A DNA stretch of 64,000 nt from Bifidobacterium pluvialisilvae (GTDB taxonomy: Bacteria > Actinomycetota > Actinomycetes > Actinomycetales > Bifidobacteriaceae): positions 248,001-312,000 of the forward strand of contig NZ_JAHBBI010000001.1 in assembly GCF_019331695.1 (NCBI RefSeq), given 5' to 3'. The translations under genes were made by a program, and so were the position numbers. The notes under the pieces are model-generated. The model saw only the letters and a list, made by a program, of their open reading frames with translations. It ran no database searches and had not been told where the DNA came from. Below are positions 1-64,000 of the stretch, piece by piece (the stretch's first letter is position 1; each line of letters begins with the position of its first letter).

Positions 1-1
1 C

Positions 2-481
2 GAGAACACAGGACGCGTCGCCCACCCCGGATACGCCGGCGACGACATCGCCGCGATGCTGCCGCCGCTGACGTGGACGACCTCCCTGCAGACGCTCGCC
101 GCCCTGGCCGCCCACGCCCTGTCCAACGCGCCCGCCGACGAGGTCTCCGTCGAACAGCTGCACGTGCCCCTGGTCGACCTGCGCCGACAGGCCGCCATCG
201 TGCGCGACCGGCTGCGTGCACTGCCGCACGGCGGCGCGACCACATTCGCCGCGCTGACGGCCGACACCACATCGAACATGGAGATCGCGGCGCGGTTTCT
301 CGCCATCCTCGCGTTCTTCAGACAGGGCTCCGTCCAGATACGGCAGAGCCGGCCGTACGCCGAACTCCACCTGCGGTGGGCGAGCGACGAATCCGCGATA
401 CCGACCAACGGAGGCATCGGCGACATCGCCGTCGGCATCGCCCCGGACGCGCCGACCATCGAAGAAAGGGATTTCGCCTGA
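2..481 (+). CDS. scpA: Segregation and condensation protein A, C-terminal part (5' end outside window)
   Basis: The frame is open from the first bases of the window to a TGA at 479-481 and has no start inside it, so this is the 3' end of a longer gene. ScpA is the kleisin subunit of the SMC-ScpAB condensin complex, which helps compact and separate the chromosome. The visible part ends in the ScpA-type winged-helix region, where it is thought to bind the SMC head. The assignment rests mainly on the overlap with scpB (the stop TGA and the next ATG share one base), the usual kleisin arrangement. The C-terminal sequence alone is weakly distinctive. Confidence 0.8.
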   Translation, partial: ENTGRVAHPGYAGDDIAAMLPPLTWTTSLQTLAALAAHALSNAPADEVSVEQLHVPLVDLRRQAAIVRDRLRALPHGGATTFAALTADTTSNMEIAARFLAILAFFRQGSVQIRQSRPYAELHLRWASDESAIPTNGGIGDIAVGIAPDAPTIEERDFA

Positions 482-1092
482 TGACCGAACCGAAAACGGG
501 GGAGACCCCCGCGACGCCGACGACCGGCCATGGAGCAGGCCACCTTCCCGGAGGCCTGCGCCCGTGTCTCGAGGCCCTGCTCATCGTCACGGACCGTCCC
601 CTCCGCGAATCCGATCTGGCACGGGTGCTGGACGTCGACGCCGAACAGGTGAAGGACGCGCTGCGTGGACTGCGCGACGATTACGCCGGCGACGGTTCCG
701 GTCCTGCCAGGGGATTCGAACTGCGTCACACCGTGCGCGGATGGCAGCTCGCCAGCAGGCGTGAGTTCGAGCCGGTCGTCCGCGCCCTCGTCACCGACGG
801 ACAGACCTCCCGGCTCTCCCAGGCCGCGTCGGAGACGCTCGCCATCATCGCCTACCGACAGCCCGTCACACGCGCGCAGGTGACGGCGATCCGCGGCGTC
901 AACTCCGACGGCGTCATCCGGTCGCTCACCCTCCGCGGGCTTGTCGTCGAACAGGGCCTGGACGAGGAGACCCACGCCGCGCTACTCGCCACCAGCGACC
1001 TGTTCCTGGAGCTCATGGGCATCGACGGTCTCGACGAACTGCCCTCGCTGGCGCCGTTCCTGCCCGAATCCGTGGCCGAGGCGGAGGCGTAG
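481..1092 (+). CDS. scpB: Segregation and condensation protein B
   Basis: This is a 203-residue protein whose ATG overlaps the scpA stop by one base. ScpB dimers bind ScpA and complete the SMC-ScpAB condensin. The body holds two winged-helix domains. The segment SQAASETLAIIAYRQPVTRA, followed by an IRGVNSDG motif at about residues 115-150, is the typical ScpB signature. The first 25 residues are low-complexity (Thr, Pro, Gly). The coupled arrangement points to co-translation with scpA. Identification is firm. Confidence 0.95.
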   Translation: MTEPKTGETPATPTTGHGAGHLPGGLRPCLEALLIVTDRPLRESDLARVLDVDAEQVKDALRGLRDDYAGDGSGPARGFELRHTVRGWQLASRREFEPVVRALVTDGQTSRLSQAASETLAIIAYRQPVTRAQVTAIRGVNSDGVIRSLTLRGLVVEQGLDEETHAALLATSDLFLELMGIDGLDELPSLAPFLPESVAEAEA

Positions 1093-1229
1093 CCGGAACG
1101 GTTCCGCCCTGTCAAGGAATCCGGCTATCATTGGTGCGGTTTGTGTATTTCAGGGATAAAGACAGAACCATTTTTTCCGAAATCATCCATTCGAGACGCA
1201 AATAGACAGTCAACTAAGAGAGGTTTTCG

Positions 1230-3152
1230 ATGGCGGTACGCGGTGATATCCGTAATGTGGCGATTGTGGCTCACGTCGACCACGGCAAGACCACGCTGGT
1301 GAACGCTATGCTCCAGCAGTCCCACGTGTTCAACGAGCGCGAGGAAGTACCGGATCGTGTCATGGACTCCAACGATCTGGAACGCGAGAAGGGCATCACC
1401 ATTCTCGCCAAGAACACGGCCGTGGAATACACCGGCCCGCTGGCCGCCAAGTACGGCCACCCCGAAGGCATCACCCTCAACATCATCGACACCCCCGGCC
1501 ACGCCGACTTCGGCGGCGAGGTGGAGCGCGGCATCTCCATGGTCGACGGCGTCGTCCTGCTCGTGGACGCCTCCGAAGGCCCGCTGCCGCAGACCCGCTT
1601 CGTGCTGCGCAAGGCCCTCGAGGCCAAGCTGCCGGTCATCCTGTGCGTCAACAAGGTGGACCGTCCCGACGCCCGCATCGAGGAGGTCGTGGGCGAGACC
1701 TCCGACCTGCTGCTCGGCCTCGCCGACGATGTGCAGCACGAGGGCATCGACCTCGACCTCGACCAGCTGCTCGACATGCCGGTCATCTACTGCGCCGCCA
1801 AGGCCGGCTATGCCTCCACCAACCAGCCCGCCGACGGCGGCCTGCCCGACAACGACAACCTCGAGCCGCTGTTCGAGGCCATCATCTCCAACATCCCCGC
1901 CCCCGAATACGAGGAGGGCGCCCCGCTGCAGGCCCACGTGGCCAACATCGACTCCTCCGACTTCCTCGGACGACTCGGCCTGGTCCGCATCTACAACGGC
2001 ACCCTGAAGAAGGGCGCCACCTACGGCCTGTCCCGCGTGGACGGATCCCTCGAGAACTTCCGCGTCTCCGAGCTGCTGCGCACCCAGGGCCTCGACCGCC
2101 AGCCGGTCGACGAGGCGGGCCCCGGCGACATCGTCGCCGTCGCCGGCGTCAACGACATCATGATCGGCGAGACCATCGTCGACCCCAACGACCCCAAGCC
2201 GCTGCCGCTCATCCACGTCGACGACCCGGCCATCTCCATGACCTTCGGCGTCAACGACTCCCCGCTGGCCGGCACCGAAGGCAAGGACCACAAGCTCACC
2301 GCCCGCATGATCAAGGACCGTCTCGACCGCGAGCTCATCGGCAACGTGTCCATCAAGGTGCTGCCCACCGAGCGCCCGGACGCCTGGGAGGTCCAGGGAC
2401 GTGGCGAACTCGCGCTGGCCGTGCTCGCCGAGCAGATGCGCCGCGAGGGCTACGAGCTGACCGTCGGCCGCCCGCAGGTGGTCACCAAGACCATCGACGG
2501 CAAGATCAACGAGCCTATGGAGAACACCACCATCGACGTGCCCGAGGAGTACATGGGCGCCGTCACCCAGCTCATGGCCGACCGCAAGGGCCGTATGGAC
2601 AACATGACCAACCACGGCTCCGGCTGGGTGCGTCTGCAGTTCACCGTGCCGTCCCGCGGCCTCATCGGCTTCCGCACCGCGCTGCTGAGCGCCACCCGCG
2701 GCACCGGCATCGCCTCCTCCATCTCCGCGGGCTACGCCCCGTGGGCCGGTGAGATCGTCATCCGCCAGAACGGCTCCATGGTCTCCGACCGTCAGGGCGT
2801 CGCCACCCCGTACGCCATGCAGCGTCTGCAGGCCCGTGGCAACTTCTTCGTCGAGCCGCAGTCCCCGGTGTACGAGGGCCAGGTCGTCGGCATCAACAAC
2901 AAGCCCGACGAGCTCGATGTGAACATCACGCTGGCCAAGCACATGACCAACATGCGCTCCGCCACCGCCGACGTGCTCGAAACCCTCACCCCGCCGATCA
3001 AGATGAGCCTCGAGGAGTCCTTGGACTTCGCCAACGAGGACGAGTGCGTGGAGGTCACCCCGGAGGCCATCCGCGTGCGCAAGATCATCCTCAGCCGCGA
3101 CGAATGGTACAAGTGGCGCGCCAAGCAGCGTCGTCAGAACAACAACAAGTAA
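1230..3152 (+). CDS. typA: Ribosome-associated GTPase TypA/BipA
   Basis: The 640-residue length is normal for TypA/BipA. This translational GTPase of the EF-G family binds the ribosome and is linked to ribosome assembly and to stress or cold growth. The N-terminal G domain shows HVDHGKTT (P loop, residues about 16-23), [14 protein letters not shown] (G3) and NKVDRPDAR (G4, NKVD). EF-G-like domains II, III and V follow, and then the TypA-specific C-terminal domain ending in a Lys/Arg- and Asn-rich tail. A purine-rich AAGAGAGG lies upstream of the ATG. A strong intrinsic terminator follows, so it is probably transcribed alone. Confidence 0.96.
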
Positions 3153-3203
3153 CAAGTAGTTGTTCTGACGCTCGTTGGCAATTGTTGACGAGCGACACCA
3201 CCT

Positions 3204-3233
3204 ACGGGGAGTCCTTCCGGGCTCCCCGTTTTT
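3204..3233 (+). terminator. Rho-independent terminator of typA
   Basis: ACGGGGAG and CTCCCCGT pair in a GC-rich stem (3204-3214 with 3219-3229) that runs directly into five T residues. It sits about 50 bases after the typA stop and separates typA from the downstream repeat array. Confidence 0.85.
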
Positions 3234-3290
3234 GGGTTATCGGTCAAAAATGTGTGTCTGCCGGGCTGGTGTCTGAGGTCGGTGTCTGCC

Positions 3291-3885
3291 GGTTTTGTGG
3301 GTCTATTGGTTCATGGAAATATGAAAGTGGGTCCATTGGTTCGTGAGGAGGGCGTTTTCGGCGTCCTCGTGTATGTCGTAGACCCACAAACCCGTAGATG
3401 AACGGATTGACCCACGGTTATTGAACATGCCGGACCCACGAATCCGTTTGCCTGAACGGGTGGACCCACAAACCCGGTCCGTCGACTGGTCCATTGATCG
3501 AACAGACCCACGAACAGACCTACGGATCTGGCTCGTCGATTGGGCGGACCCACAAACCAGAGGACGTAGGCCTTCGGGTGGGTTGATGATTGGTGTTGTG
3601 GGCCTATCGGTTCGCTGGAATATGAAAGTGGGTCCATCGGTTCGTGAGGAGGGGATTTTCGGCGTCCTCGTGTATGTCGTAGACCCACAAACCTCTTTAT
3701 GACCGTCTTGGACCCACTATTAATGAACGGGTGGACCCACAAACCCGGCACATTGAACGGATAGGCCCACGAACCTGGCCCAGTGAACGGGCGGACCCAC
3801 GAACCCGGTCCTTTGAACGGGTGAACCCATAAATTTGATTGGGCAGACCCACAAATCCATTGCTGGGCAGACCCACAAACTTCCG
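3291..3885. repeat. Noncoding array of about 30-bp GACCCAC(A/G)AAC motifs with two 98-bp inverted-end units
   Basis: The word GACCCAC, usually followed by AAAC or GAAC and often preceded by TGAACGGGTG, recurs at about 3381, 3409, 3433, 3463, 3505, 3547, 3682, 3711, 3734, 3764, 3794, 3846 and 3870. Many of the gaps are 22-30 bases and several are exactly 30; the longer ones are 42 bases. The reverse-complement word TTGTGGGTC or TTGTGGGCC opens two near-identical 98-bp blocks (3296-3393 and 3596-3693, start to start exactly 300 bases). Each block ends with GACCCACAAACC, so its ends are inverted copies. No convincing protein frame runs through the array. Copies are diverged, unlike a CRISPR. Function unknown. 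Confidence 0.85.
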
Positions 3886-4264
3886 GGGTACGGTCCGCAA
3901 TGTGTGTCTGGCGGTCCAGTCACTTGACTGCCATTCGGCGTGTATGTAGGTCGTTTCGGTCGATACCGGTGCCGTATCGCATGGGGATGCCATACATCTC
4001 GTGCATGCCTTGGCTTTTCCCATGCCTGCCGGTATATGAGGTTCTCCGGCTGCTGGTCGGTGACGGCATTGGCCGCGAGCCATGCTGCTCCCGGACGTTC
4101 CGCCGGATTATGGCTCGGTGTTGGAAACACCAGACTCATGAGCTCCCATGAGTTCCATCAGCGGGCTTCTTGGCCTTGGCCTCCTGCAGGAGCATGGCAA
4201 ACGTCCGATACGGCATTCATCGTCCGAAACAGCCCGGTCGCAACGTCGCGCCATACTGGAGCGT
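3886..4264. other. Spacer between repeat array and membrane-protein gene
   Basis: I see no gene with a credible start and no clear terminator here. Open frames in this stretch lack a Shine-Dalgarno sequence and look like chance frames. The sequence is less GC-rich than flanking genes. A possible Shine-Dalgarno GGAG near 4257 belongs to the next gene. Confidence 0.4.
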
Positions 4265-4759
4265 ATGGCTCAGCGAACGATGAAACGAACTCCACGGCAA
4301 CGGTCCGCGCAGCAGTGGCAACGGATGCCGTGGAGTTTTCGTTTGCCTGTCTGGGGACGGCTCCTCGTATGCGTCGTAGCCGGTTTTGCAGTCGGCCTCG
4401 TCGGCTCGGCCGCCCATCGCATGGGCGTGCCGTGGAACATCCCCTACGGTCTCGTCATGTCGCTCATCCTCGTCGCCCTGTCCACATGGTCGGCCCGTGC
4501 ACGCGCCGGCGGCCTCGGCGTCGGATTCCATCTCATCGCATCCGGCTTCGCCGTCATGCTCATCGCATCCCATGCGTCGAACTCGCGGGCGCTTATCATC
4601 TTCGGCTACCTGTCCGACTCCTATTCCCCGCTTATGCAGAAGGCCGGCATCATATGGCTGCTCGGCATGGTCGCCGTGCAGGTGCTCATGCTGGTCCTGC
4701 CTGCGTCATGGTTCCGCGTATCGCCCCGCAGACCCTATCCGCACGAGTCCACGCACTGA
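4265..4759 (+). CDS. Small integral membrane protein of unknown function
   Basis: With the ATG at 4265 (GGAG just upstream) this is a 164-residue protein. A short basic N-terminus (RTMKRTPRQRS) is followed by about four hydrophobic segments: residues about 27-45 (LLVCVVAGFAVGLVGSAA), 55-72, 80-100 and 125-145. This suggests a four-helix membrane protein with a basic, probably cytoplasmic N-terminus and a short hydrophilic C-terminus. I do not recognise the family. It precedes pheA by about 85 bases on the same strand. Upstream in-frame ATG codons exist (for example 4148), but the sequence there does not look like protein. Confidence 0.7.
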   Translation: MAQRTMKRTPRQRSAQQWQRMPWSFRLPVWGRLLVCVVAGFAVGLVGSAAHRMGVPWNIPYGLVMSLILVALSTWSARARAGGLGVGFHLIASGFAVMLIASHASNSRALIIFGYLSDSYSPLMQKAGIIWLLGMVAVQVLMLVLPASWFRVSPRRPYPHESTH

Positions 4760-4844
4760 AACGGCCGCATCGCATCGATGTGCTCCCGCCTATGGTGGAT
4801 ACACGTCGTCTGCGATGCGCATCGGGTTCCCGGAAAGGACAGGC

Positions 4845-5801
4845 ATGGCCACAACACTGCATTATCTCGGCCCCAAAGGGTCGTTCACCCATCAGGCCGC
4901 CATGGAGGCCTCCCGACTCATCGACGACGCGGGGGAGTGCGTGGCCGAGCCGAACATCGCCGCCATCTTCGACGCCGTAAGCCGGCGTGAAGGCTGGGGC
5001 GTCATCGCATGGGAGAACAACGTCGAAGGCTACGTCGTGCCGAACCTTGACTCCCTCATCGACGCCGACGACGTCGCCGGGTTCGCTCGGATCAGCATTG
5101 ACATCTCATTCGATGCACTGGTCAGACCAAATCATACGAAACTCACTACCATATGCGCTCATCCGCACGGGCTGGCGCAATGCACGACGTTCGCCGCCGA
5201 ACACGGATTGACCCCGAGCCCGGCATCATCCAACGCCGCCGCCTGCCGTGACCTCAAGGACGATCAGGTGGCGCTCGCCCCATCCGTCTGCGCCCGACTG
5301 TATGGACTCGACGTGCTGCAGTCCGCCGTGCAGGATTTCAGCGGGGGCCGCACCGAATTCCTCGTCCTTGCCCCGCGCGACGACGTACGACGCCAACTGG
5401 AACGCATCCGTGCGTACGATGACCAGGACTTTGAATCCATCGTGGCGTTCATCCTGCTCAACACCGGTCCCGGCGTACTCGCCAATCTGCTGGACGTACT
5501 CCGATACGCCGGCCTCAACATGACCAGCTTCATCTCCAGGCCCATCAAAGGCAACGACGGCACCTACAGCTTCATCGCCACCTTCGACGCCGCCCCATGG
5601 CAGCCGCAGTTCAAGGCCGCGCTCGGACAGGTGCTTGCCCACGGCGACTGGGTGAAGACCCTGGCGGTCTATCCTCGCCGCGAGCGGCCAAGCCCACCCG
5701 TCAGCGCATGGATGCTCCCCCAAGGCGGCATCCACATCGACGCAACGACGGCAAGCAACGACGACGATCACGAATCCGATAGGGAACTGCTGTGGAAATG
5801 A
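4845..5801 (+). CDS. pheA: Prephenate dehydratase
   Basis: This 318-residue enzyme converts prephenate to phenylpyruvate in phenylalanine synthesis. The catalytic PDT domain starts at once with LGPKGSFTHQAAM and contains the substrate-region motif GGRTEFLVLAPR near residue 175. A C-terminal ACT domain (about 205-285) carries GPGVLANLLDVLRYAG and a SRP motif (FISRPIK), the Phe-binding feedback site of monofunctional actinobacterial PheA. There is no chorismate mutase domain. GAAAGGA lies upstream of the ATG. It overlaps tyrA, so the two aromatic branches are made together. Confidence 0.95.
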   Translation: MATTLHYLGPKGSFTHQAAMEASRLIDDAGECVAEPNIAAIFDAVSRREGWGVIAWENNVEGYVVPNLDSLIDADDVAGFARISIDISFDALVRPNHTKLTTICAHPHGLAQCTTFAAEHGLTPSPASSNAAACRDLKDDQVALAPSVCARLYGLDVLQSAVQDFSGGRTEFLVLAPRDDVRRQLERIRAYDDQDFESIVAFILLNTGPGVLANLLDVLRYAGLNMTSFISRPIKGNDGTYSFIATFDAAPWQPQFKAALGQVLAHGDWVKTLAVYPRRERPSPPVSAWMLPQGGIHIDATTASNDDDHESDRELLWK

Positions 5802-6862
5802 ACATCATGAACGAAGAAGGACTGCCGCAGGCGAACGTCATCGCCATCGCCGGGCTCGGACTCATCGGCGGCTCGCTGGCCCGCCGGCTTTCGGCCCAAG
5901 GGCGCCGCGTCGTGGCATGGAACCACCGCCCCCATCCGTACGAGCAGGCGCGGGCCGCCGGCATCGCATGCGTGGACGACATCAGGGACCTCGCCCTGGC
6001 GAAGCCCGACGTGCTCGTGCTGTGCACCCCGCTGAAGGCCATGCCGCAGGCATTGGCCGACCTTGCGCCGGTGCTCGACCCCCATACGACGCTCACCGAC
6101 GTCGGCAGCGTCAAAGGACAGGTGAGGGACGAGGTCAGGGCCGCCGGGCTCGACGACCGGTACGTCGGAGCGCACCCCATGGCCGGCAGCGAGTTCTCCG
6201 GCTACGACGCCTCCAGCCCCGACCTCTACGACGACGCGCTCTGGGCCGTCACCGTGGACGACGCCACCGACTACGACCGGTTCCTGCTCGTCGCCGACAT
6301 GATCTGCAACGGCGTCGGCAACCGCATCATCGTGCTCGACGACGACACCCACGACCGCTGCGCCGCCATGATCTCACACATGCCGCACGTAGTCTCCACC
6401 GCACTCGCCAACGAGCTGACCGACATGCCCGAACGCAACATCGCGCAGGCGCTCGCCGCCGGCTGTTGGCGCGACATGACGCGCGTGGCGCTCACCGATC
6501 CGGACCGCACCCGCGCCATGGTGGAGGAGGACGCCGCGAACGTCGCGACGCTGCTGCGGCATATGAGCGCCAGGCTCACGGCCATGGCGGACCTGTTGGA
6601 GACGGGGCACGACGGACGGCCCGACGCATCCGTCGGGTCCGATGCCGCCCGCGGGATCCTTGGGTTCTTCTCGGCCGCACAGCCGTATCGGGACTTCAAG
6701 ACGAAGCAGCGTTCCGGAGACATCGGCCATGACGAGGTGCGGGTTCCGCTCGGCACCGGCACCTGGCGGTCGGACCTGCTGGAGTCCGCGAAACGCGGCG
6801 AACACGTCATACGGTTCGCCGACAGGCACGCCGCCGTGGCGCAGGTGCGTTCGGCGTTGTAA
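5798..6862 (+). CDS. tyrA: Prephenate dehydrogenase
   Basis: This 354-residue enzyme makes 4-hydroxyphenylpyruvate from prephenate for tyrosine synthesis. The N-terminal Rossmann fold opens with IAGLGLIGGSLARRL. The substrate region includes the HPMAGSEFSGY signature (about residue 126 onward), with the catalytic His and Ser. No ACT or chorismate mutase domain is visible. I chose the ATG at 5798, which overlaps the pheA stop as ATGA. A GTG at 5792 and an ATG at 5807 are alternatives. It ends only 20 bases from the convergent regulator gene, with no obvious hairpin between them. Confidence 0.94.
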   Translation: MNIMNEEGLPQANVIAIAGLGLIGGSLARRLSAQGRRVVAWNHRPHPYEQARAAGIACVDDIRDLALAKPDVLVLCTPLKAMPQALADLAPVLDPHTTLTDVGSVKGQVRDEVRAAGLDDRYVGAHPMAGSEFSGYDASSPDLYDDALWAVTVDDATDYDRFLLVADMICNGVGNRIIVLDDDTHDRCAAMISHMPHVVSTALANELTDMPERNIAQALAAGCWRDMTRVALTDPDRTRAMVEEDAANVATLLRHMSARLTAMADLLETGHDGRPDASVGSDAARGILGFFSAAQPYRDFKTKQRSGDIGHDEVRVPLGTGTWRSDLLESAKRGEHVIRFADRHAAVAQVRSAL

Positions 6863-6882
6863 ACACGGCCGATGCGGCGGGC

Positions 6883-7506
6883 CTATCGGGGCGTGCGCCC
6901 CGGCTGCGGCGTGGAGGCGTGCAGAAGGGCCTGCCGCAGGGGGCGGATGACGGCGATCTTCTTCGCCCGCTCGATGAGCAGGGCCATCTCCTCCGGCGGC
7001 TCGTCGCATCCGCGTCGCAGCCACAGCCAGATGGCCGACGTCAGCGCCGAGGCCATCATCTCCTTGCCGTACATGACGGGGATGCCGTCCGACTCCAGGC
7101 GTATCCCCGATTTCTCCGTCTCGATGACGAGCAGGTCGGCGATCAGGTCCTTCGTCTTGGTGTAGAGCTCCATGTCGGAGCCGCTGCGCGATATCGCGTC
7201 GAAGAAGTCGAAGTCCTGCTTGATGTAGCGCAGCCCTCCGAGGATCGCCTCATAGGGTATGAACTCGCGCCCGGGCTGCCGCCGTGATTTGAGGATGATG
7301 TCGGTGAGGTCGCCGACGGCGTTGGCGATGAGCTGCTGGCGCAGGTCGAACTTGTCGGTGTAGTGCGTGTAGAAGGTGCCACGGTTGATGCGCGCCTCGC
7401 GCGCCAGGTCGCTGACCGTCGTGGCGTCGAAGCCCTTGGCGCGCGTCAGCGTGATGAACGCCTGCTTGAGCGAGGCCTCGGTCCGTGTGTTCCTGCGTTG
7501 CACCAT
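6883..7506 (-). CDS. TetR/AcrR-family transcriptional regulator
   Basis: The start at 7506 has GGGAG just upstream and gives 207 residues. The N-terminal TetR helix-turn-helix is clear: SLKQAFITLTRAKGFDATTV, then SDLAREARINRGTFYTHYTDK (residues about 10-55). The C-terminal ligand domain is all helical and of a type common in Firmicutes and Actinobacteria TetR proteins. No efflux pump or enzyme lies beside it: tyrA is convergent and the next upstream gene is a tiny SH3-like protein. It is preceded by a promoter-like pair and a set of 18-19-bp tandem repeats. The ligand and target genes are unknown. Confidence 0.9.
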   Translation of the reverse strand: MVQRRNTRTEASLKQAFITLTRAKGFDATTVSDLAREARINRGTFYTHYTDKFDLRQQLIANAVGDLTDIILKSRRQPGREFIPYEAILGGLRYIKQDFDFFDAISRSGSDMELYTKTKDLIADLLVIETEKSGIRLESDGIPVMYGKEMMASALTSAIWLWLRRGCDEPPEEMALLIERAKKIAVIRPLRQALLHASTPQPGRTPR

Positions 7507-7551
7507 GCCGTCTCCCTGCGTCGACAACGAACGACCATACGATTGAAGAAC

Positions 7552-7580
7552 ATTATGCCACAACAACAACACGTTGTATA
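7552..7580 (-). promoter_or_regulatory. Predicted promoter of the TetR gene
   Basis: On the minus strand, TATACA (7575-7580) and CATAAT (7552-7557) are 17 bases apart and lie 46 bases or more upstream of the predicted start. They match four and five of six consensus positions. The -35 box lies inside the first of the tandem repeats. Confidence 0.55.
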
Positions 7581-7662
7581 GATAAGAACACGTGTATGGA
7601 TGGGAACTCGTCGTATGGATGGGAACGTGTGTATGGACGGGGATTCGTCGTATGGATGCGGA
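7571..7662. repeat. Five tandem 18-19-bp repeats upstream of the TetR gene
   Basis: The core GTATGGATGGGAAC occurs with variation at about 7576 (most diverged), 7594, 7613, 7631 and 7650. The steps are 18, 19, 18 and 19 bases, close to two helical turns. The array begins within the predicted -35 box of the TetR gene and extends upstream. This layout suits cooperative binding of a regulator, possibly the TetR protein itself, but that is an inference. Confidence 0.75.
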
Positions 7663-7679
7663 TCGGCGGCGGGGCAGAT

Positions 7680-7940
7680 TCAGAACAGGCGCTCGGGAAC
7701 GGGCTTGAACCGCACGATGTCGGATATGCGGATGTCCACCAGCTGTGCGGGGCGCCTGCCGTTGGCCGACTCGTCGCGCAGCAGATGCAGCGTGGCGTCG
7801 TCATGGCCGGTCACATGGCCGACGAAATCACGGTACCGCTCCCGACCGTCCAGCGGATCCGGTCCGAGCGAGGTGCGCACGACGATGCGTGCGCCGATGG
7901 GGATGCGGGCGATGCCCGCGCTGCGTTGTTCGATGCTCAT
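7680..7940 (-). CDS. Small SH3-like protein resembling the N-terminal domain of Rv0428c-type acetyltransferases
   Basis: This 86-residue protein contains GARIVVRTSLGPDPLDGRER, then RYRDFVGHV, a run of charged residues, and a final DIVRFKPVPE. This pattern resembles the SH3-like domain at the N-terminus of actinobacterial GNAT proteins of the Rv0428c type. No acetyltransferase domain follows, so the domain stands alone. The gene sits upstream of the TetR gene on the same strand, with the tandem repeats between them. Family assignment is from memory of the pattern and is moderate. Function unknown. Confidence 0.7.
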   Translation of the reverse strand: MSIEQRSAGIARIPIGARIVVRTSLGPDPLDGRERYRDFVGHVTGHDDATLHLLRDESANGRRPAQLVDIRISDIVRFKPVPERLF

Positions 7941-8145
7941 GGCATGCAGTCTATACCCTCAACGGATGGCCTCCGCCGGGTGGCGTGCGCCCGGACCGGA
8001 CCACACATGACCGCGGAAATGTGATTTACGACACGTAAAACGTTTGCTGGAGACGTCCGATATGCGCTTGACGCGTCCTCTTGGGTAGCCTGAAAGCGGT
8101 GGGAAGCTCTCTGCCGCGCACGGATTCCAGCGCGGAACGCAAAGG

Positions 8146-8178
8146 GCCTCTTCGCAGGATGATGGGCTGCGAAGAGGC
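8146..8178 (-). terminator. Hairpin terminator after the dicarboxylate transporter
   Basis: GCCTCTTCGCAG (8146-8157) pairs perfectly with CTGCGAAGAGGC (8167-8178). It lies 36 bases beyond the transporter stop on the minus strand and is followed there by CCCTTTGCG, a weak T tract. It probably ends transporter transcription. I see no gene between 7941 and 8145. Confidence 0.7.
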
Positions 8179-8213
8179 GATGATGGCAGGGGAGGGGCGA
8201 CGGACCTTCGGCG

Positions 8214-9644
8214 TTACCAGATGCCGATGATCTTCCACCATCCCATGCCGACCGTGAGCCAGACGGCCACGGAGACGATGCCGCACAGGAAACCGATCTT
8301 CAGGAATTCGGGCGTCTTCACGTAGCCCGCGCCGTAGATCAGGGCGGCCGGGCCGGAGGCGTAGTGCGTCATCGCGCCGATAAGACCGGTGGCGCATCCG
8401 AGCATGAGCGCGGAGGCGGCCGGGGGAGCGCCGGCGGCGACGGCCACGCCGAGGAACAGCGTGTACAGGGCCACGGCCTGGGCGAGTTCGGCGGCGAACA
8501 GGTAGTGCATGAGGAAGTAGCAGACCGTGAGCAGCGCCAGCACCACCATCCACGGCAGCCCGTCGGTCGCCTGCGCGATGATTTCGCCGGCCCATTCGGC
8601 CACGCCGAGCTTGTTGATGGGGGTTGCCATGCCGACCAGCACGCCGAAGAAGATGAGCGTGGACCAGGCGGAGGTGTTGGCCGCCATGTCCTTCCATGTG
8701 ATGATGCCGGAGACGAGCAGCACGGCCACGCCGAGGAACGCGACGGTCGTGGCGTTGATGCCGGTCATCGAGCCCGTGGCCCACAGCACCAGCATGACGA
8801 CGAACGTCGCGGCCATGATCCACTCCTTCACGCTGAGGTGCCCCAGTTCCTTGAGCTCCTTGCGGGCGTCGCCCTGCGCGGTGGGCACATGCTTGATGGT
8901 CGGCGGATACACCCTGTACACCAGCGCCGGGATGATGAGCAGGCACAGCACGCCGGGGACGATGCCGGCGAGCGCCCACGTGCCCCATCCGATGGTGACG
9001 TCCGAGTCGGCGGCGAGCTGGGCGACGACGGGGCCGGCGGCCATGGCGGTGATGAACATGGCGGAGGTGATGGCGTTGACGTTGTTGGCGGTGACGGCGA
9101 GGTAGGCGCCGATGCGGCGGCGGGATTCGTCGGATTCGGGAGTGGACTTCTGCACGTCGCTGATGGACGTGATGATGGGGAAGAGGATGCCGCCGAGACG
9201 TGCCGTGTTCGACGGGGTGGCGGGGGCGAGCAGCAGGTCGGCGGCCGACAGACCGTAGGAGATGCCGAGCGTGGATTTGCCGAGCAGGCTGATGAACACG
9301 AGGGCGATGCGGCGGCCGAGTCCGGTCTTGACGAAGCCCTGGGCGATGAAGAATGCGGCGACGATGAGCCAGATGGATGCGCTGCCGAGTCCGGCGAACG
9401 CCTCGGTCTTCGGGTCCATGGCACCGGTGAGCATGGCGATGGTCAGACCGATGATGGCGACGGCCGACGTGGGCAATGGCTGGAGGATGAGGCCGAGGAT
9501 GGTGCCGAGGAAGATGGCGAGCATGTGCATCGCCCGTGGCTCGAGGCCGCCGGGCGGCGGCACCACGTAGATGGCTGCGGTGACGGCCACGCAGACCGCG
9601 GCCTTGATGAGCTGGCTGGTTCGTTGCTTGGTTGCCTGCGTCAT
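8214..9644 (-). CDS. DASS-family (SLC13) anion:sodium symporter, probable malate/dicarboxylate transporter
   Basis: This 476-residue membrane protein starts at an ATG with AAGGAG upstream. About 12 hydrophobic segments span it. Features of the divalent anion:Na+ symporter family include paired re-entrant and Asn/Thr-rich regions such as LLLAPATPSNTARLGGILFP (about 135-155) and NNVNAITSAMFITAM, and a matching C-terminal repeat with MTHYASGPAALIYGAGYV. Such proteins import or exchange C4-dicarboxylates, 2-oxoglutarate, citrate or tartrate. The exact substrate cannot be read from sequence. The divergent malic/malolactic-type enzyme and the LysR regulator beyond it make malate the best guess. Confidence 0.85.
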   Translation of the reverse strand: MTQATKQRTSQLIKAAVCVAVTAAIYVVPPPGGLEPRAMHMLAIFLGTILGLILQPLPTSAVAIIGLTIAMLTGAMDPKTEAFAGLGSASIWLIVAAFFIAQGFVKTGLGRRIALVFISLLGKSTLGISYGLSAADLLLAPATPSNTARLGGILFPIITSISDVQKSTPESDESRRRIGAYLAVTANNVNAITSAMFITAMAAGPVVAQLAADSDVTIGWGTWALAGIVPGVLCLLIIPALVYRVYPPTIKHVPTAQGDARKELKELGHLSVKEWIMAATFVVMLVLWATGSMTGINATTVAFLGVAVLLVSGIITWKDMAANTSAWSTLIFFGVLVGMATPINKLGVAEWAGEIIAQATDGLPWMVVLALLTVCYFLMHYLFAAELAQAVALYTLFLGVAVAAGAPPAASALMLGCATGLIGAMTHYASGPAALIYGAGYVKTPEFLKIGFLCGIVSVAVWLTVGMGWWKIIGIW

Positions 9645-9740
9645 GATGCTCCTTCGCTCGACGTTGCGCTTGGATGGAACCGTGATGATGGCGGCGTCGT
9701 CATCGTGTGGGTTCGTGTGATGTCCCGAGCGTAGGAAAAC

Positions 9741-9756
9741 TGTGATGTGGTTCACA
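9741..9756. promoter_or_regulatory. CRP/GlxR-type dyad TGTGATGTGGTTCACA
   Basis: TGTGA and TCACA are separated by six bases, an exact match to the classic cAMP-receptor-protein half sites. It lies 97-112 bases upstream of the transporter start and about 200 bases before the enzyme start. Which protein binds it, if any, is not shown by this window. Confidence 0.5.
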
Positions 9757-9833
9757 AATGAGCATTGTCTATATGGTTGGGACTCGCCGTTGGATATGAC
9801 CGTGAACGTTGATGTTTCAGGCGTGTCGTCCAT

Positions 9834-9848
9834 ATAAGCGTCGCTTAT
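9834..9848. promoter_or_regulatory. LysR-type operator candidate ATAAGCGTCGCTTAT
   Basis: This is a perfect dyad of ATAA-N7-TTAT geometry, containing T-N11-A as expected for LysR-family binding sites. It touches the predicted -35 box of the malic/malolactic enzyme gene, whose downstream neighbour encodes a LysR regulator. Confidence 0.6.
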
Positions 9849-9877
9849 TTGTAGGCTGTGCGCCGTCTTCCTAGGTT
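9849..9877 (+). promoter_or_regulatory. Predicted promoter of the malic/malolactic enzyme gene
   Basis: TTGTAG (9849-9854) and TAGGTT (9872-9877) are spaced by 17 bases. This predicts a start near 9884 and a leader of about 70 bases. The boxes are weak, consistent with dependence on an activator at the adjoining dyad. Confidence 0.45.
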
Positions 9878-9954
9878 GGTAGCCATCAGCCGGGCAGCGA
9901 GGCCCGACCGTCGGCCGATGGCCGGCGATGACATCGAGACTAAGGACGGTAATC

Positions 9955-11577
9955 ATGACCGGAATGGAAACGCTGAGGAACCCCTTCGTCAACAAGGGCG
10001 CCGCATTCACCGCCGAGGAGCGCGTCGCCGACGACGTGGACGGCCTGCTGCCCGCCGCCGTACGGACGCTCGACGCACAGGAGAAGGTGATGCACGCCCG
10101 GTTCTCCGCCATCGACGGCGACCTCAACAAACGTCTGTACCTCATGGGTGTGGCCCGCGAGAACCGCGCACTGTTCTACCACGGCATGGCCAAGCATCTG
10201 ACCGAATACATGCCTATCGTATACGCGCCGACCGTCGCCCAATCCATCCAGCAGTACGACAGGTACTATCTCGGCAGCGACGTGGCCTACGTGTCCATCG
10301 AGCATCCCGAACGCATCAAGGACGCGCTGCGCCAGTACGCCCAGGGCCGTGACATCGACCTCATCGTGGCCACCGACGGCGAAGGCATCCTCGGCATCGG
10401 CGACTGGGGCGCGCAAGGCGCGGAGATCCTCACCGGCAAGCTCGCCGTCTACACGGCCGCCGCCGGCATCGACCCCTCGCGCGTGCTGCCCGTCATGATC
10501 GACGTGGGCACCGACCGCAAGGAGCTGCTCGACAACCACGACTACGTGGGCAACCGGTTCCCCCGCGTGCGCGGCGAACGCTACGACGCGTTCATCGACA
10601 GGTTCGTGCACGACAGCCTCGAGCTCTATCCGGACGCGCTGCTGCACTGGGAGGACTTTGGCCGCCCCACCGCCGCGCCGATCCTCGAACGCTACCGTCG
10701 TGACGTGCTCACCCTCAACGACGACATCCAGGGCACCGGCGTGACCGTGCTCGCCGCGCTCGTCGCCGCCCGCAGGATCGCCGGCACCGGCTACGAGGAC
10801 ACGCGCATCCTCGTGTTCGGCGCGGGCACCGCAGGCGTCGGCATCGCCGACCAGCTCGTCGACGACATGGTCATGAACGGCGGCATGGACCGCGCCACAG
10901 CCATGGCGCAGGTGGCCCTCGTCGACCGATATGGCCTCGTGCTCGAAGGACAGGAAGGTCTCACCGAAGGCCAGCGCAAGTATGCGCACGACCCGGCCGA
11001 ATTCGCCGACGTGGCCGACGTCACCGACCTCGCCCAGGTGGTCGACGCGTTCAAGCCGTCCGTGCTCATCGGCACCTCCACCCGTCCCGGCGCCTTCGAC
11101 GAACGCGTCGTCACCGCCATGGCCCGCCACGTGGAACGCCCGCTCATCTGCCCGATCTCCAACCCAACCGAACTCGCCGAGGCCAAGGCCGCCGACGTGA
11201 TCCGCTGGACCGACGGCAAGGCGTTCGTCATCACCGGCACGCCCTCCGCACCCGTCGAATACCACGGCGTGACCTACCACATCGGCCAGGGCAACAACGC
11301 GCTCATGTACCCGGGCCTGTGCTTCGGCGCCATCGTCGGCAAGGCCCGCCTCATCAGCGACCGCATGCTGCTCGCCGGCGCCCACGCCATCTCCGACATG
11401 ATCGACGTGGACCAGCCGGGCGCCGCCGTGCTGCCGCCGGTCAGCAGCCTCACCGAAATCTCCCGCAGGGTCGCCACCGCCGTGGCCGAACAGGCCATCG
11501 CCGAAGGGCTCAACCGCGAACCCGTCGACGACGTGCCCGCCGCGGTCGAGGCCGCCACCTGGCATCCCGGGGACTGA
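9955..11577 (+). CDS. NAD-dependent malic enzyme / malolactic enzyme
   Basis: The ATG at 9955 (TAAGGA upstream) gives 540 residues, the length of lactic-acid-bacterial malolactic enzymes and related bacterial NAD-malic enzymes. These convert L-malate to lactate plus CO2 or to pyruvate plus CO2. Family motifs: MPIVYAPTVAQSIQQY near residue 80, the malate and metal region with WEDFGRP and LTLNDDIQGTGV (about 235-265), and the NAD-binding GAGTAGVGIADQL (about 285). The C-terminal part has NPTELAEAKAADV and TGTPSAPV. Sequence alone does not settle malolactic versus malic activity. The divergent transporter and downstream LysR gene resemble the mleR-mleS-mleP logic of lactic acid bacteria. Confidence 0.9.
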   Translation: MTGMETLRNPFVNKGAAFTAEERVADDVDGLLPAAVRTLDAQEKVMHARFSAIDGDLNKRLYLMGVARENRALFYHGMAKHLTEYMPIVYAPTVAQSIQQYDRYYLGSDVAYVSIEHPERIKDALRQYAQGRDIDLIVATDGEGILGIGDWGAQGAEILTGKLAVYTAAAGIDPSRVLPVMIDVGTDRKELLDNHDYVGNRFPRVRGERYDAFIDRFVHDSLELYPDALLHWEDFGRPTAAPILERYRRDVLTLNDDIQGTGVTVLAALVAARRIAGTGYEDTRILVFGAGTAGVGIADQLVDDMVMNGGMDRATAMAQVALVDRYGLVLEGQEGLTEGQRKYAHDPAEFADVADVTDLAQVVDAFKPSVLIGTSTRPGAFDERVVTAMARHVERPLICPISNPTELAEAKAADVIRWTDGKAFVITGTPSAPVEYHGVTYHIGQGNNALMYPGLCFGAIVGKARLISDRMLLAGAHAISDMIDVDQPGAAVLPPVSSLTEISRRVATAVAEQAIAEGLNREPVDDVPAAVEAATWHPGD

Positions 11578-11640
11578 TCCGACTCCCCGCCCCCGCGTAC
11601 AATGACAGGCACCAATGTCGTTGAACGCGGGGGAGGCAAT

Positions 11641-12600
11641 GTGGCGTCGATAGAGAACATACGCGACCTCGAACTGTTCCAGCTCGTCGCCGAACTCGGC
11701 AGCTTCACCGACGCCGCGGCCGCCGCCGGCGTATCCCAGCCCACGGTTTCGCTGGCGGTCAAACGTCTCGAATCCCGGCTCGGCGCCACCCTGCTGCAAC
11801 GCCAACGCTTCGGCGCGGGAGGCGGTCTCAGCCTCACCGCCGAAGGCCTCATCGTCGTCCGCCATACCGCCGCCATCCTCGGCGAACTCGACGCGCTCGC
11901 CGACGACCTCGACGCCGCCCACACGCCCGACGTCTACACCGTGGGGCTGCCTCCCATCATCTCCGCCTATCTGCTCGGCGACGCCTCCATCACCATGCTC
12001 GCCGACCGGCTGCACGGCAGGATATCCGTGCAGTCGGTCGGCTCCACGCGTCTCATGGAGCAGATCGAACGCCACGACGTGGATTTCGGCGCCGTAGCCA
12101 CGATCGACGACCGTCCCGACGACATCGGCGGCATCCAATCATTCAAGATCGCATCATTCCCGTTCGAACTCGTCCATTCGGCCGGCAACCCGCCCGAAGC
12201 GCTCAAGGGACGTCATGACTTCGACTTCGCCGACGAGACCCTGTTCCACGACCTAAGGTTCGTCACGCTCGGCGGCGACTTCGTGCACTCCAAGGCGGTC
12301 GCAGAATTCCTCCGCTCCCGCATCGACGTCACCCAGATCATCGAGGTCGCCGACGTCAACACCATGAAGGCCATCATCGCCTCGGGCCTCGCCGTCGGCC
12401 TCATGGCATCCGTCGCCGTCAGGAACGACGACCGGCTCGCCGCGCTGCCCGTGGCCGGCGTCGACCTGCCCACCTTCGACGTCTACGTGTTCAACGACGA
12501 GACACGCGACCCCGCCGGGCAGGCCGGCGGACGCGCCGGCGGCGCCCAGGCGTTCCTCGATGTCATCGGACGGAACCTCGCCAACGGGGCCGACGACTGA
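11641..12600 (+). CDS. LysR-family transcriptional regulator (MleR-like role proposed)
   Basis: I place the start at the GTG at 11641 because GGGGGAGG lies just before it (319 residues). An upstream ATG at 11602 has no such signal. The N-terminal winged helix-turn-helix reads FQLVAELGSFTDAAAAAGVS, then QPTVSLAVKRLESRLGATLL (residues about 12-50), a textbook LysR domain. The rest is the two-lobed effector-binding fold. It follows the malic/malolactic enzyme by 63 bases on the same strand, and may respond to malate or citrate and act at the LTTR-type dyad near 9841. This role is inferred from context. Confidence 0.9.
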   Translation: MASIENIRDLELFQLVAELGSFTDAAAAAGVSQPTVSLAVKRLESRLGATLLQRQRFGAGGGLSLTAEGLIVVRHTAAILGELDALADDLDAAHTPDVYTVGLPPIISAYLLGDASITMLADRLHGRISVQSVGSTRLMEQIERHDVDFGAVATIDDRPDDIGGIQSFKIASFPFELVHSAGNPPEALKGRHDFDFADETLFHDLRFVTLGGDFVHSKAVAEFLRSRIDVTQIIEVADVNTMKAIIASGLAVGLMASVAVRNDDRLAALPVAGVDLPTFDVYVFNDETRDPAGQAGGRAGGAQAFLDVIGRNLANGADD

Positions 12601-12735
12601 CGGACGATGGCTCCCACGCAACCGACATGCGGCATCGGTACACGCCGGCTGGACGGCGTTCATGCGGCCTGCGCATGAACGGCCATGCACGTCGAACATT
12701 CGTCCGGCCCACGTTTTCGTGGTAAATGTTGGGAC

Positions 12736-13494
12736 ATGGCATTCGAATCATTCAGGAAAAAATACGACCAGCTCATGAACGACAAGCAGCCGCTCGGCGA
12801 AACCGACCCCGAATTCGTGGAGATGTTCAGCCGATTCGCCTACGACGAAGTGGTGAACGACCCCGGCGCGAACCATCCCGACCTCGACGACCGCACCCGG
12901 TCCATGGCCATCCTCGCCGCACTGCTCGGCTGCCAGGGACTCGACGAATACCGGCTCATGCTCCCTGCCGCGCTGAAGGCCGGCGTCACCCCCGTCGAAA
13001 TCAAGGAGATCGTCTACCAGGCGACCGCCTACCTCGGCATCGGACGCGTCATGGGATTCCTCAATGCCACCAACGACGTGTTCCTCGAAGAGAAGATAAC
13101 CCTGCCAATAGCACAGCAGGGCACCACCGGCCCCGACACCCGCATGGATGCCGGCGAACGTGCGCAGACCGAGATATTCGGCGAACACATGCGCGGATTC
13201 GCCGAAGCCGGCCCCGAGGAGACCCGGCACATCCACCGCTGGCTCGTCGGCAACTGCTTCGGCGACTACTACACGCGAGGAGGCCTCGACATACGCCAGC
13301 GCGAGATGATCACGCTGTGCTTCCTGGCTGCGCAGGGCGGCTGCGAACCACAGCTCATCGCCCACGCGAAGGCGAACATGAACGTGGGCAACGACAAGGC
13401 GTTCCTCATCGCCGTCGTCTCCCAGACCATGCCCTACATCGGCTACCCGCGCACCCTCAACGCGCTTGCCGGCATCGACAGGGCCGCCGCATAG
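12736..13494 (+). CDS. Carboxymuconolactone decarboxylase-like (AhpD superfamily) protein, two domains
   Basis: This 252-residue protein has two tandem CMD-type domains. The first (about 35-120) includes RTRSMAILAALLGCQGLDEY and VEIKEIVYQATAYLGIGR. The second (about 145-245) includes RQREMITLCFLAAQGGCEPQ and VSQTMPYIGYPRTLNAL. The AhpD-type redox CxxC is not evident, so a peroxidase role is doubtful. In bacteria such proteins are often loosely called carboxymuconolactone decarboxylases without aromatic-ring pathways nearby, as here. It follows the LysR gene by 135 bases and might belong to its regulon. Shine-Dalgarno is weak. Confidence 0.85.
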   Translation: MAFESFRKKYDQLMNDKQPLGETDPEFVEMFSRFAYDEVVNDPGANHPDLDDRTRSMAILAALLGCQGLDEYRLMLPAALKAGVTPVEIKEIVYQATAYLGIGRVMGFLNATNDVFLEEKITLPIAQQGTTGPDTRMDAGERAQTEIFGEHMRGFAEAGPEETRHIHRWLVGNCFGDYYTRGGLDIRQREMITLCFLAAQGGCEPQLIAHAKANMNVGNDKAFLIAVVSQTMPYIGYPRTLNALAGIDRAAA

Positions 13495-13528
13495 ACGGCC
13501 GATGCCGAACGCCGGGGCCGTCGGCCGG

Positions 13529-15580
13529 TCACGAGAAACGAGGCCCCTCGTCGCCGGACCGGCGTTCGTCCTCCTCATACTGGGCGAACAGGGCATCGGC
13601 AAGGGCGTCAAGCTCCTCGTCCGTATAGTCGCGGTCGGCGTCGAGGACGATGCCATCGTCGCCCCTCACAGCAGGGGACGACGCTCCCGTGGAGGTGGAG
13701 GATGTGGAATGCAGGGGAGCGTCCGGCTCATCCGTCTCCGTTTCCGCATCATCCGCATCGGTGCCGCCATCGTCATACATCGAGGCCAGCGCGCCGAACA
13801 CGTGCGCCAGACGGCCCGCCACATCGGTCGCGGTGATCGGATGGCCGAACGGGCCGAACGGGGAGTCGGCGCCGCCCACACGGTCGGCCATCATCGCATG
13901 GAAGAACTCGACCGGGTCCTGCGCGTCATAGACCACCGGCCGTGCAAGCCCACGCTGCAGCGAACCGGACGCCATGGCCGCGGCCACGCCGTGGATGTAC
14001 GCGCCGACCGCCGCATACACGGCCATCTGGTCGGGCAGCCTGTCGAGCGTCTCCGCGTTCTGCGCCAGCACCGAACCCAGCGTGCCAGCCAGCACATCAC
14101 CCGCCCCGGCGGTGGCCAGCCACGCCGGACCGGAACCCGAGACGAACGCGCGTGGATTGCCTTCGCCGTCATCGCCCACCACAATCGTGGCCGCACCCTT
14201 GAGCAGCACGGTCGCGCCGGTGATCTCCCATGCGCGCGTCGCATACTCCAGCGGGGCGGCGAGCACCTGCGGCACCGTCACCGGCTCGTCGCGCTCGCTG
14301 AGCAGCCGCGCCAGCTCACCCGCATGAGGGGTGATGAGCACCTGCGGCACACAGCTTTCCGGCAGCAGGTCCAGCGCGCCCGCATCCACCACGACCGGCG
14401 GCATCTCGTCGCTGCCCTGGGCGTCGACGTCATAGTGGGCAAGCAACGCGGCGATGGTGCGACGTTGCACGTCATCATGGCTTTCATCGGCCAGGGCGTT
14501 CGGCACACCGGAGCCCACGGCCCACGCCTGCACATGCCCGGTGCCCAGCACCGCCTCCGGCACCTCGCGCAGCACCATGTCGCTCGGCCGGTCCGGCCCC
14601 ACATAGCGAATCATGCCCACGTTCGACTGCGACGCCGCCAACGAGGAGAGCACTGCGGCACCCGGATACGCCTCGGAGCCGGTGACCAGGCCGGTCACGC
14701 CGCGCGAGTACTTGGAATCGTCGATATGCGGCATGCGAATCGACTGCGCCGCCGTCCTGGAGCTTATGGACTCGACCACGGGCGCATAGTCCTCCGTCTC
14801 GAACCCGAAATCCACAAGCGCCAGCTGCCCGCAGACGTATGCGGCCGGCGGCAGCAGCGCGCACGGCTTGAGTGCACCGAACATGACGGTCACGTCGGCG
14901 GGGATGTACGCACCGGGCAGCGTACCGTCGTCGACGCCGACGCCGGACGGCGTATCGACAGCCAGCACCAGCGGGAACCCGTCGGCACGGTCGCCATGAA
15001 CCGACGCCATGGCGGACGGCAGCGCGCCGTCCTCGCCGACCTCCGCCGCGATATGCGCGGGAATGCCGCGCAACGCGCCATGCAATCCGATACCGGTCAT
15101 GGCGTCGATGACCAGATGCGCGCTTTCGACGGCGTTGATGGCCTCCTCGAACAGGTCGGCCTCCTCCTGGGCGTCCTGCGGCCCGTCGGCGCCGGGGATC
15201 TCCGCACCCGGGTCCAGCACGATGAGGTCGGCTCCCTGCGCGCGCAACGCCGCGAAGCCTCCCTCGTGCAGGCTCTTGCCGGTGGCCACCACGGTCACGT
15301 CCACTCCTTCGGCGGCGAGCTCGGCCGCGGCGAACAGGCCATCACCGCCGTTGTCGCCGCCTCCGGCCAGCAGTACCACCTTCGCCGCGGCGGGGGAGAC
15401 ATGCGCCCTTGCCATCATCACACGCGCCGTCATCGCCGTCGCGGACGCGGCCATGCGCATCAGCGGCACGCCCTCGTCCAGCAGGGGCCGTTCCATCGCC
15501 CGCACGTCGTCCGAACAGAACGCGGCCGAAGTGAACTCGTCAAACAGTTCGGCATCGTCATCAAACAGCGTCGACATCAT
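13529..15580 (-). CDS. nnrD: Bifunctional NAD(P)H-hydrate epimerase / ADP-dependent NAD(P)H-hydrate dehydratase
   Basis: This 683-residue fusion repairs hydrated NADH and NADPH. The N-terminal YjeF epimerase domain (about 20-270) includes LLAGGGDNGGDGLFAAAELA and VIDAMTGIGLHG. The C-terminal dehydratase, a ribokinase-like fold, spans about 285-580 and includes TPHAGELARLL, GATVLLKGAATIVVG and the nucleotide-binding TAGAGDVLAGTLGSVLAQ. After this comes an extra tail of roughly 100 residues, very acidic and Ser/Thr-rich, not needed for either activity. The tail ends in a helix-like DYTDEELDALADALFAQYEE. The start is either of two adjacent ATGs. It is convergent with the CMD gene. Confidence 0.93.
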   Translation of the reverse strand: MMSTLFDDDAELFDEFTSAAFCSDDVRAMERPLLDEGVPLMRMAASATAMTARVMMARAHVSPAAAKVVLLAGGGDNGGDGLFAAAELAAEGVDVTVVATGKSLHEGGFAALRAQGADLIVLDPGAEIPGADGPQDAQEEADLFEEAINAVESAHLVIDAMTGIGLHGALRGIPAHIAAEVGEDGALPSAMASVHGDRADGFPLVLAVDTPSGVGVDDGTLPGAYIPADVTVMFGALKPCALLPPAAYVCGQLALVDFGFETEDYAPVVESISSRTAAQSIRMPHIDDSKYSRGVTGLVTGSEAYPGAAVLSSLAASQSNVGMIRYVGPDRPSDMVLREVPEAVLGTGHVQAWAVGSGVPNALADESHDDVQRRTIAALLAHYDVDAQGSDEMPPVVVDAGALDLLPESCVPQVLITPHAGELARLLSERDEPVTVPQVLAAPLEYATRAWEITGATVLLKGAATIVVGDDGEGNPRAFVSGSGPAWLATAGAGDVLAGTLGSVLAQNAETLDRLPDQMAVYAAVGAYIHGVAAAMASGSLQRGLARPVVYDAQDPVEFFHAMMADRVGGADSPFGPFGHPITATDVAGRLAHVFGALASMYDDGGTDADDAETETDEPDAPLHSTSSTSTGASSPAVRGDDGIVLDADRDYTDEELDALADALFAQYEEDERRSGDEGPRFS

Positions 15581-15795
15581 CGTTTCCAGCCTTCCCGCCG
15601 GCTGTCGGGCGGCGAATCTCGCCGCGACCGGCTCATTGCCCCACCATTGTCTCTCACCGTTCGGAGAAATCCGGGCGATTCACCGAACATGACGTGAAAG
15701 TACGCCGGGAACACCATGATCATTCCAACGATTGGCGTAGCCCGGCCAGGTCGGCTACGGTGGATGGTTGACCGAAACGGAGGACACGAACACAT

Positions 15796-16485
15796 ATGAC
15801 ATCACAAGCCGTACTCAGGGCCATGCGTGCCGAGGACATGCCCGCGATCGAGGACCTTGCCACACGCACCTGGAAATACGACGAACGGATGACGCCACGC
15901 AACGCCGGCCTTCTCGGCCGCATCGACGCCTGCAACTGCCTCTCCCGCCGCACGTTCATGCGCGTGGCCGACATCGACGGCCAGGTCGCCGGGCTCATCG
16001 TCGCCGCCGACCGGAGGCATCCCCGCACCGATCACCGGCTCGTCCTGCGCCAGGCCGCGGCGGGGCTGCGGCTGCTCGCCGACGCCGAAGGACGCCGGGG
16101 ACTGCGTACGTTCGCCGAATACATGGCCACCGACCGGGCCCTCGACCGTGACGCCCGCGGCCAGGGGCGACGGTACGACGGCGAGATCGTGCTGTTCATC
16201 GTCGACGACCATTACCGCGGCCACGGCCTGGGACGACTGCTGTTCGACGCCGCGCTCGCATATTTCCGCGACCGCGGCATAGACGACGTGTTCCTGTACA
16301 CCGACACCGGCTGCGACTACGGCTTCTACGACCACCGCGGCATGGAACGACGATGCTCGCGCAGGGTGGACCTCGACCAGGCCGGAGGGGACGCCGTCGA
16401 GGAGATGTACATCTACGACGGTTCGGTCGGCCGACTGACGGCGTGGACGAACGGCGGCGGACGACACCGGGACCGTATAGCCTGA
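15796..16485 (+). CDS. GNAT-family N-acetyltransferase
   Basis: This 229-residue protein begins with the GNAT-like LRAMRAEDMPAIEDLATRTW. It contains an acetyl-CoA-binding motif A: EIVLFIVDDHYRGHGLGRLL (about residues 130-150, R-G-x-G-x-G/L pattern). DVFLYTDTGCDYGFYDHRGM follows (the motif B region, with the typical aromatic-F/Y-H segment). The substrate is unknown. The last 25 residues are low-complexity. It is followed after 29 bases by the SGNH hydrolase gene, so they may be co-transcribed. Confidence 0.85.
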   Translation: MTSQAVLRAMRAEDMPAIEDLATRTWKYDERMTPRNAGLLGRIDACNCLSRRTFMRVADIDGQVAGLIVAADRRHPRTDHRLVLRQAAAGLRLLADAEGRRGLRTFAEYMATDRALDRDARGQGRRYDGEIVLFIVDDHYRGHGLGRLLFDAALAYFRDRGIDDVFLYTDTGCDYGFYDHRGMERRCSRRVDLDQAGGDAVEEMYIYDGSVGRLTAWTNGGGRHRDRIA

Positions 16486-16514
16486 TAATCGGACGGACGG
16501 GAAAGGAGCAGTCC

Positions 16515-17261
16515 ATGAACGTTATGGAGAAGACGGTGGCGATGGCCGAGGCATGGTGGGCAAAGCACCACGTGCATCTGGCCCCCGAGCCGGCGGGGGA
16601 GCGCTCCGGACTGGTCGGCGAGCAGTACGGCGGCGACGGCGGTACTGCACGCCCGTTCACGCTCGTGGCCGTGGGCGACTCCATGGTCGCCGGTTGCGGC
16701 GTGGACGACCAGGCCAAGGGGCTCATCCCCGATCTGGCACGTGGCATCGCCGACGTGCTCGAACGCCCCGTGCGTTGGAGCACGCATGGCAAACTCGGCG
16801 CCACCATGCGCCGTGTGCGCTACCGTCTCCTGCCCGAGGTCGCGGAGAAACCCGATTTGTTGGTATTGTGCGCCGGATCGAACGACATCATGGCCCAGCG
16901 CAGCGAGAAGGAATGGTCGGCGGACCTCGCCGCCACGCTCGACGAGGCCGCGGCGCTCGCCGACGACATCGTCGTGTACAGCTGCGGACAGCTGTACAAC
17001 AGCCCATCGCTCGGCGCCACACTGCGCCGCTACCTTGAGGGCCGTGTCGACGCGCAGACCGCGGCCAGCAAACGCATCTGTGCCGGCCGTGACGTCATCT
17101 ACCTCGACATGACGCATGAGGACGTGAAGGCCGACGACGCGCAGTTCTACGCCGACGACCACTTCCACCCGGGCGAGTTCGGCTACCGGTACATGGCCGA
17201 CCGCAGCATCGAGCTCCTGCGCGATCACCTCCTCGACCTCAAAGCCCGCCCCTCCCGCTAG
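16515..17261 (+). CDS. SGNH/GDSL-family hydrolase
   Basis: The ATG at 16515 follows AAAGGAG and gives 248 residues. SGNH blocks are visible: VAVGDSMVAGCGV (block I, nucleophile Ser, about residue 55), a Gly in HGKLGATM (block II), LLVLCAGSNDIM (block III, the GxND Asn) and DDHFHPGEFGY (block V, Asp and His of the triad). There is no signal peptide or membrane segment, so it should be cytoplasmic. Such proteins are esterases or lipases of very varied substrates; none can be assigned here. It ends at a palindromic repeat region facing the exonuclease gene. Confidence 0.88.
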   Translation: MNVMEKTVAMAEAWWAKHHVHLAPEPAGERSGLVGEQYGGDGGTARPFTLVAVGDSMVAGCGVDDQAKGLIPDLARGIADVLERPVRWSTHGKLGATMRRVRYRLLPEVAEKPDLLVLCAGSNDIMAQRSEKEWSADLAATLDEAAALADDIVVYSCGQLYNSPSLGATLRRYLEGRVDAQTAASKRICAGRDVIYLDMTHEDVKADDAQFYADDHFHPGEFGYRYMADRSIELLRDHLLDLKARPSR

Positions 17262-17266
17262 CTGCC

Positions 17267-17525
17267 TGTCATCCTGAGCGGGGCCTGTGGCTGGTCCTCC
17301 TGTCATCCTGAGCGGGCCTGCGGCTGGTCCTCCTGTCATCCTGAGCGGAGCCCGTAGGGCGGAGCCGAAGGATCTCGGGACGGTGTGAGATCCTTCGACT
17401 CGCTACGCTCGCTCAGGATGACAAAAGGGGCGACCGTTCAGGATGACAGAACGAGGGCGACCGTTCAGGATGACAGAACGAGGGCGACCGTTCAGGATGA
17501 CAGAACGAGGGCGATTGCTCAGGGT
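17267..17525. repeat. REP-like palindromic repeat cluster (TGTCATCCTGAGCG family)
   Basis: The left side has three direct copies of TGTCATCCTGAGCG at 17267, 17301 and 17334 (steps 34 and 33). The third copy begins a long imperfect inverted repeat (about 17334-17422) centred on GGATCTC and GAGATCC, which ends CTCAGGATGACA. The right side then repeats TTCAGGATGACAGAACGAGG at 17437, 17464 and 17491 (exact 27-base steps). The cluster fills the gap between two convergent genes and could end transcription from both sides. A smaller relative lies at 20727-20846. Confidence 0.85.
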
Positions 17526-17545
17526 GGCAGGGGGTTCCGCGGAGG

Positions 17546-18403
17546 TCACACGGCGTAGGTGATGGTCAGGGGAGCGTGGTCGGACCAGCGCATGTCGTAG
17601 GTCGGCGCCTTGTCGATGACGAACCCGCGTGCCGTCTCGGCGAGCTCCGGCGTGGCGAACTGGTAATCGAGCCGCCAGCCCACGTTGTTGTCGAACGCGC
17701 GGCCGCGCTGGCTCCACCACGTGTACGGACCTTGGATGTCTCCGGCGAGGTCGCGCATCACGTCCACGAACTCGTATTCGTCGAGCCAGCGGTCCACGTA
17801 GGCGCGTTCGGCGGGCAGGAAGCCCGCATGCTTCACATTGCCCTTGGCGTTCTTGATGTCGAGTGGCGTATGCGCGATGTTGAAGTCACCGCACAGCACC
17901 GCCTGCCGGCCACCGGACGCCGCCTCGTCGCGCAATTGCCCCAACCGCACGAGCATATGGTCGAGGAACCGGTATTTCTGCGCCATCTTCGTCTCGTCGT
18001 CGGCGTTGCCCGCGTGCACGTACACGCAGCATACGGTGATCGCATAGCCTTCCGGCGTGCGCACGTCCGCCTCGATCCACCGTCCGGAATCCACATCCTC
18101 ATCCAATCCCGGCAGACCATGGCGCGTTGCCAGCACGGGCAGCGACGACAGCAGACCCACGCCGGCACGCCCCTTCACCCGGCATACCTCGTTCACCCGG
18201 TGCAGGTCATCCGGCCCGTCGACGGCGCCCGACCGCGCATACCGTGCGGCGATGTCGTCGAAAATCGGCTCGAGCGCGTCCTGCGGGGCGCGCACCTCCT
18301 GCATGCACCACACGTCAGGCGTGTGCCCGTCCACCCATGCGCCCATGTTCTTGCGCGCCGCCGCACGAATGCCGTTCATATTCGAAGTCGTAATGGAAAT
18401 CAT
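17546..18403 (-). CDS. xth: Exodeoxyribonuclease III (AP endonuclease)
   Basis: This 285-residue enzyme of the EEP family nicks DNA at abasic sites in base-excision repair and has 3'-5' exonuclease activity. Motifs in order: SITTSNMNGIRAA with the active-site Asn, DVWCMQEVRA (Glu metal ligand), CCVYVHAG, VLCGDFNIAHTPLDI (GDFN), RLDYQFATPEL and MRWSDHAPLTI (the SDH general base). I chose the ATG at 18403, where homology begins. No strong Shine-Dalgarno is visible and a GTG at 18421 is possible. It converges on the SGNH hydrolase gene across the REP cluster. Confidence 0.93.
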   Translation of the reverse strand: MISITTSNMNGIRAAARKNMGAWVDGHTPDVWCMQEVRAPQDALEPIFDDIAARYARSGAVDGPDDLHRVNEVCRVKGRAGVGLLSSLPVLATRHGLPGLDEDVDSGRWIEADVRTPEGYAITVCCVYVHAGNADDETKMAQKYRFLDHMLVRLGQLRDEAASGGRQAVLCGDFNIAHTPLDIKNAKGNVKHAGFLPAERAYVDRWLDEYEFVDVMRDLAGDIQGPYTWWSQRGRAFDNNVGWRLDYQFATPELAETARGFVIDKAPTYDMRWSDHAPLTITYAV

Positions 18404-18503
18404 GAACAGCAGTCTACCCACGTCCCGTCACTGTCCGGCTCTCCTGGGGGCTGTCATGCGCAGCATGACTGGGGGGAGACTGACACGTGATGAGTGAAAG
18501 CTG

Positions 18504-19514
18504 CTATGCCCGTGGAAACGCCTGATCGTACCGTTTCGTCAGCTGTTCGATCGAGACATGCGTGTACCGCTGCGTCGTCTGCAGCGAGGAATGGCCGAGC
18601 ATCTCCTGCACCTCGCGCAGGTCGGCCCCGCCGTCGAGCATATGCGTGGCCGCGGAATGGCGCAGCGCATGCGGCCCGATGTCGGGCACGCCGGCGGCGG
18701 CCGCGGCGCGATGCACCACCGTGCGCGCCTGCCGGGGGTCGAGGCGCCGTCCCCGCGCGCCAAGGAACACGGCGTTTTCGTCGTCGGCCGACCCGGCCCT
18801 GCGCAGCACCACGCCGCGGCCCCCGTCCATCCACGCGTCCAGCGTCCGCTGTGCCGGCAGCCCGAATGGCACCACCCGCTGTTTGCCGCCCTTGCCGAGC
18901 ACGCGCACCGTACGATTCGAGCGATCCACGTCGTTGACATCGATGCCGACGAGCTCGGAAATACGGATGCCCGTCGCATACAGCAGTTCGACGATGGCGG
19001 CGTCACGCTGCCCGATGGCATGGCGGAACCCATCACCGCCCCGATGGCTCGTCCGTCCCGTTCCCCCGGCACCGGCGTCTCCGACTGTGATGCCGTTGTC
19101 GCCGGCCGTGTGCCCCGGCATCGACACGCCGGCCTCGGCGTCCGCATGGTCCATCATCCGTTCGGCCTGCGCCTCGCTCAGCACCGTCGGCAGCGTGCTC
19201 GGGATCTTCGGCGTCTTCAGGCCCGCGGCAGGATCGGAGGGAATCATTCCATGACCGTATGCGTACGCGAAGAACGCACGTACCGCCACGACCTTCCTCG
19301 CCATGGACGAGCGCGCAAGCCCCGGCGACGCCGATGCCATCCATGAACGCAGGTCGTCCACCGTCACCGCGGCCAGGGACGTCACGCCACGTGCACCCAT
19401 CGACGACAGGCACGCGCGCAGGTCGGACCCATATGAACGAATCGTATTGGCGCTCAGCCCCCGGTTGACGGCCATATACCGTAGAAAGGCGTCGACCTCG
19501 CGTTCATGCTCCAT
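18504..19514 (-). CDS. xerC: Tyrosine recombinase XerC
   Basis: GGAGGG precedes the ATG at 19514, giving 336 residues. XerC with XerD resolves chromosome dimers at dif. The N-terminal SAM-like core-binding domain (1-85) reads FLRYMAVNRGLSANTIRSYG. The catalytic domain has all tyrosine-recombinase residues: Arg in GIRISELVG, Lys in LGKGGKQRVVP, His-x-x-Arg in HALRHSAATHML, His in MLGHSSLQ and the Tyr in TTQRYTHV. A loop of roughly 45 residues rich in Gly, Ala and Thr, placed before GQRDAAIVELLYATG, is longer than usual. It has no adjacent phage or transposon genes, so a housekeeping role is likely. Confidence 0.9.
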   Translation of the reverse strand: MEHEREVDAFLRYMAVNRGLSANTIRSYGSDLRACLSSMGARGVTSLAAVTVDDLRSWMASASPGLARSSMARKVVAVRAFFAYAYGHGMIPSDPAAGLKTPKIPSTLPTVLSEAQAERMMDHADAEAGVSMPGHTAGDNGITVGDAGAGGTGRTSHRGGDGFRHAIGQRDAAIVELLYATGIRISELVGIDVNDVDRSNRTVRVLGKGGKQRVVPFGLPAQRTLDAWMDGGRGVVLRRAGSADDENAVFLGARGRRLDPRQARTVVHRAAAAAGVPDIGPHALRHSAATHMLDGGADLREVQEMLGHSSLQTTQRYTHVSIEQLTKRYDQAFPRA

Positions 19515-19597
19515 GTGCGTTCCCTCCTTCGTCGTCATCATACCGGCGCGTGGCCCCGTCATTTGGAAAAACGACGATTCTATGGTTTAACAGTAGG

Positions 19598-20710
19598 GTG
19601 CAGAACAGCGAAAACAACATCGAAGATGTTTCATCCGGCGCGTCGACCACGTCGGCGACGGCATCATCCGCCGGCGACGGCACCCCCATCGTGCTGACGT
19701 TCGTCGTCCCCTCCTACAACGTCGAGGACTATCTCGGACGATGCCTCTCCTCCCTGCTCATCGAACAGGACCTGAGCGACACGGAGATCCTCATCGTCAA
19801 CGACGGGTCGAAGGACGGCACGTTGGCGCTCGCCCGCGAATACGAAAGCCGGTATCCGAACGTCATCCGTGTGATCGACCAGCCCAACAAGGGCCATGGC
19901 GGGGCCGTCAACACGGGCGTCGCCAACGCGCGCGGCATGTACGTCAAAGTCGTCGACGCCGACGACTGGCTCGACATGGTGGCGCTGCGCAACGTGCTCG
20001 CCGAACTGCGCACGCAGGCGCAGGCCGCGGCTCCCGTCGATTTGGTAATCACGAACTACACGTACGAGAAACAGGGCAAGCGCATCAAGAAGACCGTGCG
20101 CTACGGCAGCGTGATGCGGCCGAACACCATCCTCGGCTGGAACGAGGTGAGGCGGTTCCGCCCCGACCAGAACCTGCTCATGCATTCGCTCATCTACCGC
20201 ACCAAGGTGCTGCGCGAGAAGGCGGCGCTGACGCTGCCCGAGCACACGTTCTACGTGGACAACATCTACGCGTACGCGCCGCTGCCGCAGGTGCGCACGC
20301 TCATGTACCTCGACGAGGACCTCTACCGCTACTTCATCGGCCGCGAGGGACAGTCGGTCGAGGAGGAGACGATGATCCGTCGCATCGACCAGCTCATCCG
20401 CGTGGTGCGCGCCATGATCGACGCGACGCCGGGCCGCGACGCCGTGCCCGCCGGCCTCTACCGGTACATGATCCACTACCTGACCATCAACATGGCCATC
20501 GACTCGGTGTTCATGGTGCTCTCCAAGGACAGGGAGAACTACCGCCGCAAGGACGAGCTGTGGTCGTACCTCGCCGAACACGCGCCCGAGGCCGACGCCG
20601 CGGTGCGGGGCACGGTCATCGGACGGCTGCTCACCGTGCGCGGCCCGCTCGGCCGCGGTCTCATCCGCCTCGGCTATGGCATCGCCCACAACATCGTCGG
20701 CGTCAACTGA
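19598..20710 (+). CDS. Family 2 glycosyltransferase
   Basis: The GT-A core starts TFVVPSYNVEDYLGRCLSSL, continues ILIVNDGSKDGTLALA, and has NKGHGGAVNTGVANARG and the metal-binding VVDADDWLD (DxD). These are clear GT2 signatures. The C-terminal 150 residues are helical, with no evident transmembrane segment until a weak hydrophobic stretch near the end. Donor and acceptor are unknown. Such enzymes build cell-wall polysaccharides or teichoic-type polymers. The start is uncertain: I use a GTG at 19598 (370 residues); a GTG at 19550 is another option. The first 25 residues are Ser/Thr-rich. It is divergent from xerC and not in an obvious polysaccharide cluster. Confidence 0.85.
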   Translation: MQNSENNIEDVSSGASTTSATASSAGDGTPIVLTFVVPSYNVEDYLGRCLSSLLIEQDLSDTEILIVNDGSKDGTLALAREYESRYPNVIRVIDQPNKGHGGAVNTGVANARGMYVKVVDADDWLDMVALRNVLAELRTQAQAAAPVDLVITNYTYEKQGKRIKKTVRYGSVMRPNTILGWNEVRRFRPDQNLLMHSLIYRTKVLREKAALTLPEHTFYVDNIYAYAPLPQVRTLMYLDEDLYRYFIGREGQSVEEETMIRRIDQLIRVVRAMIDATPGRDAVPAGLYRYMIHYLTINMAIDSVFMVLSKDRENYRRKDELWSYLAEHAPEADAAVRGTVIGRLLTVRGPLGRGLIRLGYGIAHNIVGVN

Positions 20711-20726
20711 GGTGACGGTACTGCCT

Positions 20727-20846
20727 GTGTCATTCAGAACGGGCGAATCCCCTGTGTCATCCTGAGCACGGGGGATTCTCTTTTGTCATCCAGGGCGGGC
20801 GGATTCCTCCCTGTGTCATCCTGAGCGAGCGCAGCGAGTCGAAGGG
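20727..20846. repeat. Second REP-like cluster (TGTCATCCTGAGC family)
   Basis: TGTCATTCAGAACG, TGTCATCCTGAGCAC, TGTCATCCAGGGCG and TGTCATCCTGAGCGAGCGC follow one another, the last with the AGCGAGTCGAAGG tail seen in the 17.3-kb cluster. All copies have the same orientation. It again fills a gap between convergent genes. Confidence 0.75.
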
Positions 20847-20861
20847 CAGTCGGCATGGTCC

Positions 20862-22163
20862 CTATCCGGCCGGCATATAGGTGTTGCTTCCTCCCTGCGA
20901 TTTGTCGGTCACGGTATGCGCGGAGGCGTCGTAGACGAATACTCGTGGCGCCGACTTCCCGGACTGCGCGGAGGCATCGTAGAGCAAGTAGCGTGATCCG
21001 CCGTCGGATCGTACGGAATAGGTGGTGGTCGTCCTGCTTTTGGGGCCGATTCCTGACTCCCATGCAACGGATGTCGCCGTGTTCCCGGAGAAAGTGATGG
21101 TTTCGCGGAATCCACCGACGGGCGCGGCGTAGAAGTAGCTGCCGTATGGGTGGGCGCCGGTCGTCTGCGTGCCGCCTGACGACTGGCTTTGCGATTGCGA
21201 CTGCTGTTGTCGTTGGATGTCGGCCTGCTGCTCCTGCTGGGCCTGCTGTTGCTGCTGCTGGAGGGTGCGGTCGGCGTTCTGCTTGGCGGTCATGGAATTG
21301 TTGACCTTGTCGATGGCGGCGGTGAGGTCCTTGTTGGCCTTGGTGATGTCGGTGAGTGTGGGGTTGCTGCCGTTCGCCACCTTCTTGGCGTTGTCGATGG
21401 ACGTCTGGAGCGTGGTGATGGTGTTCTGGTCGCTGACGTTGCCTTTGGCTTTGGAGAGAATGGATTCGGCCTTGGTGATGGAGTCGTTCAGCGACTTCCT
21501 GGAGTCGGCGAGGCTTTTGCCGTCACGGCTGGCGGTCACGGCGTCCACGGCCTTGGCGAGCGAGTCGTTGTCCTTGCCGGCCTGGTCGGCGGCTTCCTTG
21601 AGCTGCTCCGCGTTGGCTTTGAGCTGGCGGAACGGCTGGTCGGCGGAGCAGTCGAGTTTCGCCGTGTCGGGCGTCGTGGTGTCGGATATGGCGGTCTTCA
21701 GCGCGGTGAGGGTTCCGGCATCGTTGAGTTTGCCGCCGTCGGTGCCGGCGGCGTCCTTCGCCTGCTTCATGGTCTTGTCCAGTGTGGTGGCGAGGGATGT
21801 GAGCCGGTCCTGCTCCTGCCGGCAGGTATCGGCCATGGCCGTGGTCTGGTGGCGGGTGAACAGCAGCGTACCCACGGCCAGCAGGGCCACGACGACCGCG
21901 GCGGCGGCGAGGATGGTCATAAGTCGACGGCGGTTGTCGTCGTTGTTCCCGCCACCGGTGGGGCCGGACTCCACATTGCCGTCGCCGCCTGGCGTCCCGG
22001 CCGTAGGGGCCGCTTCCGAGCCGGGCATCGGCACCGGAGGCAGTCCCATACCGTCCGTCTGCGCCGCACGGCTTGTCCCCGACGGCATGGGCACCGGCGT
22101 CATCGCCGCGGAAGGCATGGGAACCGGCGATATTGCGGATTGGTTCGGTGCACGGAAAGCCAT
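20862..22163 (-). CDS. Membrane-anchored protein with Pro-rich cytoplasmic tail, coiled-coil/FIVAR-like stalk and Gln-rich linker
   Basis: The ATG at 22163 follows GAGGGG and gives 433 residues. A Pro/Met-rich N-terminus repeats PVPMPS and PPVPMPG (residues 10-60) and precedes one hydrophobic helix (MTILAAAAVVVALLAVGTLL, about 82-101). The outer part is an alanine-, lysine- and aspartate-rich helical stalk, with sets like LTALKTAISDTTTP and TSIDNAKKVANG that resemble FIVAR or albumin-binding-module helices. A Gln/Ser tract (about 295-330) leads to a compact beta-rich C-terminal domain of about 95 residues rich in Tyr, Ser and Thr. No LPXTG. Function unknown; the layout suits a surface or envelope-stress sensor. 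Confidence 0.8.
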   Translation of the reverse strand: MAFRAPNQSAISPVPMPSAAMTPVPMPSGTSRAAQTDGMGLPPVPMPGSEAAPTAGTPGGDGNVESGPTGGGNNDDNRRRLMTILAAAAVVVALLAVGTLLFTRHQTTAMADTCRQEQDRLTSLATTLDKTMKQAKDAAGTDGGKLNDAGTLTALKTAISDTTTPDTAKLDCSADQPFRQLKANAEQLKEAADQAGKDNDSLAKAVDAVTASRDGKSLADSRKSLNDSITKAESILSKAKGNVSDQNTITTLQTSIDNAKKVANGSNPTLTDITKANKDLTAAIDKVNNSMTAKQNADRTLQQQQQQAQQEQQADIQRQQQSQSQSQSSGGTQTTGAHPYGSYFYAAPVGGFRETITFSGNTATSVAWESGIGPKSRTTTTYSVRSDGGSRYLLYDASAQSGKSAPRVFVYDASAHTVTDKSQGGSNTYMPAG

Positions 22164-22381
22164 GAATCCCCTCGAGACAATGGTCGGAAACATCTATCGG
22201 AATACGCGCTGCATTATACCCTCCTGTGATAACCATGGGTTTCAGATGACTGGCGTTCCGGCGTATCCGTACCAATCGCGATGACGTATGGCCGTCCGGA
22301 AACGTGGGCAATCACACAATTGACCCGACGAACCATTAGACTGGGCACGGTATATCCACGCATGTGACGAAACGAGGAACA

Positions 22382-23215
22382 ATGGGACTGTTCGGATTCG
22401 GCAAGAAGCACCATGACGCCGAAGAGGCGACCAAGGACGTCGACGTCGACGAGACCGCGGACGCCGTCGAGGACGTCGAAGGCACCGAAGACGCCGACGC
22501 GGCCGCCAAGGACGCGAACCCCGGAGAGGGCGAGCGCGGCGTGGACCACGGCCCATGGGACGTCGACGACGAGAACATCCCCGACTACGACGACTATCTC
22601 GACATCGGCTCCCTCTACCTGCCGTTCCTGCAGGGCATCGAACTGCGGCTCAAGGGCGCACGCAAGACGGGCACCGTGCTTGGCGCCACCATCACCCTCG
22701 GCGACTCCAGCCTGGAGATGGAGGCGTTCGCCGCACCGAAGTCGTACGGCCTGTGGGACGACGTGCGCGCCGACCTGCTTGAGGCCAACGAGGGCGCCGA
22801 AGAGGTCGAAGGCGTGTTCGGCACCGAGCTGCGTCTGCCCGTGAAGGTCAAGGACAAGACGCTCAACACCCGCATCGTCGGCGTCGACGGCCCGCGCTGG
22901 ATGCTGCGCGGCATCTTCACCGGCCCGTCCGCCGAATTCGACGGCGACAGCGACGAGAAGACCACGCTCGACAAGTACTTCTCCGACATGGTCGTGGACC
23001 GCGGCGAGGAGCCGCTGGCCCCGCGTGACCTCATCCCCATGCATGCGCCGGTCGGTCCGGCCGAACGCGCCAAGCAGGCCGAGGCCGAGGCGAAGGCCGA
23101 AGACGACAAGAAGAAGGGCGTCCCCGGCAAGCCCGACGGCCCGCTCACCAAGACCGTGCAGACCGAGACGCAGACCACGCTGCGCCGTGGCCCCCTGTTC
23201 TCCGAAGTCCGATAG
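22382..23215 (+). CDS. DUF3710 family protein
   Basis: This 277-residue protein starts MGLFGFGKK, the typical DUF3710 opening. A highly acidic segment (about residues 12-70) is followed by the conserved core: DYLDIGSLYLPFLQGIELRL, AFAAPKSYGLWDDVR, VEGVFGTELRLPVKV and DGPRWMLRGIFTGPSA. The C-terminus is Lys/Ala-rich. In actinobacteria it is nearly always next to DUF3159, as here, but no biochemical role is established to my knowledge. A modest GAGG precedes the ATG. It is the first gene of a tightly packed five-gene run ending at 28312. Confidence 0.9.
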   Translation: MGLFGFGKKHHDAEEATKDVDVDETADAVEDVEGTEDADAAAKDANPGEGERGVDHGPWDVDDENIPDYDDYLDIGSLYLPFLQGIELRLKGARKTGTVLGATITLGDSSLEMEAFAAPKSYGLWDDVRADLLEANEGAEEVEGVFGTELRLPVKVKDKTLNTRIVGVDGPRWMLRGIFTGPSAEFDGDSDEKTTLDKYFSDMVVDRGEEPLAPRDLIPMHAPVGPAERAKQAEAEAKAEDDKKKGVPGKPDGPLTKTVQTETQTTLRRGPLFSEVR

Positions 23216-23977
23216 ATGACACGACCGGCGGCCATGAGCGAACAGCATACGATTCCCGACGATTCCGAAACGAAACCCGGCGCCGCGCCCGGCGATGACG
23301 GCGCGAAAAAGCGCAGCGGGCTGGCATCGCTGGCGGATGAGGACTTCTCCGTCATCGACGCCATCGGCGGACCACGCGGCGTCATCGAATCGATGCTGCC
23401 GGGCGTGGTGTTCGTCGTCCTGTTCGTCGCCACCCGCGACCTGCGGCTGACGGTCATGGTGTCCGCGGCCATCGCCGTCGTGCAGGTCGTCGTGCGGCTG
23501 TTGCAGCGGCAGTCCGTGCTCGGCGCGCTCACCGGCGTGATGGCCGTGGCCATATGCCTCGTCTGGGCGTGGCTCAGCCACGACGCCCGCAACTACTATC
23601 TGCCCGGGTTCCTCGTCAACTCGTTCTGGATCGTCGTGCTCGCCATATCGCTGCTCGCACGCGTCCCCGGCATCGGCGTGCTCGTGGAGTTCGTACGCAA
23701 CCCCGCCACCGGGCATTTCCGTGATTGGCTGCACGCCTGGCGGGACGACGCGCCGCTGCTCAGGGCGTACATGATCGTCAGCGGTCTGTGGATCGCCGTG
23801 TTCGCGCTGCGTCTGGGCATACAGGTGCCCATGTATCTGACCAACCATGTCGGATGGCTCGGCACCGCCCGGCTCATCATGGGCGTGCCCCTGTTCGCCG
23901 CCGCCATCTGGGTGTCGTGGCTCGTCATCGCCACGCCGCTGCACCGGCATCGCATGGCCGAGGAAAGGAATTCATGA
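23216..23977 (+). CDS. DUF3159 family integral membrane protein
   Basis: This protein has 253 residues if translated from the ATG that directly follows the DUF3710 stop; an ATG at 23234 is an alternative. After a hydrophilic, acidic N-terminus come DAIGGPRGVIESMLPGVVF, a DUF3159 hallmark, and about six hydrophobic segments. Conserved features include the ARNYYLPGF and RVPGIGVLVEFVR stretches. The family is actinobacterial and of unknown function. It overlaps the methyltransferase gene by four bases (ATGA), showing translational coupling. Confidence 0.9.
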   Translation: MTRPAAMSEQHTIPDDSETKPGAAPGDDGAKKRSGLASLADEDFSVIDAIGGPRGVIESMLPGVVFVVLFVATRDLRLTVMVSAAIAVVQVVVRLLQRQSVLGALTGVMAVAICLVWAWLSHDARNYYLPGFLVNSFWIVVLAISLLARVPGIGVLVEFVRNPATGHFRDWLHAWRDDAPLLRAYMIVSGLWIAVFALRLGIQVPMYLTNHVGWLGTARLIMGVPLFAAAIWVSWLVIATPLHRHRMAEERNS

Positions 23978-25239
23978 CATCCCAAGTCCGCATCGAACGC
24001 TACGCCGACCAGGGACGCTGCATCGCCCACATCGACGGGCGCGTGGTATTCGTCCGATTCGCGCTGCCCGGCGAACTCGTGGACGTCAGGCTCGACGAGC
24101 CGCACGATCGCGACGACCGGTTCTGGACCGGTGAGGTCGTCGAGGTGCTCGAACCGAGCGACGACCGCGTGGACCCCGCATGGCCGCTGGCCGGGCCACT
24201 CGCCAGCGGCGGGGGAGTGGGCGGCGCCGACATGGTGCACGTCTCCATCCCCGGACAGCTCCGTTGGAAGTCCGCATCCATCGAGGACCAGATGAAGCGG
24301 CTTGGCCACGTGGATGTCGACGTGCCGGTTGTCGGCGTGCCCGGTGACGGGGAACGCCGTGGCCTCGGCTGGCGCACCCGCATCGAGATGATCGCCGACG
24401 ACCAGGGCCGGCCCTCCATGCGCCGGCGCGAATCCCACGTGCGCGTGCCCCTGGACGCCATGCCGCTGGCCACCGACGCCCTTAACGCCGTGGCGGAATC
24501 CGAACACGTGTGGGACGGCGGGTTCAAGCCCGGTTCGCAGATTCGGCTTGCCGTCCCCGAACCGCGCGGCGGCGCGTCCACCGTACCGGAGCCCAACCAC
24601 GCCCTTCTCGTCGATGGCGAACTGCGTTCCGGCACCCGGCACCTCACCGAGACCATGACCCTGAACGACGGCCATGAATATTCGTACACCGTCGACGCCG
24701 GCGGCTTCTGGCAGGTGCACCGCCAGGCCCCCAACGTGCTCGCCAACGAGGTCGTCGACCTGGTGCGCCGGCGGCTCGACGGCGCCGATGACGCCACGAT
24801 ATGGGACCTCTACTCCGGATCGGGCCTCTTCACCCTGCCGTTGGCGACCGCCACGGCGAAGCGCACGCACATGCTCAGCATCGAGGGCGCCAAGACCGCC
24901 GTGCACAACGCCCGGCGCAACCTCAAGGCCGCCGGCATCGAGAACGTCCAGGCGCTCATCGGCGATGTGTCGAAGACGCTGCGCCATGTGCCGAAGCGCC
25001 TCGCCCGGCCCGATGTGGTCGTGCTCGACCCGCCGCGCGCCGGTGCCAAAAGGCGCGTATGCGAGCAGATCGCCGAATCCGGCGCCCGGTCCGTCGTCTA
25101 CGTGGCCTGCGACCCCGCCAGCCTCGCCCGCGACACCGCCACGCTCACCGGCCTCGGCTACACCATCGCGTACATCAGGGGGCACGACATCTATCCCAAC
25201 ACCCATCACGTCGAAACCATCGCCCTCTTCACACGATGA
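23974..25239 (+). CDS. TrmA/RlmD-type 5-methyluridine RNA methyltransferase with TRAM domain
   Basis: This 421-residue protein has AAAGGA upstream and an ATGA overlap with DUF3159. An N-terminal TRAM RNA-binding domain (1-60: RIERYADQGRCIAHIDGRVV) leads to a SAM-dependent domain. The SAM motif IWDLYSGSGLFTLPLA lies near residue 270, VVLDPPRAGAKR near 350, and the catalytic-Cys motif VYVACDPASLARD near 370, as in enzymes that methylate uridine C5 in tRNA or rRNA. The cysteine-rich Fe-S region of RlmD-type enzymes is replaced by PLASGGGVGGADMVHV, with no cysteines. The exact uridine target cannot be told from sequence. Confidence 0.88.
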   Translation: MTSQVRIERYADQGRCIAHIDGRVVFVRFALPGELVDVRLDEPHDRDDRFWTGEVVEVLEPSDDRVDPAWPLAGPLASGGGVGGADMVHVSIPGQLRWKSASIEDQMKRLGHVDVDVPVVGVPGDGERRGLGWRTRIEMIADDQGRPSMRRRESHVRVPLDAMPLATDALNAVAESEHVWDGGFKPGSQIRLAVPEPRGGASTVPEPNHALLVDGELRSGTRHLTETMTLNDGHEYSYTVDAGGFWQVHRQAPNVLANEVVDLVRRRLDGADDATIWDLYSGSGLFTLPLATATAKRTHMLSIEGAKTAVHNARRNLKAAGIENVQALIGDVSKTLRHVPKRLARPDVVVLDPPRAGAKRRVCEQIAESGARSVVYVACDPASLARDTATLTGLGYTIAYIRGHDIYPNTHHVETIALFTR

Positions 25240-25832
25240 ACGGACGAATGACGATGAGACGGGCCGTAAGAATGCTGGCCGGGCTGCTGGCGGCGGCCAT
25301 GGTGCTGCCGTTGGCCGGCTGCATGCCGAAGGACAAGGCGGTGGGCGATACGCAGGAGACCCCCGAGGCCATCGCGCACGACGGCGTCGACCGGCACGAC
25401 ATCGGCGTCGGATTCGTGGGCAGCGCCAGACCCGGCAACGCCAAACGCGACGCCTCCGTCCTCCGGTCGATGCGTGCGAACGACATGCAGCCGTTCTACG
25501 CCGCCTCCAACGACGATGCCGGCAGCCAGCAGAAGGCGGTCGAGGGATTCGTCCAACGCGACGTGAAGGTCATCGTCATCAGCGTGGACGGCGCATCCGG
25601 CTGGCAGGACGTGCTCGACGAGGCGCGCCGGGCCGGCATCCCCGTCGTGCTGCTGGAAAGCTCCATCACACCGGACGACCGGACGCTGTATGCGGCCCGG
25701 TTCCATATCGTCCCGAAGGATTCGACGCCCAAGGGCGGCGCATACGGCATCGACGACGCGCTGATGACCATCATCGACGACAAGCCGCACGACAAGGACA
25801 TGAACGTGATGTTGACGGGAGCGTTGGAATGA
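25236..25832 (+). CDS. Lipoprotein, half-length periplasmic sugar-binding-protein-like
   Basis: This 198-residue protein starts with a lipoprotein signal: MRRAVRMLAGLLAAAMVL, then the lipobox LAGC. The mature part resembles lobe I of the RbsB-type family: IGVGFVGSARPGNAKRDASV, a middle FYAASNDDAGSQQKAVEGFV, VKVIVISVDGASGWQDVLDE and RRAGIPVVLLESSI. It stops where lobe II should begin; full family members have about 300 residues or more. The frame ends cleanly and overlaps the ATPase gene by ATGA, so it looks like a functional short gene rather than random decay. Ligand and role unknown. Three nearby ATGs could each start it. Confidence 0.75.
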   Translation: MNGRMTMRRAVRMLAGLLAAAMVLPLAGCMPKDKAVGDTQETPEAIAHDGVDRHDIGVGFVGSARPGNAKRDASVLRSMRANDMQPFYAASNDDAGSQQKAVEGFVQRDVKVIVISVDGASGWQDVLDEARRAGIPVVLLESSITPDDRTLYAARFHIVPKDSTPKGGAYGIDDALMTIIDDKPHDKDMNVMLTGALE

Positions 25833-28312
25833 GCGGGACGGCGGGAACCACGGCGGCGAAGGAGACGATGCCCGCGGTGGCGATGGCGGGGCTTTCCTCC
25901 GAGGATGTGAGGCGCCGCATCGCACAGGGCGAGGCCAACATCACGAAGGACAAATCCTCACGGTCGGTGGCGCAGATCATCCGCGCGAACGTGTTCACCC
26001 TGTTCAACGCCATCATCGCCGTGGCCATGGTCATGGTGCTGCTCACCGGCCAATGGCGCGACTCCGTGTTCGGATTCGTCATCATCATCAACACCGGCAT
26101 CGGCATCGTCACCGAGCTGAGGGCCAAACGCACGCTCGACAGGCTGTCGATCCTCGTGGCCTCGAAATACATGGTCCGACGGGACGGCGCGGACACCGAG
26201 ATAGCCCATAGCGAGATCGTCAGGGACGACCTGCTGTGGATCCGTTCCGGCGACCAGATTCCCGCCGACGTGGAGATCCTCGAGACCTGGGGCCTCGAAC
26301 TCGACGAATCCATGCTCACCGGCGAATCGCGGACCGTGCGCAAGGACATCGGCGACGTCGCGTATTCGGGTTCGACCGCCGTCTCCGGCATGGCGTTGGG
26401 GCGCGTGACCGCCGTGGGCGCGCACAGCTATGCGGCCAGGCTCGCCGCCGAGGCGAAGATATACAAGAAGACCCATTCCGACCTCAACGCCGGCATCAAC
26501 ACGATACTGAAGTTCATGACGTTCCTCGTCGTGCCGTTGTGCGCGCTGCTGATCTGGACGCAGATGAACACCGTCGGCGGATGGGACGCCGCCATCGCGA
26601 CCGGCGCATGGCGGCAGGCCGTCGTCTCCGCCGTCGCCGGCGTGGTCGGCATGATCCCCGAAGGGCTCGTGCTGCTCACCTCGCTGAACTTCGCCGTGGC
26701 CGCCATGCGGCTCGCCCGGCGGAACACGCTCGTCCAGGAGCTCGAATCCGTCGAGACGCTCGCCCGCGTGGACGCCCTGAACCTCGACAAGACCGGCACC
26801 ATCACCGACGGCGGCATCGCCTTCGACCGGATGGAGATGCTCGACGGCAACGCGACCGACGACGAACGGCGTGCGGCCGGTCAGGCGCTATACGACCTCG
26901 CGAACGAGGAACAGCCCAACGGCACCGGCAAGGCCATCCTCGCCGGACTGGGGGAGCGGGGAGTCACGGCCGGCGACGTCACGGCGCGCGTACCGTTCTC
27001 CTCGGCACGCAAATGGAGCGCGGTGACCACCACCGACACGGTGTGGTACATGGGCGCCCCCGAGGTGCTCATCTCGGCCATGCGCGGCGACCATGCCGCC
27101 GTTCTCGACCGCGCCAACGCCATCGCCGGCGAAGGCAGCCGCGTGGTGCTGCTCGCAAAGGCCCCGCTGGCCGGCATACCCGACCCGGAGCGGAATCCGG
27201 CGCTTTTCCCCGACGCCGCACCCACCGCATTGGTCGTCTGCTCCGAACGCATCCGGCCGGACGCCGAGAAGACCCTCGCCTGGTTCCGAGAACAGGGCGT
27301 GCGATGCCGCCTCATCTCCGGAGACAACCCCCGCACCGTCGCCGCCATCGCCGGCAAGGTGCGGCTCACCGGAGCCGACGCCCCACGCTACATGGACGCG
27401 CGCGAACTGCCCGACGGCATCGACGAACTCGCCGAAACGCTCGAACACGTCGACGTGCTCGGCCGCGTGCTGCCCGACCAGAAGAAGGCCATCGTGCAGG
27501 CCCTGCACCAGCGCGGCCACACCGTGGCCATGACCGGCGACGGCGTCAACGACACGCTGGCGCTGAAGGAGGCCGACCTCGGCATCGCCATGGGCAACGC
27601 CGCGCCCGCCGCCAAGGCCGTCGCCCAGGTCGTGCTCGTCGACTCCAAATTCTCCCACCTGCCCGACGTCGTCGCCCGCGGCCGCCAGGTCATGGCCAAC
27701 ATGGAACGCGTCGCCAGCCTGTTCCTCGTCAAGACCGTCTACTCCGCCATCATCTCCCTCGGCGTCGTGCTCACCGCCATGCCCTACCCCTACCTGCCAC
27801 GCCACATCACCTACGTGGGGGCGCTCACCATCGGCATGCCGGCGTTCATCCTCGCGCTCGCCCCCAACACGCGGCGGTACATCCCCGGCTTCCTCGGACG
27901 CGTCGTCGCCTTCGCCCTGCCCGGCGGCATCGCCACCGGCCTGTCGGTGCTGCTGAGCGCATGGATCGTGCCGCGCGTCATGGGATGGGACCTCGCGCGC
28001 CCCGCCGACCTCGACGCCATGCGCGCCACCAGCGCCATCATCCTGTTCCTCATGGGCGTGTTCGTGCTCGCCCGCGTGGCCCGTCCGCTTGCCTCATGGC
28101 GCGGCGGGCTCGTGGCGCTCTTCGCCGCCGCCGGCGTCATCGGCATGTTCATCCCCTTCGTCGCGAATTTCTTCGCCCTCATCATCCCCACCGGGCGCAC
28201 GCTCGCGGCCACGGTCGTCGCACTCGTCATCGCCACGGTCATCTTCGCGGTCTGCATCGTGGCCGTCCCAAAAATCGGGCGTATTATTACACACGAAACA
28301 CAAACACGCTAG
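25829..28312 (+). CDS. ctpE: CtpE-like cation-translocating P-type ATPase
   Basis: This 827-residue P-type ATPase starts within an ATGA overlap. Domain signatures: actuator loop MLTGESRTV (about 165), the transmembrane-4 motif GMIPEGLVLLTSLNFAVA (about 273), the phosphorylation site DKTGTITDGG (about 315) and the hinge GDGVNDTLALKEADLGIAMG (about 570). About ten membrane segments are visible. The GMIPEGLVLLTS form is that of the mycobacterial CtpE group, reported to move calcium. There are no N-terminal heavy-metal-binding domains. Coupling to the half binding protein upstream is unusual. The ion is inferred, not shown. Confidence 0.88.
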   Translation: MSGTAGTTAAKETMPAVAMAGLSSEDVRRRIAQGEANITKDKSSRSVAQIIRANVFTLFNAIIAVAMVMVLLTGQWRDSVFGFVIIINTGIGIVTELRAKRTLDRLSILVASKYMVRRDGADTEIAHSEIVRDDLLWIRSGDQIPADVEILETWGLELDESMLTGESRTVRKDIGDVAYSGSTAVSGMALGRVTAVGAHSYAARLAAEAKIYKKTHSDLNAGINTILKFMTFLVVPLCALLIWTQMNTVGGWDAAIATGAWRQAVVSAVAGVVGMIPEGLVLLTSLNFAVAAMRLARRNTLVQELESVETLARVDALNLDKTGTITDGGIAFDRMEMLDGNATDDERRAAGQALYDLANEEQPNGTGKAILAGLGERGVTAGDVTARVPFSSARKWSAVTTTDTVWYMGAPEVLISAMRGDHAAVLDRANAIAGEGSRVVLLAKAPLAGIPDPERNPALFPDAAPTALVVCSERIRPDAEKTLAWFREQGVRCRLISGDNPRTVAAIAGKVRLTGADAPRYMDARELPDGIDELAETLEHVDVLGRVLPDQKKAIVQALHQRGHTVAMTGDGVNDTLALKEADLGIAMGNAAPAAKAVAQVVLVDSKFSHLPDVVARGRQVMANMERVASLFLVKTVYSAIISLGVVLTAMPYPYLPRHITYVGALTIGMPAFILALAPNTRRYIPGFLGRVVAFALPGGIATGLSVLLSAWIVPRVMGWDLARPADLDAMRATSAIILFLMGVFVLARVARPLASWRGGLVALFAAAGVIGMFIPFVANFFALIIPTGRTLAATVVALVIATVIFAVCIVAVPKIGRIITHETQTR

Positions 28313-28351
28313 AACTAATGTGTTAATAATTTCGTACATCACGGAGGTCGT

Positions 28352-31053
<2,702 letters not shown>

Positions 31054-31054
<1 letters not shown>

Positions 31055-31143
31055 GATAACGGAGCGTCTTCGGCACGTCAGCGGAATCGACGTACTTTTG
31101 TACGCCTTCATCCGCTGGCGCACCGAAGCCGCACGCGTTATCT
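31054..31143. repeat. 90-base imperfect inverted repeat directly after acnA
   Basis: Nested arms pair around CGTAC-TTTT-GTACG (31091-31104): CAGCGGA with TCCGCTG (31079-31085, 31111-31117), CTTCGG with CCGAAG (31068-31073, 31123-31128) and AGATAACG with CGTTATCT (31054-31061, 31136-31143). The outer arm begins at the last base of the acnA stop codon. Only a short T-poor sequence follows, so it is not a classic terminator, though it may stop transcription or protect the mRNA end. Confidence 0.75.
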
Positions 31144-31248
31144 CATTTAGGGCTCACTTTTATGCGCCTAGAGGATACACGCATTACCTTATTGGGGCTG
31201 GTCATTGGACTGAATGTTATGCGTCAACGGAATCGACGTGCCGCGCCG

Positions 31249-31312
31249 TCTTGAGGCTCCCCCTGTCAGGGGAGCTGGCCGCCGTAAGGCGGTCTGAGGG
31301 GTAGTCGACGCC
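31249..31312. repeat. Two-hairpin dispersed repeat (GCTCCCC...GGGGAGC type)
   Basis: GCTCCCC pairs with GGGGAGC (31256-31262, 31269-31275) and GGCCGCC with GGCGGTC (31278-31293 region), followed by TGAGGGGTAGTCGACG. The series matches a repeat I remember as widespread between genes of gut bacteria. It occurs once in this window. Confidence 0.6.
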
Positions 31313-31334
31313 ATCACAGCGAATCCACATCAAT

Positions 31335-31407
31335 CGGTTGGTCACGGATCGCCGTCGTAAACATGCCGTTCCATCGGCGTGCCACGTCGGCAATCCGTGA
31401 CCAACCG
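31335..31407. promoter_or_regulatory. Structured inverted repeat upstream of nicotinamidase
   Basis: CGGTTGGTCACGGAT (31335-31349) is perfectly complementary to ATCCGTGACCAACCG (31393-31407). Inside are smaller complementary pieces (ATGCCG with CGGCGT, GCCG with CGGC), so the RNA could fold into a long multi-part hairpin. It ends about 80 bases before the pncA start. It could be a terminator for upstream transcription, a leader element, or a mobile-repeat relic. Confidence 0.6.
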
Positions 31408-31488
31408 CGTTTATGGAGGAAACCGTGAGCGGACGCCGGCACGGAATGGACATTCCGACGTACCATGTATGCGGACGAAAGGGGACCC

Positions 31489-32115
31489 ATGGGTACGAAA
31501 GCGTTGATCATCGTCGATGTGCAGCCGACATTTTGCGAGGGAGGCGAACTCGGCGTGGCCGGCGGCAACGCGGTCGCCGAACGCATCGCCGCCTACGTGA
31601 ACGCCAACCGAGGCGACTACGCGTATATCGCCACCACACAGGACTGGCACATCGTGCCGGGCGCGCACTTCTCCGAACATCCCGACTTCGTCGATTCATG
31701 GCCGCCGCACGGCGTCGCCGGCACGCCGAACGCCGACCTGCATCCCGCCATCACAGCGCTGAACATCCAGCACCACTTCAAGAAGGGCCAGTATTCGGCC
31801 GCATATTCGGGGTTCGAAGGCATCGAGGACAATTCCGACCGTCAGCAGTCCCGCTCCGAAGTGCGCATCGCCCTTGAGCAAGGTCATACGCTTGCCAACG
31901 CCCTGAAGACAGCCGGCATCACCGACGTGGACGTCGTCGGCATCGCCGAATCGCATTGCGTCAAGGAGACCGCGCTCGACGCCGTCAGGCTCGGCTACCA
32001 TACCCGCGTGTTCACCGACCTGACCGTGCCGGTCAGCGCCGAACTCGGCGAACAGGCGCGCAGGGAGATGGCCACGGCCGGCGTCGAACTCATCGAATCC
32101 GGACAGGCCGACTGA
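31489..32115 (+). CDS. pncA: Nicotinamidase (isochorismatase family)
   Basis: The ATG at 31489 follows AAAGGGGA and gives 208 residues; an in-frame ATG at 31465 is possible. PncA hydrolyses nicotinamide to nicotinate for NAD salvage. The catalytic triad is visible: Asp10 in ALIIVDVQPTFCEGGEL, Lys in HHFKKGQYSAAYSGFEG (about residue 103) and Cys in VVGIAESHCVKETALDAVRL (about 157). Metal ligands fit DWHIVPGAHFSEHPDF (about 53). It is convergent with the two-component genes, with eight bases between the stops. Confidence 0.9.
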   Translation: MGTKALIIVDVQPTFCEGGELGVAGGNAVAERIAAYVNANRGDYAYIATTQDWHIVPGAHFSEHPDFVDSWPPHGVAGTPNADLHPAITALNIQHHFKKGQYSAAYSGFEGIEDNSDRQQSRSEVRIALEQGHTLANALKTAGITDVDVVGIAESHCVKETALDAVRLGYHTRVFTDLTVPVSAELGEQARREMATAGVELIESGQAD

Positions 32116-32123
32116 TTCGGCTC

Positions 32124-32828
32124 TTACGGGTCCAGTGGAGAGGGCAGATCGGCCCTGCCCACCAGCTGCGCCAGTTGCACACGGCTCATACACAGCTTCT
32201 CCGAGGCCGAGGAGAGATGCGCCTTCGTCGTGCGTTCGCTGGTGAACATGCGTGCCGCGATCTCCTGGTTCGTCAATCCCTCGGCGGCCAGCAGCACCGC
32301 CTCCCGTTCCCGTTCGCTCAGCGAGTCCAGCAGGGAGCGCGCCTCGTCCCGACGCGTCATCGGACGGTGCGCATGCAGGTCCGCCAGCAGCTGCCGCTGG
32401 CTTGCCGGATTATACTGCGGCCTGCCCTCGCATACGCTGACGATGCGGTCGATGATTTCCTGGGGCGCATCCGTCTTCGACACGAACCCCTCGGCGCCGG
32501 CCTCCGCGGCACGCTCCACCGTGCCCTTCGGGGAAAGCGACGTCAATATGAGCACATGCGGGGCAGAGGGCAGTCCCCGCAGGCGCGCCGTTGCCGTGAT
32601 GCCATCGCCGTCCGGCATGGCGATGTCCATGAGCACCACATCCGGATGCTCCACACGGGCCCTCGACACAGCGTCATCGCCGTTGTTGGAGGTGGACACC
32701 ACGCTGACCCGGCCCGCCGAATAATCGTTGAGAATCATCGACATCGCCTGGCAGATCATCGGATCGTCGTCGACGACGCTCACCATGATAGGCGAGGACG
32801 GAGCATTGGATGGTTCGGATGAAGGCAT
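32124..32828 (-). CDS. NarL/LuxR-type response regulator
   Basis: This 234-residue protein has an N-terminal receiver domain: acidic VVDDDP, phospho-acceptor Asp in VVLMDIAMPDGDG (about residue 69), Thr/Ser in LILTSLSPKG and Lys in GFVSKTDA. A C-terminal LuxR helix-turn-helix reads LSEREREAVLLAAEGLTNQE, then IAARMFTSERTTKAHLSSA. It is the partner of the kinase encoded four bases upstream. Targets are unknown; the palindromes at 34321-34349 upstream of the kinase gene are candidates. Confidence 0.93.
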   Translation of the reverse strand: MPSSEPSNAPSSPIMVSVVDDDPMICQAMSMILNDYSAGRVSVVSTSNNGDDAVSRARVEHPDVVLMDIAMPDGDGITATARLRGLPSAPHVLILTSLSPKGTVERAAEAGAEGFVSKTDAPQEIIDRIVSVCEGRPQYNPASQRQLLADLHAHRPMTRRDEARSLLDSLSEREREAVLLAAEGLTNQEIAARMFTSERTTKAHLSSASEKLCMSRVQLAQLVGRADLPSPLDP

Positions 32829-32832
32829 ACCC

Positions 32833-34257
32833 TCATCGTAGCGGCTTGAACGGCAGTTTCACGTCAAGATGGAAGGCGTTGCGCCCATCGTACCCATAGT
32901 CACAGGTGCCGCCCACCTGCTGCACGCGGGTCCTGAGACCGGGAAGGCCGTTGCCTCCGGTCCGGGGAAGCGGCATGGGACGGTCGGCGGAACCTGAACC
33001 CCGCGGATTCCCGGACCCCCGCGCAGGGGAGTGCGGGACATCCGTCGCTACCGTGGGCGACGGCATCGTGGCGTTCGTGAACAATATGATCACCCCACGT
33101 GGCCTCGCCGCGGTGATTTCCAACGACACACGCTGACCAGGGGCATGACGACGGGCGTTCGTCAGCCCCTCCTGCACCGCGCGGAACGCGATCTTGCCGA
33201 TTTCAGGGTTCAGGGAGCTCAGATCGCGCACGTCAATCCACGTGTCCAACGTCATCCCCGCCGAACGTGCGGCATCGATGACGTCGTACAGCGCCTCCCG
33301 AGTCAGCGCGGTGCCGGAATCGGGCGCCATCATCGCCTGCGCGTCCTGCGGATGACGAAGCATATCGATGATGCTGTGGGCTTCATCCAGCGCACCGGCG
33401 GCCTGACGACGAATCTCGTCGGCCCGTTTCGCCAGTTCGGCGACGTTCCCTGCCGCGGCCTCGTCGTCCTGGGCCCCGACGGACGTGGATGCGAGCCTCA
33501 TCGCCTGCGCCTGCAAAGCGCTCGCATTGACCGCGATCAGCGACAGACTGTGCGCAAGGGTGTCGTGCGCCTCGGCCGCCACGGCGTCCGCAAACCGTTG
33601 CGTGCTGAGGTTCGACTGCAATTGGTCGGCGCGTTCACGCTCATTGTTCGCACGGGCCGACGCATCCGCCGCCACCGCCCTGTTACGCATGTGCATGCCA
33701 GCAAGAATCGCAGCGGCGAAGGTGACGATGGTCCACAGCGTCGCCACGGCGATGATGGCGACGGAATCGGTCTCCACCACCGCGGGCACGCCGTCGACGC
33801 CGGTGCCGGGCCGGGCGAACAGCATGCGCCATACCGAGTATTCGTTCGGACGAAGCACATCCATGGCCTCGACCTTGAAGCAGCATGCCAGCACCAGTGC
33901 CGTGCACGCGGCCACTATGCGGCGGTCGCGGCACCGCGCATGGACCGACGCCAGCGCGAACAGCGACAACGCCGCGCCGGCGGGAAGCAGCAGCGTCGCC
34001 ATACAGGCCGCCGCGCAGACGAACGCCGGGCGGATCCCACGCCGCAGCAGCAGGAACGGCGTGGCAAGACCAGCCACCAGGCCCACGACGCCCCACACAT
34101 AGCCCAGGTCGTCGCCGGTGTGCTGGAACCAATTCGCCGCATACGCGCTCTGCACCAGCATGTCGAGCATCGAGACGGCAATCATCACGATGGTCCAGCG
34201 TCGTCTCGCGGTCACGACGGGGGCGGCAAGATCCGTGTCATGCGTCATATCGGTCAT
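32833..34257 (-). CDS. NarL-type sensor histidine kinase
   Basis: The 474-residue form starts at the ATG at 34257; TTG 34266 and ATG 34248 are alternatives, and none has a good Shine-Dalgarno. Four to six hydrophobic segments fill residues 20-190. The HisKA_3 dimerisation box EAHDTLAHSLSLIAVNASAL carries the phospho-His (about 230). The ATPase domain shows the N box AVQEGLTNARRHAP and the G2 box GGNGLPGLRTRVQQVGG. Between them is a Ser/Pro/Gly-rich insertion of about 40 residues, and the usual D-x-G G1 box is not obvious. Signal unknown. It forms an operon with the response regulator. Confidence 0.9.
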   Translation of the reverse strand: MTDMTHDTDLAAPVVTARRRWTIVMIAVSMLDMLVQSAYAANWFQHTGDDLGYVWGVVGLVAGLATPFLLLRRGIRPAFVCAAACMATLLLPAGAALSLFALASVHARCRDRRIVAACTALVLACCFKVEAMDVLRPNEYSVWRMLFARPGTGVDGVPAVVETDSVAIIAVATLWTIVTFAAAILAGMHMRNRAVAADASARANNERERADQLQSNLSTQRFADAVAAEAHDTLAHSLSLIAVNASALQAQAMRLASTSVGAQDDEAAAGNVAELAKRADEIRRQAAGALDEAHSIIDMLRHPQDAQAMMAPDSGTALTREALYDVIDAARSAGMTLDTWIDVRDLSSLNPEIGKIAFRAVQEGLTNARRHAPGQRVSLEITAARPRGVIILFTNATMPSPTVATDVPHSPARGSGNPRGSGSADRPMPLPRTGGNGLPGLRTRVQQVGGTCDYGYDGRNAFHLDVKLPFKPLR

Positions 34258-34320
34258 ATCCGTCAAGCCTAGACGCAGGGGAGCGAGGACGCCATTGACC
34301 GCGCGTACCGGCCGTATCGC

Positions 34321-34349
34321 CCGTTCGGGCGAACGGATACGTCCGTTCG
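34321..34349. promoter_or_regulatory. Overlapping palindromes CCGTTCG-GG-CGAACGG and CGAACGGA-TACG-TCCGTTCG
   Basis: Three alternating half sites (CGTTCG, CGAACG, CGTTCG) form two overlapping perfect dyads at 34321-34336 and 34330-34349. They lie about 64 bases upstream of the kinase gene start and about 73 bases upstream of the divergent surface-protein gene. They may bind the response regulator or another factor shared by both genes. Confidence 0.55.
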
Positions 34350-34421
34350 TACACTGACGCCGAAGCCATGGAATCGGTACGTTGAATCATGTATCGACCG
34401 TGCCGAAAGGAAGAGGCAATC

Positions 34422-35012
34422 ATGACCAATAGCAATCACACACCCAATGGGCAGCCGGCGCCGCAGCAACCGACCACCGTTTACCAGGCGCCGTCCCATA
34501 CATCACGCAAGGGCGCAAAGAGCGGGAAGCCGAAGAAGCCGTTCTGGAAGAAGTGGTGGTTCTGGCTGATCGTCGTCATCATTGTCGTGGCGTGTAGTCG
34601 TGGTACTGGCGATTCCTCACCCAATCAATCTTCTTCCACGGCCGCCTCCTCATCTTCGTCAGCAGCCGCCCCCACAACACAATCAAGTCCCGAGAAGACA
34701 CAGAGAACGCAGGATGCCACCAAAACGACTGAGTCTCCCAAGAATGAAGAATCCAATGAGCCAAGCTATGGGACGGCGGTTCAGGTATGTGATGAGGCCG
34801 CCAAGCAGCAAGTGTTCCCCGGGATGGCATACGATTCGGATGCCATTCTCGGCCAACAGAAGTGGCAGCAGGGTCTTGATAAGAATCAATGGCTGGCGAC
34901 ATATAACGTGAAAGTTGGTCCTTCCAAAATTAAGACTGCGGTTACCTGCCTGGTTGACACTTCATCGAGTCCCTATAAGGTCATTTCCGTCAACCAGACG
35001 GAATGGAGATGA
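34422..35012 (+). CDS. Membrane-anchored protein with Ser/Thr-rich linker, unknown function
   Basis: The ATG at 34422 follows GAAGAGG and gives 196 residues. A Pro/Gln-rich, then Lys-rich cytoplasmic N-terminus (to about 48) precedes one helix, WWFWLIVVIIVVAC (about 47-62). The outer part is a Ser/Thr/Glu-rich linker of about 60 residues and a C-terminal domain of roughly 75 with two cysteines (VCDEAAKQQVFPG and AVTCLVDTSS), which could form a disulfide. The layout is like many small bifidobacterial surface proteins. Codon use is clearly less GC-rich than in neighbours, suggesting a later arrival. It is divergent from the kinase gene. Confidence 0.75.
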   Translation: MTNSNHTPNGQPAPQQPTTVYQAPSHTSRKGAKSGKPKKPFWKKWWFWLIVVIIVVACSRGTGDSSPNQSSSTAASSSSSAAAPTTQSSPEKTQRTQDATKTTESPKNEESNEPSYGTAVQVCDEAAKQQVFPGMAYDSDAILGQQKWQQGLDKNQWLATYNVKVGPSKIKTAVTCLVDTSSSPYKVISVNQTEWR

Positions 35013-35369
35013 GAATGCTGCGTCAGTAGGCAATTGTCCAATGAACATGGCAGATGTGTGATGTGTACCGTTTCCATGGAGTCAAACACACAGAAACGGT
35101 ACATCATCACACACAACACGCCGTGCGAAAAGCCTTTTATCGTGGAAAAGCTATCAAAACCATAACAAAATGTGGCAGTGCTGCTACTGTTGGCGGATGA
35201 AGGGAACGAAGGGTCTTGCGCTGCAGCAGTATTCGGCGCTCCTGAAGCACGGCTGGACATCACCACCGTGGACACATATACGTGGTCGCCGTACGGGCGG
35301 GCACGATGTGCGGATGACATGCAGCATCGCGGTCATGCGCATAGGAGCAGGAGCGAAGGAGTTCTTACC
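35013..35369. other. AT-richer spacer with a hairpin and a possible short in-frame gene extension
   Basis: This 357-base stretch after the surface-protein gene holds one clear hairpin (35053-35112). An open frame from a GTG at 35172 runs in frame into the zinc-finger peptide, but has no Shine-Dalgarno. I see nothing else. Confidence 0.5.
35053..35112. repeat. Inverted repeat TGTACCGTTTC / GAAACGGTACA
   Basis: An 11-bp perfect stem (35064-35074 with 35093-35103) is extended outward by TGTGATG and CATCACA arms with a small bulge. No T tract follows. It lies about 50 bases after the surface-protein stop, within the AT-richer patch. Confidence 0.7.
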
Positions 35370-35525
35370 ATGACGCAGCATCAATGCACCATCGCCGGGT
35401 GCGACGAGCCGGCGGAAACCAGCGGACTGTGCGAACGGCATCTCACCAGGGCCTTGGTCTACGGCCAGTTCAGGACGCCGAGGCATACGTCCCCGGTCGC
35501 CGTGGCCGCGATGAAGCGCCAGTAG
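35370..35525 (+). CDS. 51-residue zinc-finger-like peptide
   Basis: The ATG at 35370 has GAAGGAG upstream. The peptide carries a C-x4-C-x9-C-x2-H pattern (CTIAGCDEPAETSGLCERHL, residues 6-25), a plausible single zinc knuckle, followed by a basic tail. Similar small actinobacterial finger patterns are often seen at the ends of larger proteins, but here the peptide stands alone. It is directly followed by a strong terminator. Possible roles are nucleic-acid or protein binding; no function is known. Confidence 0.65.
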   Translation: MTQHQCTIAGCDEPAETSGLCERHLTRALVYGQFRTPRHTSPVAVAAMKRQ

Positions 35526-35574
35526 GCACCTCGTCCCAACACGTCGGCTGCATCACTGCGACAAGGGCTGGAAG

Positions 35575-35624
35575 ATAGGGGCTGGGGCCGTTCCATTGTG
35601 AACGGCCCCAGCCCCTATCGTTTT
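35575..35624 (+). terminator. Strong intrinsic terminator after the zinc-finger peptide
   Basis: A perfect 19-bp stem (ATAGGGGCTGGGGCCGTTC at 35575-35593 with its complement at 35600-35618) has a 6-base loop and is followed by CGTTTT. It probably serves both the upstream gene and, less efficiently, the convergent exporter gene. Confidence 0.85.
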
Positions 35625-35695
35625 GCGCCGTGCCATGTTCACGCACGGTATGACGATACGCTGCCGTCAGCGTGGTGAAGCTGCCGGCATGCGGC

Positions 35696-36658
35696 TCATC
35701 GTTTCGAATCCGGCGTCCGTGCCGTCTGCCGTCCCATCCGTTTCGGCAGCCTGACGGGCACCTGCGCCAGCATGGTGCCCGCGAATATCAACGCGCAGCC
35801 CCAGTATCCGCGGGCCGTCATGACCTCGCCGAGCAGCAATGCGCCGCCCACAGCGGAGAAGAACGATTCCAGCGACATGATGAGCGAGGCGCGCGTCGGG
35901 GGAACCCACTGCTGGCCGACCACCTGCAGCGTGTAGGCGATGCCCACCGAGCCGATGCCCGCATACAGGATCGGCAGCCACGCATCGGCCGCGCCCGACC
36001 AATTCACCGAACCCTCCGCCAGCGAACCCGCCCAGCTGAGCGCGGCCGTGACCACGAACTGGCCGAACGAGAGCAGGATGGGGTCGATGTCAGACGCCAG
36101 GGTATCGATGACGAGGATATGCACGGCGAACAGGATGGCGCACAGGAACACCATCGCATCGCCCACCGTCAGCGCCCCGCCCGAGTCCGTCATGCACAGC
36201 AGATAGAAGCCGACGACAGCCAACGCCACGGCCACGCCGGTGAACAGGGTGACGCGACGGTGCAGGAACACCCATGCGAGCAGCGGCACGATGACGATGT
36301 ACAACGCGGTGATGAACCCCGCGCGTCCGGCGGACTTTCCATAGAGAATGCCGTACTGCTGCAGCGTGCTCGCCGAAAACAGCACCACGCCGCACAATGC
36401 GGCGACCAGCGCCGTCCTCCGCGGCGAAGGCCCCCGCCGTTTCGGCTTCGCGGCCGTGCCCCTGCGACGCAGCACCAGCAGAATCGGCACCAGCGACGCC
36501 GCGCCAAGCGTGAATCGCGTGGCGTTGAAGAACATCGGGGTCGTCGAGTCCATGCCCGCGACCTGCGAGACGAACGAAAAGCCCCATATCATGGCCGTTA
36601 ACAACAGGCAGGCCATGCCGCCGAACTCTTTTTTCCGCACGCGAACACCGTAATTCAC
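35696..36658 (-). CDS. EamA/DMT-superfamily transporter
   Basis: This 320-residue protein with about ten transmembrane segments is arranged as two EamA repeats (about 12-150 and 165-300). The first begins MACLLLTAMIWGFSFVSQVA, the typical EamA opening; the second contains GIGSVGIAYTLQVVGQQWVP followed by SLESFFSAVGGALLLGE, a signature near the end of such proteins. The family exports amino acids, nucleosides and other metabolites; the substrate here is unknown. The GTG start at 36658 is chosen to include the basic leader. An ATG at 36616 would begin at the first helix. Confidence 0.88.
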   Translation of the reverse strand: MNYGVRVRKKEFGGMACLLLTAMIWGFSFVSQVAGMDSTTPMFFNATRFTLGAASLVPILLVLRRRGTAAKPKRRGPSPRRTALVAALCGVVLFSASTLQQYGILYGKSAGRAGFITALYIVIVPLLAWVFLHRRVTLFTGVAVALAVVGFYLLCMTDSGGALTVGDAMVFLCAILFAVHILVIDTLASDIDPILLSFGQFVVTAALSWAGSLAEGSVNWSGAADAWLPILYAGIGSVGIAYTLQVVGQQWVPPTRASLIMSLESFFSAVGGALLLGEVMTARGYWGCALIFAGTMLAQVPVRLPKRMGRQTARTPDSKR

Positions 36659-36742
36659 CCGTATGAACCGCCCGGACGGCGTTCCGGATTATGGAACCGG
36701 TCTCCAAGAGGAGTCCGGCCTCCCGCATACGGGGCCGATGCG

Positions 36743-36788
36743 ACGACGAAGGGGCCGCCCCGATGCTACGGGACGGCCCCTTCGTCGT
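36743..36788 (-). terminator. Terminator of the BI-1 family gene
   Basis: On the minus strand a stem of about 20 pairs (36743-36762 with 36769-36788, six-base loop) begins 13 bases after the stop. It lacks a long T tract but is very stable, and also lies upstream of the exporter gene. Confidence 0.7.
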
Positions 36789-36800
36789 GTGGCTGGCCGG

Positions 36801-37682
36801 TCAGTCGCGCGAACCGAACAGCTGCAGCAGGTTCATGAAGAAGTTGATGAAATCGAGGTACAGGTTCAGCGCGCACAGGATCGAGACGCGCCTGACCATC
36901 GTGCCGTCGTAGGAATACTGCTGGAACATGGCGCGCGTGAACTGCGCGTCGTGGGCGGTCAGACCGGCGAAGATCACCAGCGCGATCGCCGAGCACACCA
37001 TCGTCATCGTCTGGCCGGGCATGAATATGGCCATGAGGATCTCCGCGACGATCAGCACGAGCAGCGCCACCATGAGTATCGGGCCGAACCGCAGCAGGTC
37101 GATCTTGGTGGTCAGGCCGATCATGGTCAGGCACAGGAAGAACCCGGCGGTCATCGCCAGCACCATGACGATGCTGCCCAGCGAATACACGGCGAAGATC
37201 GAGCTGAGCGTGAAGCCCATGAGCGCCGCATAGACGTAGAACACCACGCGGGCCACGGCCGGGTTCATCGTCATCACCTTGGCGCTCAACGCGACGGCCA
37301 TCACCACCTGGACGACGGCCAGACCGATCCAGCCGATCATGCCGGTGGCCGAAAGATAGGCGACCAGCAGGCCGCTGACCTGGGTGACCATCGCCACGAC
37401 GGCCGTCACCAGCAGCCCGGCGGTCATCTCCGCATACGCCTTGGTGACGGAGACGCGGCGCGCCTTCTCGAAGCTGTCGTGCGTGTAGGACGCCTGCGCG
37501 TCCATGACCGGCTGGCCGTAGCCCGGCTGTGCGTACGGCGTCTGCTGCGCGTACGGGGCCTGGCCGTAGGCGGGTTGATACCCGGCCTGGGCGTACTGTG
37601 GCTGCTGGTACTGCTGGCCGTATTCGGGCCGCTGATAGTTCTGATATTGCTGGTTGCGGGGCTGGCCGTTGTCGAATGCCAT
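36801..37682 (-). CDS. Bax inhibitor-1 (YccA/TMBIM) family membrane protein with Gln/Tyr-rich N-terminus
   Basis: AAGGAG precedes the ATG at 37682 (293 residues). The first 60 residues are a Gln-, Tyr-, Pro- and Ala-rich tail with repeats such as QYQQPQYAQ and PYAQQTPYAQPGYG. Seven hydrophobic helices follow. The family core is clear: YAEMTAGLLVTAVVAMVT, FTLSSIFAVYSLGSIV and the conserved end AHDAQFTRAMFQQYSYDG and LYLDFINFFMNLLQLFG. BI-1 proteins are thought to be calcium leak channels or protease regulators; the bacterial role is unsettled. The N-terminal tail resembles those of other bifidobacterial membrane proteins. Confidence 0.9.
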   Translation of the reverse strand: MAFDNGQPRNQQYQNYQRPEYGQQYQQPQYAQAGYQPAYGQAPYAQQTPYAQPGYGQPVMDAQASYTHDSFEKARRVSVTKAYAEMTAGLLVTAVVAMVTQVSGLLVAYLSATGMIGWIGLAVVQVVMAVALSAKVMTMNPAVARVVFYVYAALMGFTLSSIFAVYSLGSIVMVLAMTAGFFLCLTMIGLTTKIDLLRFGPILMVALLVLIVAEILMAIFMPGQTMTMVCSAIALVIFAGLTAHDAQFTRAMFQQYSYDGTMVRRVSILCALNLYLDFINFFMNLLQLFGSRD

Positions 37683-37813
37683 GACTGCTCCTTCTATATC
37701 CATAGCTGGGGCACAGCATACGACGGCCACCTTAAGGATTGCTGGAATCCTTGGAAGGACCGTGTGAACGGCCGGGGCCGTGGCCGTTCACCGGCTGTGG
37801 CCGGTCGACGTCG

Positions 37814-38512
37814 TCAGCCGATCTCCTGATGGATCTGCTGCATGCGGCCCTCGATCTCGGCCAGCTGCGTGGCGCAGTCCTTCAGCGTCTCGAAATGCCG
37901 TTCCTTCGCGGTGTCCTCGATGGTGTTCTTATAGCGAAGACGGTGTTCGAGGCTCGCCCAGTAGTCCATGGCGATGGTGCGGAACTGCACCTCCACGGGC
38001 GTCGGATGAGGGCCGTCCGAAAGGAACACCGGCACCTGGTAGATGACGTGGAGGCTGCGGTATCCGTTCGGTTTGGGATTGGCGATGTAGTCCTTGATCC
38101 GGATGACCTCGATGTCGGACTGTTCCGAAAGGGTCTTCGCGACGGCGTAGACGTCCGTCACATAGTTGCAGATCACACGGATGCCGGCGATGTCGTAGAG
38201 GTTGTCCCTGATCGACGAGATCTCGACGGGCAGTCCGCGCCGCTTCAGCTTGCCGATCGTCGATCCGATGCTCTTCAGCCGGCATTCGATGTGGTGGATG
38301 GGATTGTGCGCGTTCTTCAGCTGGAACTCGTCGTCGAGGTTCTCCAGCTTCGTGCTGATCTCACGCATCGCGCCCGAATAGACCTGCTCCAATTCGGCGT
38401 ATTCCACGATCTGCGCGCCACGGAAGGTGTCGGTGCCGAGCTCGGCCGACACCTGCTCCATGCGCGTGCGGATCTCGGGCACGTTGAAGCGCTGCTTGCG
38501 TTCAAGAATCAT
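37814..38512 (-). CDS. Small alarmone synthetase (GTP pyrophosphokinase domain, RelQ/YjbM-like)
   Basis: The start at 38512 follows AAGGAG and gives 232 residues. The protein is a lone RelA/SpoT synthetase domain without HD hydrolase, TGS or ACT domains, so it should make (p)ppGpp but not degrade it. Key segments: HIECRLKSIGSTIGKLKRRG (about 80), DIAGIRVICNYVTDVYAVA, RIKDYIANPKPNGYRSLHVI (the substrate G loop, about 145) and PVEVQFRTIAMDYWASLEH, with the catalytic Glu. Coiled-coil helices flank the core and could drive oligomerisation. It is divergent from miaB. Confidence 0.9.
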   Translation of the reverse strand: MILERKQRFNVPEIRTRMEQVSAELGTDTFRGAQIVEYAELEQVYSGAMREISTKLENLDDEFQLKNAHNPIHHIECRLKSIGSTIGKLKRRGLPVEISSIRDNLYDIAGIRVICNYVTDVYAVAKTLSEQSDIEVIRIKDYIANPKPNGYRSLHVIYQVPVFLSDGPHPTPVEVQFRTIAMDYWASLEHRLRYKNTIEDTAKERHFETLKDCATQLAEIEGRMQQIHQEIG

Positions 38513-38628
38513 GGATCCGTTCTCCTTGTCGAACAACCATCATGGAAACCAACGGAATAGTAGCAAACGGGACGGGCGGAAAACTGGGAATTCGGTGAGA
38601 TTCGTGTCGCTCGCTAGGATTGGTCGGT

Positions 38629-40101
38629 ATGAATGAGGACATGATGACGATTGAGGAACGCAATCCCATCCCCGCCGCCGCCATCACCGGAGAGAGCAAC
38701 GCATGCGGAAGCGGCGGGGAACGGGGCAGGGGAGTGTTCGCCATCCGCACACTCGGATGCCAGATGAACGTGCACGATTCGGAACGCATCGCCGGCGTGC
38801 TGGAATCCGCCGGATACGTGGCCGCCGACGAGGAGCAGACGAGAAACGGCGACTTCGACCTGGTGATACTCAACACCTGCGCGGTACGCGAGAACGCCAC
38901 CGAACGCATGTACGGCACGCTCGGCCGCTGGGCCCGGTACAAGCACCGCCACCCGGACATGCAGATCGCCGTCGGCGGATGCATGGCCCAGAAGGACCGC
39001 GACCGCATCACCAGACGCGTGCCCTGGGTCGACGCCGTCTTCGGCACCAAGAACATCGGATCCCTGCCCAGGCTGCTGGACGACGCACGCGCCACCGGCC
39101 GCGCCCAGGTGGAGATCTCACGCGACCTCGCCTACTTCCCCAGCCAGCTGCCCACCGCACGCGCCTCGAAAATCTCGTCGTGGGTGTCGATCTCCGTGGG
39201 ATGCAACAACACCTGCACGTTCTGCATCGTGCCCGCCGTGCGCGGCAAGGAACGCGACCGCCGGCCCGGCGACGTGCTCGAGGAGATCCGGCGCTGTGTC
39301 GACGAAGGCGCCAAGGAGGTGACGCTGCTCGGGCAGAACGTCAACTCGTACGGGTGCTCCATGGGCGACCGCATGGCGTTCCCCAAGCTGCTGCGCGCCT
39401 GCGGACGCATCGACGGGCTCGAACGCGTGCGGTTCACCTCGCCCCATCCGGCGGCGTTCACCGACGAGGTGATCGCGGCCATGGCCGAGACCCCCAACGT
39501 CATGCACCAGCTGCACATGCCGCTGCAATCCGGATCCGACCGCATCCTGCGCGCCATGCGACGCTCCTACCGCGCCGAAAGGTTCATGACCATCCTCGGC
39601 AAGGTGCGCGACGCCATGCCCGACGCCCAGATCAGCACCGACGTGATCGTGGGATTCCCCGGCGAGACCGACGAGGACTTCGAACAGACCATGCGCGTGG
39701 TCGAGCAGGCACGGTTCTCCTCGGCCTTCACCTTCGAATACTCGCCCAGGCCCGGCACGCCCGCCGCGGTGATGGACCAGGTGCCCCACGCCGCGGTGCG
39801 TGAACGCTACGACCGGCTGCATGCGCTGCAGGAGCGCATCACCGCCGAAGGGCTGCGCACGTTCGAGGGCCGTGACGTCGAAGTGATGGTCTCCGCCATG
39901 CAGGGCAAGCGGGACGGGGAGACGCACCGCGTCACCGGACGCGAACGCACCGGCGTGCTCGTCCACGTGGGCGTGCCCGAAGGACGGCCGCAGCCGCAGG
40001 TCGGCGACTTCGTCACCGCCACCGTGACCCACGCCGCCGCGCATTACCTCATCGCAGACCCGGACGTGAAGGCAGGGCAGACCTATGACATCAGACACTG
40101 A
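38629..40101 (+). CDS. miaB: tRNA-2-methylthio-N6-dimethylallyladenosine synthase
   Basis: This 490-residue radical SAM methylthiotransferase adds the 2-methylthio group to i6A37 of tRNAs. The N-terminal UPF0004 domain has cluster cysteines in [27 protein letters not shown] and [12 protein letters not shown]. The radical SAM motif [20 protein letters not shown] follows at about residue 205. A TRAM domain ends the protein (about 425-485). Start choice is between ATGs at 38629 and 38641; neither has a strong Shine-Dalgarno. It overlaps miaA by 17 bases, so both steps of the same modification are made together. Confidence 0.95.
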
Positions 40102-41113
40102 ACACGCCGGCGCCGAACGGCGCTCCGACGGTCCGCGCGTCGTCTCCATCGTCGGCCCCACCGCCTCCGGAAAGACCGGCCTCGCCATCGCGCTCGCCAA
40201 GGCGCTCGCCGCCAAAGGACAGCGCGCCGAAATCGTGAACGCCGACGCCTACCAGATGTACCGCGGCATGGACATCGGCACCGCCAAGGCCACCGCCGAG
40301 GAACAGGCTGAAGTGCCGCACCACCTGCTCGACGTCATCGGCCCCGACGAGACGATGACCGTCGCACGGTTCCAGGCCATGGCCAGGGACTGCATCCATC
40401 GGCTGCGCGCGCAGGGAATCCGACCGATACTGGTCGGCGGCTCCGGCCTCTACGCCCGCGCCGCCATCGACGACATCAGCTTCCCCGGCACCGACCCCGC
40501 CGTGCGCGAACGGCTCGAGCGGCGGGCGAAGGACGAAGGACCGGGAATCCTCTTCGACGAGCTGAAGGCCAAGGACCCCGAGGCCGCCGCACGCATGGAC
40601 CCGCACAATCCGCGTCGCACCATCCGCGCGCTGGAGGTCATCGAGATCACCGGACGGCCGTACTCCGCCAGCCTGCCCCGATACCGCTACATCATCCCCT
40701 GCGTGCAGATCGGTCTCGACCTGCCCCGCGAGGAACTCGACAGGCGCATCGCCGTCCGTACCATGCACATGCGCGACGACGGGTTCATCCATGAGGCCGA
40801 ACGGCTGCGCGACCATCTCGGACCCACCGCAGCACGCGCCCTCGGCTACCAGCAGATGATCGATGTGCTCGACGGCCTTATGGACGAGGACGAGGCATTC
40901 GCCGACATCGCGCAGAAGACCCGACGGCTCGCCCGCAAGCAGATGGGCTGGTTCGGCCGCGACCCGCGCATCCACTGGCTCGAGGCGCTCAACCCCGCAC
41001 TGCTCGACAACGCGCTCGCCATCGTGGAGCATGCCGACGCCGGCGCATACGACGCCATCGACGCGCACGCAGACGACTACGTGCAGCACCACCTCGGCGA
41101 CATCGCCGGATAG
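40085..41113 (+). CDS. miaA: tRNA dimethylallyltransferase
   Basis: This 342-residue enzyme transfers the dimethylallyl group to A37 of tRNAs reading UNN codons, the substrate step before MiaB. The P loop is [20 protein letters not shown] (about residue 20), then [39 protein letters not shown] and [13 protein letters not shown]. The C-terminal region has [12 protein letters not shown] and [16 protein letters not shown], all typical. The start lies inside miaB, in a different frame. Confidence 0.96.
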
Positions 41114-41210
41114 CAGGGACCCCGTCACCGGGGATTTGCCTGATGTTTCGTGAATATCATCCCGCCATGGCGGGGGACATCCCGGAGCAACGGTATTGTA
41201 GGGCATTGCT

Positions 41211-44033
41211 ATGGCACAGAAATCATCCCCGCGGTCGGCGTCGAACCGGTCCACCGCACGAAAATCATCGTCATCCCCGCGTTCGGGGACGGCAGGCGCG
41301 GGCTCGGGCGCACCCATCGACGAGCCCGGGTGGAAGCAGGCGCTGCTCGCCGTACCGCGCGGCCTGGGCATGATGGTCCGCACGCTCACCGGCGTCGGCG
41401 AATTCGACCCCGCCTACCGCCGGGACGGACTGTGCTTCGTCTTCGCCATCCTCGCCATCATGTTCGTGGCCAGCGAATGGTTCCGTGTCAACGGGTTCAT
41501 CGGGCGGCTGCTGCACGCCGTCGCATCGGGGCTTTTCGGCATGATGAGCGTCGTGCTGCCCGTGCTCCTGTTCATCCTCGTCTGGCGGCTGCTGCGCAAC
41601 GCGGGCAGGAACTCCGACAATCCCCGCGTGGTCTGCGGGTGGACGATGCTGCTGTGGTCCGTCTGCTCGATCATCGATGCCGCCAAGCTCGGCGACTCCC
41701 ACGACTTCGACATCCGGCAGATCCAGGAGGCCGGGGGCCTGTTCGGATTCGTCCTCGGATCGACGCTGTCATGGGGGCTTTCCAAGGTCTTCGCCATCAT
41801 CCTGTTCGTCATCGTGGCGTTGGCCTCGCTGTTGCTGATCACCCGCACCCATGTGAGCGAGATCCCGCAGCGGTTCGCATCGCTCGCAGCATTCCTGCGG
41901 GGCCGGGGGAACGGACCTTCCGCCGAAGGCGCCCGCGACGCCGACTTCCCCAACGAGGTCAGGCTGGCGGACGGCGACGACACCATCGCCTTCGCCGACG
42001 GCGTGCCGACGCATGACGGGACCGACGATGGGCACGAGGACGGTGCCGGTGGCGCCCGCGCCACGAAGACGCCATGGTGGAGGAGGTTGTTCTCCGGGCA
42101 CTTCGGGGAAAACCCCGACGAGGATTCCAAGCTGGACGAGTACGCCGCCGACAAGGCGTTCGACAAGGCGGCCAGCACCCACGGCCAGACGGCGGAGACC
42201 ACGCTGGTCGACCGCAGCGGCGACCTCCCGGCGCACCGCCCGCGCACCGTCTCCTCCCTCGGTGGGGAGGACGGCGCGGCCGGAGCGTCCGGCACCACCG
42301 GCGTGGACCCGTGGGCCACCGCCATCATGCCCTCTGGAAGCTTCCCCCCGGCGTCCCATGAGACCCCGGCACGTCCCCTGGCCTCCGCATCGCCCGAACC
42401 GGGGCCCGGACCCGTGATGAATCCCGCCGCCCAGGCGCCCTCCGCCGTCGCGGCCGGGGAAGGCGCCGGGCAGGACGTTCCGGCCGCATCCATCCCTGAT
42501 TCGGAGGAGTACCATCTGCCCGACCTGGAGCTGCTCAAGCACGGCAAGCCCCATGCCGCAAGGACCCCGGCGAACGATAAGGTCATCGCCGCCCTGCGCG
42601 ACACCTTCCAGCAGTTCAAGGTGGACGCCCAGGTGGTCGGGTTCCTGAGAGGGCCCTCGGTCACCCAGTACGAGGTGGAGCTCGGACCCGGCGTCAAGGT
42701 CGAGAAGGTCACCAACCTGCGTCGCAACATCGCCTACGCCGTGGCCAGCTCCGACGTGCGCATCCTCTCGCCGATCCCCGGCAAGTCGGCCATCGGCATC
42801 GAGATCCCGAACGTGGACCGCGAGATCGTGCACCTCGGCGACGTGCTGCGCTCCGACAAGGCCCGCAGGGACCCCAACCCCATGCTCGCCGGCGTGGGCA
42901 AGGACGTCGAGGGGCACTTCGTCACCGCCGATCTCACCAAGATGCCGCATCTGCTCGTGGCCGGCGCCACCGGCTCCGGCAAGTCGAGCTTCATCAACTC
43001 CATGCTCACCTCCATCATCATGCGCGCCACGCCCGAACAGGTGCGGCTCATCATGGTGGACCCCAAGCGCGTGGAGCTCTCCGCCTACGCCGGGATCCCG
43101 CATCTGCTCACGCCCATCATCACCGATCCCAAGAAGGCCGCCCAGGCGCTCGAATGGGTGGTCAAGGAGATGGACGCCCGCTACGACGACCTGCAGTACT
43201 TCGGATTCCGGCACGTCAAGGACTTCAACGAGGCGGTGCGCGCCGGCAAGGTGCACGCGCCCGAGGGGTCGAACCGCAAGGTGGCGCCGTACCCGTACCT
43301 GCTGGTGGTCGTCGACGAGATGGCCGACCTCATGATGGTGGCCAAGAACGACGTGGAAAGCTCCATCCAGCGCATCACCCAGCTGGCGCGTGCCGCCGGC
43401 GTGCACCTCGTGCTCGCCACGCAGCGTCCGTCCGTCGACGTGGTCACCGGCCTCATCAAGGCCAACATCCCCTCGCGTCTGGCTTTCGCCACCTCGTCGG
43501 CCACCGATTCGCGCGTCATCCTCGACACCACCGGCGCGGAAAGCCTCATCGGGCAGGGCGATGCGCTGTTCCTGCCGATGGGCAGCGCCAAGCCGTTGCG
43601 CGTGCAGGGCTCCTGGGTCTCGGAGTCCGAGATCCGCGACGCCGTGGATTTCGTCAGAACGCAACGCAAGCCGCATTATCGCGAGGACATCGAGGAGATG
43701 GCCAAGGAGGCGGAGAAGAGCGCCATCGAACCCGACGAGGACATCGGCGGGGACATGGACGTCCTGCTGCAGGCCGCCGAACTCGTCGTCACATCCCAGT
43801 TCGGCTCGACCTCCATGCTGCAGCGCAAGCTGCGCGTCGGCTTCGCCAAGGCGGGACGCCTCATGGACCTGCTCGAATCGCGCGGCGTCGTCGGACCGTC
43901 CGAGGGCTCCAAGGCGCGCGAGGTGCTGGTCCAGCCGCAGGACCTGCCGCAGGTGCTCGCGTTCATCAAAGGCGAGACGAAGTCGCTGACGCCCTCGCAG
44001 CCGCAGGCGGCGGAGGGCGAAAGCCCGCGGTGA
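41211..44033 (+). CDS. ftsK: DNA translocase FtsK/SpoIIIE
   Basis: This 940-residue protein pumps chromosome ends through the division septum. Four to five hydrophobic segments occupy residues about 70-220. An acidic, Pro/Ala-rich linker (225-430) leads to the motor: alpha domain [20 protein letters not shown], Walker [18 protein letters not shown] (about 583), Walker [19 protein letters not shown] and [20 protein letters not shown]. The winged-helix gamma domain (about 850-920) includes [20 protein letters not shown]. No good Shine-Dalgarno precedes the ATG at 41211, so the exact N-terminus is less certain. Confidence 0.95.
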
Positions 44034-44151
44034 CGGGGAACGGCGGACCGTTCCCCGGAAGAGCATGGGGTACGCTTGGGAATCGCTTAGGAAATGCACG
44101 GCCGCCCGCGATATCCATGCGGCCGTGCACCGATATGGCAAGGAGCATGTG

Positions 44152-44811
44152 ATGAACGAAGGCAATGGTTCGGGAATGACGAGGAAATCGCTGTCGGAAG
44201 GATGGAACACCCCGGCGAACCTCGTCACCTACGCCCGCATCATCCTCGTGGTGGTGTTCATCGTGTTGACCGTGGTCGCCGGCCCGATGGGACGCGACGA
44301 CCTCACCCTGCGATGGGTGGCCGCCGTACTGTTCATCGTGGCGGCCAGCACCGACAAGATCGACGGGTATCTGGCCCGTTCCCGCAACGAGGTCACCGAG
44401 CTGGGCAAGCTCATGGACCCGATTGCCGACAAGCTGCTCATGTGCTCCGCGCTCATCGTGTTCTCCGCGTTCGGGGAGTTCGCGTTCGCATGGGTCATCA
44501 CCGTGCTGTTCCTCGTGCGGGAGGTGGGCATCACCGTCATGCGATTCTTCGTGATGGAACGCCCCGGCGGCAAGGTCATCGCCGCCGCGTGGCCGGGCAA
44601 GCTCAAGACGGTGTTCCAGTCCATCGCCCTGTCGATGTACATGCTGCCGGTCTGGTCGCTGGCCGACGTCATCGCCCCGGGGGTCGACTGGACGTTCTGG
44701 TACTACGGCCTCTCCTACGTGATGCTGCTTGTCGCGCTCGTGCTGTGCCTGTATTCGGGTGGCGTCTACCTGTACAACACGTTTGGCGCGCCCAAGGGGC
44801 ATGCGCGATGA
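44152..44811 (+). CDS. pgsA: CDP-diacylglycerol--glycerol-3-phosphate 3-phosphatidyltransferase
   Basis: AAGGAG precedes the ATG at 44152 (219 residues). The enzyme makes phosphatidylglycerol phosphate for membrane lipid and cardiolipin synthesis. The CDP-alcohol phosphotransferase motif runs from DKIDGYLARSRNEV to GKLMDPIAD (about residues 65-95), containing D-G-x2-A-R, then G-x3-D-x3-D. Hydrophobic segments before and after the motif suit an integral membrane enzyme. The order ftsK-pgsA-cinA is common in actinobacteria. It overlaps cinA by four bases. Confidence 0.93.
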   Translation: MNEGNGSGMTRKSLSEGWNTPANLVTYARIILVVVFIVLTVVAGPMGRDDLTLRWVAAVLFIVAASTDKIDGYLARSRNEVTELGKLMDPIADKLLMCSALIVFSAFGEFAFAWVITVLFLVREVGITVMRFFVMERPGGKVIAAAWPGKLKTVFQSIALSMYMLPVWSLADVIAPGVDWTFWYYGLSYVMLLVALVLCLYSGGVYLYNTFGAPKGHAR

Positions 44812-45410
44812 GCGTCGCCGTCGGATATGATGCCGGCGCCGCGTCTGCCCGGGAACGCAGGGACGACCTTGCCGCGCGCGCCTTGGAACTGTGCGGCGAA
44901 CGCGGCTGGCGTATCGCGGCCGCCGAATCACTGACCGGCGGACTGCTCGCCGACGCGTTCGTCCGCATTCCCGGCGCCTCACAGGTGTTCCTCGGGTCGG
45001 CCGTGACCTACGACATCGCGGCGAAGGAGCATGTTCTCGGCGTCGACGGAGCATTGCTGCGCCGCGAAGGCGCCGTGCATCCCGAAGTGGCGCGGCAGAT
45101 GGCGGTGCGGACCGTCCGGCTGTACTGTTCCCGTGACGAATATCGGGGCGGGGTCGTTGGATTGTCGACGACGGGCGTCGCCGGACCCGGCCCCGACGGC
45201 GACAAGCCGGCCGGACTGGTCTACATCGGCCTGTGCCTGCCCGACGTGCACGTGCATGGGGGCTATGTGGTCGAATCGCACGAGCTGAGGCTTTCCGGGA
45301 CCCGCGAGGAGATACGCGAGAAGACGGTGGTGTGTGTGCTCGACCGTCTGGTGTCCCTGCTCGCCGACGGCGCACGGAAGGACGGTGGCATGGACGGGCG
45401 TGTGAATTGA
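44808..45410 (+). CDS. cinA: CinA C-terminal-type nicotinamide-nucleotide amidohydrolase (PncC)
   Basis: This 200-residue single-domain form of CinA starts at ATGA overlapping pgsA. The domain deamidates nicotinamide mononucleotide to nicotinate mononucleotide in pyridine-nucleotide recycling. Motifs: IAAAESLTGGLLADAFVRIP (about residue 37) with the catalytic Ser, SAVTYDIAAKEHVLGV, and LSTTGVAGPGPDGDKPAGLV (about 118-138). The N-terminal molybdopterin-like CinA domain is absent, as in many bacteria. The name follows the old competence-damage annotation. Confidence 0.92.
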   Translation: MSVAVGYDAGAASARERRDDLAARALELCGERGWRIAAAESLTGGLLADAFVRIPGASQVFLGSAVTYDIAAKEHVLGVDGALLRREGAVHPEVARQMAVRTVRLYCSRDEYRGGVVGLSTTGVAGPGPDGDKPAGLVYIGLCLPDVHVHGGYVVESHELRLSGTREEIREKTVVCVLDRLVSLLADGARKDGGMDGRVN

Positions 45411-45506
45411 ATCACATTTGAGTCCGACAGCGGAATAATCGCCGGCACGTCCGGTTGACACGTATAGAGAACGAGATACAGGTCTGGGGTTGGAAAAGGA
45501 GCGAAC

Positions 45507-46037
45507 ATGACGACTACGGCAACACGGTACGACAGCGATATCCGCACTTCCGAGCGCGCCACGGTGGCGATGCCCGACGGTAAGGCCATGGCCCGGAACC
45601 TCACTCCGGCGCAGAAGCGCGCCGTCGCCTTCGCGCAGCAGCAGATTCTGCGTGCGCGCGCGGCCCGCAAGGCGAAGGACGACCGTCGGGCGGCGCTGAG
45701 CCGCATGTGGGCGAACGCCGACCGTGAGGAGGGTCTCGAGGACCGTTCCAACGCGGCCGAGCGCACGCGTGTGGTGGCCAGCGAGGATGGGCAGATCTCG
45801 TTGCGCAAGGTCATCGGCGAAGTGCTGCGCTCTTTGCGCACCAAGGACCACAAGACCCTGCGCGAGGTCAGCGGCAAGGCTGGCGTGTCCCTCGGCTATC
45901 TTTCCGAGGTGGAGCGCGGCCAGAAGGAGGCCAGCTCCGAATTGCTCGTCTCCATCACCCAGGCGTTGGGCGTGCGTCTGTCCGATATGCTGATGATGGT
46001 GGCCGACCGGGTCCGCGAGGTTGAGGGCCGGGAGTAG
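45507..46037 (+). CDS. clgR: ClgR-type helix-turn-helix transcriptional regulator
   Basis: This 176-residue protein follows GGAAAAGGAGC. A basic, Arg/Lys-rich N-terminal half of about 95 residues precedes a Cro/C1-type helix-turn-helix: [40 protein letters not shown] and [20 protein letters not shown] (about 97-155). ClgR activates clp protease and chaperone genes in actinobacteria, and lies upstream of recA in bifidobacteria and relatives. The acidic C-terminus is short. It is followed after 11 bases by the DUF3046 gene. Confidence 0.88.
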
Positions 46038-46048
46038 GTTCCCCGCAT

Positions 46049-46291
46049 ATGCAGGAACGGGAGTTTTGGCAGCTTGTGGACGAGGTCTTCGGCCGTTCCT
46101 ACGGACGAAGCCTCTCCCGGGACCAGAATCTTGCGAGACTGGATTCCATGACGGTCATCGAGGCGCTGGACGCCGGCGTGGAGCCGCGCGTCGTCTGGAA
46201 CGTGTTCTGCGACCATATGGGTGTTCCGGATGATCGTCGATGGGGCGACGGCCATAACGCCCCGCCGCTGCCTCCGGGGCCGATGGTCTGA
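46049..46291 (+). CDS. DUF3046 family protein
   Basis: This 80-residue protein starts MQEREFWQLVDEVFGRSYGR and contains DQNLARLDSMTVIEALDAGV and EPRVVWNVFCDHMGVPDDRRWG, the whole pattern of the actinobacterial DUF3046 family. It sits between clgR and recA, its usual place. No function is known to me. Confidence 0.9.
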   Translation: MQEREFWQLVDEVFGRSYGRSLSRDQNLARLDSMTVIEALDAGVEPRVVWNVFCDHMGVPDDRRWGDGHNAPPLPPGPMV

Positions 46292-46314
46292 TTTTTCGGC
46301 GTGTCGCATGAATT

Positions 46315-46328
46315 CGAACACATGTTCG
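46315..46328. promoter_or_regulatory. LexA (SOS) box CGAACACATGTTCG
   Basis: This is a perfect Gram-positive type LexA operator (CGAAC-N4-GTTCG), followed immediately by AGTATAGT, a plausible -10 region (TATAGT at 46331-46336). It sits 162 bases before the recA start, predicting DNA-damage induction of recA-recX. It implies a long untranslated leader of roughly 145 bases. Confidence 0.9.
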
Positions 46329-46489
46329 AGTATAGTCGATGTCGGCAGATTGGGTAATGCCGGCAAAAGCAACATCGGTGATGTTCGTTTGCGGGTGGTA
46401 TGGTTGTCCACATTTTCCATGCGGCTGGCATTCACGGCAATGGTCGGGCTACGGTGGGAACCCCTGGCACCGACGTTAAGGAGACGCTG

Positions 46490-47656
46490 ATGGCACAGCA
46501 GAAGAAACAGGATTCGGCCGAACGGGTCGCGGATCAGCGGCGTGCGGCGCTGGACACCGCGCTGGCGCAGGTGGAGAAGAGCTTCGGCAAGGGCTCGGCC
46601 ATGCGCCTGGGAGACAAGCCCATACAGAACGTGGAGGTCATCCCCACCGGTTCCCTGGCGCTTGATTTGGCGCTGGGAATCGGCGGTCTCCCCAAGGGCA
46701 GGATCGTCGAGGTGTACGGTCCCGAATCGTCCGGAAAGACCACGTTGGCGCTGCATGTCGTCGCCAATGCCCAGCGCAACGGCGGTGTCGCCGCGTTCAT
46801 CGACGCCGAGCACGCCCTCGATCCCGAATACGCCCGCAAGCTCGGGGTGGACACCGATTCGCTGATCGTGTCGCAGCCGGACAACGGCGAGCAGGCGCTG
46901 GAGATCGCCGACATGCTCATCCGTTCGGGCGCGCTCGACGTCATCGTCATCGATTCCGTCGCCGCGCTGGTGCCCAAGGCCGAGATCGAAGGCGACATGG
47001 GAGACAGCCACGTCGGCCTGCAGGCCAGGCTGATGAGCCAGGCGCTGCGCAAGATGACGGGAGCGCTGGCCCAGGCCGGCACCACGGCCATCTTCATCAA
47101 CCAGCTGCGTGAGAAGATCGGCGTGTTCTTCGGCTCGCCCGAGACCACCACGGGAGGCAAGGCGCTCAAGTTCTATGCGTCCGTGCGTCTGGACATCCGA
47201 CGCATCCAGACGATGAAGAACGGCGATGAGGCCATCGGCAACCGCACCAAGGTCAAGGTCGTCAAGAACAAGATGGCTCCGCCGTTCAAGACCGCGGAGT
47301 TCGACGTGCTCTACGGCGAGGGCATCTCCCGTGAGGGTTCCGTGCTCGACATGGCCCAGCAGTGCGGATTGGTCAAGAAGTCCGGTTCCTGGTTCACCTA
47401 CGACGGCGACCAGCTGGGACAAGGGCGCGAGAAGGTCCGCCAGTTCCTCAAGGACAACCCGGAACTGACCGATGAGATCGAACACCGGGTGAAGGTTGCC
47501 TTCGGCGTGGAGAAGCCCGATCCCGAGGAGGGGCAGGCCGATGGAAAAGAGACCGGCAGGACCGGCGCGCCATCCGATAAGAACACGATTAAGACAGACT
47601 CCAAGAAACCGTCCGACGGCAGGACCGCCGGCACGCAGGCGGCGGCCAAGCAATGA
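46490..47656 (+). CDS. recA: RecA recombinase
   Basis: AAGGAG precedes the ATG at 46490 (388 residues). RecA drives homologous recombination and triggers LexA cleavage. Walker [18 protein letters not shown] (about 68-85), [16 protein letters not shown], Walker [16 protein letters not shown], loop L1 [19 protein letters not shown] and loop L2 [20 protein letters not shown] are all intact. The C-terminus is acidic, then Lys/Thr-rich and variable. It overlaps recX by four bases, and a LexA box lies upstream. Confidence 0.99.
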
Positions 47657-48429
47657 TTTCCGCGGAGATGTTCCTGCGTTCCCACCCGATGGTCGTGCCG
47701 GATGGGAACGCCAAGGATGATACCGCAGATGCAACGCGGATTCAGGACGCCGGGGCCCCTTCCGATCGGGACGTCGCGTCGAACGGATTCGCATCATCGG
47801 ACCGTTCCCGTCCCACGGGATCGTTCGGTACGACGCCCGACGATACCGATAGGCCGAATACGGTGTCTCGGCGGGGACGCCGCCGTCAATCCGCCCGCAC
47901 TCCCAAGCGAGGGGGATTCGGTGTGCGTTCCCACTCCGGTCGCTTCGAGGGGCCGGAGAATCCCGCGGACTATGAGGCATGTCGCGAGGCCGCTCTGACA
48001 TTGCTCGATGCGGCGCCGCGGTCGTCTGGTGCGTTGGAGGAACGTTTGATGGCCAAGGGATACGAGTCGGCGGTCGTCGGGCGGGTGATGCGGTGGCTCG
48101 TCGATGTGGGGTTCGTCGACGATGAGGCCTATGCGCAGTCCATGGTCCGGTATTGCCTGTCCCGTCGGCTGGGACGTGTGGGCACGCTGCGTGAGCTGAT
48201 GCGTAGGGGGGTGGACCGTTCGCTGGCCGAGCGTGTGGTCGCGTGGTTTGAAGGGACTGACGCCTTCGTGGAATCGGCGTACGAGCTGGGGCGGCGTGTC
48301 GCGCGTAAGACCGAAGGCATGGATGTGGAAAAGCGTCGCCGTCGGCTGTGGGGCGCCGGTGGCCGCAAGGGGCACGATCCCTCCGTCATCCGCCGGGTCG
48401 CGGAGGATTTGTTTGGCGTGGGTGCGTGA
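47653..48429 (+). CDS. recX: RecX, regulator of RecA
   Basis: This 258-residue protein has an ATG overlapping the recA stop. RecX inhibits RecA filament growth. About 100 N-terminal residues are basic and low-complexity. The RecX helical repeats begin at [20 protein letters not shown] and continue [40 protein letters not shown] and [18 protein letters not shown]. The long N-terminal extension is common in actinobacteria. The gene ends 17 bases before the 3' end of the opposing rnpB. Confidence 0.92.
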
Positions 48430-48445
48430 TTCGAATGATGTGGGA

Positions 48446-48825
48446 TGAGACCCCTTATACCCCGGGTTCTGTCGTGCGCGGCCGCAAGCGGTCATGCACG
48501 GATGGCCATCCATCTCGACCTGACGTCGCCGCCAGGCTCTAGCAGCCTACCCGAAGGCACGGGCGAGCAGCCCTTGACGCCTTCTGCTTGGCCTTGCTCC
48601 CGATGAGGCTTGCCATGCGGCTTTCCGTTGCCGGAAGCCCGGTGGTCTCTTACACCGCCGTTTCACCCTTACCCGGCCGAAGCCGGGCGGTCTGTTCTCT
48701 GCTGCGCTATCTCTCAGGTCGCCCTGGGCGGACGTTATCCGCCATCGTGCTCTGTGGAGCCCGGAAGTTCCTCAACCGGCGTCCCTTGCGGGGTGCCGGC
48801 CGCGGCCATCAAGGGGTCTCAGAGA
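48446..48825 (-). ncRNA. rnpB: RNase P RNA (bacterial class A)
   Basis: On the minus strand, TGAGACCCCTT at the 5' end pairs with AAGGGGTCTCA at the 3' end to form helix P1. Between them are conserved catalytic pieces: GAGGAACTTCCGGGCTCCAC, CCTGAGAGATAGCGCAGCAG, GGGTAAGGGTGAAACGGCGG, GTAAGAGACCACCG and, near the 3' end, ACGACAGAACCCGGGGTATA. These order as in CR-I to CR-V of class A RNase P RNA, with a length of about 380. The ends are set by the P1 helix and are approximate. The RNA matures tRNA 5' ends. Confidence 0.92.
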
Positions 48826-48978
48826 GAACAGCATAGCATCCATGGTGAACACGGGTTTTCATTACGCTGAATTCCACAAAAATTTCGTTTTGTCGGTTAG
48901 AATCGTAGGTATCCCTTCGGCGAGGTTGCCGTTGGGTGTCCACAGCGGTGCAACAGCCGCTTGACAAAGGAGGTTCAC

Positions 48979-49644
48979 ATGGAAATCGTGGTTACCGGGC
49001 GTCACACGCAGATCAAGCAGAGGTTCCGTGATGTCGTCGAGAACAAGATGAATCGTGTGACCGCAATCGCGCCCGATGCGCAGCGCGCCCAGATCGTGGT
49101 GACGCATGAGGGCAATCCCCGCCAGGCCGATACCGCCAAGAAGGTCGAGATCACGGTCATCGCCGGACGCACCGTCGTCCGTGCCGAGGCCTCCAGCACC
49201 GACGAGTTCAGCGCCCTCGATCTGGCACTCGACAAGCTGACGCTTCGTCTGCGTCGTTCCCGTGACCGTCGCAAGGACCATCGTCGCGGATACACCAATC
49301 CGCAGCCCGTCGACCTCGGTGTGGTCGAGCCGCCCGTCGTCGAGGAGGAGCCGGCCGAGGAACCGAGCAACAGCCCCGCCGACGCCGTGGCCGGAGATCT
49401 TGGTCCGGGCGAATCCGTCGAGGTCCAGGTCGGCGACACCCCGATCGTCATCCGCCGCAAGCTGCACATCGCCGAGCCGATGAGCATCGATGAGGCCCTG
49501 TACGAGATGGAGCTGATCGGACACGACTTCTTCCTGTTCGTCAACAAGGAGACCGGCCGTCCGTCGGTCGTCTACCATCGCCACGGCTGGAGCTACGGCG
49601 TGTTCGAGATCGACACCCCCGAGAATGTGAACAAGGCCAAGTAA
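48979..49644 (+). CDS. hpf: Long-form ribosome hibernation promoting factor
   Basis: AAAGGAGG lies at a perfect distance from the ATG at 48979 (221 residues). Long HPF dimerises 70S ribosomes into 100S particles in resting cells. The N-terminal ribosome-binding domain (1-105) reads MEIVVTGRHTQIKQRFRDVV, ALDLALDKLTLRLRRSRDRR and a basic stretch. An acidic linker leads to the C-terminal dimerisation domain, IVIRRKLHIAEPMSIDEALY, then HDFFLFVNKETGRPSVVYHR and HGWSYGVFEI. All is typical. It is divergent from rnpB. Confidence 0.95.
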   Translation: MEIVVTGRHTQIKQRFRDVVENKMNRVTAIAPDAQRAQIVVTHEGNPRQADTAKKVEITVIAGRTVVRAEASSTDEFSALDLALDKLTLRLRRSRDRRKDHRRGYTNPQPVDLGVVEPPVVEEEPAEEPSNSPADAVAGDLGPGESVEVQVGDTPIVIRRKLHIAEPMSIDEALYEMELIGHDFFLFVNKETGRPSVVYHRHGWSYGVFEIDTPENVNKAK

Positions 49645-49664
49645 CGGCCCCACATCCGTTGCGG

Positions 49665-49693
49665 AACGCCCCCGGATCATGTCCGGGGGCGTT
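49665..49693 (+). terminator. Hairpin after hpf
   Basis: AACGCCCCCGGA (49665-49676) pairs perfectly with TCCGGGGGCGTT (49682-49693), followed by CGTTTG. The T tract is weak, so termination may be partial. Confidence 0.7.
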
Positions 49694-49854
49694 CGTTTGT
49701 GAATGCGAACAACGGCTCCATGCCGGGATTTTCCCGTAAAACCTCCGGGAAGAAAACGAAAATCGGAACAATCGCGTACTATGGATGCAGTTTGTGCCTG
49801 AACAGGGCTCGTAGTCCAGGCGCAAGAACACAGACACAGTTGAGGAGATAACTC

Positions 49855-52818
<2,964 letters not shown>

Positions 52819-52823
52819 GGGAA

Positions 52824-52887
52824 GACGGGGCATCATGCCCCGTCTATGATAGGCGCCCCGCGGATGATGTCCGCGGGGCGCCTTTTT
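52824..52887 (+). terminator. Double hairpin terminator after secA
   Basis: A first small hairpin (GACGGGGC with GCCCCGTC, 52824-52844) is followed by a 14-bp perfect stem (52851-52864 with 52870-52883) and TTTT. The second alone is a strong intrinsic terminator. Confidence 0.9.
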
Positions 52888-52917
52888 CGTATAGTGGAAC
52901 ATCCGACGTCGGGACGG

Positions 52918-52945
52918 TGGACGCGTAACGGATAATCGCTACAAT
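52918..52945 (+). promoter_or_regulatory. Predicted promoter of trpD
   Basis: TGGACG (52918-52923) and TACAAT (52940-52945) are spaced by 16 bases, about 45 bases before the trpD start. No leader peptide or attenuator-like Trp codons are visible between. Confidence 0.55.
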
Positions 52946-52990
52946 GGCACCGAATGCAACACTGGCGAATACGCCAAGGAGGAATCAGCG

Positions 52991-54043
52991 ATGACCGAAC
53001 CATTCACATGGAAAGCAGTTCTTACCAAGCTCGTGCAGGGGGAGCATCTGAGCGCCGAGGAAAGTGAGTGGTACGTCGACGACCTTATGAAGGGCCAGGC
53101 GAACCCCGCCGCCGTGGGCGCCGTCCTGGCCATGCAGCAGCAGCTCGGTCTGACGCCGGAGGAGGTGTCCGGCGCGGCCAAGGCCATGGTGTCGCATGCC
53201 GTGCCGCTCAACGTCTCCGGTGAGACCACCGACATCGTCGGCACCGGCGGCGACGGCTTCGCCACCGTCAACCTGTCCACCATGGGATCGGTCGCCGCGG
53301 CCGCCGCCGGCGTCAAGATCGTCAAGCACGGCAACCGCGCCGCCTCCTCGAAGTGCGGCGCCGCCGACGTGCTCGAGGCCCTCGGCCTGCCGTTGGACCT
53401 CGCACCGGAGGCCGTCGGCGAGGTGGGCGACGAAGTGGGCATCACCTTCGCGTTCGCCCGCACCTTCCACCCGGCCATGCGCTTTGTCGGACCGATTCGC
53501 GCCGCACTCGGCATCCCGTGCGTGTTCAACGTGCTGGGGCCCCTGACCAACCCCGCCAAGCCCGCCCACGTGGCCATCGGCTGCGCCAAGCGTGAGGTCA
53601 GCCCGATCATGGCCGCCGTGTATGCCGCCAACGGCCAGACCGGCATGGTATACACCTCGCACGAGGGTATGGACGAGCTCGCGCCCACCGGTCCGGTCTC
53701 CGTCTGGGAGATTCGCGACGGCAAGGTCGTCGAGACCGAATTCGACCCGACCGTCGAACTCGGCCTCGCGAAGATCGACGTCGCCGACCTGAAGGGCGGC
53801 GAGCCCGAGGTCAACGCGGCCGCATTCCGTGACTTCGTCGACGGCAAGGACATCCCCGCCCGCACCACGGCGTTGCTCAACGCCGCGTCCGCGATTGTGG
53901 CCGATGGTCATCTGATCGGGGACGGCACTTTGGCCGAGCGCTTCCGTGAGGCGTATGCCCTCGCCGAGAAGACCGTCGACTCCGGCAAGGCGTCGGAATT
54001 GCTCGACCGTTGGATCGAGGCCGCCCGGTCGAAGAAGGCCTGA
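52991..54043 (+). CDS. trpD: Anthranilate phosphoribosyltransferase
   Basis: AAGGAGG lies upstream of the ATG; 350 residues. TrpD joins anthranilate and phosphoribosyl pyrophosphate in tryptophan synthesis. The PRPP site shows TDIVGTGGDGFATVNLST (about residue 80), KHGNRAASSKCGAADVLEAL (about 113) and the conserved FNVLGPLTNPAKPAHVAIGC (about 180). Metal ligands are in the TSHEGMDELAPTG stretch. No other trp gene is near, so trpD stands alone between secA and glucokinase. Confidence 0.96.
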   Translation: MTEPFTWKAVLTKLVQGEHLSAEESEWYVDDLMKGQANPAAVGAVLAMQQQLGLTPEEVSGAAKAMVSHAVPLNVSGETTDIVGTGGDGFATVNLSTMGSVAAAAAGVKIVKHGNRAASSKCGAADVLEALGLPLDLAPEAVGEVGDEVGITFAFARTFHPAMRFVGPIRAALGIPCVFNVLGPLTNPAKPAHVAIGCAKREVSPIMAAVYAANGQTGMVYTSHEGMDELAPTGPVSVWEIRDGKVVETEFDPTVELGLAKIDVADLKGGEPEVNAAAFRDFVDGKDIPARTTALLNAASAIVADGHLIGDGTLAERFREAYALAEKTVDSGKASELLDRWIEAARSKKA

Positions 54044-54378
54044 TGCGAGCGGTGCCGATGCGTTCGTCGCATGATTGCGGCGGACGCCGGTGCCATCGGG
54101 AGGTCTTCCCATCAACGTCATGCCCCGGCATCAGTGCGATGACGGGGCATTGTCGTACGTGTACGCATCCGCGTTCACGTACGTCGGGCGTATGCCGGCA
54201 GGGCTGCCCGTCTTGGTGCGGAAGGTTGATATCCGACATTAAAAAACCAACCGGTCGGTAGGATTTTCGGCGTGTCGTTTTCTCCGCTGGTATCATGGCA
54301 GTGTTGAACGTTCTAATCCCCATCGCGCGATGCCTCATCGAAGAACATCGGCGATGGGAGCGGCGACAGGGAGGATTC
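54044..54378. other. Gene-free spacer with hairpin and dyad between trpD and glucokinase
   Basis: ATGCCCCG (54120-54127) pairs with CGGGGCAT (54143-54150) in a hairpin that may end trpD transcription, though no T tract follows. CGTACGTG (54154-54161) and CACGTACG (54176-54183) form a second perfect dyad with a 14-base loop. Beyond it the sequence is AT-richer (ATTAAAAAACC) and probably holds the glucokinase promoter. No gene is evident. Confidence 0.6.
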
Positions 54379-55332
54379 ATGTACACACTGGGCATCGATA
54401 TCGGCGGCACGAAGATCGCGGGCGCCGTCTGCGACGAGAACGACAAGGTCCTCAGCCAATGGCGTGTTCCCACGCCGACCGACCCCGACGAGATCAACGA
54501 CTGCATCATCGAAATCTATAACGAGGCGCTCAAGCTCCACTCCGACATCCCCACCATGGGCATCTCGGCGGCGGGCAACGTCAAGGCCGACCGCCGCACC
54601 ATGAGCTTCTCGGCGAACATCGCCAAGTGGATCGACTACCCCCTGGCGGACCGCATCGAGGAACTGACCGACGGCAGGTGCAAGGTCGTCGTGGAGAACG
54701 ACGCCAACTGCGCCGGATGGGGTGAGTACATCCTCGGCGCCGGCCGGGGCAGCCGCAACATGGTCATGCTCACCGTGGGCACCGGTCTCGGCGGCGCCGT
54801 CATCATCAACGGCGAACTCTACCGCGGCTCCTTCGGCATGGCCGCCGAGCTCGGCCACCTGCCCATGGTCTCCGACGGCGACTTCTGCGGCTGTGGTCTG
54901 CGCGGGTGCGCGGAACGCTACACCTCCGGCAACGCGCTGGAGCGCTTCGCCCGCGCCGGCATCCGCCGCATGCCGCAGAAGGCCACGCGTCTTCTCGAGC
55001 TGTGCGGGGGAGACGTCCATGCGCTCGAAGGCAAGATGGTGTCCCAGGCGGCCCAGGAGGGCGACGAACTGGCCCTGTACGCCTTCGGCAAGATCGGCGA
55101 ATGGCTGGGGCGCACCATGGCCGCCATCGCCGCGGTGATCGACCCCGACGTCTTCGTCGTGGGCGGCGGCGTCGTGTCCGTGGGCGACATCCTGCTGAAG
55201 CCCGCACGATACAACTACGTGCGTTTCCTGGAGGCGGCGGCCTACCGTGAGCACGCGAAGATCCTTCCCGCCACCGCGGGCGGCGACGCGGGCATGATCG
55301 GAGCCGCCGATCTGGCGCGTCGCAATGTGTGA
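54379..55332 (+). CDS. glk: ROK-family glucokinase
   Basis: AGGGAGGA precedes the ATG at 54379 (317 residues). It phosphorylates glucose to glucose-6-phosphate, feeding the bifid shunt. The ATP site is LGIDIGGTKIAGAVCDEN (residues 4-22). The sugar-binding and catalytic stretch VVVENDANCAGWGEYILGAG is near 105-125, and GTGLGGAVIINGELYRGSFG is near 140. The ROK zinc motif is CGCGLRGCAERYTSGNAL (about 175). The C-terminal phosphate loop is VFVVGGGVVSVGD. Glucose specificity is inferred from close similarity to actinobacterial glucokinases. A strong terminator follows. Confidence 0.9.
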   Translation: MYTLGIDIGGTKIAGAVCDENDKVLSQWRVPTPTDPDEINDCIIEIYNEALKLHSDIPTMGISAAGNVKADRRTMSFSANIAKWIDYPLADRIEELTDGRCKVVVENDANCAGWGEYILGAGRGSRNMVMLTVGTGLGGAVIINGELYRGSFGMAAELGHLPMVSDGDFCGCGLRGCAERYTSGNALERFARAGIRRMPQKATRLLELCGGDVHALEGKMVSQAAQEGDELALYAFGKIGEWLGRTMAAIAAVIDPDVFVVGGGVVSVGDILLKPARYNYVRFLEAAAYREHAKILPATAGGDAGMIGAADLARRNV

Positions 55333-55350
55333 CGCCACGTCGTCGTCATG

Positions 55351-55404
55351 ACGGGCGGTGTCCGTGTGCCCCGAAATGTGGGAGCGCGGACACCGCCCGT
55401 TTTC
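55351..55404 (+). terminator. Terminator of glucokinase
   Basis: ACGGGCGGTGTCCG (55351-55364) pairs perfectly with CGGACACCGCCCGT (55387-55400), with a further partly paired loop, and TTTTC follows. It is a clear intrinsic terminator. Confidence 0.88.
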
Positions 55405-55457
55405 TTGTCCTTCCGGAGACGCTTACGCCACGATGGCCATGCGGCCGTGGAGGACGG

Positions 55458-56003
55458 TCACACCCGTGCCCCGTCGTCGAAGACGTCGCGGCGGGTCTCG
55501 GTGTGCCCCCGATGCCGGGCGAACAGGCCGCCTGCGCCAATCAGCGTCATCACTCCGCACACCGTGCCCAGCAGCGAGGCCATCGACGGCAGCAACACGG
55601 CCGCCACCAGTCCGAGTACCCCCGCCACCAGCAGGATGACGAACAGCAGACCGCTCCCGCTGATCGGACCGAGGGATGGGTTCGGAGGAGTGAACGTCGA
55701 ATCCCCGTCCATCATCTCATCGACGTCCAGCCAGCTGCTGTTCCTGAAGTCGCGGGGGCCCCGGCCTGCCGGGGGAGCCTGGGCGAACGCCTCCGCCTTG
55801 AGGTCCTGTACGTTGAACTGCGCCTTCTTCTTCTCCGCCTTGCGGGCGGCCTTGTCGAATTTCCGCGCGCTGCGCGAACGGGCCACCTCGTCCAGATCGT
55901 TCTCGTGGGACGAGATGAACTCCTCCCACTGCCGACGTTCGTCGTCGTTTGCACCGTCGTTTGAAGACGGCGGGTTCGCATTGCTATCCTTGTTGCCAGT
56001 CAT
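55458..56003 (-). CDS. Small membrane protein, unknown function
   Basis: This 181-residue protein starts at an ATG at 56003 with no Shine-Dalgarno, so it may be leaderless. The N-terminal 90 residues are hydrophilic and rich in charged residues (RKFDKAARKAEKKKAQFNVQ, then GPRDFRNSSWLDVDEMM). Two hydrophobic helices follow: GLLFVILLVAGVLGLVAAVL (about 118-138) and SLLGTVCGVMTLIGAGGLFA (about 144-163). The end is basic then acidic. The layout is that of bifidobacterial membrane proteins with helical cytoplasmic tails. It is divergent from plsC (48 bases between starts). Confidence 0.75.
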   Translation of the reverse strand: MTGNKDSNANPPSSNDGANDDERRQWEEFISSHENDLDEVARSRSARKFDKAARKAEKKKAQFNVQDLKAEAFAQAPPAGRGPRDFRNSSWLDVDEMMDGDSTFTPPNPSLGPISGSGLLFVILLVAGVLGLVAAVLLPSMASLLGTVCGVMTLIGAGGLFARHRGHTETRRDVFDDGARV

Positions 56004-56051
56004 ATCTATAACTGTAACCGTGAATCTGCCGTCGTACGGCTTGGAGGTATC

Positions 56052-56741
56052 GTGCTTTACTGGTTCTTCGTCAGACTGCTGGGGCCGTTGGCCCGTCACC
56101 GGTTCAATCCCACCGTCAAGGGGCTGAACAACATTCCGAGGAAGGGCGGCGCCATCATCGCGGCGAACCATCTCGCGGTCATCGATGACGGCCTGCTGCC
56201 GCTGGTCTCGCCCCGTATGATCCATTTCATGGGCAAGGCCGAGTACTTCGAGGGCAAGGGCATCAAGGGATGGTTCAAGAAGTGGTGGTTCACATCGGTG
56301 GGCGTGTTCCCCGTCGACCGTTCCGGCGGCAAGAAGTCGTTGGGCGCGTTGGAGACGGCCCGCAAGATTCTTGAAGACGGCCACCTGTTCGGCATCCATC
56401 CCGAAGGCACCCGCAGCCCGGACGGGCGTCTGTACCGCGGCCATACCGGCGTGGCACGTCTCGCACTGGAGACCGGATGCCCGATCATCCCCACGGCGAT
56501 CATCGGCACCCGTGATCTGCAGAAGCCCGGCCAGGTGATTCCCGGCAAGGGAAGCACCACGGTCATCTTCGGCAAGCCCATCATCGTGAGGAAGGTGGCG
56601 GCCGATCAGCTCAACCACGATGAGCTTCGCGAACTGACCGACAGGATGATGAGAATCATCGGCGAGGCCAGCGGGCAGGAATACGTGGACGAATACGCGC
56701 AGAAGGTGAAGCAGCGGCTCGCCGCCAGGTCCGAAGGCTGA
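56052..56741 (+). CDS. plsC: 1-acyl-sn-glycerol-3-phosphate acyltransferase
   Basis: GGAGG precedes the GTG start; 229 residues. PlsC makes phosphatidic acid, the lipid precursor upstream of pgsA. The acyltransferase motifs are visible: GGAIIAANHLAVIDDGLLPL (N-H-x4-D, about 32-50), FPVDRSGGKKS, FGIHPEGTRSPDGRLYRGHT (E-G-T-R, about 113-130) and GCPIIPTAIIGT. No long hydrophobic helix apart from the N-terminal one. It ends with a strong hairpin before the kinase gene, which converges on it. Confidence 0.9.
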   Translation: MLYWFFVRLLGPLARHRFNPTVKGLNNIPRKGGAIIAANHLAVIDDGLLPLVSPRMIHFMGKAEYFEGKGIKGWFKKWWFTSVGVFPVDRSGGKKSLGALETARKILEDGHLFGIHPEGTRSPDGRLYRGHTGVARLALETGCPIIPTAIIGTRDLQKPGQVIPGKGSTTVIFGKPIIVRKVAADQLNHDELRELTDRMMRIIGEASGQEYVDEYAQKVKQRLAARSEG

Positions 56742-56767
56742 TCGGCGGGATAACGGGATGACAGGAT

Positions 56768-56808
56768 GACGAAAGGGGCGGGGCCGCATGGGCTCCGCCC
56801 CTTTCGTC
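56768..56808. terminator. Bidirectional hairpin terminator between plsC and the PASTA kinase
   Basis: GACGAAAGGGGCGG (56768-56781) pairs with CCGCCCCTTTCGTC (56795-56808). In the plus direction CGTCAT follows; on the other strand a purine-rich flank occurs. It lies between convergent genes. Confidence 0.7.
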
Positions 56809-56840
56809 ATCGCCTCTGGCAGGCGGTGGCGGTGGGCCGA

Positions 56841-58889
56841 TCACACCACGGTGAGCGTCACGACCGTGGCTTTGCCCTTGGCGTCGCGCAGGCGCACCTG
56901 CTTGCCCGGATCGGGGCTCTGTAGCCGGACCGTATGGGTGATATTGCCCAACGGGGCGGATACCTTGACGTCGAGGCCAAGGGCCTTGAGCGTCTTGGTG
57001 GCCTCGTCCTGGCTCTTGCCACGGACGTCGGGGACCGTCACCATCTGCGGGCCCTTGGAGACCACCAGACTCACCGCATCGCCCCAATGCAGCTGCGCGC
57101 CGGCGTTGACGGATGCGGAGACGACCTTGCCACTGGCCACCGTGTCGGAGTACTGCTCCGTGACCGAGACCTTCAGCCGGGCCTCGTTCAGGGACGCGAC
57201 GGCGTCCGCCCTGCTCCGGCCGACGACCGTCGGCATGGCCACCGGTTTGAGCCCCTTGGACAGGGTGACGGTGACACGGGCGTTGTGTTTCACCGTGGCG
57301 CCCGGCTTGGGGTCGATGGACAGAATCGCGCCCTCCGGCACGTCCATCGAATACTCGTCCTTGGATTCGTCATGCGTGATGTTCGAGAATCCCGTCCGGC
57401 GAAGCGCGTTGATGGGATCCTTGCCATTGGCGGAGTTCGCGTCGGCGATGTCCGCGGGGACGGTCAGCTGGCGCACCCCCTTGGAGACGACCAAGCGCAT
57501 GGATTCGTTGTTCCGCTTGCTGACATGGTCGCCCGCATTGGCCGGCGTGGCGGAGATGATATCGCCCTTGGCGACGGTGTCGCTGAATTCCTCGCTGGAT
57601 TCGTAGGGGATTCCCGCCACCTTGAGCGTGTCCTCGTAGTCCGTGAAGCTTGCGCCCCGGAGCGGGCAGGCCCGGTTCTCGGTGCATTGGACGTCGGTGG
57701 GCGCGGGCACGCTCCAATAGCTGCCGGGGCCGAGATAATACCACCAGGCGAATCCGCCGCCTCCCATGGCGAGCAGTACGACGAGCATGATCGCCGTGAC
57801 AATTATCACCCGGCGCCGCGGCCCTTTCCGGCCCTTGGCCGTGGACCCCTCGTCGTAACCGGAATGCTGGGCCGGAAGGTCGTGACGCAGCATCTCACGC
57901 CGTTCGTCGTCGCCTTCATCGCCGTCGTCGGCGGCGAACGGCATGGCGGCGCCGGCGCGTGGCCCGTCCGAAGAAGGGAGCACGCTGGTCGCGTTCGGCG
58001 TCGGGGAACCGGCCACGCGGTACGACAGTTCGGAGGGCGTCAGCCCGTTGGCGAAACCGTGCAGCTCCCGCAGGGCCGCCATGGCGTCGTCCGGGCGGTC
58101 CGACACCATACGGCAGGTCAGATGTGCGATGAACTCGGATACGGGGCGGGGCATGCCCGGATATCTGCCGGCCAGGGCGGGAACGTCCTCATGGACGTGT
58201 TTGAACACCATCGTCACCGGGTTGTCGGCGCTGAAGGGCACGTCACCGGCAAGCATCTCCCACGCCATGATGCCCACCGAGTACAGGTCGCCCTGCGGGG
58301 TGGCCTGGTTGTGCTCGATCATCTCGGGGGCGAGGTAGGCGGCCGTTCCCAGCAGCATGCCCGTGGTGGCGAGCGTGGCCTGCGAGGCCGCCTTCGCCAG
58401 CCCGAAATCGGTGATCTGCACGCGACCGCGCTCGTTGAGCAGGATGTTCTCCGGCTTGATGTCGCGATGCACCACGCCCACGCCGTGCGCCGCGGACAGG
58501 CCGTCGAGAATCTCCTCGATGATGCGCATCGTCTCGCGGACGGTGAACGTGCCGATCCGGTTCATCTCGTACCGCAGATTGACGCCGTGCACGTATTCCA
58601 TGACCAGATAGTCGAGACCGTCGAATTCCCCGGTGTCATAGATCTGCACGATGTGCGGGTTGGCGATGGCCGCCGCCGAACGGGCCTCCCGGCGGAAGCG
58701 CTCCACGAACTGGTCGCGGTGCGGCCCCTGCGCCAGCTGCGTATGCATGATCTTGATGGCGACGGTACGTGCAAGACGGGTGTCATCGGCCTCATAGACG
58801 GTGGCCATGCCGCCTTCCGCGATTCTCCGCGTGATCGTGTACCGGCCGTCGATGGTCTGTCCGATAAGGGTTCCCGTCACTTCACTCAT
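56841..58889 (-). CDS. pknB: PASTA-domain Ser/Thr protein kinase
   Basis: This 682-residue kinase of the PknB/Stk type senses cell-wall fragments and controls growth and division. The kinase domain (about 15-270) shows IAEGGMATVYEADDTRLART, the lysine VAIKIMHTQL, the catalytic loop VVHRDIKPENILL, DFGLAKAAS and APEMIEHN. After a hydrophilic stretch comes one helix, VIIVTAIMLVVLLAMGGGGF (about 375-395). About four PASTA repeats follow, for example LKPVAMPTVVGRSRADAVAS and VTVPDVRGKSQDEATKTLKA. No further PASTA kinase is seen in the window. It follows the polyprenyl synthase gene by 47 bases. Confidence 0.95.
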   Translation of the reverse strand: MSEVTGTLIGQTIDGRYTITRRIAEGGMATVYEADDTRLARTVAIKIMHTQLAQGPHRDQFVERFRREARSAAAIANPHIVQIYDTGEFDGLDYLVMEYVHGVNLRYEMNRIGTFTVRETMRIIEEILDGLSAAHGVGVVHRDIKPENILLNERGRVQITDFGLAKAASQATLATTGMLLGTAAYLAPEMIEHNQATPQGDLYSVGIMAWEMLAGDVPFSADNPVTMVFKHVHEDVPALAGRYPGMPRPVSEFIAHLTCRMVSDRPDDAMAALRELHGFANGLTPSELSYRVAGSPTPNATSVLPSSDGPRAGAAMPFAADDGDEGDDERREMLRHDLPAQHSGYDEGSTAKGRKGPRRRVIIVTAIMLVVLLAMGGGGFAWWYYLGPGSYWSVPAPTDVQCTENRACPLRGASFTDYEDTLKVAGIPYESSEEFSDTVAKGDIISATPANAGDHVSKRNNESMRLVVSKGVRQLTVPADIADANSANGKDPINALRRTGFSNITHDESKDEYSMDVPEGAILSIDPKPGATVKHNARVTVTLSKGLKPVAMPTVVGRSRADAVASLNEARLKVSVTEQYSDTVASGKVVSASVNAGAQLHWGDAVSLVVSKGPQMVTVPDVRGKSQDEATKTLKALGLDVKVSAPLGNITHTVRLQSPDPGKQVRLRDAKGKATVVTLTVV

Positions 58890-58936
58890 GGTTCATATAC
58901 TACGTTTCATTCGGGCCTCGGCGCCGCATGGACGCG

Positions 58937-60085
58937 TCATGCCGGAGAAATCTCCACGTGAAGGACCTCGGGGACGAACCGGGCGCACACGGACCGCAAT
59001 GCACGGATTCCGTCGGTCGCGATCCCAAGCCTTGTTGCGGCCCCGTCGAGGGCGGACTCCGACCGACGCCACAGGCGTGCGATACGGTCCCTGGACCGGT
59101 CCACGGCCCCCGATGCCACGAATGCGTCGATGATGCGGCGTACGTCGGCGTCATCGCGCCCTGACCGCGAGAACCGGTCGCGCAGGAACGCGGCCTCGGC
59201 CGGGTCGGCGTCGTCGAGGGCGTCGAGGGCGTCGGCGAGCAGCACCGTTCTCTTGCCCTCCCGGATGTCTCCGCCTACCGGCTTGCCGGTCACGGCCGGG
59301 TCGGCCACGACGTCGAGCAGATCGTCGGCCAGTTGGAACGCCGTGCCCAGTGGAACGCCGATCTCACGGGCGGTTTCGTGGGAGACCCCCGGTGCCACGC
59401 CGGCGGCGAGCAGGGCGAGCTCGATGGGGGCGACGGTCGTGTAGCTGGCGGTCTTCCAGCGAAACACCGCCAAGGCGTTCGACGCCAGCGCCGACGGGTC
59501 GTCAAGTGGCATGCGTTCGGCGGCGAGGTCCATGACCTGACCGATCTCCACATCGCGGTGCATGGCCAGGAACCGGTCGAGGATGGGACCGTGATGCGGC
59601 ATCGTGGCTGTGGCCTCGTTGACGATGGCCACACTCGCGGTGGCGAGCAGGTCGCCGAGCATGATGCCCAGTCCGCCTCCCATCGCCGCGGCGTCAAGAC
59701 CCGCGGACGTGGGGGAGTGGGCAGCGCAGAATGATTCCAGCGCCTTGTGCGCGGCCGGTCTTCCCCGACGCATGTCGGCGTCGTCGATGATGTCGTCGTG
59801 GACGAGCGCGGCCGTCTGAAACACCTCGATGGCGCAGGCCAGGTCCAACGCGCCCCGTGCCCCGGCGTCGTCGTCGGTCCCCGGGGTCCCGCGCAGGGCA
59901 TCGTGGAACGTCATGAGCAGCAGCGCCCGGAGGCGCTTGCCCCCGCGGCTGGAGACGAGCGCCTGATCGGCGACCGCCCGGCACAGCTGCTCGCTCGTGG
60001 CGGATCCGAGGTCGTCGGAATGCGCGTCGCACAGTCGGACGATGAGCTCGCCGATACGATGCTCGATCCGGTTACGTGTCGTCAT
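58937..60085 (-). CDS. Polyprenyl (geranylgeranyl-type) diphosphate synthase
   Basis: I use the ATG at 60085 (382 residues) because AGGA precedes it. An in-frame ATG at 60106 directly adjoins a dyad and would give 389. The enzyme condenses isopentenyl diphosphate to C15-C50 isoprenoids. The first Asp-rich motif is ALVHDDIIDDADMRRGRPAAH (about 95) and the second is FQLADDLLDVVADP (about 250), with GGKRLRALLL near residue 50. Chain length cannot be told with confidence. It may supply carriers for wall polymers. It is upstream of pknB in one operon. Confidence 0.9.
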   Translation of the reverse strand: MTTRNRIEHRIGELIVRLCDAHSDDLGSATSEQLCRAVADQALVSSRGGKRLRALLLMTFHDALRGTPGTDDDAGARGALDLACAIEVFQTAALVHDDIIDDADMRRGRPAAHKALESFCAAHSPTSAGLDAAAMGGGLGIMLGDLLATASVAIVNEATATMPHHGPILDRFLAMHRDVEIGQVMDLAAERMPLDDPSALASNALAVFRWKTASYTTVAPIELALLAAGVAPGVSHETAREIGVPLGTAFQLADDLLDVVADPAVTGKPVGGDIREGKRTVLLADALDALDDADPAEAAFLRDRFSRSGRDDADVRRIIDAFVASGAVDRSRDRIARLWRRSESALDGAATRLGIATDGIRALRSVCARFVPEVLHVEISPA

Positions 60086-60106
60086 CAATGGGTCCTGAAC
60101 GCTCAT

Positions 60107-60126
60107 GGTTCACACAATAATGAACC
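60107..60126 (-). promoter_or_regulatory. Dyad GGTTCA-N8-TGAACC overlapping the polyprenyl synthase promoter
   Basis: On the minus strand GGTTCATTATTGTGTGAACC is a perfect 6-bp inverted repeat. It encloses TATTGT, a possible -10 box (60114-60119), seven bases from the ATG at 60106. This predicts a transcription start at about 60106 and a leader of about 21 bases to the preferred ATG at 60085. The dyad could be an operator over this promoter. Confidence 0.5.
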
Positions 60127-60354
60127 GGTGCTGACAACACCATGCCGTTGGCGGAGGGACGGGCCACGCGCCGCATGGACCAAGAACGGTGTGATTGCAA
60201 CGAAAACCCACGTTCGTCAACATTGCCGGGAAACCGTGGGACGATTCCCTCGCGTCTGCGATAGTGGAATCCAGGCGGAGAGCGGTGGATACGGGGATGC
60301 GTCGTCGCCGGCGGGGAACGTCCCCGCCGAAGATGGCAGGAAAGGAGCCTGACG

Positions 60355-61020
60355 ATGACGACGACGGTGGGGCTGCGGCCCCTGGACGGCGATTACGCCG
60401 ACGAGGACAAGCTGCGGTCGATGAAGGTGGATGCGCGGACGATGGACGCGACGCGGGAGACGTTCAGACAGGCCCGGCGCAGGAAGGGCGTCGGGACGGC
60501 CGACCGGATATGGTTCCAGGAGCCGTTGGGGGAGTGGATGCGGCGGCTCGACGGCCGAAGCGACGACCTGGACCGCTCGAAGATGATCCGGCTGTGTGTG
60601 GGCATGGGCGAGGTGATGTCGATGCGCGACGCCGTGCTGATGGCCGTCCTGGCGAAGGTGGAGCAGGAACGGCTGCTCGTCCTGGCGTCGGAGCCCCATG
60701 ACCCGGAGGTCGGCAGGCTGGTGTATGACACGCTCCGTGCCGGATTCGAGGATCCGGACAGGCGCCCGGACCTCGAACGCTGCCAGCGGGGCATCGACTC
60801 GCTGGCGCGCATGGTCTGCCTGGTGCCGGCCGGATACTCCGTGCAGCCACTCACCTCCTTGGCCTACCTGCTGTGGTGGGTGGGGCGGGAGGAGCAGTCG
60901 CTCGCCTGTGCGGTACGTGCGCTGCTGCTCGACGACGGGTGCACGATGGCGTCCATCGTCGCCGGCGCCATATCCCGTGGGGTGGCCCCCGCATGGGTCC
61001 GCGGAGGCCACCGGGAATAA
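60355..61020 (+). CDS. DUF4192 family protein
   Basis: GGAAAGGAGCC lies upstream of the ATG; 221 residues. The sequence is largely helical, with DRIWFQEPLGEWMRRLDGRS, RLCVGMGEVMSMRDAVLMAV and, near the end, AGYSVQPLTSLAYLLWWVGR, EEQSLACAVRALLLDDGCTM. The end segment resembles the actinobacterial DUF4192 family, whose members often neighbour sigA. Many DUF4192 proteins are longer; this one may be a shorter variant. Function unknown. Confidence 0.75.
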   Translation: MTTTVGLRPLDGDYADEDKLRSMKVDARTMDATRETFRQARRRKGVGTADRIWFQEPLGEWMRRLDGRSDDLDRSKMIRLCVGMGEVMSMRDAVLMAVLAKVEQERLLVLASEPHDPEVGRLVYDTLRAGFEDPDRRPDLERCQRGIDSLARMVCLVPAGYSVQPLTSLAYLLWWVGREEQSLACAVRALLLDDGCTMASIVAGAISRGVAPAWVRGGHRE

Positions 61021-61122
61021 TCGTCCTTGGAACGTGGTTCACTCTATTAGTTGACAATTTGCTCTTGCCATAATTGTGCCTTCATGCTAAGAGGGCCGGC
61101 AGGACGAAGCCAGGAGGATAAG

Positions 61123-62538
<1,416 letters not shown>

Positions 62539-62571
62539 TTCTCGACGGTCATGCCGTCATCGGCTGCGGTT

Positions 62572-62596
62572 CGGCGGATGCCCCAGGCATCCGCCG
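62572..62596. terminator. Hairpin after sigA
   Basis: CGGCGGATGCC (62572-62582) pairs with GGCATCCGCCG (62586-62596) across a 3-base loop, then TTCGC. The T tract is weak, so it may only partly stop transcription into the topoisomerase gene. Confidence 0.6.
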
Positions 62597-62662
62597 TTCG
62601 CATGATACGGCATGATGCATGATTCCAATACAGACGTAATCCGACGACGATTGAGTGGGGAT

Positions 62663-64000
62663 ATGGCAGCAACCAAGGAAGAATACGGCGCGAAGGACCT
62701 CGCCGTGCTCGAAGGCCTCGACGCGGTGCGCAAGCGTCCGGGCATGTACATCGGCACCACCGACTCCCAAGGGCTCATGCACTGCCTGTGGGAGATCATC
62801 GACAACTCCGTCGACGAGGCGCTGGCCGGATTCTGCACGAGGATCGTGGTCACGCTGCACACCGACGGATCCATCACCGTGGCCGACAACGGCCGCGGCA
62901 TCCCCGTCGACAAGGAGCCGAAGACCGGCCTGACCGGCGTCGAGGTCGTACTCACCAAACTGCATGCCGGCGCCAAGTTCGGCAACGCCTCGTACAACGC
63001 CGTCGGCGGCCTGCACGGCGTCGGCTCGTCCGTGGTCAACGCCCTGAGCTCCCGTCTCGACGTGGAGGTCGACCGCAACGGCAAAACCTACCGCATGGAG
63101 TTCCACCAGGGGCATCCCGGCGTCTACTCCGACCCCGACCCCGCGCGCCCGTCCCCGGCCTCACCGTTCAAGAAGACCCGCAAGCGTTCGCCCACCGAGC
63201 TGCGCGAGGTCGGCAAGGTGCCGAAGAACACCACGGGAACGCGTATCCGCTACTGGGCCGACCCGGAGATCTTCAACTCGACGGCGCGGTTCAGCTACGA
63301 GCAGCTCATCGACCGCGTGCGGCAGACCAGCTTCCTCGTGCCGGGACTGTCCATCACGGTGGTGGACGAGAGCATCCCCGCGACCGGAGACGAGTCCATC
63401 GACGACTTCCGCGAGGTGGACGCCGCCGTCGCGGGTCAGGGAGATGTCTCCGACTCCGGCGACACTCCCGAGGACGGTCCCGACGCCGGTGCCACGGCCT
63501 CCACGGAGCCGGCCGTGACACACCACATGGAGGGGCGGTCCCACGCCCGTGTGGAGGAGTTCCTCCACACCGGCGGCGTCGTCGACTACGTCGATTTCCT
63601 CTCCAAGGGCGAACCCGTGTGCGACATCTGGCACATCAGCGGCGAGGGCACGTACCAGGAGGAGACGCAGGTCGTCGGCCCCGGCGGCGACCTGCATGCG
63701 CAGATGGTGGAACGCACCTGCGGCGTGGACATCGCGCTGCGGTGGACCAACGACTACGAGACCACCATCCGCAGTTTCGTCAACGTGGTGGAGACCCCCG
63801 GCGGCGGCATGCACGTGGACGGCTTCCTCAACGCCCTCACCCGTCAGGTGCGCAGGAACGTGGAGGCCAACGCCCGCAAGCTCAAGGTGAACCTCAAGGA
63901 CTCCTCGACGAAGGTCGAACGCGACGACGTGATGACCGGGCTGGTGGCCGTGGTCACCGTCCGCATCGCCGAACCGCAGTTCCAGGGCCAGACCAAGGAC
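62663..64000 (+). CDS. parE: DNA topoisomerase IV subunit B / second GyrB-type subunit (3' end outside window)
   Basis: GTGGGGAT precedes the ATG, and the frame is open to the window end (446 codons so far). The GHKL ATPase domain is clear: GLDAVRKRPGMYIGTTDSQG, WEIIDNSVDEALAG (the Asn-Asp metal site), DNGRGIPVDKEPKTG and the ATP lid GGLHGVGSSVVNALSS. The transducer domain follows. An Asp/Gly/Pro/Ala-rich insertion of about 55 residues (near 245-295) is not usual for GyrB. In actinobacteria the GyrB-like gene next to sigA is generally the topoisomerase IV one, but ParE versus GyrB cannot be proven here. Confidence 0.9.
   Translation, partial: MAATKEEYGAKDLAVLEGLDAVRKRPGMYIGTTDSQGLMHCLWEIIDNSVDEALAGFCTRIVVTLHTDGSITVADNGRGIPVDKEPKTGLTGVEVVLTKLHAGAKFGNASYNAVGGLHGVGSSVVNALSSRLDVEVDRNGKTYRMEFHQGHPGVYSDPDPARPSPASPFKKTRKRSPTELREVGKVPKNTTGTRIRYWADPEIFNSTARFSYEQLIDRVRQTSFLVPGLSITVVDESIPATGDESIDDFREVDAAVAGQGDVSDSGDTPEDGPDAGATASTEPAVTHHMEGRSHARVEEFLHTGGVVDYVDFLSKGEPVCDIWHISGEGTYQEETQVVGPGGDLHAQMVERTCGVDIALRWTNDYETTIRSFVNVVETPGGGMHVDGFLNALTRQVRRNVEANARKLKVNLKDSSTKVERDDVMTGLVAVVTVRIAEPQFQGQTKD

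Follow-up and report, generated by a model that had tools for sequence, protein, structure and literature searches.

Modular bacterial repeats such as BOX and BIME are mosaics of a fixed core and a variable number of units. In the REPIN-RAYT system, dispersed extragenic inverted doublets form hairpins and distinct paralogues are each flanked by their own repeats (PMC3116915; PMC3733652). The dedicated transposase gene of that system, RAYT, is flanked by palindromes thought to be spread by the transposase (PMC3116915, PMC3733652). The CGTC-tagged REPs are palindromes of 20-40 bp, found mostly in alphaproteobacteria, which have no RAYT association and for which no partner protein has been named (Di Nocera et al. 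2013, PMC3733652). Among DNA-binding proteins, AbiEi recognises 23-bp inverted repeats close to the gene that encodes it (PMC7319586). Here we describe a repeat block 3' of typA in Bifidobacterium pluvialisilvae, its dispersed relatives and a gene flanked by them, which together look like a mobile system, made up of a gene and a repeat, that has not been described before; no prior description was found in the open literature searched, most subscription papers and all preprints lying outside that search.

The block occupies positions 3291-3885 (forward strand) of the window, the whole 64,000-nucleotide stretch of DNA analysed, between typA (1230-3152, forward strand), the preceding neighbour outside the element, and the next gene, which starts near 4148. 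A separate terminator-like hairpin (3205-3236) precedes the array. Between 3294 and 3879 the exact motif GACCCACRAA is present 11 times, 10 on the forward and 1 on the reverse strand, with a 12th copy having one mismatch. The sequence-only reading of this stretch was thus right about a dense array, while its figure of at least 13 copies was a slight overcount. All exact motifs of the window fall inside the block, and the sole outside site with at most one mismatch is at 20901. Repeat finding recovered units of 30 bp (TGAACGGGTGGACCCACAAACCCGGCCCAT), some shorter ones of 22-24 bp and a 119-nt stretch that recurs 301 bp away, and in the 30-bp units TGAACGGGTG precedes the motif and CCGG follows it, as had been noticed from the sequence. 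Two cores of about 125 nt, about 85% alike, lie at 3321-3445 and 3622-3746 (forward strand) and score 137.5 and 125.5 bits with model R1, scores that lean towards this genome because the model was built from its own cores. In the hairpin of core 1 (3324-3391, forward strand), two inverted motifs separated by 57 bp enclose an inner GAGGA/TCCTC stem, and an outer inverted motif (3294-3303, reverse strand; TTTGTGGGTC on the forward strand) stands 87 bp before the first core motif. The array is completed, all on the forward strand, by outward motif units at 3433, 3463, 3505 and 3547 (3433-3560), by 3.7 tandem copies of the 30-bp unit (3724-3833) and by two shorter-spaced units of 22-24 bp (3836-3882).

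Several expectations of the sequence-only reading could be followed up in the block itself. The repeat is intergenic, its units are diverged, spaced 24, 30, 42 and 52 bp apart and found in both orientations, which agrees with a noncoding repeat and led us to reject a CRISPR; a coding array was rejected because units spaced by 22 bp disrupt the reading frame and the ORFs in the block seem to be spurious. Folded as DNA, the hairpin of core 1 lies 4 s.d. below shuffled sequence (z = -3.99), an outcome of the kind that the sequence-only reading had named as adding weight. The G-quadruplex named alongside it was not borne out, no canonical motif (four G3+ runs, loops 1-7) being present on either strand of 3251-3900, and the idea of a structured RNA gained nothing from Rfam, where no family matched the block up to E = 1. 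Elsewhere in the window, another repeat family, possibly a different dispersed palindrome, has copies in inverted orientation (TGTCATCCTGAGC / GCTCAGGATGACA) that form short tandem arrays at 17265-17530 and 20750-20826, and a 19-bp unit (AACACGTGTATGGATGGG) occurs in about five diverged copies at 7568-7658.

The block is one of many. In the whole 2.66-Mb genome (G000) the exact motif occurs 298 times (148 + 150), compared to 3 times (2 + 1) for a reversed control pattern, an excess well beyond chance, and 294 of the 298 sit in the fetched loci, which contain 37 intergenic arrays; the motif is thus present at many loci, an outcome that the sequence-only reading had named as supportive. Nearly gap-free alignment was obtained for 31 cores, all built on the inverted motif pair 57 bp apart around the GAGGA/TCCTC stem. 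Beyond the core pair, motifs follow at about +28 and +52 and then every 22 or 30 bp, and on the other side of the core units of about 30 bp run in the opposite direction, and therefore the whole element points outward from the hairpin. Inverted spacings across the arrays are mostly 57 or 87 and sometimes 117, as though some copies carried a degenerate unit closest to the hairpin. Preferred distances between motifs are about 22, 30, 42 and 52 bp, which are near whole helical turns (R = 0.57 at 10.2 bp); strict helical phasing was set aside, as the two unit lengths (22 and 30) alone could yield the clustering. The arrays are intergenic, lie mostly in downstream or convergent positions next to ordinary genes, and occur in divergent promoter regions less often than motif-free intergenic controls do (2/33 vs 22/91, p = 0.037). 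Cores at separate loci are up to 92-96% identical, and arrays less than 30 kb apart resemble each other more closely than those further away (permutation p = 0.0015). We rejected a shared mobile gene next to the dispersed arrays, since their neighbours read as ordinary housekeeping genes, and likewise a phage or plasmid origin of the repeat, for which searches of phages, plasmids and viral contigs gave no match. The distribution over the contigs looks uneven, with several arrays in less than 75 kb on contigs C3, C4 and C6, two on contig C1, which is 383 kb long, and none found in the first 157 kb of C12.

Related species carry the same architecture, mostly with other motifs. At the typA site itself the array is absent in 8/8 congeners, which goes against the conserved place after typA that had been named as possible support; a conserved role there was rejected as well. 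Among the 59 relatives searched, the exact motif is clearly enriched only in G008 (50 copies) and G004 (32 copies), and many of their arrays are at positions orthologous to those of G000; part of the array set is therefore ancestral. With a covariance model of the core, weak relatives of similar architecture were detected in a further five congeners and in one other genus, with the same inverted pair and hairpin and different motifs: TACCCAGAT in G001, G002 and G007, TATGCCCAGAAC in G115, TATGCCCACGA in G073 and G109, GGCCAAGTA in G003 and ACCAAGT in G005. Some of them occupy intergenic places where G000 also has an array. Different-motif arrays were also observed in the same intergenic places across species (L045 vs L091 of G005; L060 vs L109 of G005 and L092 of G001; L068 vs L096 of G002), reflecting either insertion hot spots or concerted motif replacement.

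When the array flanks were aligned across species, one gene was found to adjoin several arrays. In G000 this gene (contig C16, 17697-18722, outside the window) lies between two GACCCAC arrays and encodes a protein of 342 aa. Pfam gave AbiEi_4 only, and below threshold (12.2 bits vs a cut-off of 25); a weak AbiEi match was seen in 2 of 24 family members, with the AbiEi model cut-off not reached, and searches of NCBIfam and the PDB with the protein returned no match. All 24 homologues share invariant NGGE, RxDxxW and ExDGxxKY, and E[LFY]DGxxK is present in 26 of 28 further homologues (once as EFNG, N for D), in total 50/52. The conserved D...ExDGxxK motif resembles the VDF...ELDG core of DUF559/PD-(D/E)XK nucleases; neither Pfam nor PDB gave a PD-(D/E)XK/DUF559 profile match for the family, and although hhalign aligned the VDF..ELDG stretch of E. 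coli YcjD (DUF559), the probability was 0.9%, which is non-significant. The N-terminus is probably a winged helix of the AbiEi type. Homologues, some of them pseudogenes, are found in 119 of 189 Bifidobacteriaceae genomes and in 216 of 297 Actinomycetales genomes, and among orthologues the C-terminal part is more conserved than the N-terminal part (64% vs 45% identity). No toxin gene was recognised beside the G000 gene, and the neighbours at locus L060, judged by their sequence, read as a transporter and rpsJ. Beside the typA array, window positions 3905-4063 are about 73% similar to the DNA adjoining the 3' hairpin of the nuclease-like gene in G099 (L093:2942-3104) and may be a relic of a former partner locus.

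The association of this gene with palindromes does not depend on the GACCCAC motif. For 54 homologue loci, the two flanks of the gene, about 700 bp each, were compared with each other (local score at least 25), and a repeat common to both flanks was found in 38/54 loci and in 0/54 matched stretches further out (Fisher p = 2e-16, a value that overstates the evidence because the loci are phylogenetically non-independent). Control loci at typA gave 0/8. The shared repeat was present in 25/38 loci of Bifidobacteriaceae and in 13/16 loci of other families, and was missing from 16/54 loci overall. The pairing recurs with unrelated repeat sequences, and repeats are present downstream of the gene too. 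Palindrome scores of the gene flanks reached 34, compared to at most 11.5 in shuffled flanks and at most 12.5 in real typA flanks. A chimeric probe of 20 gene-flanking hairpins found matches mainly in the genome of origin, the exceptions among the matches listed being related genomes (G073/G109 and G000/G004/G008) and one G007 locus. Dispersed palindromes paired with a dedicated nuclease-like protein family are thus well supported.

Within G000 itself, the repeat differs between paralogues. Three others, one of them truncated, are flanked by different repeats with no adjoining GACCCAC array, and both of the two such repeats that were searched for are dispersed. One paralogue (L214:1564-2514; G000:C19:45163-46113) has a TATGGTGCTTTT palindrome at its flanks, and about 20 more copies of this palindrome are dispersed in G000; some copies occur also in G003, G004 and G008. 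Another (L215; G000:C12:302652-303602) has diverged GGTTCCC-type repeats on both sides and adjoins a pgm-like gene, as do the homologues in G073 and G102. The more similar two proteins are, the more similar their hairpins tend to be (rho 0.52 and 0.44), although such co-divergence is also expected from vertical inheritance alone. The number of motif copies follows the gene: 298 in G000 with a matched gene, and 50 and 32 in G008 and G004, where no matched gene was found, the G008 orthologue being flanked by a TTGGCA hairpin instead and G004 having no close homologue. These numbers fit protein-driven spreading.

The whole is best read as a two-part system resembling REPIN/RAYT but based on an unrelated nuclease-like protein. 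The GACCCAC element, like REPINs, is an extragenic inverted pair that forms a hairpin and has many dispersed copies, and a dedicated gene carries these repeats on both sides. The parallel lies in the organisation, as the defining gene is a different one: RAYT (Y1_Tnp, PF01797) had no match in G000, G004 or G008, whereas five control genomes matched. In place of an HUH Y1 transposase, which was not found in this genome, the partner is a protein whose N-terminus resembles AbiEi and whose conserved motif is PD-(D/E)XK-like, and the arrays of 22/30-bp units are long and directed outward. A conserved unpaired GTAG foot was not found, the columns before the motif being variable in the 31 cores (G 15/31, T 19/31, A 23/31). 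The CGTC REPs are similarly palindromic and without RAYT, but here a partner gene is identified, and in Actinomycetales. The modular build recalls BOX and BIME as these are described, with the difference that the present repeat flanks a cognate gene.

We consider it probable that the block at typA belongs, as a non-autonomous copy, to a family of dispersed palindromic repeats with a dedicated trans-acting protein, and the absence of the array from the typA site of congeners together with cores of 92-96% identity elsewhere counts in favour of such a mobile family. That the partner protein mobilises the repeats is also probable. The N-terminus would bind the motif units of about 22 bp (compare AbiEi on its 23-bp inverted repeats), the C-terminal nuclease-like domain would nick or cut at the hairpin, after which the core could be copied into new intergenic sites by host repair or replication. 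The outward arrays would afterwards lengthen via slippage or unequal exchange of 22/30-bp units, and repeat copies would decay once the cognate gene is lost. The lower conservation of the N-terminal part agrees with this proposal of binding plus nuclease activity, and so does the correlation between hairpins and proteins, for which vertical descent alone would suffice. The sequence-only reading did not include the core with its hairpin, the dispersal over the whole genome, the versions particular to each species or the nuclease-like gene flanked by matching repeats; its ideas of a protein-binding role and of an expanding repeat are both still plausible for the block.

The protein could alternatively be a site-specific DNA-binding regulator, either an AbiEi-like autorepressor or a chromosome organiser, with the palindromes as operators or docking sites, the arrays as a regulon or nucleoid anchors, and the nuclease-like motif inactive or otherwise used. 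The weak AbiEi_4 match at the N-terminus, a likeness to AbiEi and Rv2827c of the type IV AbiE systems, which autoregulate via 23-bp inverted repeats (PMC7319586), and the spacings of about 22, 30, 42 and 52 bp close to whole helical turns are in its favour. However, the partner differs from AbiEi in its conserved nuclease-like C-terminal motif, retained in 50/52 homologues, and in having palindromes on both sides and genome-wide. As the repeats are found also downstream of the gene, arrays are comparatively rare in divergent promoter regions (2/33 vs 22/91) and array positions vary between species, we regard such a role as unlikely. It is less likely still that the hairpins are RNA elements useful to the host at gene ends, such as terminators or mRNA stabilisers, whose spread is incidental and for which the neighbouring gene is one beneficiary of many. 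The mostly downstream or convergent arrays and the stable hairpin would suit this role, but the same repeat on both sides of one particular gene family and the long outward arrays are left unexplained, and the typA array comes after a terminator-like hairpin that is separate from it. Spread and expansion purely by replication slippage, recombination and gene conversion, with the gene as a passenger near an insertion hot spot, would account for the greater likeness of neighbouring arrays, the varying number of 22/30-bp units and the places shared by different-motif arrays across species, but is very improbable given that the pairing recurs with unrelated repeats in many genera and for separate paralogues of one genome. 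That these are classical REPs with a RAYT or another HUH transposase as mobiliser, the enzyme having been overlooked or lost not long ago, can practically be dismissed despite the REPIN-like architecture, as PF01797 was unmatched in G000, G004 and G008 but matched in the five control genomes, and no conserved GTAG tag is present.

Returning to the two-part system, it could represent a widespread and undescribed class of repeat-mobilising enzymes in Actinomycetales, in which proteins combining a winged helix with a PD-(D/E)XK-type domain each recognise their own hairpin and spread it independently of HUH and DDE enzymes, protein and recognition sequence co-diverging by species; we put this forward tentatively, with slightly less than even confidence. 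Many bacterial palindromic repeats, the CGTC REPs for example, have no known mobiliser, and the system would provide a second family of proteins, unrelated to the first, that has a dispersed repeat dedicated to it, occurring in most of the Actinomycetales genera sampled. Since several paralogue-repeat pairs exist in one genome, the specificity is directly testable. If the protein does spread the repeats, this would be a new route for mobile DNA, and if it does not, it would still belong to a large family with almost no annotation, whose members probably bind DNA site-specifically.
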